Positions 1 to 37,418 of a DNA stretch of 37,418 nt are shown in pieces. The stretch is taken from positions 1 to 37,418 of the forward strand of contig JACDGU010000007.1 in NCBI GenBank assembly GCA_013821475.1. Direction: 5' to 3'. Below the pieces are notes generated by a model. That model saw nothing but the letters and a program-made list of their open reading frames with translations, was not told where the DNA came from and searched no databases. The DNA comes from Solirubrobacterales bacterium (GTDB taxonomy: Bacteria > Actinomycetota > Thermoleophilia > Solirubrobacterales > 70-9). The position numbers were made by a program, and so were the translations under genes. The stretch's first letter is position 1, and every line of letters begins with the position of its first letter.

Positions 1-1190
1 GCCCCGGCCTGCTCGAGCCAGCGCTCGGGCTCGGGATCGCCCTCGCGGCCGAGCGCGAAGAGGTGGGTGGCGCCGGCGGCGTGATCGACGGCGACGACAC
101 GGTTGGCGAGCATCAGCGCCGCGTCGGGGAGGTCGGAGCTGTGGACGTTGGGCGAGCCGGTATCGGCCTTCAACTCGTAGCCGAGGTAGCCGACGTAGCC
201 GCCGACGAAGCCCCGGGCGACGCCCGCCGGCGGCTCGATCGCCTGCTTGGCGAGCTCGCGGTCGAGCAGGTCGAAGATCGACCTGTGGACGACGCTCTCG
301 ACGCCGCCGCGGCGGACCGAGACCTCGCCGGCGTCGACGTCGTACTCGAGCAGACAGCTGTCGGCACCGGCGCTGGTGCCGAGGTAGGAGCACTGGGCGA
401 GCCAGGTCGGCGCGTCGGCGCTGTCGAGCCAGAAGGAGTCCTCGGCGTCGGCGAAGAGCCGTTCGTAGAGCTGCTCGGTCGGCGCCTGCCCCTCCAGCGT
501 TCGCATCCGCAAGCGCAGCTCCCCCCGCTGCGGAATCCCGGCCGACGGGACGATCTGTCGTTCCTGGGCCGACAGATCGGCCCGTCGGCCCGATCTTTGA
601 TCCATGTGGCCGTGGCGCTCGGCCATCGCGTAGAAGTTCTGGGCAATTCGCAGGCCGTGCTCGGTCGCCACCGACTCGGGGTGGAACTGGACGCCCCACA
701 TCGGCCTGGTCCGGTGCTCGACGCCCATCACCACACCGTCCTCGGCCCAGGCGGTCTCGTGACCTTCGGGCCCGATCGGGCTGGTGATCGCCAGCGAGTG
801 GTAGCGAACGACGGAGAAGTCTTGGGGGATGCCCTCGAAGAGGCCCTGGTCGTCGTGGCGGATGCGGCTGAGGCGGCCGTGCATCGCCATCGGCGCGCTG
901 CTGACCCCGCCCTCGAGCAGGTTGCCGATCCCCTGGTGGCCGAGGCAGATGCCGAGGACGGGGATCTCGCTGTAGCGGAGGATGTCGCGGCAGACGCCGA
1001 AGTCGTGCCAGCGTTCGGGCCGGCCCGGGCCCGGCGAGAGCACGATCGCATCGAAGTCCGAGCGTGAGAGCACCCGCCAGGAGACGGCGTCGTTATTGAC
1101 CACGACCGGCTCCTCGCCGGAGGCCGCGGCCAGCAGGTGGAAGACGTTGTAGGTGTAGGAGTCGTGGTTGTCGACCAGCAGGGTTCTCAT
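1..1190 (-). CDS. pabAB: Fused aminodeoxychorismate synthase PabA-PabB (partial, 3' end off the left edge)
   Basis: This would make 4-amino-4-deoxychorismate from chorismate and glutamine, the first step to p-aminobenzoate. The first ~190 residues are a class I glutamine amidotransferase: start MRTLLVDNHDSYTYN, then LSPGPGRP, the nucleophile loop LGICLGHQ, and the His-Glu part of the triad in GVQFHPES. After a linker comes the PabB N-terminal domain (FWLDSADAP, then GGYVGYLGYELKA). The chorismate-binding catalytic half lies beyond base 1. The ATG at 1190-1188 shares one base with the TGA of the upstream synthetase-like gene (TGATG), so translation is probably coupled. Fused PabAB proteins occur in folate synthesis and in antibiotic clusters; which applies here is open. 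An anthranilate synthase fusion is less likely from the PabB-type motifs but not excluded without the C-terminus. Confidence 0.88.
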   Translation of the reverse strand, partial: MRTLLVDNHDSYTYNVFHLLAAASGEEPVVVNNDAVSWRVLSRSDFDAIVLSPGPGRPERWHDFGVCRDILRYSEIPVLGICLGHQGIGNLLEGGVSSAPMAMHGRLSRIRHDDQGLFEGIPQDFSVVRYHSLAITSPIGPEGHETAWAEDGVVMGVEHRTRPMWGVQFHPESVATEHGLRIAQNFYAMAERHGHMDQRSGRRADLSAQERQIVPSAGIPQRGELRLRMRTLEGQAPTEQLYERLFADAEDSFWLDSADAPTWLAQCSYLGTSAGADSCLLEYDVDAGEVSVRRGGVESVVHRSIFDLLDRELAKQAIEPPAGVARGFVGGYVGYLGYELKADTGSPNVHSSDLPDAALMLANRVVAVDHAAGATHLFALGREGDPEPERWLEQAG

Positions 1191-2878
1191 CAGGCCGCCT
1201 CCAGTCCGAGCCCGCGGACCCCCTGGTCGAGCACGGCCGCCACCACCCGCTCGACCTCGGGCGAGCGCTCCGCCTCGCTGTACCAACGGGCAAAGTGAGC
1301 GATATAGCGCGCCAACGGGACGACGTCGAGATTCTCGATCGAGCTGCGCAGATGGCGCCGATACATCTGCGCCTGGACGACGGCGAAGCGATAGTCGGGA
1401 TCCTCGGCGAGCGGGCCCGCCGGCGAGCCGGCGCCGGCGCGGTGGGCCTGAGCCATGGCGACGTCCCAGCCGAGGCTCCCCTTGCCCTCGCGCAGCAGCT
1501 TCGCGGGCTCGAAGTCGACCCGCTTGGAGGTCGGCTGCAGGAGGAAGTAGCCGAGCGCGATCTGGGCCGGGATCCGCTCGGCGAGCGGGTGCCCGGCGCG
1601 GACCGCGGCCCGCCCGGGGTCGGCCTCGATCTCGCGCTCGAGCCACTCGGTGAGGTCGTCGATCAGCAGCGCCCCTTCCTTGCTCGAGGTGATCGTCTCG
1701 CGCTCGCGGGCGACCATCCCGTGGAAGACGTCAAAGGTCGGCGGGCCACCGCCCCTGGCGCTGCCATTGCCGTTGCCGTTGACGGCGCCGAGCGCGTCGA
1801 TCAGCTGTCGCCGGCAGGTGACGTGGGTGAACCACTCGGTGCCGCAGACCTGCAGCGAGATCACGTCGTCGAGCTCCGGCGCCGCCGACCAGTAGGCGAG
1901 CGCCCGCATGTGCTGGGTCGGCAGCCCGTCGGAGCGGACCAGCGGCATCTCCTCCAGCTCCTCGCGTTCGGTCTCGTACATCACCATCTCGTCGCCGTAG
2001 CGGCGGGTCATCGTCCCCTCGCTGAGCCCGAGATTGGTCAGCTCTCGGACCTCGGGCAGGAAGTCGGACTCGAAGATCACCTTGTCGAAGGCGATCCCCA
2101 GGTGCGAGAGCGTCTTGCGCTGGCCGGCGATCACCCAGGAACGGGTCTTCGACCACAGTTCGAGCGCCTGCTGATCGCCGGCCATCACCCGCCGCATCAG
2201 CTCGTCGGCTTCGTCGTTGTAGAGCGAGGACTCGCGCGCGACCGAGTCCTCGGCGCCGTCATCCCCGCCGGCGCCGTTCGAGCGCCCGGACGTCACGTAC
2301 TCGGCATAGCAGGCACCGACGAAGTGGTCGCTCTTCTCGCCGCCGTCGGGACCTGGCTGATCGCGGCCGCTGGCGACGACGCCGGCCATCGCCTCGCCCA
2401 TGCTGCGGCCGAGGTCGCAGATCAAGCTGCGCTGCTCGACCCGCGCTCCTGCCTGAGTCAGCGCCGCCCCGATCGCGTTGCCGATCGCGAGGTTGCGGAG
2501 GTGGCCGATGTGGAGGGCCTTGGTCGTGTTGGCGCCCCAGAAGTAGACGGCGTAGCGCCTGCCGGCGGCAAGGTCGGTCAGAGAGCCAGCCATCCCCTCC
2601 CCCGTCTCGAGGGCGGCGCCGGTCTCCCCGATCCAGCCGCTCGCCAGCCGAACCCGCACCTGGTCGTCCGCGACCGCGATCCCCTCGACCAGCGGCTCGG
2701 CCCCGATCCGCTCGAGCGCCGCAACCGAGTCGGTGTCCTCGCGCCAGACGGGAACGCGGGGGACGAGCATCAGGTCGAAGCCGGGCTCGGGCCGGTAGGG
2801 CGCCCGCGCCGCCCAGTGGACCGCCCCGTCCTCGCGAACGGCGATCTCGTCGAATTTGTCGAACGGGTTCTCGCCCAT
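1190..2878 (-). CDS. Divergent arginyl-tRNA-synthetase-like protein
   Basis: A 562-aa class I synthetase-fold protein of the ArgRS family. Visible are the ATP-binding signature ALHIGHLRN (residues 121-129), a KMSKS-loop-like SSKEG (398-402), and a helical C-terminal domain like the DALR anticodon-binding domain, ending in GLGLEA much as ArgRS ends. Differences from housekeeping ArgRS are clear. The region where ArgRS usually has a TYATRDLA-like stretch reads TQHMRALAYW, the N-terminal domain is poorly recognisable, and a low-complexity Gly/Asn linker sits at about 368-379. It may therefore be a paralogue used to make an arginyl ester or amide rather than the cell's ArgRS. It is followed by pabAB with a TGATG overlap and preceded by a tRNA gene 30 bases upstream. 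Family assignment is firm; the substrate is unknown. Confidence 0.8.
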   Translation of the reverse strand: MGENPFDKFDEIAVREDGAVHWAARAPYRPEPGFDLMLVPRVPVWREDTDSVAALERIGAEPLVEGIAVADDQVRVRLASGWIGETGAALETGEGMAGSLTDLAAGRRYAVYFWGANTTKALHIGHLRNLAIGNAIGAALTQAGARVEQRSLICDLGRSMGEAMAGVVASGRDQPGPDGGEKSDHFVGACYAEYVTSGRSNGAGGDDGAEDSVARESSLYNDEADELMRRVMAGDQQALELWSKTRSWVIAGQRKTLSHLGIAFDKVIFESDFLPEVRELTNLGLSEGTMTRRYGDEMVMYETEREELEEMPLVRSDGLPTQHMRALAYWSAAPELDDVISLQVCGTEWFTHVTCRRQLIDALGAVNGNGNGSARGGGPPTFDVFHGMVARERETITSSKEGALLIDDLTEWLEREIEADPGRAAVRAGHPLAERIPAQIALGYFLLQPTSKRVDFEPAKLLREGKGSLGWDVAMAQAHRAGAGSPAGPLAEDPDYRFAVVQAQMYRRHLRSSIENLDVVPLARYIAHFARWYSEAERSPEVERVVAAVLDQGVRGLGLEAA

Positions 2879-2907
2879 AGCCCTTGCCGGTTTGCTTTCT
2901 TTGGGAG

Positions 2908-2980
2908 TGCACCGGCCGGGGCTCGAACCCGGATCTACGGCTTACAACGCCGTCCCTTTAACCGATTAAGGCACCGGTGC
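2908..2980 (-). tRNA. tRNA-Thr (anticodon TGT)
   Basis: Read on the minus strand, the 73 bases fold as a complete cloverleaf. The acceptor stem GCACCGG pairs with CCGGTGC, with discriminator A. The D-arm has CCTT/AAGG, the anticodon arm is ACGGC-GTTGTAA-GCCGT, and the T-arm is CCGGG-TTCGAGC-CCCGG. The anticodon TGT reads ACA (threonine). The 3' CCA is not encoded. Confidence 0.93.
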
Positions 2981-3031
2981 TGGCTATGAGCGTCGGCCAA
3001 GTCAGCGACTTTGACTGATCGAAGCGGCGCG

Positions 3032-3059
3032 AGCATAACACCTATCTTGATTTATACAA
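3032..3059 (-). promoter_or_regulatory. Probable promoter of tRNA-Thr
   Basis: On the minus strand TTGTAT and TATGCT are separated by 16 bases, close to a vegetative -35/-10 pair. A start near 3025 would leave a leader of about 45 bases before the tRNA. The AT content here stands out from the GC-rich surroundings. Confidence 0.45.
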
Positions 3060-3103
3060 AGGATCCTGAGCAAAACGTCGGGATCTCGGGGAAGCCCCGG
3101 CGG

Positions 3104-3139
3104 GGAGGGGTTGCGTTCGGGGGGACACCCAACCCCTCC
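3104..3139. repeat. 10-bp stem hairpin
   Basis: GGAGGGGTTG at 3104-3113 is the exact reverse complement of 3130-3139, leaving a 16-base loop. A looser outer pairing (GGGAAGC near 3089 with GCTTCCC near 3174) encloses it. No gene is visible between 3060 and 3391, so this is a structured non-coding stretch; no function is assigned. Confidence 0.6.
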
Positions 3140-3260
3140 TCACGAGGACTTACCGAGCTTCCCAAGGTGAGCAGCTTCCCTGGGCGCACTCGCGGCTGAT
3201 GTGCGGGAAAGCTTGCGAGGGACGGGAGCCGTTCCGCAACCTAGATCGAGATCGGAGACC

Positions 3261-3380
3261 TGGGCGAGGGTCGGGTGCCCCTCCGAACGTTTTGTGCCGC
3301 TGGCCAGACTGCCATCCTCGGACGGCCCTAAGCGATCCAGCCAGTCAGGCAAGTGAGGAGGGGCACCCGACCCTCGCCCA
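3261..3380. repeat. 24-bp perfect inverted repeat
   Basis: The arms 3261-3284 and 3357-3380 are exact reverse complements with 72 bases between them. Similarity continues imperfectly outward (TAGATCG-like sequence on both sides). The right arm ends 12 bases before the stop codon of the phosphatase gene at 3392. It could act as a bidirectional terminator or be a small palindromic repeat element. No T-tract follows, so intrinsic termination of the classic kind is not shown. Confidence 0.7.
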
Positions 3381-3391
3381 AGCCCGCCGAT

Positions 3392-5050
3392 CTACGCCAA
3401 GCGCCGTTCGAACACGCAGTCGAGATGCCGCTCGTCCTCGTCACCAGGAACCGTCTTCTCCAGCTTCAGCTCCGCCGCGCGGCCCTCGAGCCGGATCGTC
3501 GCGACCTGGTTGTCGAAGAAGGGGCCGTCGCGCAGCCGCCAGCGCAGGCCGGGGTCGGCGGCGCCAGATGCCCGGGCGAGGCCGCGCATCGCGGCGGCGA
3601 ACGGTCGCGAGAAGCCGACTTTGATCACCACCCGCTCGTGGCGGTCGAGCGGGTTGCGGTAGGGCGAGCAGACAGCCTGGTAGGCGGCGCTCTGCATCCC
3701 CACCTCGGGCCGGAAGCCCATCTCCGCCAGGTAGGCGTGGTGGACGTCGCCGGAGAGGATCACGATCGAGGCCGGCGCCCGACCGCGCTTGCCGGAGCCG
3801 ACCTCCTCGAGCAGCCGCCGCATCCGCTGGAATGACTCCTCGAAGGAGGCCCAGTGGTCGAAGTCGACCGCACGGCGCAGCTTCTCCGCCCCGCGCGCCG
3901 CCAGGGCTCCCCAGGCGCCGGCGCCGGTGTGCTCGCCCCAGGCCTCGAGGTGATGGAAGCCTGGCGAGAGCAGGAACGGCACCGTGGTCGCGATCAGCAG
4001 GTGGTCGAAGTCGCCGCTTGCATGCTCGACGACCCACTCCCACTCCTCGTCGTCGACGATCGCCCGCCTGCCCTCCTCCAGCACCCGGCCGGCGCGCGAG
4101 TCCATGAAGATCACCCGGGTCCCGCCGAGGTCGCGGCAGAAGCTCCAGCGGGTTCCCGAGCCGGTCGATTCGATCTCGGCGGCGAACCCGCGCAGCTCGG
4201 CGGTGGCGTGGACGTTGCCGCGGACGCGGGCGTAGAGGTCTTCCTCGTCGAGCACCTCGGGCGAGAGGTTGCCGAGGTGCTGGTAGACCCAGTAGCTCAT
4301 GATCCCCGCCGTCGCCCGGCGATGCCACCAGGACTTCTGGCGCATCTCGGCCAGCCAGGAGCGGGAGATGTTCCAGTCGTCGCTCATGTCGTGGTCGTCC
4401 CACTGCATCGAGATCGAGACGGTCGAGAACAGCCAGCGGATCAGCGGGTCGCTCCAGGACTCTTCGTAGAGCCAGGAGTACTCCTCGTAGTCGGTCACCT
4501 CCTCGCCGGGCGGCGTCGCCGTGCCGCGCCGTGCACGGATCCGCTCCCGGGTCCGGGGCGAGCCCTCGTCGACGTAGACCTGGTCGCCGAGCAGGAGGAG
4601 GAACTCGGGCCACTCCTCGTGCTCGCCGCGGACCATCTCGCTCGCCAGCACCCGCAGCGCGTCGTACTCCATGCCCTCTTCGTGGCGGTCCTTGCTGTGG
4701 ACGTAGGGCTCCTCGTGGGGCAGCGCCACCCGGCAGGAGCCGAAGCAGACGTCGATCGGGGCCCCGCCGCCGAGGGTGCGGATCGCGCTCGGCGGCAGCT
4801 CCGAGCCCGGCTGGGGCCAGCGCCGCTCGCCGTCGAGCGCGACCTCGTACTCGTTGAAGCTGCCCGGCTCGAGTCCCTCGATCCGGACCAGCGCGTAGTG
4901 GTGCTCTTCGACCGTGAAGGTCGGCTCGCGGCGGCCGAGGATCTCGACCTCGCAGGGCGCGTCGGTCTCGACCCAGACGGTCGCCGCGGTCTCGCCGACG
5001 TAGCGCAGCAGCGGGCCGAGGACGAGCTTGGGCTTTGTCTCCTCCGGCAC
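3392..5050 (-). CDS. PhoD-like metallophosphatase
   Basis: A 552-aa protein with an N-terminal beta-rich domain (about 8-95) and a PhoD-type metallophosphatase domain. Metal-ligand motifs are clear: LLGDQVYVDE (153-162), WDDHDMSDDW (217-226), a later region around IFMDSRAGR, and ILSGDVHHAYLAE (about 431-443). Family members hydrolyse phosphomono- or diesters with an Fe/Ca centre. Classical PhoD enzymes carry a Tat signal; this one begins MPEETKPKLV with no signal peptide, so it is probably cytoplasmic. The start is GTG. It lies 38 bases downstream of the ABC-transporter ATPase gene on the same strand and could be read through from it. The substrate is not known. Confidence 0.85.
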   Translation of the reverse strand: MPEETKPKLVLGPLLRYVGETAATVWVETDAPCEVEILGRREPTFTVEEHHYALVRIEGLEPGSFNEYEVALDGERRWPQPGSELPPSAIRTLGGGAPIDVCFGSCRVALPHEEPYVHSKDRHEEGMEYDALRVLASEMVRGEHEEWPEFLLLLGDQVYVDEGSPRTRERIRARRGTATPPGEEVTDYEEYSWLYEESWSDPLIRWLFSTVSISMQWDDHDMSDDWNISRSWLAEMRQKSWWHRRATAGIMSYWVYQHLGNLSPEVLDEEDLYARVRGNVHATAELRGFAAEIESTGSGTRWSFCRDLGGTRVIFMDSRAGRVLEEGRRAIVDDEEWEWVVEHASGDFDHLLIATTVPFLLSPGFHHLEAWGEHTGAGAWGALAARGAEKLRRAVDFDHWASFEESFQRMRRLLEEVGSGKRGRAPASIVILSGDVHHAYLAEMGFRPEVGMQSAAYQAVCSPYRNPLDRHERVVIKVGFSRPFAAAMRGLARASGAADPGLRWRLRDGPFFDNQVATIRLEGRAAELKLEKTVPGDEDERHLDCVFERRLA

Positions 5051-5088
5051 AGGACTTAGCTTCCCAGAAATCGGATCCGCAAATCGGC

Positions 5089-5844
5089 TCAGATCCGGCC
5101 GGCCTCGAGCAGGCGACTGAGGAAGCGCCTGGTCTCCGGCCGCTGCGGCTGCTCGAGCACCCGCTCGGGCGGGCCCGACTCGACGATCCGGCCCTCGTGC
5201 AGGAAGGCCACCTCGTCGGCGACCTCGCGGGCGAAGCTCATCTCGTGGGTGGCGATCACCATCGTCATCCCCTCCGCCTTGAGGTCGCGGACCGCCGCCA
5301 ACACCTCGCCGACCAGCTCCGGGTCGAGGGCGCTGGTCACCTCGTCGAGCAGCAGCGCCCGCGGCCGCCCCGAGAAGGCCCGGGCGATCGCCACCCGCTG
5401 CTGCTGACCGCCGGAGAGGTTGTCGGGCCGGTCGTGCTCCCGGCCCTCGAGGCCGAAGCGGGCCAGCAGCACCCGGCCGCGCTCCTCCGCCTCAGCCTTG
5501 GAGAAGCCGTGGGCGCGTCTGTCGCCGAGGACGACGTTCTGCAGCGCCGTCAGGTGCGGGAAGAGGTTGTACGCCTGGAAGACGAGCCCCAGCCGGCGCC
5601 GGATCTCGACCGGCTTGACCGCGGGATCGGTGATCACCTCACCGTCGAGGAAGACGTCGCCGTCGTCGATCTCCTCGAGCAGGTCGATGCAGCGCAGCAG
5701 CGTCGACTTGCCCGAGCCCGAGGCGCCGATCAGCGCCACCGCCCGGTGCTCGTCGACGGTCATGTCGATCCCGCGCAGGACCTGGCGGGTGCCGAAGGCC
5801 TTGGTCACGCCGCGGACCTCGAGGACCGGAGCCGCGGCGCTCAC
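5089..5844 (-). CDS. Polar amino-acid ABC transporter ATP-binding protein (GlnQ-like)
   Basis: The 251-aa ATPase subunit of a type I importer. It has Walker A GASGSGKST (40-48), Q-loop VFQ (88-90), signature LSGGQQQR (143-150), Walker B ALLLDE (163-168) and H-loop ATHE (198-201). Length and motif spacing match the GlnQ/HisP family, which powers uptake of polar amino acids. The GTG start overlaps the permease stop by 4 bases (GTGA), so the two are translationally coupled. It is the last of three genes (binding protein, permease, ATPase). Confidence 0.92.
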   Translation of the reverse strand: MSAAAPVLEVRGVTKAFGTRQVLRGIDMTVDEHRAVALIGASGSGKSTLLRCIDLLEEIDDGDVFLDGEVITDPAVKPVEIRRRLGLVFQAYNLFPHLTALQNVVLGDRRAHGFSKAEAEERGRVLLARFGLEGREHDRPDNLSGGQQQRVAIARAFSGRPRALLLDEVTSALDPELVGEVLAAVRDLKAEGMTMVIATHEMSFAREVADEVAFLHEGRIVESGPPERVLEQPQRPETRRFLSRLLEAGRI

Positions 5845-6719
5845 CGCACCGCCCCCGCCCCACCCATCCGGTCGACGACGCGCGCCAGCGGCACGGTGAC
5901 CGCCAGGTAGAGCAGCGCCGCGGCGATCAGCGGCGTGTAATTGAAGTTTTCGCCCTGGATGATCTGGGCGATCCGGTAGGCCTCGAGCGGGCCGATCGTC
6001 GAGATCAGCGCGACGTCCTTCTGCAGCGAGACGAAGTCGTTCAGCAGCGGCGCCGCCACCCGCCGCACCGCCTGCGGCAGGATCACGTGGCGCATCGCCT
6101 GCCCGTGGGTCAGACCGACGGCAAGCGCGGCGTCATGCTGACTGTGGTGGACGGAGTCGATTCCGGCCCGGTAGACCTCGGCCACGTAAGCGCTGTAGGA
6201 GAGGGTGAGCGCGATCCCGCCGAGGACCACCGGTTCGGTGGGCAGGCCGTTCAGCTGCAGGGCCGGCACTCCGAATCCGATCAGGTAGATCAGCAGGATC
6301 ACCGGCACGCCGCGAAAGAGGTCGACCCAGACGGTTCCCAGCATGCGGATCGGAAATATCGCCGGCGCGCGGCTGGTTCGGATCAGGGCGATCGCCAGCC
6401 CGAGGATCAGCACCGCCACCTCGACGACCATGAAGATCTTGACGTCGAGCCAGAAGCCTTCGAGGACTTCCGGGAAGGCGTTCTTGAATTCGCTCCAGGA
6501 GAAGAAGGTTTCGCGCACCACCGGCCAGCCGGGGCTGGTCAAGATCCAGGCCGCGAGCCCGCCGAGGACGACGACGCTGGAGACGACCGCGATCGCCTGC
6601 CCGCGCCGGGCCTGGCGGCGCTTGGCAGCCTCCCGTTCGAGGCGACGATCGCTGATGAGCGCGGACTCGGCCAAGCAGCGGCTGATTCTGACCCCGGCCG
6701 GGGACGGTGCTGCGGACAC
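5841..6719 (-). CDS. Amino-acid ABC transporter permease (HisM/GlnP family)
   Basis: A 292-aa membrane protein whose C-terminal two thirds is a typical polar amino-acid permease. It has several hydrophobic spans, the family segment DLFRGVPVILLIYLIGFG, and the EAA-loop region (residues ~200-225, with AVGLTHGQAMRHVILPQAVR) that contacts the ATPase. The first ~45 residues are charged and cytoplasmic, followed by one extra span. The GTG start at 6719 has no clear ribosome site, so the true start may lie inside the first 35 codons. It is 21 bases downstream of the binding-protein gene and overlaps the ATPase gene by 4 bases. Confidence 0.9.
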   Translation of the reverse strand: MSAAPSPAGVRISRCLAESALISDRRLEREAAKRRQARRGQAIAVVSSVVVLGGLAAWILTSPGWPVVRETFFSWSEFKNAFPEVLEGFWLDVKIFMVVEVAVLILGLAIALIRTSRAPAIFPIRMLGTVWVDLFRGVPVILLIYLIGFGVPALQLNGLPTEPVVLGGIALTLSYSAYVAEVYRAGIDSVHHSQHDAALAVGLTHGQAMRHVILPQAVRRVAAPLLNDFVSLQKDVALISTIGPLEAYRIAQIIQGENFNYTPLIAAALLYLAVTVPLARVVDRMGGAGAVR

Positions 6720-6740
6720 GCGGAGCGCGGCCGCCGGTGC

Positions 6741-7598
6741 TCAGTGCAGTTCGGGTGCGCCGGCGGCCTGACTCATCCAGCGCTGGGTGATCTTCTCGAT
6801 TTCTCCCGAGCTTTCGAGCTCTTCGATCGCCTGCGAGACGCAGCCGGTGAGCGAGGAGCCCTTACTCAGCAGGGCGCCCCATTCTTCGCCGGTGGCGCCG
6901 CCGAACTGGCCGACGACGGTCGCCGTCGTGACCTGGGCCGCGGTCAGGTACAGCGCCGTCGGCAGGTCGACGACGACGGCTTCGACCTGGCCGTTCTTCA
7001 GCGCGGTAACGACGTCGCCGGAGTTGTTGAAGACTTCCGGCCGGCTGCCCGGTTCGATTTCGTCTTCGACCGCGCTGAGGCTGGTGGTGTTGATCTGGAC
7101 GCCGATCTTGGTGTCCACCAGATCCGCCAGCGAGGTCGCCTTGGCCGCGGCCGAGCTCTTCAGCGCCACCACCGCCTGATTGGCCTTGTAGTACGGCGCC
7201 GAGAAGTCGACCGCCTTTTCACGGACCGGGGTGATCGAGATCTCGTTGACGTCGAAGTCGAAATTCTTCGGGCCAGGCGCGTAGGAGGAGTCGAAGGGCT
7301 CGACCGTCCACTTCACCTGCGCCGGCTTGTAGCCGAGTTGCTTGCCGATCGCGAAGCCGACGGCGCTCTCGAAGCCTTCGCCGTTGGCCGGTTCGTCGTC
7401 TTCGAAGTAGGGCGGGTAGGCGGGTTTGTCGGTCGCGATCGTCAGCGTCCCCTTGCTCTGGGTCTGCATCTTGGCCGGCGTGCAGGAGGCGGCGCTCGCC
7501 GTGGTGGTGGCGCCTCTGGAGTCGCTCTTGCTGCTGCCGCAACCGGCGAGGGCGGCAAGCGCGAGGACGAGGATGGCGGGGGCGAGAAGCTTCTTCAT
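6741..7598 (-). CDS. Amino-acid ABC transporter substrate-binding lipoprotein
   Basis: A 285-aa solute-binding protein of the SBP_bac_3 family. A lipoprotein signal peptide with lipobox LAGC (residues 16-19) implies anchoring to the outer face of the membrane. The mature part has the usual periplasmic-binding fold features (GTLTIATDKPAYPPYF, then DFDVNEISITPVREKAVDFS). It would deliver an amino acid to the permease and ATPase encoded just downstream; which amino acid cannot be read from the sequence. A plausible promoter lies upstream at 7626-7654. Confidence 0.9.
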   Translation of the reverse strand: MKKLLAPAILVLALAALAGCGSSKSDSRGATTTASAASCTPAKMQTQSKGTLTIATDKPAYPPYFEDDEPANGEGFESAVGFAIGKQLGYKPAQVKWTVEPFDSSYAPGPKNFDFDVNEISITPVREKAVDFSAPYYKANQAVVALKSSAAAKATSLADLVDTKIGVQINTTSLSAVEDEIEPGSRPEVFNNSGDVVTALKNGQVEAVVVDLPTALYLTAAQVTTATVVGQFGGATGEEWGALLSKGSSLTGCVSQAIEELESSGEIEKITQRWMSQAAGAPELH

Positions 7599-7625
7599 GA
7601 CGGTTCCCGGGCGCGGGAAGCGGCC

Positions 7626-7654
7626 ATCCTAGTGACTTTGCGCCCAGGCGTCAG
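7626..7654 (-). promoter_or_regulatory. Probable promoter of the amino-acid transporter operon
   Basis: On the minus strand CTGACG and TAGGAT are separated by 17 bases, a good actinobacterial -35/-10 pair (-10 of the TANNNT type). It overlaps the stop codon of the upstream hydrolase gene and lies about 30 bases before the binding-protein start, so the transporter can be transcribed on its own. Confidence 0.5.
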
Positions 7655-8580
7655 CGCAGCAGGCCGCCGAGGAAGTACTCGAGCGACTTGTTCAGCAGCT
7701 CGGCTCGCTCCCACTGCAGGAAATGCCCGGCGCCCTCGACGACGAAGGGGCCGACGAGCTCGGTGAATGCGACTTCGCACATCTGCGGGAAGCTGCGCCA
7801 GATCACGTGGTCGTCGGGGCCGTAGAGGGCCAACGTCGGCACCGCGCTGCGCTCGAAGAACCGTGGCGTCTCCGAGCGCTGCCGCTCGCCGAGGGCGCTG
7901 CCGTAGTTGCCCCAGCCGGCGAGCAGCTTTTCCGGGTCGACGAAGGGCTCGGCCATGAACTCGGCCGCGGCCCGGTCGAAGGCGCCCGGCGTCGCCCAGA
8001 AGCGGTGGCCGTAGAACTCGGCGACGTAGCGCAGCCGCTCCTCCTCGCTGTCGAGCTCGGCCAGCAGCCGGTCGGGTTCGCGGCCCTGGCGGCGGTAGTA
8101 GTCGGTCGCCATCCGCATGTCGGCCGAGGGTTTGGGATCGATCCCGGCCGCCTCGTACTCCTCAGACAGCAAGGGCATGATGCAGTTGAACAGCACCTGG
8201 CGCTCGACGAAGCCCTCGAAGCGCAGGCCGAGGTCCTGGATCACGCCGCCACCGAGGTCGCCGCCCGCGGCGGCGCAGCGCTCGTGGCCGAGCACGTCGC
8301 CGACCAGGGCGCGCATGTCGCGGGCGTGGGCAGCAACGTCGTAAAAGCCGTCGGCGGCGAGGCCGGAATCGGCGAAGCCGCGCAGGTCGGGGACGATCAC
8401 CTCGAAGCCGGCGGCAGCCAGGGGCTCGATGTTGCGCCACCAGATCCGCTTCGTCTCCGGCCAGCCGTGGACCAGGAGCAGCGGGTAGCCGCCGATGCCC
8501 TCGCGGATGAAGGCGAGCTCGACCCCCCGCACTTCGGCGCGCTCGATCGCGAAGGCGTCGGGGGACAGCGGCTCGCTCAT
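7651..8580 (-). CDS. Alpha/beta hydrolase, epoxide-hydrolase/haloacetate-dehalogenase type
   Basis: A 309-aa alpha/beta-hydrolase. The oxyanion motif HGWPE (residues ~39-43) and an Asp nucleophile in the elbow GGDLGGG (in place of Ser) mark the epoxide hydrolase/dehalogenase branch. The catalytic His is in the C-terminal EGAGHFLQWE. A cap region lies between about 135 and 225. No signal peptide is seen, so it is cytoplasmic. It starts 10 bases downstream of the desaturase stop, so the two form one transcription unit; an epoxy- or unsaturated-lipid substrate would fit but is an inference. Confidence 0.85.
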   Translation of the reverse strand: MSEPLSPDAFAIERAEVRGVELAFIREGIGGYPLLLVHGWPETKRIWWRNIEPLAAAGFEVIVPDLRGFADSGLAADGFYDVAAHARDMRALVGDVLGHERCAAAGGDLGGGVIQDLGLRFEGFVERQVLFNCIMPLLSEEYEAAGIDPKPSADMRMATDYYRRQGREPDRLLAELDSEEERLRYVAEFYGHRFWATPGAFDRAAAEFMAEPFVDPEKLLAGWGNYGSALGERQRSETPRFFERSAVPTLALYGPDDHVIWRSFPQMCEVAFTELVGPFVVEGAGHFLQWERAELLNKSLEYFLGGLLR

Positions 8581-8590
8581 CCACGCCAGC

Positions 8591-9673
8591 CTACGCTGGC
8601 GGAGCTGACTGCACTGCGGTTGATCGAAGCTTGACCTCGTGCCAGGTAAGCAAGCGCCCGTTGGCCGGGTCGATCACCTTGAGGCGGATCGCGTGTAGCC
8701 CTTCACGGACGCTCAGGACCGGCACGTCGCGGAAGATCGGCATCTCGTCGTGGGCGCGCTGCAGGTTGTAGTTGGGAACCTTGGCGCTGAGGTGGTGGAC
8801 GTGGTGGAGGCCGATGTTGCCGCTGAAGAACTGAAACAGCTTCGGCAGCTTCAGGTAGGAACTGCCGCGCAGCGCCGCGTCGGCGTAGTTCCAGTCCTCC
8901 GAGCTCTCCCAGTAGGCGTCCTCGAACTGATGCTGGACGTAGAACATCCAGACCCCCGCCGTGCCGGCGAGGATCGCGGTCGGCAGCTGCACCAGCAGCC
9001 AGGCGCCGGGGCCGACGAACCAGAAGATCGTGCCGATCACCAGTGCCAACGCCAGGTTGGTCAGCAGGATGCTGTTGCGGGTGCGAGCGCGTTGCGAGTT
9101 TGACCAGATCCGCGGGCCGATCATCAGCGACCAGATCGGACCGAGCCCGAACATCACAGCGGGGCTGCGGAAGAGCCGGTAGCCGAGGCGAGTCCGCCAG
9201 GGGCTGGAGGCGTACTCGTCGACGGTCAGGGTCGGCACGTCGCCGCCCCCGCGTCGGTCGAGATCACCTGAGGTGCCGTGATGGATGGCGTGGTTGTGGC
9301 GCCAGTTGGCGAACGGCTGGAAGACGAGGAAGGCGGCGAGGCGCCCGAGCCAGAGGTTGGCCCGCTTGCTCTCCGTGAACGACCCGTGGGCGCAGTCGTG
9401 GAAGACGATGAAGGTCCGCAGCAGAAAGCCGGCCGCAGGGATCGCCAGCGCCAGGGTCAGCCAGACCGAGACCGGGAGCAGGAAGTACATGCCGACGATC
9501 AAGCAGACGTAGGGCAGGACTGAGGTCGCCAGGTCGAACAGGGCGCGCGGCAGCGAGGAGCTCTCGTACCCACCGATCGCATCCCTCCAGGCGGATCGGG
9601 CGGGTCTCGGAGCGGATTCCGAAACCGGCGGAAGTGAATACGTCTGGGTGGCCACTCCCGACAATCTACGCAC
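8591..9673 (-). CDS. Membrane fatty acid desaturase
   Basis: A 360-aa integral membrane protein with the three histidine boxes of the di-iron desaturase family: HDCAH (92-96), HNHAIHH (126-132) and HHVHH (290-294), with hydrophobic spans near 50-90 and 205-245. It would introduce a double bond into a membrane acyl chain. Start choice is open: GTG at 9673, or GTG at 9655 (giving ATQTYSL...). Neither has a strong ribosome site. It is the first gene of a pair with the epoxide-hydrolase-like gene. Confidence 0.9.
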   Translation of the reverse strand: MRRLSGVATQTYSLPPVSESAPRPARSAWRDAIGGYESSSLPRALFDLATSVLPYVCLIVGMYFLLPVSVWLTLALAIPAAGFLLRTFIVFHDCAHGSFTESKRANLWLGRLAAFLVFQPFANWRHNHAIHHGTSGDLDRRGGGDVPTLTVDEYASSPWRTRLGYRLFRSPAVMFGLGPIWSLMIGPRIWSNSQRARTRNSILLTNLALALVIGTIFWFVGPGAWLLVQLPTAILAGTAGVWMFYVQHQFEDAYWESSEDWNYADAALRGSSYLKLPKLFQFFSGNIGLHHVHHLSAKVPNYNLQRAHDEMPIFRDVPVLSVREGLHAIRLKVIDPANGRLLTWHEVKLRSTAVQSAPPA

Positions 9674-9735
9674 ATTTGCTTAAAGCACGCCTGAGAGCGT
9701 CCCCCCGACTGGTGTAAGACGGCGTTCAGGCGCCG

Positions 9736-9980
9736 GTGGTGGGCAACCTGCTCGGCGACGGCGAGCACGGCGAGATCGTCCTCCGCGGCGCCGCGACGAG
9801 GGCGGCTTCTATTACCACCGTTACCGACGCCGAGCTGATCGCCCTCTGCAAGCCCAGCTCGGCAGAGTCAAGGCGCCGAAGTCGGTCGAGTTCCGCGAGC
9901 TGCCGCGCAGCACCGCCGGCAAGGTGCTCAAGCGCTCGCTGCGCGACGAGCACTGGGCCGGTCGCGAGCGGCGCGTCTGA
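9736..9980 (+). pseudogene. Acyl-CoA synthetase (AMP-binding) C-terminal remnant
   Basis: Three blocks typical of the C-terminus of ANL-family acyl-CoA synthetases survive. GEHGEIVLRG and, after a deletion, DAELIALCK share one frame. After a frameshift near 9856 comes KAPKSVEFRELPRSTAGK with a natural TGA at 9978. The last block contains the catalytic Lys region (STAGKVLKR). Everything upstream of GEIV is missing, so no enzyme can be made. It points toward the convergent NlpC-like gene. Confidence 0.8.
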
Positions 9981-9983
9981 GAC

Positions 9984-10601
9984 TCAGTAGCCGGCCGGGT
10001 GACGGGCGACGTAGCCCGCGGTCGAGACCGTGTCGGGGTGCCAGCGCGGGCCGGTCCCGGTGGCGTCGCCGACGGTGTCCCAGCGCAGGCCGTCGATCAC
10101 CGCGAAGGCGTGGCCGGCGTTGGCGTAGACGGTGATCCAGCGACCCTTGCCGGGGACACCCCAGTTCATCATTTCGCCGGAGTCCATCGGCACCGTGATC
10201 AGCCCGGCGCCGTGCAGCGCGAAGCTGACCGCCCCCGAGCAGTCGTAGCCGGGCATCCACCAGCGCGCGTGGCCACCGCCCCAGATGTAGGGCTTGGTGC
10301 GGATCAGGTTGGCGGCGGCGATACCCGCCTTGACCGGGGCCGGAGCCGTTTCCGGCGGCGCCGCGACGCCTAGGACCAGGCGGGCTTTGGCCACCGGCGT
10401 GCAGCTGACCGGGACGACGCCGGGGGGCGAGCATTCGGTCGAGGCCGGCGTCGGCGTCGTCGCCGTGGCAGGCGTGCCGTTGTCGGTCGCCGTCGGGGTC
10501 AGGCCGCCGCCGGCGCCCAGTGCCGTCGCCGGGAAGACCGTCGCCACCGAGACGACGAATAAGGCTATGAATTGGGCTCTTGCCCCACGCAGCAACCGCA
10601 A
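9984..10601 (-). CDS. Secreted NlpC/P60-like protein under c-di-AMP riboswitch control
   Basis: A 205-aa exported protein with a signal peptide (about 1-30), a Pro/Thr-rich linker (about 35-60) and a C-terminal domain resembling NlpC/P60-type cell-wall peptidases. The nucleophile motif is GYDCSGAVS (Cys121), preceded by PYIWGGGHA, and the likely catalytic His is in NAGHAF (His164). Such enzymes cut peptidoglycan stem peptides outside the membrane. The TTG start is supported by GAGGAG six bases upstream. A c-di-AMP (ydaO-type) riboswitch lies directly before it, which agrees with known actinobacterial wall-hydrolase regulation. A paralogue is at 15031-15597. Activity is inferred from motifs only. 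Confidence 0.8.
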   Translation of the reverse strand: MRLLRGARAQFIALFVVSVATVFPATALGAGGGLTPTATDNGTPATATTPTPASTECSPPGVVPVSCTPVAKARLVLGVAAPPETAPAPVKAGIAAANLIRTKPYIWGGGHARWWMPGYDCSGAVSFALHGAGLITVPMDSGEMMNWGVPGKGRWITVYANAGHAFAVIDGLRWDTVGDATGTGPRWHPDTVSTAGYVARHPAGY

Positions 10602-10611
10602 ACCAGTCTCC

Positions 10612-10745
10612 TCTGTCGGCCTGCGGGGTTAGCTGTCGGGCTGGCGCTGAAGGAGCTTGCGCTCCCATCCTGATCGGATGGGTTCGCCCCAAAACCTTGG
10701 TTCCCCCGCTCCGGGGTTTTAGGCCCCCGGACTCGGCTTACCGGT
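10612..10745 (-). promoter_or_regulatory. c-di-AMP riboswitch (ydaO-yuaA type)
   Basis: The minus strand carries conserved blocks of the ydaO aptamer in order: GCCGAGTCCGGGGGC, GGGGGAACC, TTGGGGCGAACCC, then the hallmark CCCGACAGCTAACCCCG and GGCCGACAGAGGAG. The last block runs into the ribosome site of the downstream NlpC/P60-like gene. These riboswitches bind cyclic di-AMP and usually turn off wall-hydrolase and osmolyte genes when it is high. The class is recognised from conserved sequence, not folded here; the exact 5' limit is approximate. Confidence 0.88.
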
Positions 10746-10821
10746 CTTCAATTTCGGGGCAGTGTAACGAGACCCCGCGACGTCGGGGGAGTCTTAAGGC
10801 GTTTTTTAGAGAATCTCTGAG

Positions 10822-11367
10822 ATGAGTCAGGATCGGAGACCCACCGCGCGCGCCCTCGCCCTCGTTGCCACGAGCGTCTGCCTGCTCGCGATCCTCGCGG
10901 CTCCGGCGACAGCCGCGCAGCGCGGTGATCGGCCACTCGGTGGACGGCCGAATCGCAACTTCCCCTACGCCTGGCAGCACCTCGGCGGTCTCGAATACTC
11001 CGGCCCGCACGCCCTCTCCGAGCCCGAGTCGCGAGCGGCGGTGGAGCTGATCCGTCGCGTCCGACCCGACCTCACGATCTGGTTCCACCAGCCCTTCGGC
11101 GTCGTCGACCGCTCCGGCGGCGACCCGTGGGTCGAGCGCAGCTTCGCGGGGCTCGTCGGGCTGCCGCTGGTGCGCCTCAGCCGCTACCCCGGCAGCGCCA
11201 CCGGCTGGCAGGACCACACCCTGCCGGGCACCGCCTTCGTCGTCGAGCTCCCGAGCGCGGTGAGCGGCGGCCTGGTCCGGCGGACGAGCCGGGCGATCCT
11301 CACGCTCGCGGGCGAGCTGGGCAGCCCCGAGGTCGGCGCCGCGACGGCGGCCGTGGCCGGCCCCTGA
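10822..11367 (+). CDS. M14-family (MpaA-like) murein amidase missing its first zinc motif
   Basis: A 181-aa ORF with a good signal peptide (about 1-32, ending ATAA). It then joins directly the middle of an M14 carboxypeptidase/amidase domain: NRNFPYAW, YSGPHALSEPES, TIWFHQPFG (the second zinc His) and, near the end, FVVELPSAV with the catalytic Glu. The N-terminal HxxE zinc motif that family members carry is absent, so roughly 60-80 residues appear to have been deleted in frame. The product may be exported but should not hydrolyse as a normal M14 enzyme. It is divergent from the riboswitch-controlled NlpC-like gene; the ~75 bases between them hold a short CCCCG/CGGGG palindrome. Confidence 0.65.
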   Translation: MSQDRRPTARALALVATSVCLLAILAAPATAAQRGDRPLGGRPNRNFPYAWQHLGGLEYSGPHALSEPESRAAVELIRRVRPDLTIWFHQPFGVVDRSGGDPWVERSFAGLVGLPLVRLSRYPGSATGWQDHTLPGTAFVVELPSAVSGGLVRRTSRAILTLAGELGSPEVGAATAAVAGP

Positions 11368-11402
11368 CGACGAGGTCACCGGCATGTCGGAGTCCGGGCC
11401 CG

Positions 11403-11562
11403 ATGACGGCGGCGCTCAACCCGCAGCTGACCGAGCTCTCGCTCGAGCGGCTGCGGCGCCGGCACAGCGCCCAAGTGGGCCCGCTACCCGGCTGACGTCC
11501 TGCCCGCCTGGGTCGCCGAGATGGGCTTCCCGCTGGCGGCGCCGATCAAGGCAGCACCGCCG
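11403..11562 (+). pseudogene. MalY/PatB-type aminotransferase, N-terminal remnant
   Basis: From the ATG at 11403 the frame reads LSLERLRRRHSA. After a one-base shift near 11470 it continues KWARYPADVLPAWVAEMGF, the characteristic start of PLP-dependent C-S lyases of the MalY/PatB group. The sequence stops resembling the family near 11560. Only the first ~50 codons survive. Confidence 0.65.
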
Positions 11563-11612
11563 CGTAGGATCGAAAGACCCCGTCCGGCACCGCCACCAAC
11601 AGGGAGACTCGG

Positions 11613-11660
11613 ATGAACGTGCCTTCGATCAACCGCCGACTCGTCGCCGTCGCGCGATGA
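11613..11660 (+). pseudogene. 15-codon gene-start remnant
   Basis: An ATG behind GGGAG opens a frame MNVPSINRRLVAVAR that stops at 11658. The start resembles NADP-dependent MDR-type oxidoreductases (NRR..VA.RP), so this may be the 5' tip of a deleted gene. The match is too short to be sure. Confidence 0.3.
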
Positions 11661-11746
11661 ACAACTTCATCGCACCGGCCGGCTACCTGCCGGCCCTCTA
11701 TACGAGACTCGGCGAGAAAATCAGACAGGGAGCCGAGTGCAGCTGA
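11657..11746 (+). CDS. Possible 29-aa upstream ORF
   Basis: The ATG overlaps the stop of the preceding fragment (ATGA), and the TGA at 11744 overlaps the ATG of the methyltransferase gene (TGATG). It contains AGYLPALYTRLGEK and matches no family I know. It may be a leader ORF that couples translation to the methyltransferase, or gene debris. Confidence 0.25.
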   Translation: MNNFIAPAGYLPALYTRLGEKIRQGAECS

Positions 11747-12441
11747 TGGCCGCCTGGTTCCTCGACGAGCTCGAACACGCAGGTAGAGAGAACCTGGATC
11801 CCGCTCACGTCGCGCGCTACGACGCCAAGGAGGACGCCGGGGGGGCGGCTGAGGTCGCTCTGCTCAAAGGACTCGGGCTGAGCCGCGAGTCGGTCGTGGC
11901 CGAGTTCGGCGCCGGCACCGGGCAGTTCACCGCCGCCGTCGCTCCGGCCTGTGCCCGGGTGATCGCCGTCGACGTCTCGGAGCCGATGCTGGAGCGACTG
12001 CAGGCGAAGGTCGCCGAGCTCGATCTGGTCAACGTCGAGGTGGTCCAGGCTGGCTTCCTCAGCTACGAGCACGCCGGCGCCCCGGCCGACTTCGTCTACT
12101 CGCGCTACGCCCTCCACCACCTGCCCGACTTCTGGAAGGCGGTGGCGCTGGGCCGGCTCCGCGACATGCTGCGGCCGGGCGGGGTCCTGCGCCTCTGGGA
12201 CGTCGTCTACGACTTCGAGCCGGCCGACGCCGAGGCGCGGATCGAGGCCTGGTGCGCGACCGGCGGCAGGGGCGCCGAGGCGGAATGGAGCCGGGCCGAG
12301 CTCGAGGAGCACGTCCGCGACGAGCACTCGACCTTCAGCTGGATCCTCGAGCCGATGCTGGTGCGGTGCGGCTTCGAGGTCGCCGTCGCCGAGCACTCGG
12401 CGGATCGGATCTTCGCCAAGTACCTGCTGCGCGCGACCTGA
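11746..12441 (+). CDS. Class I SAM-dependent methyltransferase
   Basis: A 231-aa Rossmann-fold methyltransferase. Motif I is VAEFGAGTGQFT, motif II has the acidic residue in VIAVDVSEPM, and further motifs are FVYSRYALHHLPD and MLRPGGVLRLWD. The start is the ATG at 11746, with AGGGAG about a dozen bases upstream; a GTG at 11737 in the same frame is an alternative. It is soluble, with no signal peptide. The acceptor substrate cannot be told from sequence. It is convergent with the hypothetical gene at 12445, with only 3 bases between the stops. Confidence 0.85.
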   Translation: MAAWFLDELEHAGRENLDPAHVARYDAKEDAGGAAEVALLKGLGLSRESVVAEFGAGTGQFTAAVAPACARVIAVDVSEPMLERLQAKVAELDLVNVEVVQAGFLSYEHAGAPADFVYSRYALHHLPDFWKAVALGRLRDMLRPGGVLRLWDVVYDFEPADAEARIEAWCATGGRGAEAEWSRAELEEHVRDEHSTFSWILEPMLVRCGFEVAVAEHSADRIFAKYLLRAT

Positions 12442-12444
12442 GGC

Positions 12445-12720
12445 TCAGCCGGGCTTGACGGCAAACGCCACGTTGCACCCGTTGGAGTTCCAGAGGATGT
12501 TGCCGCTGCGCTTGCTCTTGCGGGTCGCGAGGGTGATGTAGATCAGTCCGGAACTGCTGCCGCCGTTCGGAACCTGAAGCCCGACTTCGGCTCCCTGCAC
12601 CGACCCCCCGCCGAGGCTGCCGCTGCTGAGGGCGACGAGCCATTCGCCGTTGGCGTGGATGATCGGCGCCGAGACTCCGGCCTCGAACTTGATCCGGCCC
12701 GACCTGGGGTTGTTGGTCAC
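12445..12720 (-). CDS. Hypothetical protein, possibly the 3' part of a frameshifted gene
   Basis: A 91-aa ORF with a GTG start. It reads TNNPRSGRIKFEAG and later NGEWLVALSSGS, beta-rich and small-residue-rich as in secreted proteins, but it has no signal peptide of its own. The frame stays open upstream (VIGSFRV), and another frame just before it reads VPCGVPLYGLKIEA. This suggests that a longer secreted protein was split by a frameshift near 12735. No family is recognised. Confidence 0.5.
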   Translation of the reverse strand: MTNNPRSGRIKFEAGVSAPIIHANGEWLVALSSGSLGGGSVQGAEVGLQVPNGGSSSGLIYITLATRKSKRSGNILWNSNGCNVAFAVKPG

Positions 12721-12802
12721 CCGGAAGGAGCCGATGACGCCGCCTCGATCTTGAGGCCATAGAGCGGGACGCCGCAGGGCACGGCGCCCGAGGCCTACGC
12801 GC

Positions 12803-13678
12803 TCAGTGCGTAGGAGCGGTGGCGCTGAGGATCCAGGTCGAGGCCGGAGCGACGACGCCGTCGGGGCCGTCGAACTCGGCGAGCGCCTCGCGAACCTCGC
12901 GGGCGATCTTCGGCCGGATCTCGTCGACCCGATCTCCCCAGAGGCGGAGCACCTCGCCCGCCGGGCCGATCGCGAGGGTGAACTCGACCGCCTGGTCGAG
13001 GTCGTCGCCGAGCTTCATCGGCAGGTCGCTGCGCTGCAGCGAGATCGACTCGAAGCCGGCGATCTTCAGCTGCTCGGTGACGGTGTCGGCGTTGGCCATC
13101 GAGAACGGGCCCGGCCCACAGGTCGGCTCCTCGGTCTCGTCGGGATGCTCGAGGTACTGGTCGACCACGAGCTCGGCCCGGTGGACCCAGTCGTTGTCGA
13201 GCTTGCGCCGCCAGACCACGGCGCAGAGCCGTCCCCCCGGCCGCAGCGCCGCGCGCACGTTGCGCAACGCCTGCACCGAATTGGCGAAGAACATGATTCC
13301 CATTCGCGAGAAGGCGTAGTCGAAGTGCGCCGGCGGGAGCTCGGCGATCTGGACGTCCTCGACCTGGAAGCTGACATTCGTGACTCCCGCCTCCGCGGCC
13401 TCGCGCCTGGCGAGCTCGACGAACGGCGCGGAGACGTCGAGCCCGACCGCCTCACCGCCGCTGCCGACCAGCGCCGCCCGGCGCTGGGTGGTGTCGCCGA
13501 AGCCGCAGCCGAGATCGAGGACGCGGTCGCCCGGCTCTGGCGGGTGGGCGCGAATCGCCGCCTCCCCGTGCGCGCCGAGGCCGTCGGCGACGACCGGCCG
13601 GAACTGGACGAAGCGCTCGAAGAGCGGGCCGCTCCAAGCCTCGGTCGCCTCGACGTTGGCGGGCGCCACCGAGGCCAT
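12803..13678 (-). CDS. SAM-dependent methyltransferase (UbiE-like)
   Basis: A class I methyltransferase of 291 aa counted from the ATG at 13678, chosen because GAGGAGG lies just upstream. Frames opening further upstream only add a low-complexity tail. Motifs: VLDLGCGFGDTT (motif I), VGLDVSAPF (motif II), FDYAFSRMGIMFF, and LRPGGRLCAVVWRR (post-motif). The sequence resembles the methyltransferase domain-11 / UbiE group that acts on small molecules. Its substrate is unknown. Confidence 0.85.
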   Translation of the reverse strand: MASVAPANVEATEAWSGPLFERFVQFRPVVADGLGAHGEAAIRAHPPEPGDRVLDLGCGFGDTTQRRAALVGSGGEAVGLDVSAPFVELARREAAEAGVTNVSFQVEDVQIAELPPAHFDYAFSRMGIMFFANSVQALRNVRAALRPGGRLCAVVWRRKLDNDWVHRAELVVDQYLEHPDETEEPTCGPGPFSMANADTVTEQLKIAGFESISLQRSDLPMKLGDDLDQAVEFTLAIGPAGEVLRLWGDRVDEIRPKIAREVREALAEFDGPDGVVAPASTWILSATAPTH

Positions 13679-13744
13679 CAGCCCTCCTCGACGGGGCGAA
13701 TTCTGCGGCATCCGTGGATGGTGGCGCCTGCCGGGCACGCGGAC

Positions 13745-13971
13745 GCTCTCCACGGGTGAGTCGGCGACCGTCCCCGCCGGCACCGTCCACACCTTCAAGA
13801 ACCGCTCGGGCCAGACGGTCCGCGTCGGCAACGTCCACCGGCCGGCGGCCGGCTTCGATGGTGATGCTCGAATACCCCGACACCTTGGTCGCCAGCCGCA
13901 GGCGAGAGCGGATCGGGATGGGCGCGCTGGCGGGGCTCGGTCGTCTGCTGCGCATCAGCACCAGCCCCTGA
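13745..13971 (+). pseudogene. Cupin-family protein remnant
   Basis: One frame reads GESATVPAGTVHTFKNRSG and GNVHRPAAGF, the metal-binding half of a small cupin (His in TVHTF). After a one-base shift near 13857 another frame continues as LEYPDTLVASRRRERIG and GALAGLGRLL, which looks like the tail of the same family, ending at the TGA at 13969. The N-terminal half is missing. Confidence 0.6.
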
Positions 13972-14026
13972 GCCGGCCCCGTAGAGTCCGCGGCTCCGTG
14001 AGCGCGAGTCGCACCCCCCACCCCCT

Positions 14027-14782
14027 GTGAGCATCGGCGAGATCGTCGCCATCGCCGCCGCGGGGATAGCGGCGGGGACGGTCAACACCGTGGTCGGCAG
14101 CGGCACGCTGATCACCTTTCCGGTCCTGCTCGCCTTCGGCTACGCGCCGGTCACGGCCAACGTCTCCAACACGATCGGGCTCGTCCCCGGCTCGCTCTCA
14201 GGCGCGATCGGCTACCGGCGCGAGCTCGCCGGCCAGCGCCAGCGGGCGATCCGCTTCGGCACCGCCTCGGTCCTCGGCGGCATCACCGGCGCCGTGGCGC
14301 TGCTCGTCCTGCCCGCCTCGGCCTTCAAGGCGATCGTCCCGGTCTTCATCGCGATCGTCCTGATCCTCGTCGTCCTGCAGCCGCGGATCAACCGCCGCCT
14401 GGCCGAGCGCGGCCCCGGCTCCTGGCACGAGCGCGGGCTCTTCCCGCCGCTGGCCATCTACGCAACCGGCGTCTACGGCGGCTACTTCGGCGCCGCCCAG
14501 GGCATCCTCCTGCTCGCCATCCTCGGCGTCGCGCTGCCGCAGAGCCTGCAGCGCACCAACGGCCTGAAGAACGTCCTCGCGGCGCTGGTCAACGGCGTCG
14601 CCGGCCTCTACTTCGCCCTCGTCGCCGACGTCGCCTGGGGGCCGGCGCTGATCATCGCCGCCGGCTCAATCGTCGGCGGCCAGATCGGCGCCCGCTACGG
14701 ACGCCGCCTGTCTGCCGACACGCTGCGGGCGCTGATCGTCGTGATCGGCACCACCGCGATCCTCAAGCTGCTGCTCGAATAG
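14027..14782 (+). CDS. TauE/SafE (TSUP) family membrane transporter
   Basis: A 251-aa protein with about seven to eight hydrophobic spans and the two TSUP half-repeats. The first begins with GTVNTVVGSGTLITFPVL and VTANVSNTIGLVPG; the second has YGGYFGAAQGILLL and RTNGLKNVLAALVNG. Members export or import sulfite, sulfoacetate and other small organosulfur or organic anions across the cytoplasmic membrane. The GTG start gives the expected length. The substrate cannot be fixed, since no sulfur gene lies next to it. Confidence 0.87.
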   Translation: MSIGEIVAIAAAGIAAGTVNTVVGSGTLITFPVLLAFGYAPVTANVSNTIGLVPGSLSGAIGYRRELAGQRQRAIRFGTASVLGGITGAVALLVLPASAFKAIVPVFIAIVLILVVLQPRINRRLAERGPGSWHERGLFPPLAIYATGVYGGYFGAAQGILLLAILGVALPQSLQRTNGLKNVLAALVNGVAGLYFALVADVAWGPALIIAAGSIVGGQIGARYGRRLSADTLRALIVVIGTTAILKLLLE

Positions 14783-15030
14783 CGGCGGGAGCGGCGCGGC
14801 TCAGGCGCGCTCGGGCGCGGGCGCTGAAGCGATCGCCCTTGACCTGCACCTCGACCGCGGGAATCTCGGAGAGGGCGAAGAGGGGCGGTCGCCGGCTGCT
14901 TCATCGCCCAGCTGGACTCGAGGACGGGCGCTGCACTCACTTTCGCGAGTACTGGTTCGAGGTGGAGGGGCACATCCAGGCCTATCCGGGTGGGGTGCCT
15001 GACCGCCGTTTGCTGCGAGACTCAGCGGCA
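14783..15030 (+). other. Intergenic stretch with a possible SnoaL-like remnant
   Basis: No complete gene is visible. One + strand frame reads THFREYWFEVEGHI at about 14936-14977, which resembles the end of SnoaL/NTF2-like proteins. The preceding sequence is shuffled between frames. No ydaO-type riboswitch could be found here, unlike in front of the paralogue at 9984-10601. Confidence 0.3.
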
Positions 15031-15597
15031 ATGAGGAAAACGATCGCCATTTCGCTCGCGCTTGCCGCTGCGCTGCTCGGACTCGGAGTCCCCACCGCAA
15101 TGGCGGGCGGGCAGACGATCCCCTGGGGTGCCGGCTGTGCCTCGATCCCCAGCGGCGGGATCCGGACCAGCGCCTCCTGCGGAGCGAGCCTCGTAAACGG
15201 GCGGGCGATCGCGCCGCCGGGCGCCCCCGAGGCCGTGGTGCGGGTCATCGCCGCGGCCAACCAGATCAACGGGCGTCCCTACGTCTGGGGCGGCGGTCAC
15301 GCCAGCTTCCTCAGCAAGGGCTACGACTGCTCGGGCGCGGTCAGCTATGCCCTGCACGGTGCCGGCTTGCTCGAGACGACGATGGTCTCCGGCCAGCTCG
15401 CCTACTGGGGGGACGCGGGCGCCGGGCGCTGGATCACCATCTACGCCAACGCCGAGCACGTCTTCATGGTCGTCGCCGGCCTGCGCTTCGACACCCGCGA
15501 CGACCGGCCCGGGGTCCGGGGGCCGCGCTGGAAGATGGCCGCGCCCGAGGCGCGCATCCTGCCGGCCTTCGTCGCCCGCCATCCCGCGGGTCTGTAG
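15031..15597 (+). CDS. Secreted NlpC/P60-like protein (paralogue of 9984-10601)
   Basis: A 188-aa exported protein: signal peptide about 1-26 (ending AMAGG), then a domain with PYVWGGGHA, GYDCSGAVS (nucleophile Cys100) and NAEHVF (His143), ending in ARHPAGL. The same core and the same ending (ARHPAGY) occur in the protein at 9984-10601, so the two are paralogues. The ATG at 15031 was chosen because the signal peptide begins there; the frame is open further upstream without a sensible protein. This copy lacks the c-di-AMP riboswitch and the long Pro/Thr linker. Confidence 0.8.
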   Translation: MRKTIAISLALAAALLGLGVPTAMAGGQTIPWGAGCASIPSGGIRTSASCGASLVNGRAIAPPGAPEAVVRVIAAANQINGRPYVWGGGHASFLSKGYDCSGAVSYALHGAGLLETTMVSGQLAYWGDAGAGRWITIYANAEHVFMVVAGLRFDTRDDRPGVRGPRWKMAAPEARILPAFVARHPAGL

Positions 15598-15763
15598 CTC
15601 AGACTTTGTTGCCGCCGTCGACGCTTCGAAGTGGGTGATGAACTTCCCCGGCCGATCGCGAGCTGACCGATGTCCTCGTCGTAGTGGTTCATCGGCGGCC
15701 GGTCGAACCGTGAGCAGCTGCCGCAGCGCCCAGGTCCTCCGGGTCGGCTGAGGTCGGACCGGG

Positions 15764-17134
15764 CTAGGCGGCGGTCCGAATCAGCTTCTTGTTGACGAAC
15801 TCATCGGCACCGAAGCGGCCGAGCTCGCGCCCGAAGCCGGAACGCTTGGTGCCGCCGAAGGGCAGCTCCGCCGCGTCGGCGCCGACGATGTTGACGTAGA
15901 CCATGCCGGCCTCGATCCGGTCGGCGACGCGCTTGGCCTGCTCGCTGTCGTTGGTCATCAGGTAGGAGCCGAGTCCGAACGCGGTGCCGTTGGCGACCTC
16001 GACCGCCTCGTCCTCGGAAGCGACCCGGTAGACCTGGGCGACGGGACCGAAGAACTCCTCGCGGGAGGCGTCGTTGTCGCTGCTGACGTCGGTCATCACC
16101 GTCGGTTCGAAGAAGTTGCCCTCGCGCCCGCCGCCGGTGACGATCGTCGCCCCCTGGTCGATCGCCCGTTTCACCTGCTCCTCGAGACGGTCGGCCGCGG
16201 TCTTCGAGGAGAGCGGTCCGATCGCCGTATCCGAGGAGGTCGGGTCGCCCGGCTTGACCGCGCTGAGCGCCGCGGTGAACTTCTCCAGGAAGGGCTCGTA
16301 GAGCTCGTCGATGACGATGAACCGCTTGCCGGCATTGCACGCCTGCCCGGTGTTCTCCAAGCGGGCTTCGACCGCCTCGCCGACGACCTTGTCGAGGTCA
16401 TCGGTCCCGAGCAGGATGAAGGGGTCAGAGCCGCCGAGCTCGAGCACGACCTTCTTCAGGTTGCGACCGGCGATCTCGGCGACTGCGGCGCCGGCACGCT
16501 CGGAGCCGGTCACCGAGACGCCGTGCACGCGCGGGTCGGCAATAACCCACTCGACCTGCTCGTTGGAGGCGTAGATGTTCTCGTAGGCACCCTCCGGGTA
16601 ACCGGCGTCGGCGAAGATCTGCGCCATTGCCGCGGCCGATTCGGGGCACTGCGGCGCGTGCTTGAGCAGGATCGTGTTGCCGATCATCAGATTCGGGCCG
16701 GCGAAGCGCGCCACCTGGTAGTAGGGGTAGTTCCAGGGCATGATCCCGAGCAGCGGCCCGACGGAGTCGCGCTTGACGACAGCCGTGCCTTCGCCGTCGG
16801 CGAGGGCGATCGTCTCGTCGGCCAGCAGCTCCTCGGCCTTGTCGGCGTAGAACTCGTAGATTTCCGCGGCGAAGTCGACCTCTCCCAGGGCCTGCTCGAT
16901 CGGCTTGCCCATCTCGCGGACGATGATCTCGCCGAGCTCCGTGCGACGCTCGGAATGAAGCTCGCCGACCCGGCGGATCAGCGCCGCGCGGTCGGCCACG
17001 CTGGTCGACCGCGACCAGGTTCGGTGCGCCTCATCCGCCCGGCCGATGGCCGCGCGAAGCCCCTCGTCGCTGATCGTCGGGAACTCCTTGACGGTCTCTC
17101 CCGTCGCTGGATCGACTACTGCGTAAGTGCTCAA
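15764..17134 (-). CDS. gabD: NAD(P)-dependent aldehyde dehydrogenase, succinate-semialdehyde type
   Basis: A 456-aa ALDH-superfamily enzyme. The general-base Glu is in LELGGSDPF (Glu232) and the catalytic Cys in NTGQACNAGKR (Cys266); IMPWNYPYYQ and VTGSERAG line the cofactor site. The short length (about 455 rather than 480-500) and AARFAG-like/APQCPE segments are typical of the GabD/Sad branch that oxidises succinate semialdehyde to succinate (GABA shunt). The TTG start has AAGGG about 8 bases upstream, and a promoter-like pair precedes it at 17172-17199. No GABA transaminase lies beside it, so the substrate call is by family. Confidence 0.85.
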   Translation of the reverse strand: MSTYAVVDPATGETVKEFPTISDEGLRAAIGRADEAHRTWSRSTSVADRAALIRRVGELHSERRTELGEIIVREMGKPIEQALGEVDFAAEIYEFYADKAEELLADETIALADGEGTAVVKRDSVGPLLGIMPWNYPYYQVARFAGPNLMIGNTILLKHAPQCPESAAAMAQIFADAGYPEGAYENIYASNEQVEWVIADPRVHGVSVTGSERAGAAVAEIAGRNLKKVVLELGGSDPFILLGTDDLDKVVGEAVEARLENTGQACNAGKRFIVIDELYEPFLEKFTAALSAVKPGDPTSSDTAIGPLSSKTAADRLEEQVKRAIDQGATIVTGGGREGNFFEPTVMTDVSSDNDASREEFFGPVAQVYRVASEDEAVEVANGTAFGLGSYLMTNDSEQAKRVADRIEAGMVYVNIVGADAAELPFGGTKRSGFGRELGRFGADEFVNKKLIRTAA

Positions 17135-17171
17135 GTTCTTACCCTTCGCTCGCGGGGTGGGCTGAAGTCGA

Positions 17172-17199
17172 AGTCTAGTCGGGGAGATCAGCGGTTGAA
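17172..17199 (-). promoter_or_regulatory. Probable promoter of the aldehyde dehydrogenase gene
   Basis: On the minus strand TTCAAC and TAGACT are 16 bases apart, followed after ~32 bases by AAGGG and the TTG start. The -10 is of the TANNNT type; the -35 is weak. Confidence 0.4.
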
Positions 17200-17213
17200 A
17201 ATGGACAGGTCGT

Positions 17214-17455
17214 ATGGATCTTGTCTATGAGTTCACCTATCAGGCGCAGCTGCAGCCGCCGGTCGCGGTCGGCGCCGGACCGCGGCGGCGGCGAGTGGTT
17301 CCTGATCGAGCCCGACGGTTACGGGCGGATCGACGTCAGGATCCAGATCGAGACCGGCGACGGCGCCCACATCTACGTCCAGTACTTTGTTCGTGGCCGA
17401 AGGCCGCGGCTGCCCCGGTTACGGGGTCGAGTACCGCGTGTCCCGCGTCCTCTGA
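17214..17455 (+). pseudogene. DUF3237 protein, shrunken remnant
   Basis: Three family blocks survive in order but in different frames. LVYEFTYQAQLQPPVAVGAG comes from the ATG at 17214. EWFLIEPDGYGRIDVRIQ and HIYVQYF follow after a frameshift and deletion near 17285. VFVAEGRG and GVEYRVSRVL end at a TGA at 17453 after another deletion near 17395. DUF3237 proteins are normally about 150 aa; only about 75 codons remain. Confidence 0.75.
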
Positions 17456-17466
17456 GGCGCGTTGAG

Positions 17467-18378
17467 CTACGCGGCCAGGGCGCCGTAGCGCTCACCGACA
17501 AGCGCCCGCGCGGCCGGATGAAGCCGGACGGCATCCGGCCAGAGGTGACTGCCGAATCGCAGCTGCAGCAGGGCGGAGCGCAGCAGGGCCTCGCGCGCCG
17601 GGTCCCAGGGGAACCCGAAGAGGCCGCGAATCTCGGCGGGCAGCAGCCCGGTGGAGATCAGCCTGATCGTCTCGTTGACGGGAATCACGGCCGCGCGCCG
17701 CCAGCCGGAGAAGGGCGGCTCGAGGATCATGACGACGGTCTGCTCGCGGCGCTCGTCCGAGATCCAGAGGCTGCCGTCGCCGAGCCGGCCGGCGATGTAC
17801 TCCCTCAGCTCCAGATACGTGCCGGGCATCGAGTCCGGCGGCAGTCCGAGCAGCTCCCCGACCTGGCGGTACTCGCTCCAGTAGCGCTCGCGCTGGTCCT
17901 CGGTGAGGGCGCCGAAGATGCGCTCGTAGTAGACAACCGCGGAGTCGGCCAGGGTCGCGAGGACCCAGAGGCCGAGCCGGGGGTCGGAAGCGTCGTAGGC
18001 GGTCCCCTTGGCGATCGGCCCATATCTGGCCTCGGTCGTCCCCCGCACCCGGCGATGCATCGCCCGAACCACGCGGCCGGTCTCCTCGGCCTCCTCGACG
18101 CCGCCGAAGTAGATCCGCGACATCCGCTCGTCGGTGCGCTGGAGGCGGGTTTGCGGATCGTCGAAGATGATCGAGTGGCGCTGGAAGCCGACGACCCCGA
18201 GCGGGTCGCAGGCCTGCATCAGCAGAGCACGAACGCCCGAGAAGAGAACCAGGCGCTCGCGGTGCAGGCGGCGCACCATCGAGTCGGCGCCGAAGAACCC
18301 GTCCACCTCCCTGGCGTGGGGCGGTCGCTCCTGCGCCAGGCCGGGGATCAGCGAGAGGACGTTCTCGGTGCCGAACAC
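17467..18378 (-). CDS. DUF2236 (MpaB/rubber-oxygenase-like) protein
   Basis: A 303-aa protein of the DUF2236 family, which includes the heme-dependent latex-clearing protein and fungal MpaB. Recognisable stretches are the N-terminal RERLVLFSGVRALLMQACDP, then HRRVRGTTE, YDASDPRLGLWVLATLADS (with the family's D-x-LWVh-type core) and YYERIFGALTEDQRERYW. It is predicted soluble. Family members may bind heme through a His in the central helical bundle; a role in oxidising lipids or polyisoprenoids is speculation. Stands alone between decayed DUF3237 sequence and a small hypothetical gene. Confidence 0.82.
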   Translation of the reverse strand: MFGTENVLSLIPGLAQERPPHAREVDGFFGADSMVRRLHRERLVLFSGVRALLMQACDPLGVVGFQRHSIIFDDPQTRLQRTDERMSRIYFGGVEEAEETGRVVRAMHRRVRGTTEARYGPIAKGTAYDASDPRLGLWVLATLADSAVVYYERIFGALTEDQRERYWSEYRQVGELLGLPPDSMPGTYLELREYIAGRLGDGSLWISDERREQTVVMILEPPFSGWRRAAVIPVNETIRLISTGLLPAEIRGLFGFPWDPAREALLRSALLQLRFGSHLWPDAVRLHPAARALVGERYGALAA

Positions 18379-18431
18379 CGCTCAACCGTAGCTACCGGCG
18401 CGATCGGGCTTCTGACCCGCGGCAACCGCGT

Positions 18432-18692
18432 CTAGACGTTGATGGTTCCGTCGGGATCGAGGACCAGCGGCGCCCAGAAGTCCGGGCCGCTCGAGGCGCC
18501 GGGCATGACGCCCGGAATCCCTCCCTGCTCCAGCGCCCGGTACTGATATTCGCCGGCTGGCAGACCGACCCCGGCGCTCTGGTGTCGGAGGTCCTCGAAG
18601 GCATCGACAGCGGCCGTGTCGCCGCTCCCCTCGCCTGTCCCCACGGGTTGAGGATCGCCGGCGACGGGGGTGTATCTGAAGGCGAAGATCAC
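18432..18692 (-). CDS. Small hypothetical protein
   Basis: An 86-aa ORF with a GTG start. It begins IFAFRYTPVAGD and is acidic and Gly-rich, with a C-terminal PDFWAPLVLDPDGTINV. No signal peptide, membrane span or known family. It reads toward the DUF2236 gene and is 45 bases from the divergent DUF1801 gene. The coding pattern is coherent, but expression is not shown. Confidence 0.5.
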   Translation of the reverse strand: MIFAFRYTPVAGDPQPVGTGEGSGDTAAVDAFEDLRHQSAGVGLPAGEYQYRALEQGGIPGVMPGASSGPDFWAPLVLDPDGTINV

Positions 18693-18736
18693 GGTCCGAG
18701 CCTACTCCAGGGGATGACGCTAGCCTTTGGGCAGTC

Positions 18737-19123
18737 ATGGAGCAAGGCAAGAAAGACACCCCCTCTGAGTTGATCGACGCGAGGATCGAGGAGCTGGACG
18801 ATTGGCGGGGAGAGATCCTCGCCCAGGTCCGGGCCGTGATCAAGCAGGCCGACCCCGAAGTGGTCGAGGAGTGGAAATGGAGAGGCGTGCCGACCTGGTA
18901 CCACGACGGGATGATCTGCACCGGCGAGACCTACAAGGCCGCGGTGAAGATGACCTTCGCCAAGGGCGCCTCGCTGGATGACCCCTCGGGCCTGTTCAAC
19001 TCCAGCCTCGATGGCAACACCAGGCGGGCGATCGATTTCCACGAGGGCGACGAGATCGACGAGAAAGCGCTGAAGGCGCTGATCCGCGCCGCCGTCGCAC
19101 TGAACACCTCCGCGGCCGCCTAG
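18737..19123 (+). CDS. DUF1801 domain protein
   Basis: A 128-aa protein of the DUF1801 (YdhG-like) family. It has the typical core EEWKWRGVPTWYHDG, then TYKAAVKMTFAKGASL and a C-terminal helix with ALKALIRAAVALN. Family members are small soluble proteins of unknown biochemical role, common in actinobacteria. The ATG has no obvious ribosome site, so it may be translated from a leaderless or nearly leaderless message. Confidence 0.82.
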   Translation: MEQGKKDTPSELIDARIEELDDWRGEILAQVRAVIKQADPEVVEEWKWRGVPTWYHDGMICTGETYKAAVKMTFAKGASLDDPSGLFNSSLDGNTRRAIDFHEGDEIDEKALKALIRAAVALNTSAAA

Positions 19124-19238
19124 CGGGCAGAGACGGCAGCGCGTGCTTCGCCAAGCCTCTCACTTGTAGTCTGCGGCCCCATCGAGGAGGATTGCCGGTC
19201 TCATCTCGTTCACAGACCCGCGATAAGACGGAGGGATC

Positions 19239-19558
19239 ATGAGCACCCAGATCAACATCCCGCCGACGTCATCGGCGGTACTCCCGGTCCGGATGTGATC
19301 GTCGCCCTGGGCGGTAACGACACGATCCGCAGTGGCGCGGGGCGGGACCTGATCTGCGCCGGAGCAGGCAACGACCTCGTCGTCGGCGGCTCGGCGGCCG
19401 ACCGCATCTTGGGCGGTGCCGGAGGCGATCGGCTGCTCGGCCGCGACGGACCCGACGTGATCAAGGCCGGTCGCGGAGGAGATCTGCTGAAGGGCGGCAT
19501 GGGCAGCGATCGACTGCGCGGCGGTGCCGGGTCCGACCGCTGTCGATCGACTTGCTGA
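19239..19558 (+). pseudogene. RTX-type calcium-binding repeat protein, frameshifted and truncated
   Basis: An ATG at 19239 with a perfect GGAGG starts MSTQINIPPTS but stops after 19 codons. Another frame carries about nine nonapeptide repeats of the hemolysin type (GGNDTIRSG, AGRDLICAG, AGNDLVVGG, ... MGSDRLRGG), ending in a Cys-containing tail. RTX repeats bind Ca2+ in secreted proteins. No signal peptide is left, so this is probably the remnant of a larger surface protein. Confidence 0.65.
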
Positions 19559-19732
19559 GGCGCAGGCGCGCGAGCGTTGCGCTCGAGGAGAGCGAGCCGG
19601 CCGTGGGCGAGGGGCGCGCCGAGCAATGTCACGGCTTCTCGAAGAAGCCGGTGACCGGCGAGAAAGGCACGCCGTTCTCCCGCTGCGTCGTTCGCCGCCG
19701 CCCAGGCCAAGAGGGCCCAGATCCAGAGCTAG
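19552..19732 (+). pseudogene. Fragment of a small Lys-rich exported protein
   Basis: One frame contains QCHGFSKKPVTGEKGTPF followed by SRCVV. After a one-base shift the tail reads AAAQAKRAQIQS with a TAG at 19730. This resembles a short Cys-paired motif I associate with exported hypothetical proteins of soil actinobacteria. The remaining bases to 19893 hold no recognisable gene. Confidence 0.4.
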
Positions 19733-19893
19733 TCGATGTTGCGCCTGACAAATGCACATGGTTTTCGTTGAAGCGGGAAGGGGTAAGGCTCCTCGATCGG
19801 GTCGAGGAGAAGTGGGCGCTGCGTTGCACGGCTCTCTGAGCTCCAGGGCCACGCAGGCCGGCACAGTCGCCGGTTGCCCTAACGAGAGGAGAA

Positions 19894-20280
19894 ATGCAGA
19901 TGTCCGCCGTGTTGATTGTCGTAATCGTGATCGTGGTTATGATTCTGGTCGGGGTCGCGGCCGTTGCCGGCCGCCGGGCAGCAGCCCGCCGCCGGCTTGA
20001 GAAGGAACGCCTCGCGGAACAGGCCGTCGCCCACCGCGGCGAGGCCGAGGTCCGGGCGGCGAAGGCAACCGACCTCTCCGAGCAGGAGCAGGCAAAGCGG
20101 GCCGAGGCGACTGAGGCGGCCGCCGAGGCCGAGCGCCATGCGCGCCTGGCCGAAGAGCAGCGCAGCCGTGCCGATCAGCTCGCCGAGGAGTCGGATGACA
20201 CGAGTGCGCGGGTGGAGCGCGAGCGGGAGCGTGCTCGCCGCCACGGCGCGAAGGCCGAAGAGATAGAGGAGGAGCTGTAA
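19894..20280 (+). CDS. Single-span membrane protein with a cytoplasmic coiled coil
   Basis: A 128-aa protein with one strong N-terminal membrane helix (about residues 5-27), then an Arg-rich anchor and a long heptad-like Glu/Ala/Arg helix to the end (EAEVRAAKATDL, AEATEAAAEAERHARLAE). GAGGAG lies 4 bases before the ATG. The long charged helix suggests self-association or scaffolding at the membrane. It belongs to no functional family that I recognise. It heads a run of three small membrane-protein genes (this, 20376 and 20463). Confidence 0.75.
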   Translation: MQMSAVLIVVIVIVVMILVGVAAVAGRRAAARRRLEKERLAEQAVAHRGEAEVRAAKATDLSEQEQAKRAEATEAAAEAERHARLAEEQRSRADQLAEESDDTSARVERERERARRHGAKAEEIEEEL

Positions 20281-20375
20281 GCGCCAACTGCGCACCGCCG
20301 TGTGGACTGATCGCGGCGACCGATTCCGTTTCACCTTTCCACAAAAAAGCAACACAACCTGACAAGGAGCTCGTC

Positions 20376-20450
20376 TTGACGATCGTAGGAATCCTGATAG
20401 TGATCATCCTGATCCTGCTGGCCATCTATCTCTTCCGCCGCGTCTTCTAG
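20376..20450 (+). CDS. 24-aa hydrophobic membrane peptide
   Basis: A TTG start preceded by AAGGAG (6 bases) opens TIVGILIVIILILLAIYLF and ends RRVF with TAG. It is one transmembrane helix followed by a positive tail. The good ribosome site and the position 12 bases before the DUF6458 gene support translation. It is too short for routine gene finding; function unknown. Confidence 0.5.
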   Translation: MTIVGILIVIILILLAIYLFRRVF

Positions 20451-20462
20451 GGGGCCGGCGAT

Positions 20463-20732
20463 ATGACCTTCGCAGGCAGCATCTTCCTGATCGCGGCAGG
20501 CGCGATCCTCCGCTTCGCCACCCATCTCCACGTCAAGGGCCTGGATCTGAAGACCATCGGACTGATCCTGATGATCGTCGGCGTTGTTGGCCTCGCCATT
20601 GCGATCTGGCAGTGGGCGATCTGGTCGCGTCGTTCCAGGCAATCGGAAGTTCTGGTCGATGACCGACGCGGCGCAGTAGACCCCCGCAACCAACAGCAGC
20701 CTGGGGAATACCGGGATCCCCCGAACTACTGA
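20463..20732 (+). CDS. DUF6458-like small membrane protein
   Basis: An 89-aa protein with two membrane helices: FAGSIFLIAAGAILRFA (about 3-19) and a second at about 31-52 (TIGLILMIVGVVGLAIA), then a hydrophilic tail rich in Arg, Gln and Pro. The pattern matches the DUF6458 family of actinobacterial small membrane proteins, often found near stress genes. Probably co-transcribed with the 24-aa peptide. Role unknown. Confidence 0.7.
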   Translation: MTFAGSIFLIAAGAILRFATHLHVKGLDLKTIGLILMIVGVVGLAIAIWQWAIWSRRSRQSEVLVDDRRGAVDPRNQQQPGEYRDPPNY

Positions 20733-20749
20733 GCGCCGGTTAACGACCG

Positions 20750-20905
20750 GGAGGCGCTCGATCGCAAATACCTCGTGGACGAGCCTGACCGCGATCGAGC
20801 CCTCTCCGACCGCCGAGGCAACACGGTTCATCGATCCGTCGCGGACATAGCCGACGGCGAAGACACCGGGAATGCTCGTCTCGAGCGAAAGCGGACGGCG
20901 TCGTG
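20750..20905 (-). pseudogene. Thioredoxin-reductase-like C-terminal remnant
   Basis: The minus strand reads PLSLETSIPGVFAVGYVRDG, then VASAVGEGSIAVRLVHE, the FAD-binding end of thioredoxin-reductase-like flavoproteins. In intact enzymes the motif is AVGDVR; here the Asp that binds FAD ribityl oxygens is Tyr. The NADPH domain and the redox Cys pair are absent, and no natural stop follows. Confidence 0.7.
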
Positions 20906-20932
20906 CGGCACCGTCGCTAGCATCTCCTAACC

Positions 20933-21100
20933 GTGAAGGAACGCCAGAAGACCACTCCATCCGGCGCCACGATCGCGAAGGCGGTGCGTGTGCAGCGGCT
21001 TCGCGAAGACGCACAGCGTACGCTCAGCGTGAATCTGGCCGATGGCATCGCGCTCAGCCACAAGCTGATGCGGTTTACCGGCGCCGCCCACGCGAGTTGA
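20933..21100 (+). CDS. Small protein before a nucleotidyltransferase gene (antitoxin candidate)
   Basis: A 55-aa ORF with a GTG start. It is basic at the N-terminus (KERQKTTPSGATIAKAVRVQ), with a helical C-terminal half LADGIALSHKLMRFTGAAH. Its TGA overlaps the TTG of the following nucleotidyltransferase gene by 4 bases (TTGA). Small protein plus nucleotidyltransferase with overlapping ends is the layout of many toxin-antitoxin pairs. Which of the two would be the antitoxin, and whether the pair is active, is inference. Confidence 0.55.
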   Translation: MKERQKTTPSGATIAKAVRVQRLREDAQRTLSVNLADGIALSHKLMRFTGAAHAS

Positions 21101-21576
21101 CCGAACCAGCTTTCGACGAGCTGCTGCGGAGACTCGCCGCCGCGGGCGCCGGGTTCGTCGTCGTGGGCGGCCTTGCCGTGAACGCGTGGGGCGTTGTACG
21201 AGGAACGAAAGACGTCGATGTCGTGGTTGCCCCCGACGTCGACAACCTCAAGCGAGTGGCCGAGGTCGCGGTAGCCGCTGGTGGGCATGTGCAGCAGGGC
21301 GAAGCCCTGCTTGGCAGTCCGATATCGATTGCTTCCGCGCTGGCCGGCGGCAGGCAAGTCGCGATCGAGACGGACCTCGGCCGCCTCGACATTGTCCAGG
21401 GCCTGGACGGAGTCCCGGCCTACGAGGAGCTTCGCTCGCGAGCCAGCAAGGCCGAGATCCTCGGAGTGACCGTCCTCATCTGCTCGATCGAGGACCTGAA
21501 AGCTATGAAGAGAGCCGCGGGACGCACCCGTGACCTCGCCGACCTCGAGGATTTGGACGCTGCCGGGAGCCAATAG
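21097..21576 (+). CDS. Minimal nucleotidyltransferase-fold protein (AbiEii/DUF6036-like)
   Basis: A 159-aa protein whose core FVVVGGLAVNAWGVVRGTKD followed by VDVVV is the GG...DxD active-site pattern of small nucleotidyltransferases. Then come a region typical of DUF6036/AbiEii-type proteins (AIETDLGRLDIVQGLDGVP) and a C-terminal SIEDLKAMKRAAGRTRDLAD, the usual end of the domain with its R-x-KD-like helix. These proteins add nucleotides to tRNA or to protein, and often act as toxins. The TTG start is favoured because it overlaps the upstream stop. The catalytic Asp pair is intact. Confidence 0.72.
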   Translation: MTEPAFDELLRRLAAAGAGFVVVGGLAVNAWGVVRGTKDVDVVVAPDVDNLKRVAEVAVAAGGHVQQGEALLGSPISIASALAGGRQVAIETDLGRLDIVQGLDGVPAYEELRSRASKAEILGVTVLICSIEDLKAMKRAAGRTRDLADLEDLDAAGSQ

Positions 21577-21592
21577 GTCTTGAGATCGCATT

Positions 21593-21630
21593 GAATGTGC
21601 GACCGCTCGGTCCCCAGCCGTCTTACACCA
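21593..21630 (+). repeat. Dispersed repeat, copy C (partial)
   Basis: Contains TGCGACCGCTCGG (also exact in copy A at 28649-28661), followed by GCCGTCTTACACCA, close to GCCGGTCTACACCA in copy B. The 14-base block also occurs in reverse complement at 9710-9723. It ends exactly at the stop codon of the peptide-binding-protein fragment. Confidence 0.55.
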
Positions 21631-21777
21631 TCACTTGAACCGGAAGCTCGCTAGATCGGCTCCCAGGATCGGGCTCAGAACGACCTTGCTCAGGTCGACA
21701 TCCTTCGCGACCAGGGTCGACTGGATGGCTTCGCCGTAGGGCACCCACGGGGCGAGCCGCATATAGCTGCGGTCTAG
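21631..21777 (-). pseudogene. Peptide ABC transporter binding protein (SBP_bac_5), C-terminal remnant
   Basis: The minus strand frame ending at TGA (21633-21631) reads LAPWVPYGEAIQSTLVAKDV, then LSKVVLSPILGADLASFRFK. This is the usual last strand-helix region of family 5 peptide/nickel binding proteins. Only about 48 codons remain. Confidence 0.55.
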
Positions 21778-22033
21778 GTGCGTAGCGGCGTTCGAGCCCC
21801 GGGCCGGGCCATACCTTCAGGACCGGTGATGGGCAAAGTGCGCGTCCGGAATACACACCGCCCCTCGCTCGACTTCGAGCCCTACGTCATACGCCTCTGC
21901 AGCGCGGCAAATCAGCGAAACCTCGGCTTGGCGGCGGCTCCTCCCGAGAACCGAATGCCGCCCTCCGCCCGATGGTTCCCGGCTCAATCGGGTAGGTGGA
22001 CCGTCCCTACCTCGACCGAAAGGACAACCCACG

Positions 22034-22306
22034 ATGACTGAACCCACCAAAGCCAACCGCAGCGCTGCGGGGAAAAAAGCGGCGGCGACCCGGGCGAAAA
22101 AAGCAGCCAAGCGCAGTACGGCGGCGAAAAAAGCAGCGGCAACCAGAGCGACCAGCGAGGCGAAGGACAGCGGGAACGACCTGAAGAGGGCAGCGGCGGG
22201 CGCCGCCAAGGCCGGAGTTGGAGTCGGCAGGGTTGCCATTGGCGCCGCGGGCAAGGTCGGCGAGGCCGTTGCCAAGCGAGTCGGTGCCGTTAAGCCGCGT
22301 AGCTGA
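22034..22306 (+). CDS. Lys/Ala-rich histone-H1-like DNA-binding protein
   Basis: A 90-aa basic protein. The N-terminal half is repetitive (GKKAAATRAKKAAKRST, then AAKKAAATRAT), like the tails of bacterial histone H1-like proteins; the repeat unit KKAAATRA occurs twice. The C-terminal half is a small-residue amphipathic helix (AAAGAAKAGVGVGRVAIGAA). It probably binds nucleic acid through charge. GAAAGGA lies about 9 bases before the ATG. The preceding ~250 bases (21778-22033) hold no recognisable gene. Confidence 0.65.
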   Translation: MTEPTKANRSAAGKKAAATRAKKAAKRSTAAKKAAATRATSEAKDSGNDLKRAAAGAAKAGVGVGRVAIGAAGKVGEAVAKRVGAVKPRS

Positions 22307-22364
22307 AGCATGAGCCGTAGTCCTCTGTTATTCCCTGGTTCTCGGTCTCGAAGGGAGAATGCAA

Positions 22365-22613
22365 ATGCCGACATGGGTCGTCTCAACGCTTTTCGCCGCG
22401 CGAAAAGTGCCCTGGAAAAGGGTTCTGGCGGCGATCGTCTGGCTGAACGTCGAGGGGCGCAAATATTGGAATCGGCTGACCCCAGAGGAGCGCAAGGAAG
22501 TCCGCGACATCGCGCTTAAATCGAAGGGACAGCGATCGAACCTGAGCGGGACCGACCTCGGCCGCCTGGTCAGCCTTTTCGGAAAGATCCGAAAGGCAGA
22601 TATAGCCAACTAG
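22365..22613 (+). CDS. Conserved-looking small basic protein, function unknown
   Basis: An 82-aa protein counted from the second ATG at 22365, which lies 7 bases after GGGAG; the ATG at 22359 is only 1 base from it and less likely. It has an N-terminal hydrophobic stretch (PTWVVSTLFAARKVPW) and a helical core WNRLTPEERKEVRDIALKS, then LGRLVSLFGKIRKA. The core looks like a structured DNA- or RNA-binding helix pair, but I know no function. Confidence 0.6.
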   Translation: MPTWVVSTLFAARKVPWKRVLAAIVWLNVEGRKYWNRLTPEERKEVRDIALKSKGQRSNLSGTDLGRLVSLFGKIRKADIAN

Positions 22614-22710
22614 CAGATGCCCGACGACCGACGCGATGGCGTCCGGGGGTCGTCGGGCGCTGGTGACCTGCGACGGCTCAGGCGCCGCCGATCGCCGGAG
22701 CGGGAGGGAG

Positions 22711-23076
22711 TCAGGTCGATCCGTCGCGATCGCGTTGCCAGGGCCAGTGTCCCTCGAGCTCGACCTCAAGCGTGAAGCTGAGGAAAGTCCGCACAAGCAC
22801 GATCACGCCGAGCACTCCAACACTCCGAAAGCTAGGAGAAACAGCGACGGTGCGGATGATGTCGGCTGCTACCAAAAACTCCAGCCCGAGAAGGATCGCC
22901 TTCCCGACCCGCTGCCGGTAGAAGCGGTAGGAATCATCGAAGTCCGTCCGCTGGAATATCTGCCGTGCGAAGAGACTGGTGGCGAGCAGGAGGCCGAGGA
23001 CGATGGCCGCTACCCCAGCCCAGTCGATGACCTTCCCGACCTGCTCGACTGCTTCGGCGAAAGTACTGTCGTTCAT
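22711..23076 (-). CDS. DUF1622 family membrane protein
   Basis: A 121-aa protein counted from the ATG at 23076; the open frame extends to 23175 but the extra residues are not family-like. It has membrane spans at about 15-33, 57-76 and 84-105, with the family core FYRQRVGKAILLGLEFLVAA and ADIIRTVAVSP, then VLGVIVLVRTFLSFTLEVE. DUF1622 proteins are three-span membrane proteins of unknown role, widespread in bacteria. A start at 23088 is possible. Confidence 0.78.
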   Translation of the reverse strand: MNDSTFAEAVEQVGKVIDWAGVAAIVLGLLLATSLFARQIFQRTDFDDSYRFYRQRVGKAILLGLEFLVAADIIRTVAVSPSFRSVGVLGVIVLVRTFLSFTLEVELEGHWPWQRDRDGST

Positions 23077-23369
23077 CGCTGGCCGCATACCCTCGGTTTG
23101 AGAATTGCAATCAAGGCTGAAGATTGTCCGGCGACGCGGTGGTGGCGTCACCGACGCGCTGGGAGGCAGCGGCAACGGGCGCCGTCCCTCGGCCCAGCGG
23201 GGCTACGTCATCGAGCTCGGCCAAGTGGGGCCGCGACGGCGAGCGGCTGAAGGAGGCAACGAGGTCAGCGGCCTCTCCCCCGCGCTCCGCGCGTTTTTGG
23301 TACCAGCGCGGGCGGTCCCACAGCCAGGGTTCACGATGGCCGAAAACACGATGCCGATAGCTCAAGGAC
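23077..23369. other. Intergenic stretch without a recognised gene
   Basis: Both strands are open for 60-90 codons in places, but no frame shows a family or a convincing start with a ribosome site. A TTGGTACCAGC sequence near 23295 resembles GGTACC-containing motifs near 28548 and 28769-28782 beside repeat copy A. Confidence 0.4.
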
Positions 23370-25292
23370 ATGCCGAGATGGTCGACCAACCGCGCCTATT
23401 ACGAGGGACCGGCGAAACCGCCGCGGCTCGCCCGTCGCTTCGGCCTTTACGCCGGCGTCGCCCTGCTGATCGCCGCCGGCGGGGTCTTCTTCTTCGTTCG
23501 CAACTATGTGCGACCGAACACGCCGAGCAGACGGCCCGCAACCACGCGGAATTCATCGCCACTGCGATCCTTCCCGATCGGTTGCGCGGGTCTGACTTCG
23601 CCGCACCGCCCCACGGCCGGCGCTTGGCCGAACTCGACCGACTCTCCCGGCGCGAGCTGCTGCAATCAGGTGGTCTGCGGGTCAAGCTCTACGACCCGGC
23701 GGGCGTCGTCGTCTAGTCCTCCGACCACCAGCTGATCGGAACCCGCCCCAACGACTTCGCCGAGATCCCGGAGATCATGGCCGGCTCACCGAAGAGCGAC
23801 GTCTCGACCCTGGACGGCGAGGGCGGGGCCGGCCCCAGCACGACTGTCCTCGAGAACTACGTTCCGGTAGCGGTCAAGGGGGGTCCTCCCGTCGGGGTCT
23901 TCGAGATCTAAGCCGACTACGGACCAATCGCCAGTGAAGCTCGCAGCATCTTCGTCCCGATCGCAGGTGGCGCCGCTGCGCTCCTTCTTGCCTTGTACCT
24001 CTCGTTCTTTCCGATTCTCAGACGCGTAACGCGGACCCTGAGGAACCAGGTCGACGAGATTGAGCACAAGGCCTACTACGACGACCTCACCGATCTGCCG
24101 AACCGGGTGCTCTTCCACGAGCGCTGCGAGGTCGCCCTACTCGACGCCAAGAACAACCGGACCCAGTTCGCCGTGCTGCTGATCGACCTCGACCGATTCA
24201 AGGACGTCAACGACACCCTCGGGCATGCCAGTGGTGATCGGCTGCTACAGGCGCTCGCCGCCGAGCTCCCGGCACAGATGCGCCGCGGCGACACCGTCGC
24301 CCGGCTCGGCGGTGATGAGTTCGCGATCCTCGCCCTCGAGATCACCGACCCGAGCGCCGTCCTTGCCCTGGCTGAGAAGCTGCGCGAGCTCTTCGCCCGA
24401 GCCCGGGAGGTCGACGGCGTCGAGGTCGAGGTCGACGCCAGCATCGGCATCGCACTCTTCCCCGACCACGGCGCCGGCGCGGCGACGCTCGTTCGCCGCG
24501 CCGACGTCGCGATGTATCGCAGCAAGGAGGTCCATACCCCTTCTCTCTATGACGACGAGCACGACGACAACTCACCGGCGCGCCTCAGCCTGGTGGCCGA
24601 GCTGCACCGAGCAATCTCCGATCACAAGCTGACGGTCAATTATCAGTCTCAGCACGATCCGAAGACAGGGGAGCTCCGGGGAGTCGAGGCACTCGTGCGC
24701 TGGCAGCACCCCGAGCGGGGCCCGCTGATGCCCGATGAGTTCATCCCTCTCGCAGAGCACACCGGTCTGATCCGCGAGCTGACCGGATACGTGCTCGACG
24801 TCTCCCTCCGCCAGTGGCGGGAGTGGCGGGAGGCCGGGATGATGCTGTCGGTCGCGGTCAACATAAGCCCGCGCGATCTGCTCGACCCCCAGTTTCCCGA
24901 CGAGGTCGAAGATGCCTGATGCGTCACGGCGTCCGCGGGCACGGACGATTCTAGGCAAGCTGCACCGCCTTGGCGTGAGGTTGGCGATCGACGACTACGG
25001 GACCGGCAACGCATCCCTCGCCTATTTCCGCCGCCTGCCGATCGACGCGTTGAAGATCGACCGTTCCTTCGTGATGAGGATGCTGGACTCCTCTGCCGAC
25101 GCCGCAATCGTGAGCTCGACGATCGAGCTTGCCCATAGCCTCGGCTTGCAAGTGGTTGCCGAGGGAGTCGAGAGCGCCGAGTGCAACGCTCGCCTGGCCG
25201 GCCTCGACTGCAATCTCGTCCAGGGTTACTTCTACGGGCGGGCGAAGCCCGCCGAGCAGATCGTCGACATCCGGACTCGATTCGACCTTCAT
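23370..25292 (+). pseudogene. GGDEF-EAL cyclic-di-GMP protein, multiply broken
   Basis: The ancestral gene encoded a membrane helix (LYAGVALLIAAGGVFFFV), an extracytoplasmic sensor, a second helix (IFVPIAGGAAALLLALYLSF), a GGDEF domain with RLGGDEFAIL, and an EAL domain. Lesions seen: a frameshift near 23510; an in-frame TAG at 23714; an in-frame TAA at 23909 (GVFEI*ADYGP); and a deletion plus frameshift at 24917-24955. The last removes the EAL signature before KLHRLGVRLAIDDYGTG. Parts such as LKIDRSFVM and QGYFYGRA remain. The open piece 23993-24919 still holds an intact GGDEF active site, but the protein as a whole cannot be made. Confidence 0.85.
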
Positions 25293-25335
25293 AAAGGGCC
25301 TCGAGTATCGACGGGGACGCAGGGGACGCGCAACG

Positions 25336-25465
25336 ATGATCGGAGACAAGTATTGGGAACCTGCGGCCGCTGGGCCCCAAGCCGGTCTACACCACTGCCA
25401 TATGCGACCCGGGGCGTCCCCCGCGTCCCTCCCGTCCCCCGCTCGGGGCTTGTGGAACGCGGATT
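25336..25465 (+). repeat. Dispersed repeat, copy B
   Basis: Closely matches copy A at 28622-28753 in the same orientation over about 120 bases. Shared pieces are GGAGACA, AACCTGCG, CCGCT, a CCGG.CT.ACA.CA.TGCCA segment, CGCGTCCCTCC, and CTTGTGG.ACGC. Read on the minus strand, the left end resembles a tRNA 3' half (GCAGGTT...CT/TGTCTCC). It ends at the stop codon of the secreted-protein gene. Confidence 0.7.
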
Positions 25466-26271
25466 CAGCAGAGTTCGAAGGTCGCGCTCTTGCTGAAGTG
25501 CCTGCCGCCGCCCAGCTTGGCTTTGATCATCAGCTCGTAGGAGAGGCCGAGTTCGTTGGAGAGACGCGATGAATCCACCTTTGCGGTCAGCCGCGAGCCA
25601 TTTGCCGTCTTTTTCCAGCTCTCGCCTTCGCCTTCGGCGTAGTAGAACAGCGAGGCGGAGACCTTCTTCACTCCGTCGATCTTTGCGACCGCGGTGAAAG
25701 TGAAATCGCCGGTGGCACAGCCCTTGGGCAAGCCGCTGAGCTTGATCTTCGGCGAGCCGCTGATCAGCGGCGGCGTGCTCGCGGTGACTCGGCTGAAGAC
25801 GACGTTGTCGCTGTTGTCGGCATCCTGGTAGCCGCCTTCGTTGGCGTTGGGCAGCAGGTAGGCAAAGTAATGGGCGGACTGGTTTGCCTTGACGACGGCG
25901 GTGATCTGGGCTCTGGCGCCGGGCGCCAGCGGCCCCAGTTCGCAGACGATCAGGTTGTAGACGGTGCCGTAGGCAGGGCCAGACTGGTCGCTACAGGTGC
26001 CCTGCGAGGTCGAGAAGGACAGGTAGGGATCATCGGCGCCGCGGCCGTGGCCGCCGAGTGAGGAGAGTTCGACGTAGACGTTTTCCGCCCTGGTCCCCTG
26101 GTTGACGACGTCAGCCGTGAAGGTGACCAATCCGCCTTTTTCGATCACCGTCGCCGACTGGGTCTCGCTGATCGCGAGGTCGTAAGAGGAGGCCTGGGCG
26201 GCGGCGGGCAGAACCAGGACGGCGATCACGACGAGCGCCGCGACCAGGAACCTCGGCTTCGCCGAAATCAC
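25465..26271 (-). CDS. Secreted protein with a DUF11/CARDB-like domain
   Basis: A 268-aa exported protein. The signal peptide is about 1-27 (ending AQASS). The first half is a beta-sandwich of the DUF11/CARDB kind (DLAISETQSATVIEKGGLVT, then FTADVVNQGT and LGPLAPGARAQITAVVKANQ). The second half, from about 165, is a separate beta-rich domain with paired Cys (GCATGDFTFTAVAKIDGVKK). It probably acts at the cell surface. It overlaps the 3' end of the upstream gene by 4 bases, so the two are coupled. The function is not known. Confidence 0.7.
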   Translation of the reverse strand: MISAKPRFLVAALVVIAVLVLPAAAQASSYDLAISETQSATVIEKGGLVTFTADVVNQGTRAENVYVELSSLGGHGRGADDPYLSFSTSQGTCSDQSGPAYGTVYNLIVCELGPLAPGARAQITAVVKANQSAHYFAYLLPNANEGGYQDADNSDNVVFSRVTASTPPLISGSPKIKLSGLPKGCATGDFTFTAVAKIDGVKKVSASLFYYAEGEGESWKKTANGSRLTAKVDSSRLSNELGLSYELMIKAKLGGGRHFSKSATFELC

Positions 26272-27035
26272 GGGCTTTGGCGGACGCGCTTGAGGTAAAG
26301 CGCACCGGATGCGGTCACGGTGGACCCGAATCTAGTCGCTTCACTGCCCGGCGGTGGGACCATCGTTTTGCCAAGGCATCGGAAAGGAAGCTTCAGCGTT
26401 GGACTGGCCACGACGGTGAGGTCGCTGCTTTTTGAGCTCCTCGAGCACTTGCTGCCGCCGCCGTCGGGAAACTTGAACTGCTTGACGCACTCGAAGTTGT
26501 TGGGCACGAGGCTTCCTTCGCCACTCGTGGAGAAGCTCCAATTGACCTTCACGCTCGTACCCACGCCTCCTCTGATTTCGACGTTCGCGCGTAAGGTCGA
26601 TTCTTCTTCATCGGTGCAGGGCGTCGAGGTGAAGTTGCTGACCGAGCCATATTCATCGCAGGCGGTCGTTTCGTGGTGGGCAGCGAAAAATTTGGAAAAG
26701 ACTTTCGCAACGACGTTGATTTCGCCATCGGTCCCGTGTTCGTGGATTTCGGCTTTACCGCTGCCGTGATCGAGTTGGGAGAGTTCCGCGTCGGCCGTGT
26801 TGGTGATAACCCTTCCGCTCCAGAATTGATCCTCCGGGGTGCAGGCGGCCGTATTGAACTTGCTCGCGTCTAGCAGGCCGATGGCCTTGTAGTCGAACCC
26901 GGTCACCTTGTATTCGTAGCGGGCGTTGCCAACGCTGTCGGCGGAGACCGGGGCGGCAATGAGGATCGCGAGGACCAGAGCGAGTCCGGCACCCGAGAAG
27001 ACGCGGAGCGCTCGAGCGCGAGACATCGATTTCAT
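26268..27035 (-). CDS. Secreted Cys-rich hypothetical protein
   Basis: A 255-aa protein with a clear signal peptide (about 1-32, ending PVSADS). The mature part is beta-rich with several Cys (ACTPEDQFW, TTACDEYG, STPCTDEEE, NNFECVKQF, KCSRSSK), which probably form disulfides outside the cell. No family recognised. Base composition is lower in GC than most of the window: the line 26701-26760 counts 32 G+C of 60. It is coupled to the downstream secreted-protein gene by a 4-base overlap. Confidence 0.65.
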   Translation of the reverse strand: MKSMSRARALRVFSGAGLALVLAILIAAPVSADSVGNARYEYKVTGFDYKAIGLLDASKFNTAACTPEDQFWSGRVITNTADAELSQLDHGSGKAEIHEHGTDGEINVVAKVFSKFFAAHHETTACDEYGSVSNFTSTPCTDEEESTLRANVEIRGGVGTSVKVNWSFSTSGEGSLVPNNFECVKQFKFPDGGGSKCSRSSKSSDLTVVASPTLKLPFRCLGKTMVPPPGSEATRFGSTVTASGALYLKRVRQSP

Positions 27036-27095
27036 TTATGGCCGCGACAGATGTTGGAGCCCGTGTAATTCACAACCATGAGGCATCGGCGAGCA

Positions 27096-27647
27096 TCATC
27101 CCTTGGCGCTGTAGGGCTCGCCGGTCATGTTGCCGCAGTACCCGTATTCGATGCCCCCCGGGTCATATTGAGCCTGGAAGGTGCCTTTGGCCTGGCGGCC
27201 GGTGATCTTTCCGGTGAAGGTCTCTCGGGTGACGACGTGACCGCTGGTTAGGAATTCGTAGACCCCCGAGAATTTCCCCGATTTGGCGACCGTCATGGGT
27301 TTGATGCTGTTGAAGTCGTAGGGGATGGTGGATCGGCCTTCTTGGACGGCACTGCCGGTCGCGTCATAACAGGTGAACAGCTGGTTTTCGACGCTGACGT
27401 TGGAGACCTTGCTGGCGAGGAAGATCCTCTTCGTTTTTTTGCCCTGTTTCACATTGCCGAAGTGGCCCGAGACATCAAAGCTGATCTGGGTCTGGGCGTC
27501 GGCGCTGGCGCTGCCCTTGAAATGAAGGACGGATGCCTCTGCGGCGCTCGACATCAGTCCCAACACCCCGAGCGCGGCGATCGAAACCAAAGCAAGGGCC
27601 TGTCCCGAGCGGCGGACGCCCGACCTCTGTTGCAGCTGCATCGTCAT
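27096..27647 (-). CDS. Secreted hypothetical protein
   Basis: A 183-aa protein counted from the ATG at 27647, chosen because GGAGG lies 4-5 bases upstream; the frame runs to 27692. The signal peptide is about 1-38 (ending AAEASV). The mature part is a beta-rich domain (FKGSASADAQTQISFDVSG, FSGVYEFLTSGHVV, TFTGKITGRQAKGTFQAQY) with three Cys. It resembles small exported actinobacterial proteins of unknown role. It is separated by 60 bases from the next gene of the block. Confidence 0.6.
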   Translation of the reverse strand: MTMQLQQRSGVRRSGQALALVSIAALGVLGLMSSAAEASVLHFKGSASADAQTQISFDVSGHFGNVKQGKKTKRIFLASKVSNVSVENQLFTCYDATGSAVQEGRSTIPYDFNSIKPMTVAKSGKFSGVYEFLTSGHVVTRETFTGKITGRQAKGTFQAQYDPGGIEYGYCGNMTGEPYSAKG

Positions 27648-27865
27648 AGGGCCTCCGACTGGACACCAGGGCTGGACGATCCAATTTCTCACTTCCCGGT
27701 CTCAGTGTCAAGCAAGACGAGGGCAACGGCCCATCAGGTGTCCAGCGCGGGTATCCACCAATCAATCCAATCGACGCCGACGAGAATGCCAAGACGCAGA
27801 GGAGCGCTGGAGGAATCAGGACGAGTAGGTCCGCACGAAGCGGGTCAGGGCGTCGCGGTGAACTT

Positions 27866-28318
27866 CCGGCCGTCGTCGGGCGCTGGTAGTTCTCGAACTC
27901 GGCCATCGTCTGCTTGGCGAGGGTCGTTGCGGTCGACGAGGAGGAGGATCCGATCGAAGCCGCCGTGCTTGAGCTGCCGGTAGGACAGCGTCACGGGTGT
28001 ACGTCTTGCCCGCGCCGGTGGCCATCTGCACGAACGAGGCTGCGGTCGTAGCGCTGCTCGGCGAGGTTCCGCTCGACGCCGTTGATCGCCTCGATCTGCG
28101 CTGGGCGCAACGGCTTCTCGTCCAGCGGCGGCGAAGTGCCGGCCTTGCCGCGCCAGGTCCGATGCTCATCATCCTTGCGCTTGAGGATGCCCGCGAGAGT
28201 CGCCGGCTGCGGGAAGCGGAAGATCCGTCGCGCGCGAGGCTCCGGGTCAAAGCCGTCGGTGAAGTAGGTCTCGGTGTCGCTGGCCTCAAACACGAACGGG
28301 AGGCGATCGTCTGCTGGA
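27866..28318 (-). pseudogene. hsdR: Type I restriction enzyme HsdR, internal fragment
   Basis: The minus strand reads DDRLPFVFEASDTETYFTDG, FRFPQPATLAGILKRKDDE and LRPAQIEAINGVERNLAE. After a frameshift it gives FVQMATGAGKTYT (Walker A of the helicase), then after more shifts GGFDRILLLVDRNDLAKQTM and ENYQRP. These are the nuclease-helicase junction and first helicase motifs of HsdR. Both ends and the hsdM/hsdS partners are missing. The ~170 bases from 27693 to 27865 show nothing recognisable. Confidence 0.8.
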
Positions 28319-28534
28319 AGCCCATGCCGACAAGTTCACCTTCGACGCCATCAAAGAGGGGGTCGTCGAGATCCGAGACTTCCAGACGACCGGGTCGTCG
28401 CGTCCGCGCGAGGCTGCCCGTTCTACCGGCTGCAGTCCGGACGGCTCGACGTTATGGGCCAACGGATTCAGGTCAACGAGCCGTACCGCGTCAAGTGCGT
28501 CGAGGCGATGGAGGGACTCGTCAAAAAGCTCTAG
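28311..28534 (+). pseudogene. Unidentified gene fragment
   Basis: Two + strand frames have coherent composition: EAHADKFTFDAIKEGVVEIR at the left, then FYRLQSGRLDVMGQRIQVNE and YRVKCVEAMEGLVKKL ending in TAG. They look like the two parts of one frameshifted protein tail, butted against the inverted hsdR fragment. The family is not recognised. Confidence 0.4.
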
Positions 28535-28597
28535 CGGGACCAAACTTGGTACCACGAAGCTCCCTCTGAGTTGATCATCGAGCCAGTGCAGCCCGGA

Positions 28598-28788
28598 AGC
28601 CCGCTTCCCAGGCGGGCTCTCGATCATCAGGGAGACAGGATTTTAACCTGCGACCGCTCGGGCCCCCGGCCGGCTTACAGCAGTGCCAGATGCGTCCCGA
28701 CGCGTCCCTCCGTCCCCTCCGTCCCCGGCTCAGGACTTGTGGGACGCATCGGACGATGCGTCGGGTACCAAAGCTGGTACCAGCTCAG
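28598..28788 (+). repeat. Dispersed repeat, copy A, with flanking hairpins
   Basis: The repeat proper (28622-28753) matches copy B. It is flanked by a perfect hairpin AGCCCGC/GCGGGCT (28598-28618) on the left. On the right are a hairpin GACGCATC-GGAC-GATGCGTC (about 28743-28762) and the 14-base palindrome AGCTGGTACCAGCT (about 28775-28788). On the minus strand part of it reads GCAGGTTAAAATCCTGT, which resembles a tRNA T-arm. Confidence 0.65.
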
Positions 28789-28854
28789 CCAGGCCAACTT
28801 ACCCCCCCTCCGCTTCACGCGGTCCTGGCGAGTCCTACGCCGTCGCGCGGAGCA

Positions 28855-29403
28855 TCAGTTCCGTCCCGATGACGGGAGCCCTAGGGCGAGTTGCGTCGAG
28901 CTTGGCTGCCCCTCGATGGTCGCCAGCAGCCTGACCGGGCCGCGGCCGATCACACGGATCCCCCCCGGCCAGGCAGTGCGAGGCAGGTCCCGGCAAGGCT
29001 GGAACTCGATTTCCGCATAGCCAGGAGCGCCACGGAATGAGGCCATGGGGCGCCCTCCGCCGGCGGCGACGTGACCGTAGTAGAGGAACACGCGATTACG
29101 AAGCGCGAGCGGAACGCTGAGAACGACGTAGCGATGGCCGGCAACGAGGACGGGCATCCTTGCGGCGAGCTGGCCGTTCCTGATTTCCCCCATGCTCGCC
29201 AGCGGCTGACGGGGGATGCGCATCGGCCCGGCGACCACGGAGCCGGGACGCCCCCCCGCGAGCCCGACCACGGACGGAGAAGATGATCGGCCGCAGGCGG
29301 CCACTGATGCTTCCGTTGCTTCCACCGGTTCGGAGGCGCCGCCGACCGCGAGAACGATTGCGACGATCGCGGCGATCGCCACGATCAGGCCCTTTTTCAT
29401 CAC
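28855..29403 (-). CDS. Exported or membrane-anchored hypothetical protein
   Basis: A 182-aa protein with an N-terminal hydrophobic signal or anchor (KKGLIVAIAAIVAIVLAVGG). A mature domain follows with a Cys pair (AACGRSSS and FQPCRDLP), RYVVLSVPLALRNRVFLYYG and a beta-rich tail. No family recognised. It starts 12 bases after the 94-aa gene on the same strand, so the two probably form an operon. Confidence 0.6.
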   Translation of the reverse strand: MMKKGLIVAIAAIVAIVLAVGGASEPVEATEASVAACGRSSSPSVVGLAGGRPGSVVAGPMRIPRQPLASMGEIRNGQLAARMPVLVAGHRYVVLSVPLALRNRVFLYYGHVAAGGGRPMASFRGAPGYAEIEFQPCRDLPRTAWPGGIRVIGRGPVRLLATIEGQPSSTQLALGLPSSGRN

Positions 29404-29415
29404 CAGCGTGGACCG

Positions 29416-29700
29416 TCAGCCGGCCGGCTGCGGCCAGGGAATCGCGTCGGCGGCATCCTGATCCGACGGCTCCGGCCATTCGCGGATCTCCCGCAGCTCG
29501 GTCTCGGCGGCGTCGCTGGTCCGAAAAGGTTCGTTTTCGTGGATCGCGACGCCGTTGGCTGGGACGATTGCAAACCCCTCGACGGGCTCTTCGGTGAACG
29601 CCCCCACCTGCTCGCTCCAGTCGACCTCCGAGACCGGCACGACCCGCCCCTCCCGCTGGAGGATCCTCACCTGCGCTGCGTCATAGACATATCTTGGCAT
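29416..29700 (-). CDS. Small acidic hypothetical protein
   Basis: A 94-aa protein behind a strong ribosome site (AAGGAGG, 5-6 bases before the ATG). It begins PRYVYDAAQVRILQREGRV, has a middle WSEQVGAF and AIVPANGVAIHENEPF, and an acidic C-terminus with several WP pairs. It has no signal peptide or membrane span. Probably translated; function unknown. Confidence 0.6.
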   Translation of the reverse strand: MPRYVYDAAQVRILQREGRVVPVSEVDWSEQVGAFTEEPVEGFAIVPANGVAIHENEPFRTSDAAETELREIREWPEPSDQDAADAIPWPQPAG

Positions 29701-29836
29701 TGCGTCCTCCTTCTTAGTGAATTCTCAGCTTCAGTTAAGGCCAGCCAAAGGTTCGCTCGCCACCCTGGATGGGATTCCCCCTCGAACCAAGATCGAGAGC
29801 TCGTCCCCCTACCGAATCCCTGCGGAGGTACCGAAC

Positions 29837-30064
29837 ATGTCCGTTCCCCTGATAATCGCGCTCAATGTAGGCGTGGCGGCGCTCCTGGTGCTGCTCCTGA
29901 CCGCGCTGATGCTGCTTCCCAAGCGCCTCCACCCTCACCGCCATCCCCATCTGATGGTCCGCAACGAGACGCCGACCCCCGCCTGCCCGCATCCGCGTGA
30001 GCGTAGTCAGCACCCTCAACGAGCTGTCCACGACCGCGGTGGCCGGGTGGTCACCGAATCCTAA
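29837..30064 (+). CDS. Small single-span membrane protein (family copy 1)
   Basis: A 75-aa protein counted from the ATG at 29837, which has GGAGG 8 bases upstream. It has one membrane helix (about 4-26), then the boundary motif LMLLPKRLHPH and a His/Arg-rich hydrophilic tail. The next gene (30084) shows the same architecture: MS at the start, an N in the helix, and LMLxPxRLH at the membrane edge. The two are thus a tandem duplication. A third relative is at 36133-36317. Confidence 0.65.
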   Translation: MSVPLIIALNVGVAALLVLLLTALMLLPKRLHPHRHPHLMVRNETPTPACPHPRERSQHPQRAVHDRGGRVVTES

Positions 30065-30083
30065 AATTGGGTAGCCTGACGCC

Positions 30084-30308
30084 ATGTCCATTTCAGCGAT
30101 CATCCTCATGAACCTCTTTGCCGCGGCGATTCTGGTGGCGATACTTGCAACCCTGATGCTGGTCCCCGCCCGCCTCCACCGTCCCTTCGCGGCAGGACAC
30201 ACGCCGCGCCAGAAGCTGGCTCTGCGCAAGCTGCTCCATGCGCGAGGCAGTCAGCAACCGTGGCCGCAGCGCTCGAGCCAGCGCGGTCTGCGGCCGATCC
30301 CCGACTAG
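30084..30308 (+). CDS. Small single-span membrane protein (family copy 2)
   Basis: A 74-aa protein with one membrane helix (about 4-27), then LMLVPARLHRPFAAGHTPRQ and a basic tail. The segment after the helix is almost identical in kind to copy 3 (LAPARLRRPFADGHTRRQ, minus strand at 36133-36317). The start has no clear ribosome site, and the gene follows copy 1 by 19 bases. It is convergent with SCO1. Function unknown. Confidence 0.65.
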   Translation: MSISAIILMNLFAAAILVAILATLMLVPARLHRPFAAGHTPRQKLALRKLLHARGSQQPWPQRSSQRGLRPIPD

Positions 30309-30329
30309 CGTTCGCGCAGTCGCCACTGG

Positions 30330-30953
30330 TCATTCGGCTTCTGAAGCCAGCGTCTTCAAGTCGGTGGCGACCCAGGTCGGCAGGAATGGATAGACCATCC
30401 CGGCGCGCTCGAAGCCCTTGGAATCGACGAGGTAGAGCGCGTCGCTGTGTTCGATGTCCCCGGTCGTACGCCGGACCTGGATGTGATATCTGCGCCAGAC
30501 CGGTTCGAGCTGCGTCTTAGTTCCAAGGAGCCAGCGCCAGCGGAAGCCACTGAGGCCGAACCGCTTGATCGCCCGGTGAGCCGAGCCCGGCGTGTCTTCC
30601 CAAGGGTTGACGCTGACGGCGATCACGAGCGGCAGATCCGACCGTGGCACCGTGCGCAGCCCGGCCGCCAGGGCGTGACCGACGAGCGGGCACTGCTGGT
30701 GGCACTGGGAGTCCATGAACACGATGATCACCGGTTCGCCACGCACCGACGCGAGCTTGAAGCGCTGGGATTGCGAATCGAGCAGGGAGATTTCCGGCGC
30801 TCGCCGCAATCCCTGCGGCCAGACCGCCTGACCGCGCACCTCCGCGGTCGACAAAGCAACGGCACCCGAGGCCCCGGAAGTGTCGCCGGCGAAGCTGTGA
30901 ACTCCGAAACCAAGCAGAACGCCGACGACCGCGGCCGCCGCAACCGCGGCCAC
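30330..30953 (-). CDS. SCO1/SenC-type copper chaperone for cytochrome oxidase
   Basis: A 207-aa membrane-anchored thioredoxin-fold protein with an N-terminal hydrophobic anchor (about 2-20). The copper-binding CxxxC is in DSQCHQQCPLVG (Cys84, Cys88) and the conserved His in DIEHSDALYLVD (His169). SCO proteins load copper into the CuA site of subunit II. It is the last gene of the oxidase locus. The start is uncertain: the frame stays open upstream through GSRRR, whose positive charges suit the cytoplasmic side of the anchor, so translation may begin before the GTG at 30953. Confidence 0.85.
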   Translation of the reverse strand: MAAVAAAAVVGVLLGFGVHSFAGDTSGASGAVALSTAEVRGQAVWPQGLRRAPEISLLDSQSQRFKLASVRGEPVIIVFMDSQCHQQCPLVGHALAAGLRTVPRSDLPLVIAVSVNPWEDTPGSAHRAIKRFGLSGFRWRWLLGTKTQLEPVWRRYHIQVRRTTGDIEHSDALYLVDSKGFERAGMVYPFLPTWVATDLKTLASEAE

Positions 30954-31011
30954 GACCCGGCGGCGGCTTCCCGGTGACCCGCTCAGGGCGCGCTCCCCTG
31001 CGCCGTCCCGG

Positions 31012-31146
31012 TCACTGGTGCCCCCTGCTCGCCACCGCGTAGCAGAAGAGAACCGCGAGCACTACAACGAGCGGGAAGACGGTCGAGAAGACGCCCGAGA
31101 AGGTCGTCCAGCCGGTATCCGCGTAGAGCGGCATGAGCAGGTTCAT
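31012..31146 (-). CDS. 44-aa membrane peptide in the oxidase operon
   Basis: The ATG at 31146 follows the ctaG stop by one base (TGAGATG) and has GAGGAG about 9 bases upstream. The product is one membrane helix (FSTVFPLVVVLAVLFCYAVA) with a short N-terminal segment NLLMPLYADTGWTT and tail SRGHQ. It is too short for routine gene finding. Size, one-span topology and position suggest a small accessory subunit or assembly peptide of the oxidase, comparable in kind to CcoQ or subunit IV, but no homology is claimed. Confidence 0.6.
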   Translation of the reverse strand: MNLLMPLYADTGWTTFSGVFSTVFPLVVVLAVLFCYAVASRGHQ

Positions 31147-31147
31147 C

Positions 31148-32005
31148 TCATCCAACTCCTCTCGAAAGGGGCTTGGGCTCGACGAACGGGCGACTGCGCG
31201 AGCCGCTCGGCTCGAGCCAGAGGTAGGCGACCGCGACGATCGCCACCGAGTAGGCGATCGACCCCGGCACCCACATCACGCCAGCGGCAAACTGCTGATC
31301 GGTAAACGCCGAGATGTGCCCGAGACGGCTCGCCTCATCGGCATAGGCCGAGTAGATCGGGGACCCAGCCAGGGCCAGGACAATCGCCAGCACCCAGCCG
31401 ACGACCATCGTCGATCCGAGGTAGGCCAGCTTGCCGATCTCGCTGAGGGTCGAGCGCCAGGGCGGCGAGTAGACGACCCTGGTCCAGAACAGGAGCGCGG
31501 TGGCGAAGAAGATGAGGTGCTCGAACGCATGGACGAACTCCAAGCGCAGAGCGGCGTCGTAGAGAACCGGCAGGTGCCAGGCGCAGAAGGTGAGGTTGAA
31601 GAGGAGCCAGGAGGCGAGGCCGCCGCCGCAGAAGCTCGCGACCCCTCGCAGCCAGCCCCAGCGCGGGGCGGCGATGGCGCCGGCGACAGAACGGCGATAG
31701 GCGAGCGGAAAGCCCCGCCACATCCGGTTCCAGGGCCGGGCCAGCGCCAGCAGTGGCGCCGCCACGCCGATCAGGAGGATGTGCTGGACCATGTGGACCC
31801 AGAAGAGTTCGTCGGCCAGGCGGTCGACAGGCGAGTCGAGGGCAACCAGGATCGCGAGCAGGCCGGCGACGAAGGCGGCGGTGCGCCAGGACCCACCGGC
31901 CGGCCGCCGGTGGCGGCCACCGAGCCAGTAGAGCAGTGCCGCCCCCAGCACCCAGAGCAGGGCCGGGCCGCCGGTCCAGTCGAGGGGAGTGGTCAGTGCG
32001 GCCAA
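31148..32005 (-). CDS. ctaG: Cytochrome c oxidase assembly factor CtaG (caa3 type)
   Basis: A 285-aa integral membrane protein of the caa3_CtaG family, with about seven spans. Family motifs: LDSPVDRLADELFWVHMVQH (about 57-76), the intramembrane AWHLPVLYDA, HAFEHLIFFATALLFW, and a C-terminal TDQQFAAGVMWVPG. CtaG is needed for assembly of the copper site (CuB) in subunit I in Bacillus-type oxidases. The start lies 3 bases after the subunit III stop, and the stop is one base before the 44-aa peptide gene. Confidence 0.9.
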   Translation of the reverse strand: MAALTTPLDWTGGPALLWVLGAALLYWLGGRHRRPAGGSWRTAAFVAGLLAILVALDSPVDRLADELFWVHMVQHILLIGVAAPLLALARPWNRMWRGFPLAYRRSVAGAIAAPRWGWLRGVASFCGGGLASWLLFNLTFCAWHLPVLYDAALRLEFVHAFEHLIFFATALLFWTRVVYSPPWRSTLSEIGKLAYLGSTMVVGWVLAIVLALAGSPIYSAYADEASRLGHISAFTDQQFAAGVMWVPGSIAYSVAIVAVAYLWLEPSGSRSRPFVEPKPLSRGVG

Positions 32006-32008
32006 GGC

Positions 32009-32608
32009 TCAGAGGAGGTAGAGGATGATCCAAGCGAGGACGCCGATCGCCGCCAGCAGGCCCCAGTACATCGCGCCCGGCACGAAGCCCTCGGGAACCG
32101 CCGACCCCTCGCGCCCGCGATTACGCAGACCGGCGGCGAAGGCGATCTCGACCCTGTAGAGCGCCAGCAGGGTGGCGACGACATAGAGGATGGTCCAGCC
32201 GAAGAAGACGCTCGCGTAGCCACCGCTCTGGGGCCCGAAGGGAATGTGTGCGTACTCGACCGCCTGGGCGGCGCAGGCGAAGAGCCCCAGGACCAGGGCG
32301 ATACCGGAAGGGACGACCCAACCCCCGCGCCCCTGTTTGGAGACGCGCGCCGCGTAACCGAACGCGAGAGCGCTGAGGACGAGGGCGGCGGCGATCGCGA
32401 TCCCGTAGCCGCTCGGCGGTTCGACCCCGGCCGGCCGCCAGAGGCCGTTGCTGTCGAGCGAGCGCAGGTAGAAGTAGGCGAAGACAAAGCCGAAGAAGAA
32501 CATCACCGTGGCGCCGCCGACCAGCCCGAAGCCGATCCGGTCGATGCGCTCGTGCAGCTCCGGGGTCTCGGCGTAGGACTCGGGTGCTTGGCTGGTCACG
32601 TCGGGCAT
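32009..32608 (-). CDS. ctaE: Cytochrome c oxidase subunit III
   Basis: A 199-aa protein with five membrane helices, the short form of subunit III. Landmarks: GFGLVGGATVMFFFGFVFAY (first helix), CAAQAVEYAH (conserved Glu and His), FFGWTILYVVATLLALYRV, and a final helix at the C-terminus. It supports proton uptake and stability of subunit I. It lies 7 bases downstream of ctaD and 3 bases upstream of ctaG. Confidence 0.88.
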   Translation of the reverse strand: MPDVTSQAPESYAETPELHERIDRIGFGLVGGATVMFFFGFVFAYFYLRSLDSNGLWRPAGVEPPSGYGIAIAAALVLSALAFGYAARVSKQGRGGWVVPSGIALVLGLFACAAQAVEYAHIPFGPQSGGYASVFFGWTILYVVATLLALYRVEIAFAAGLRNRGREGSAVPEGFVPGAMYWGLLAAIGVLAWIILYLL

Positions 32609-32615
32609 CTCGTTC

Positions 32616-34499
32616 CTATCCGGGCGCCGGCGCCTCGGCCGGCGGTGCAGGTGGCAGCGCCACCGGCGGGACCCCGTAGTCGTAGGGATCGGTATTGATC
32701 ACCGGTGGGCGCTCGAAATTTTCGACCGGCACCGGAGTCGGCAGCTGCCACTCCAGCGAGTGCGAGTCCCAGGGGTTGGCCGGGGCTGGGATCCGCTTGA
32801 TCACCAGCGAATAGACGACGTTGAAGAGAAAGATCAACATCGAGGCGCCGAGCACGAAAGCGGAGACCGAGACCCAGTCGTTGAGCGGCTGCAGGTGGCT
32901 GGGGTAGGTCACCACACGTCGCGCCATCCCCATCAGGCCCAGCGCGAAGAGCGGCGCGAAGGTCGAGTTGAAGGCGATGAACATCGTCCAGAAGTGGATC
33001 TTGCCGAGCTTTTCGTTCAGCGCCACGCCGAACATCTTCGGCACCCAGTAGTAGATGCCGGCAAAGAAAGCGAAGACCAGGCCGCCCATGATCGTGTAGT
33101 GGAAGTGGGCCATGACGAAGAAGCTGCCGTGGGTGGCGACGTCGCTGGGCACGTCGGAGAGGAAGACTCCCGAGGCCCCGCCAATGAAGAAGTTGAAGAA
33201 CCAGGCGAGGCAGAACAGCATCGGCACCGTGTAGCGGATCTTCGCCCGCCAGAGGGTTCCCATTCCGGCGAGGAAGACGAGCCCGGTCGGGATCGAGATC
33301 GCCTCAGTCGAGAACATGTAGAACGGTCGCAGCGAGGAGTTGAGGCCGCTGACGAAGAGATGGTGCTGCCAGACGAAGAAGCTGAGCAGGGCGACGCCGA
33401 GGATCCCGGCGACGGCGGTCCGGTACCCCCACAACGGCTTGCGGGCAAATACGGGCAGGATCTCGAGGATGATCCCGAATCCGGGGAGGGCGAGGACGTA
33501 GACCTCGGGGTGACCGAAGAACCAGAACAGGTTCTGGAACAGGTAGGGGCTGCCGCCACCGCTAGAGAGGAAAAATGAGGTCTGGACACTGCGGTCGAAG
33601 GCGACCATCAGGAGCGCTGCGATCAGCACCGGGGCCGCCAAGACCATCAGGATGCCGGTGCTGATCGCGCCCCAGCAAAAGATCGGCAGGCGCCCCCAGG
33701 TCAGGCCGGGGGCGCGCATGGTGATGGTGGTGACGATCATGTTGATCCCCAGCAGGGTCATCGAGAGCCCGACCAGCCCGAAAAAGAAGATGTAGGAGTC
33801 GAAACCGAAGTTGGCCTCGTCGTTGAGCGGCGCGTAGCCCGTCCATCCGGTCGGGAAGCCACCGAAGAAGAGGGTGGTCATCAGGATCGCCCCGGCGGCC
33901 ATCAGCAGCCAGAAGGTGAGCGACTCGATCCGCGGGAAGGCCATCCGCCGGGCGCCGATCATCAGCGGCAGGAAGTAGTTGGCGAACGGGCCGAGGATGC
34001 CCGAGGTCATGATCCCCATCATCATCGTGCCGTGGAGGCCGACCAGGGTCAGGTAATTACCGGCGCCGAAGAGCTGCGGCGAGGGTCGCAGCAGCTCGGC
34101 CCGGATCAGCATCGCGTTCATCCCGGCGATGAAGAAGAAGAATCCGATCCCGATCAGGTACTGGATGCCGACGACCTTGTGATCGGTGCAGAGGGTGAAG
34201 TAACGGCCGACTCCGCCCTCCTCCTTTTCCGCCTGGGTCGCGGGACCGCCGAGCATCCGTGAGAACGGGTAGTTGAGGAAGCCGAGCCCGGCCACGAAGC
34301 CGATCACCGCGAACAGATAGCCGAGCAGCAAGGCGACGTCGTTCTGGTTGGTGTCGGCGAAGTATTCGAGGCTCGGCGCGTGGATCTGGTGCCCCAGCCA
34401 CCATCCGAAGTAGAAGCCGACGATCCCCAGCAGGATCCCGCTGAGGAGGTTAAAACCGATCAGCCGCCGCCAGAGCGGTTTCACGACCGCTTCGCTCAT
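32616..34499 (-). CDS. ctaD: Cytochrome c oxidase subunit I
   Basis: The 627-aa catalytic subunit. All metal ligands are present: heme a ligand His156 in GLHGTMMMG; CuB ligands His330 with cross-linked Tyr334 in FFGHPEVYVLALPGFG and His379-His380 in VWQHHLF; and heme a3 and heme a ligands His465 and His467 in AHFHYTIMGG. The GHPE Glu marks an A-type oxidase that reduces O2 to water and pumps protons. An N-terminal extension with two extra hydrophobic spans (about 12-35 and 55-78) precedes the conserved core at about residue 100. The start overlaps the subunit II gene by 4 bases. Confidence 0.96.
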   Translation of the reverse strand: MSEAVVKPLWRRLIGFNLLSGILLGIVGFYFGWWLGHQIHAPSLEYFADTNQNDVALLLGYLFAVIGFVAGLGFLNYPFSRMLGGPATQAEKEEGGVGRYFTLCTDHKVVGIQYLIGIGFFFFIAGMNAMLIRAELLRPSPQLFGAGNYLTLVGLHGTMMMGIMTSGILGPFANYFLPLMIGARRMAFPRIESLTFWLLMAAGAILMTTLFFGGFPTGWTGYAPLNDEANFGFDSYIFFFGLVGLSMTLLGINMIVTTITMRAPGLTWGRLPIFCWGAISTGILMVLAAPVLIAALLMVAFDRSVQTSFFLSSGGGSPYLFQNLFWFFGHPEVYVLALPGFGIILEILPVFARKPLWGYRTAVAGILGVALLSFFVWQHHLFVSGLNSSLRPFYMFSTEAISIPTGLVFLAGMGTLWRAKIRYTVPMLFCLAWFFNFFIGGASGVFLSDVPSDVATHGSFFVMAHFHYTIMGGLVFAFFAGIYYWVPKMFGVALNEKLGKIHFWTMFIAFNSTFAPLFALGLMGMARRVVTYPSHLQPLNDWVSVSAFVLGASMLIFLFNVVYSLVIKRIPAPANPWDSHSLEWQLPTPVPVENFERPPVINTDPYDYGVPPVALPPAPPAEAPAPG

Positions 34500-35323
34500 C
34501 CAGCCCTCCTCTCAGGTTCGGGGAAGTAGTGCGTCGAGTATTTTGGAAGGGCCTTGGTCGCCGGGGCGAAGACCCGTTTCTGTTCTTCGATCCATTCGCC
34601 GAAGGCGCTTTCGCTCACCACCTGGCCGGTGTCGAACATGTAGCCGTGCCAGAGGCCGCAGAGCTCCGAGCAGCGGAGTTCGAACGACATTTCCTGGCGT
34701 GGTTCGACGAAGGCGACGTTGTCGACGCCCGGGTTGGCGTCGGCCTTGACCCCCAGCCGCGGCGCCCAGAAGGAATGGATGACGTCGAGCGAGGTGACGT
34801 GGAATTCGACCTTTTTGCCGACGGGCAGCTCGAGGTGTGCGGTCTCGACGCCGCCGTAAGTCGGATAGCGATAGGTGAACTCCCACTGCTGGGCGATCAC
34901 CTGGACCGGTAGCACATCGCCGGAGAGCTTGAACGCCGGTTCCGGACCCTGGCCGCCGCCAGCCCCGGCATCGGCCAGCTCGACGGTCCCGAAGGTGGCG
35001 AGGAAGAGGACAATGACCGTGGTCCCGGCCAGCCACGGAATGTGGACGGCGCGATTGTCGCGGGTCGCCACCCCTTCCTCGGACGGCTCCCCCTGGCGCC
35101 TGAAGACGATCATCGCGTAGGCGAAGTAGACGATGATCGCGACCGCGATCGGGGTCACGATCCCGAGCAGCAAAGTGTCGTCGAAGAGCTGGTTGGCGGC
35201 GGCGCTGGTCGCGTCTCCGGGCGGCAGCGTCGGGGCGATCACCGCCACGACGATCGGGGTCAGGATCGCGCTCAACACGAACCAGGCGATCGCGATCCGG
35301 CGGATGTGGTTCGGCTCGTTCAA
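34496..35323 (-). CDS. ctaC: Cytochrome c oxidase subunit II
   Basis: A 275-aa protein with N-terminal membrane helices (about 10-30, 50-74 and 97-115) and an outside cupredoxin domain. The CuA site is complete: His183 in VIHSFWAP, and Cys218, Cys222, His226 and Met229 in CSELCGLWHGYMF. No cytochrome c domain is fused, so electrons come from a separate donor. It starts one base after the stop of the upstream cupredoxin-like gene and overlaps ctaD by 4 bases (ATGA), so the genes are tightly coupled. Confidence 0.94.
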   Translation of the reverse strand: MNEPNHIRRIAIAWFVLSAILTPIVVAVIAPTLPPGDATSAAANQLFDDTLLLGIVTPIAVAIIVYFAYAMIVFRRQGEPSEEGVATRDNRAVHIPWLAGTTVIVLFLATFGTVELADAGAGGGQGPEPAFKLSGDVLPVQVIAQQWEFTYRYPTYGGVETAHLELPVGKKVEFHVTSLDVIHSFWAPRLGVKADANPGVDNVAFVEPRQEMSFELRCSELCGLWHGYMFDTGQVVSESAFGEWIEEQKRVFAPATKALPKYSTHYFPEPERRAG

Positions 35324-35324
35324 C

Positions 35325-35987
35325 TCAGACCACTTCGAGGAAGCCGTCCATGTAGCCGATGGTCTGCATCGCGCCGCCGAATCCAGCGAGGAAGCCGGCA
35401 GCGCAGGGCACGAAGCACTGCCAGCGGTAGCGGCCGGGCTTGCCGGTGCGGATCGTGAAGGTGATCGTTTCGTGCGCCTGCTTCAACGAGCACGGACCTT
35501 CTTCGCATTGATTTTCGGCTTCTTCGGGCACGCCTTTGAGCGGTACGATCAGCCCGATCTGGGGCACCGCGAAGGTGTGGGAGGCTTCTTCGGGAGGGAT
35601 CGTCTTCATCGACTTGCCGTCGACCAGCATCGTGCCCCCGACGGTTCCCTGCACCTGCGAGAGAAAGGGGTTGCGCAGACCGCTGTCGCCGTCGAACTGG
35701 TAGACGGTGACGTGGACCAGCGCGTGGGCCGGGACCTTGTAGATCGTGCTGTGGATCCACCTGCCTTCGGCGTCCTTGATCAGGTAGGAGACCCAGGGCG
35801 CTTCTTCCCCCTGGGTTCCGACCGCCGCCTCGGTCTTGAGGGTCAGCTGGGCTTCGTGAGCTGCGGTGGGGATAGCCGCAACCGTCGGCGGCTCGGTCAC
35901 CAGGTTCGCGACGTAGAGCGTGATCAGCCCCGCGGCGACAACCACCACGATGCCGACAACCGAGATCCTCGCCCACAGCGAACCCAT
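35325..35987 (-). CDS. Membrane-anchored cupredoxin-like protein before subunit II
   Basis: A 220-aa protein counted from the ATG at 35987, which has AAGGG 6-7 bases upstream; a GTG at 35993 is less well placed. One N-terminal membrane anchor is followed by a beta-rich domain. Numbered from 35993, it holds His139 in SHTFAVPQIG, an extra Cys pair NQCEEGPC, and a C-terminal RWQCFVPCAAGF with Cys193 and Cys197 placed as in CuA. The position of the CuA His is Phe201, so a normal CuA centre is unlikely. It may carry a different copper site or act as a chaperone or extra subunit. First gene after the operon promoter. Confidence 0.7.
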   Translation of the reverse strand: MGSLWARISVVGIVVVVAAGLITLYVANLVTEPPTVAAIPTAAHEAQLTLKTEAAVGTQGEEAPWVSYLIKDAEGRWIHSTIYKVPAHALVHVTVYQFDGDSGLRNPFLSQVQGTVGGTMLVDGKSMKTIPPEEASHTFAVPQIGLIVPLKGVPEEAENQCEEGPCSLKQAHETITFTIRTGKPGRYRWQCFVPCAAGFLAGFGGAMQTIGYMDGFLEVV

Positions 35988-36046
35988 AAGCACCCTTCAT
36001 GCAACCCAGCATGTTAGTCAGCGTCCTTAGACGAGACGCCAGCGAC

Positions 36047-36076
36047 AACCTAGACCAGGAAGGAGTCGACCGTCAA
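36047..36076 (-). promoter_or_regulatory. Probable promoter of the cytochrome oxidase operon
   Basis: On the minus strand TTGACG (36076-36071) and TAGGTT (36052-36047) are 18 bases apart, a strong actinobacterial vegetative pair. Transcription would begin near 36040, about 50 bases before the cupredoxin-like ATG. The small genes further upstream are thus outside this unit. Confidence 0.55.
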
Positions 36077-36132
36077 CAATTCTTTTGCCAACTTCACCGC
36101 GCCGAGCGGCAGGCGGGGATTTCTCGGCGGCC

Positions 36133-36317
36133 CTATGGGCGGCGACGTCGCTCCACACGAGCGCGTCGCCGCTCGCGCAGGGCAGCCCACTGTCGCCGCG
36201 TGTGGCCGTCGGCAAACGGTCGGCGCAGCCGGGCGGGAGCGAGCATTACGACTGCCAAGACCGCGACGAGAATCAGCCCGGCGATGATGCAGACGTCACT
36301 AGCGTCGTGGTGGACAT
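36133..36317 (-). pseudogene. Small single-span membrane protein (family copy 3), frameshifted
   Basis: An ATG at 36317 behind GAGGA opens MSTTTLVTSASS and stops after 14 codons. A neighbouring frame continues as CIIAGLILVAVLAVVMLAP, then ARLRRPFADGHTRRQWAALR, ending in an Arg-rich tail with TAG at 36135-36133. The membrane helix and the PARLxRPFAxGHTxRQ segment match copy 2 at 30084. A one-base sequencing or assembly error would restore a protein of about 60 aa, so this may be a live gene. Confidence 0.55.
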
Positions 36318-36363
36318 CGTTCCTCTATACCCGCTGCGAGCACCTGCAACCTGCCCCGGGAGC

Positions 36364-36501
36364 CTATTCTCGGCGGGCGTGCCGACCCCGGAACAGCAGA
36401 ACCTGGCAGACGATCACGCCGACGACGAGTGCGATAGAGAGGCCAGCGACGATTCGTCGCAGCGTTCCAATCAAGATGGCAAGCAGCATCGCCTCGGTCA
36501 T
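36364..36501 (-). CDS. 45-aa membrane peptide
   Basis: An ATG at 36501 with GGGAAG upstream gives TEAMLLAILIGTLRRIVAGL, then SIALVVGVIVCQVLLF and tail RGRHARRE. It is one or two short hydrophobic segments with a positive end. It precedes copy 3 of the small membrane family by 46 bases on the same strand. A frame that ends exactly over its start (TGA overlapping ATG) is open upstream. Function unknown. Confidence 0.45.
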   Translation of the reverse strand: MTEAMLLAILIGTLRRIVAGLSIALVVGVIVCQVLLFRGRHARRE

Positions 36502-36748
36502 GTGACTTCCCGTTCAGCGTACAGTCGACCTCGACTCCTGCTTTGGATCTCGAAAACCATCTCCATAGCCCTTCTGCCCAGGGCAAGCTCGGTGATGGGT
36601 GTGGGCCCGAGCTGGTTCGGCGCCGTGCTTACATCTCCGACCTCGGCGGCCTCGGGTTGTGAACTCGACTCGCAGGATCGCGCCGGTCGGTGGTCGAGGA
36701 AGAGTCAGTAGACGAGGGGCCGAACGCATTGCGGACACATCTCCGAGC
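36502..36748. other. Intergenic stretch, possible gene tail
   Basis: The minus strand has one open frame with coherent composition (LGPTPITELALGRRAMEM, then VFEIQSRSRGRLYAE) whose TGA overlaps the ATG at 36501. It has no clear start and no recognised family. Nothing else is visible. Confidence 0.3.

Positions 36749-37418
<670 letters not shown>

What the first reader, a model, noticed from the sequence alone, without database searches (positions are those of the whole stretch)
29837..36317. A family of small single-span membrane proteins on both sides of the oxidase operon
Copies 1 and 2 (29837 and 30084) lie just beyond SCO1, and copy 3 (36317-36133, one frameshift) lies just before the operon promoter. 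Copies 2 and 3 share a helix followed by PARLxRPFAxGHTxRQ. Paralogues flanking a respiratory locus suggest either an oxidase-associated function or duplication that carried the locus. I do not recognise this family.
Basis: partly seen in the sequence, partly recalled or inferred. Interest (0 to 1): 0.58.

Follow-up and report, generated by a model that had tools for sequence, protein, structure and literature searches.

The report
Tiny membrane proteins flanking an oxidase
Three related tiny membrane proteins flank a respiratory enzyme gene cluster in a soil-type bacterium; the family is real, new to the databases and carries its own promoter, but it looks more like a fast-evolving accessory (perhaps stress-related) membrane protein than a part of the enzyme, and a different, overlooked tiny protein inside the cluster is the better candidate for that.

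Summary
Copies 1 (29837-30064 +), 2 (30084-30308 +) and 3 (36317-36133 -, one-base frame offset near its start) are paralogous single-span proteins. They are the only significant copies in the genome, have no Pfam or NCBIfam family, and the copy-2 type is under purifying selection. The narrow family is known only from this genome and two same-genus MAGs; in both, one copy sits tail-to-tail with SCO1 of the same oxidase operon. Copy 3 is unique to the window. The other 54 of 57 operon-bearing class genomes have no recognisable copy. Distant look-alikes lie mostly elsewhere, often beside histidine-kinase genes. Copies 2, 3 and the G004 orthologue have GGGTA(G/T) exactly at -15, a rare, SigB-like site. 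So the oxidase link is conserved position in one lineage, not shown function; 'duplication that carried the locus' is not supported.

The parts
29837..30064 (+). copy 1, 75 aa, single-span; helix shared with copy 2, C-terminal tail not conserved
30084..30308 (+). copy 2, 74 aa, single-span with basic PARLHRPFAAGHTPRQ tail; convergent with SCO1
   Evidence: AF2: helix 3-31, pLDDT 88, 94 and 73 in the first three blocks of ten
36133..36317 (-). copy 3, start codon and conserved part in different frames (one frame offset); ATG 36317, homologous frame 36136-36288
30069..30074 (+). GGGTAG at -15 of copy 2, promoter-like (-10 of SigB type, or TAGCCT of a leaderless SigA promoter)
36327..36332 (-). 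GGGTAT at -15 of copy 3
29713..29739 (+). three CTCAG-like half-sites at 11-bp spacing upstream of copy 1 (also upstream of the divergent ORF 29416-29700 -)
   Evidence: score reached by 1.2% of background windows (pair); third half-site by eye
36047..36076 (-). TTGACG-N18-TAGGTT, operon promoter-like, also present in G004; read by eye
   Evidence: upstream sequences; not found by the consensus scan
30330..30953 (-). SCO1/SenC
   Evidence: Pfam PF02630 E 1.2e-11
31148..32005 (-). CtaG-like
   Evidence: TIGR02737 E 3.2e-18, below its curated cut-off
32009..32608 (-). CoxIII-like
   Evidence: NF050119 E 1.2e-6, below cut-off
32616..34499 (-). CoxI (CtaD-like)
   Evidence: TIGR02891 E 1.3e-164, below cut-off
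34496..35323 (-). CoxII with COX2 periplasmic domain
   Evidence: PF00116 E 1.3e-15
35325..35993 (-). first operon gene, membrane-anchored protein of no Pfam family, conserved with the operon

Best explanation
The copies are a young, fast-evolving family of tiny bitopic membrane proteins (short uncharged N-terminus outside, one helix, Arg/His-rich tail in the cytoplasm by the positive-inside rule). The core member is one gene in the slot tail-to-tail with SCO1. In this genome it has paralogues on both sides of the locus, of which copy 3 is decaying (or mis-assembled). They are transcribed from their own promoter (GGGTA at -15, probably SigB-type general-stress or near-leaderless), not as part of the oxidase operon. 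I think they most likely act as stress-induced membrane proteins of the YohP kind, altering the membrane or a neighbouring membrane complex, and are not oxidase subunits. Shown: family, orthology, purifying selection, position, the shared promoter-like site. Inferred: topology, SigB use, stress role.
For: Only three significant genome copies, all here; two orthologues, each single and in the same convergent slot. Core dN/dS about 0.2-0.3. GGGTA at exactly -15 in copies 2, 3 and G004, and at -35 and -89 in G003, conserved in alignment; 0 of 1377 candidate starts in 244 kb of own-genome DNA have it at -15. GGGTA-N10-ATG occurs 91 times against 24 for the reversed pattern in the three genomes. 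The genome has a SigBFG sigma factor above the curated cut-off (256 against 234 bits). SigB-type promoters of Streptomyces have GGG nearly invariant, A fifth, and a loose GNNT -35 (PMC8346170, passages). YohP is a stress-linked 27-aa membrane protein (PMC12719787, abstract). Operon genes evolve far slower (CoxI 87-91% identity, against copy 2 at 53-58%).
Against: The SigB reading is weak: GTTT-N12-16-GGGTA is only 40 against 25 for the control. Of 30 GGGTA-N10-ATG sites read, 11 had a coding-like frame and several of these looked like housekeeping genes (recognised by eye). The site also fits a leaderless TANNNT promoter. Copy 1 lacks GGGTA. There are no expression data. Strict co-location with one oxidase operon in three genomes is not explained by a general stress role.
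Confidence: 0.45

Rival explanations
1. Oxidase accessory protein: copy 2 is a small lineage-specific subunit or assembly factor of this aa3-type oxidase, as CcoM is of cbb3 oxidase, and copies 1 and 3 are paralogues in the same service.
For: 3 of 3 genomes with the narrow family have it beside this operon, and the other 9 same-genus genomes have neither. Two look-alikes in another genus (L132, L135) sit in the same convergent slot beyond the operon. Beyond copy 2, G004 shares one further neighbour with the window and no such hit was found in G003, so in G003 the conserved block ends with this gene.
Against: Not recognisable in 54 of 57 operon-bearing class genomes or in the nearest outgroup G035; separate strand and promoter-like site; a better in-operon candidate exists. 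The three genomes may share the pair by descent, so they count as one event.
Confidence: 0.25
2. Sensor-linked small protein: the family belongs to a wider set of tiny membrane proteins controlled by two-component systems, which act back on a kinase as MgrB does on PhoQ.
For: Look-alikes lie next to HK/RR genes in L215, L217, L221, L222, L224, L226 and L228 (Pfam run on L215, L221 and L226 only). Of 16 such upstream regions, 8 have CTCAG pairs scoring >=9 at 11-bp spacing, against 0-3 at the other 13 spacings tried. Copy 1 has such a pair (1.2% of background).
Against: Copies 2, 3, G003 and G004 have no such pair, and I recognised no kinase gene among the window ORFs (read by eye, not scanned). 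In the tree the window-genus copies form a group apart from the look-alikes (97/98). Membership of the g63 look-alikes is weak (E 2.7e-6 to 3.6e-4) and the profile was built from chosen members.
Confidence: 0.15
3. Passive hitch-hiking: dispensable small genes that happen to lie at a mobile oxidase cassette.
For: Same-genus genomes without the operon lack the gene too; tails diverge freely; copy 3 is out of frame.
Against: Purifying selection on the core and a conserved promoter-like site.
Confidence: 0.12
4. Segmental duplication carried the oxidase locus between two copies.
For: Copies lie on both sides.
Against: No long repeats between the flanks; no upstream copy in relatives; divergence near saturation.
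Confidence: 0.03

Closest known systems
CcoM, 36-aa subunit of cbb3 oxidase (Pseudomonas stutzeri; PMC10433244, passages)
   Same: tiny protein associated with a terminal oxidase
   Different: known physical subunit; here no such evidence, gene not in the operon, no family match in Pfam, NCBIfam or PDB sequence searches
YohP, 27-aa stress-linked membrane protein of E. coli (PMC12719787, abstract; PMC7549839, start of abstract in listing)
   Same: single span, no enzymatic domain, stress-type expression proposed
   Different: no sequence relation claimed; expression here only inferred from a promoter-like site
MgrB, 47-aa feedback inhibitor of PhoQ (PMC8404706, start of abstract in listing)
   Same: small membrane protein controlled by a two-component system, as the wider look-alikes may be
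   Different: window copies 2 and 3 have no such regulator repeat and I recognised no kinase gene beside them (by eye)
FixS (Pfam PF03597), for the in-operon small protein only
   Same: short protein of an oxidase cluster; 3 of 14 members give weak matches, best E 0.0078
   Different: weak E-values only; the window's own member gives no match; different oxidase type

Membership tests
Narrow family (copies 1-3) | N-terminal helix followed by P-x-R-L and a basic GHTxRQ tail | tested here: met
   Copies 2, 3, G003 and G004 met; copy 1 has the helix and PKRL but not the tail
Known small oxidase subunit (Pfam/NCBIfam) | profile match | tested here: not met
   No Pfam match at E<=1 for copies 1-3; NCBIfam only chance-level hits
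Known small oxidase subunit (Pfam/NCBIfam) | encoded within the oxidase operon | tested here: not met
   Copies 1 and 2 on the opposite strand; copy 3 upstream of the operon's own promoter-like sequence (by eye)
Known small oxidase subunit (Pfam/NCBIfam) | physical presence in the complex | not testable with these tools
   needs purification
SigB-controlled gene | GGGTA-type -10 at a suitable distance | tested here: met
   copies 2, 3, G003, G004 yes; copy 1 no
SigB-controlled gene | GTTT-like -35 at N12-14 | tested here: inconclusive
   loose GNNT-like matches in c3, G003, G004 by eye; c2 poor
MgrB-like feedback protein | response-regulator site and partner kinase beside the gene | tested here: not met
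   for copies 2 and 3: no repeat pair, no kinase recognised in the window ORF list (by eye). Copy 1 has a repeat pair but no adjacent kinase was recognised
FixS (in-operon small protein) | profile match | tested here: inconclusive
   3 of 14 members match, best E 0.0078; window member none

The most novel reading that the evidence does not exclude
A stress-switched, lineage-specific membrane microprotein family that tunes or silences one particular aa3-type oxidase, made from a promoter convergent with the oxidase operon, so that its transcription also opposes SCO1 and the operon's 3' end.
Probability: 0.1. Interest if true: 0.6.

Novelty: new member of a known kind. Interest (0 to 1): 0.33.

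Why it matters
It adds an undescribed small-protein family at a respiratory locus, with a testable promoter signature, and shows how position alone can make a small gene look 'oxidase-associated'. The companion result matters more: a nearly universal but unnamed 40-50 aa single-span protein encoded inside this oxidase operon in the class, which structural work on these oxidases should look for.

Tried and rejected
Pfam, NCBIfam, PHROGs and PDB-sequence searches for the copies gave nothing convincing; the best PDB rows are ribosomal protein uS19 at E 0.05-0.1, the best PHROGs row is an Rz-like spanin at 0.0099 for one of five members. A neighbouring 45-aa ORF (36364-36501 -) had no relative in 12 same-genus genomes below E 0.12. 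AF2 of the first operon gene failed (mean pLDDT 39), so no fold search was made. AF2 of copy 2 gave only a confident helix 3-31 (mean pLDDT 68). My recollection that CTCAG repeats resemble a mycobacterial MprA box was not borne out by the one paper read (C. glutamicum motif TKTTAAGAAM, PMC12113857 passages). A leaderless SigA (TANNNT at -12) reading was considered and not excluded; 9 of 1377 candidate starts have it. The promoter/terminator scan found no more sites than shuffles. Literature: no paper on this family or operon was found in the searches; the library is partial. One search required only two of its three terms, and none of its 10 listed papers mentions Solirubrobacterales.

Limits: the class search scored at most 14 candidates per genome, so distant members may be missed. 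Gene calls in the Python scripts were a GC3 heuristic. Co-occurrence counts are not phylogenetically independent. E-values of the wider profile A6 are inflated for the loci used to build it.
Full report
What is there. The window is contig C161 of a 252-contig MAG, about 90% complete. A seven-gene operon runs on the minus strand from 35993 to 30330: an unnamed membrane-anchored protein, CoxII, CoxI, CoxIII, CtaG, a 47-aa ORF and SCO1. Copies 1 and 2 lie on the plus strand beyond SCO1, 19 nt apart, copy 2 ending 21 nt from the SCO1 stop. Copy 3 lies on the minus strand upstream of the operon, with its start codon and its conserved part in different frames.

Is it a family beyond chance? Yes. In the own genome the copy-2 query finds itself, copy 3 (E 3.5e-11) and copy 1 (E 7.5e-4), then nothing below 0.1. 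Copy 1 scores 79 against the copy-2 type, against a best of 27.7 among 6673 start-anchored frames in 206,636 bases of other own-genome sequence. For the three pairs among copy 2, G003 and G004, core dN is 0.25, 0.27 and 0.23 and dS 1.04, 0.96 and 1.11. AF2 gives one confident helix, residues 3-31. With an uncharged start and a basic tail the N-out/C-in topology is inferred, not tested.

Where else is it? Of 61 genomes searched (own and 60 relatives), 7 had a match at E<=0.01, and apart from the window only G003 and G004, same genus, were strong. Of 399 class genomes, 26 had a match at E<=0.01, but only these three genomes were below 1e-20; the rest were at 3e-4 or worse. A scan of contigs of 84,980 species gave 122 pattern matches and 2 relatives, the same two genomes: a Solirubrobacterales MAG (Chersky) and an Actinomycetota MAG (SZAS-11). 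In both, one copy lies tail-to-tail with SCO1 and none lies upstream of the operon. Conservation beyond copy 2 is limited: G004 keeps one further neighbour (the 28855-29403 protein), and no such hit was found in G003.

Link with the oxidase. A CoxII of this type (E<1e-80) occurs in 5 of 61 genomes: G000, G003, G004, G035 and G053. Within the 12-genome genus, the three with this CoxII are the three with the narrow family. The first operon gene, specific to this operon, occurs in 57 of 399 class genomes. I fetched stretches for the 56 others and for G035, which with the window makes 58 loci. No narrow-family member was found there outside G000, G003 and G004. So the narrow family follows the operon only inside one genus, which may be one evolutionary event.

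The wider set. The profile's weak hits led to look-alikes with a similar start (MSxSxxIxLNxxx...M..PxRLxPH) in another genus. Two (L132, L135) are in the same convergent slot beyond the operon. A short profile built from eight sequences (A6) found matches in 24 of 399 genomes at E<=0.01. In genus g34 nine copies at E<=1.5e-6 were found in five genomes; two are beside the oxidase and seven are elsewhere. Several look-alikes sit next to histidine kinase and response regulator genes (Pfam confirmed for L215, L221 and L226). Upstream of 16 such genes, pairs of CTCAG at 11-bp spacing score >=9 in 8, against 0-3 at other spacings, as expected of OmpR-type regulator sites (established knowledge). Copy 1 has a pair of this kind; copies 2, 3, G003 and G004 do not. 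In a tree the five window-genus sequences form one group against the look-alikes (97/98), with most inner branches unresolved and copy 1 on a long branch. The look-alikes were partly chosen by looking near the oxidase, so their rate of co-location is biased.

Promoters. GGGTAG or GGGTAT stands at exactly -15 in copies 2, 3 and the G004 orthologue, and GGGTAG at -35 and -89 in G003 (alignment). None of 1377 candidate starts of 180 heuristically called genes has GGGTA at -15, and the 5-mer occurs 148 times on both strands of 244,054 bases. The genome has a SigBFG factor over the curated cut-off. Some GTTT-N-GGGTA sites precede genes that I recognise by eye as stress-type (an RsbW-like ATPase, a DUF4235-like and a DUF892-like protein; names from recall), which favours SigB. 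Against it, GTTT-N12-16-GGGTA is only 40 against 25 for the control, and several of the 11 coding-like genes behind GGGTA-N10-ATG (of 30 sites read) look like housekeeping genes. The operon itself has TTGACG-N18-TAGGTT in G000 and G004 (read by eye). Whatever the sigma factor, the small genes appear to have their own promoter.

Duplication idea. The repeat search of 29000-37300 shows copy 1 against copy 2 (61 nt, 72%) but no long repeat between the two flanks. With near-saturated synonymous sites and single copies in relatives, a duplication that carried the operon is not supported.

The 47-aa ORF at 31012-31155 (-), between CtaG and SCO1, belongs to a single-span protein present in the same operon class-wide. 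With 13 seeds (all among the loci counted), a profile finds it in 50 of the 52 loci that cover the slot at E<=2e-3; one more (L131) is at 0.015 and one (L160, the most divergent operon) has none. Six of the 58 loci (L109, L114, L115, L128, L133, L151) were set aside because the contig ends before the slot. All listed hits are on the operon strand and none lies in the 206 kb of own-genome control. No Pfam, NCBIfam or PDB family fits (three of 14 members touch FixS at best E 0.0078). This is the better candidate for a small oxidase partner.

Verdict. Observation confirmed; interpretation partly supported. An undescribed lineage-specific small membrane protein family, of a known general kind, with conserved position and probably its own stress-type promoter; no evidence that it is part of the oxidase.

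Noticed in passing
window 31012-31155 (-): In-operon 40-50 aa single-span protein conserved in 50 of 52 class loci covering the slot, with no database family; strong candidate for an unnamed small oxidase subunit or assembly factor.
   Followed up: yes
window 35325-35993 (-): First operon gene: membrane-anchored protein with invariant H and C-x3-C residues, no Pfam family, found in 57 of 399 class genomes; possibly cupredoxin-like by eye, structure prediction failed.
   Followed up: partly
L214-L228 upstream regions; window 29713-29739: CTCAG direct repeats at 11-bp spacing upstream of tiny membrane-protein genes, often beside histidine kinase/response regulator genes.
   Followed up: partly
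L215 and L217: RR - HK - tiny membrane protein, followed in L215 by a trypsin-like protease, a ferric-reductase-like protein and ApbE: a conserved-looking cluster with a tiny protein between kinase and protease.
   Followed up: partly
window 36364-36501 (-): 45-aa single-span ORF upstream of copy 3 with no relative in 12 same-genus genomes below E 0.12; coding status unknown.
   Followed up: partly
window 19761-20280 (+): GTTT-N16-GGGTA site 108 nt upstream of a 128-aa membrane-anchored protein.
   Followed up: no
window 37330-37418: Poly-G run at the contig end, probably an assembly artefact.
   Followed up: no
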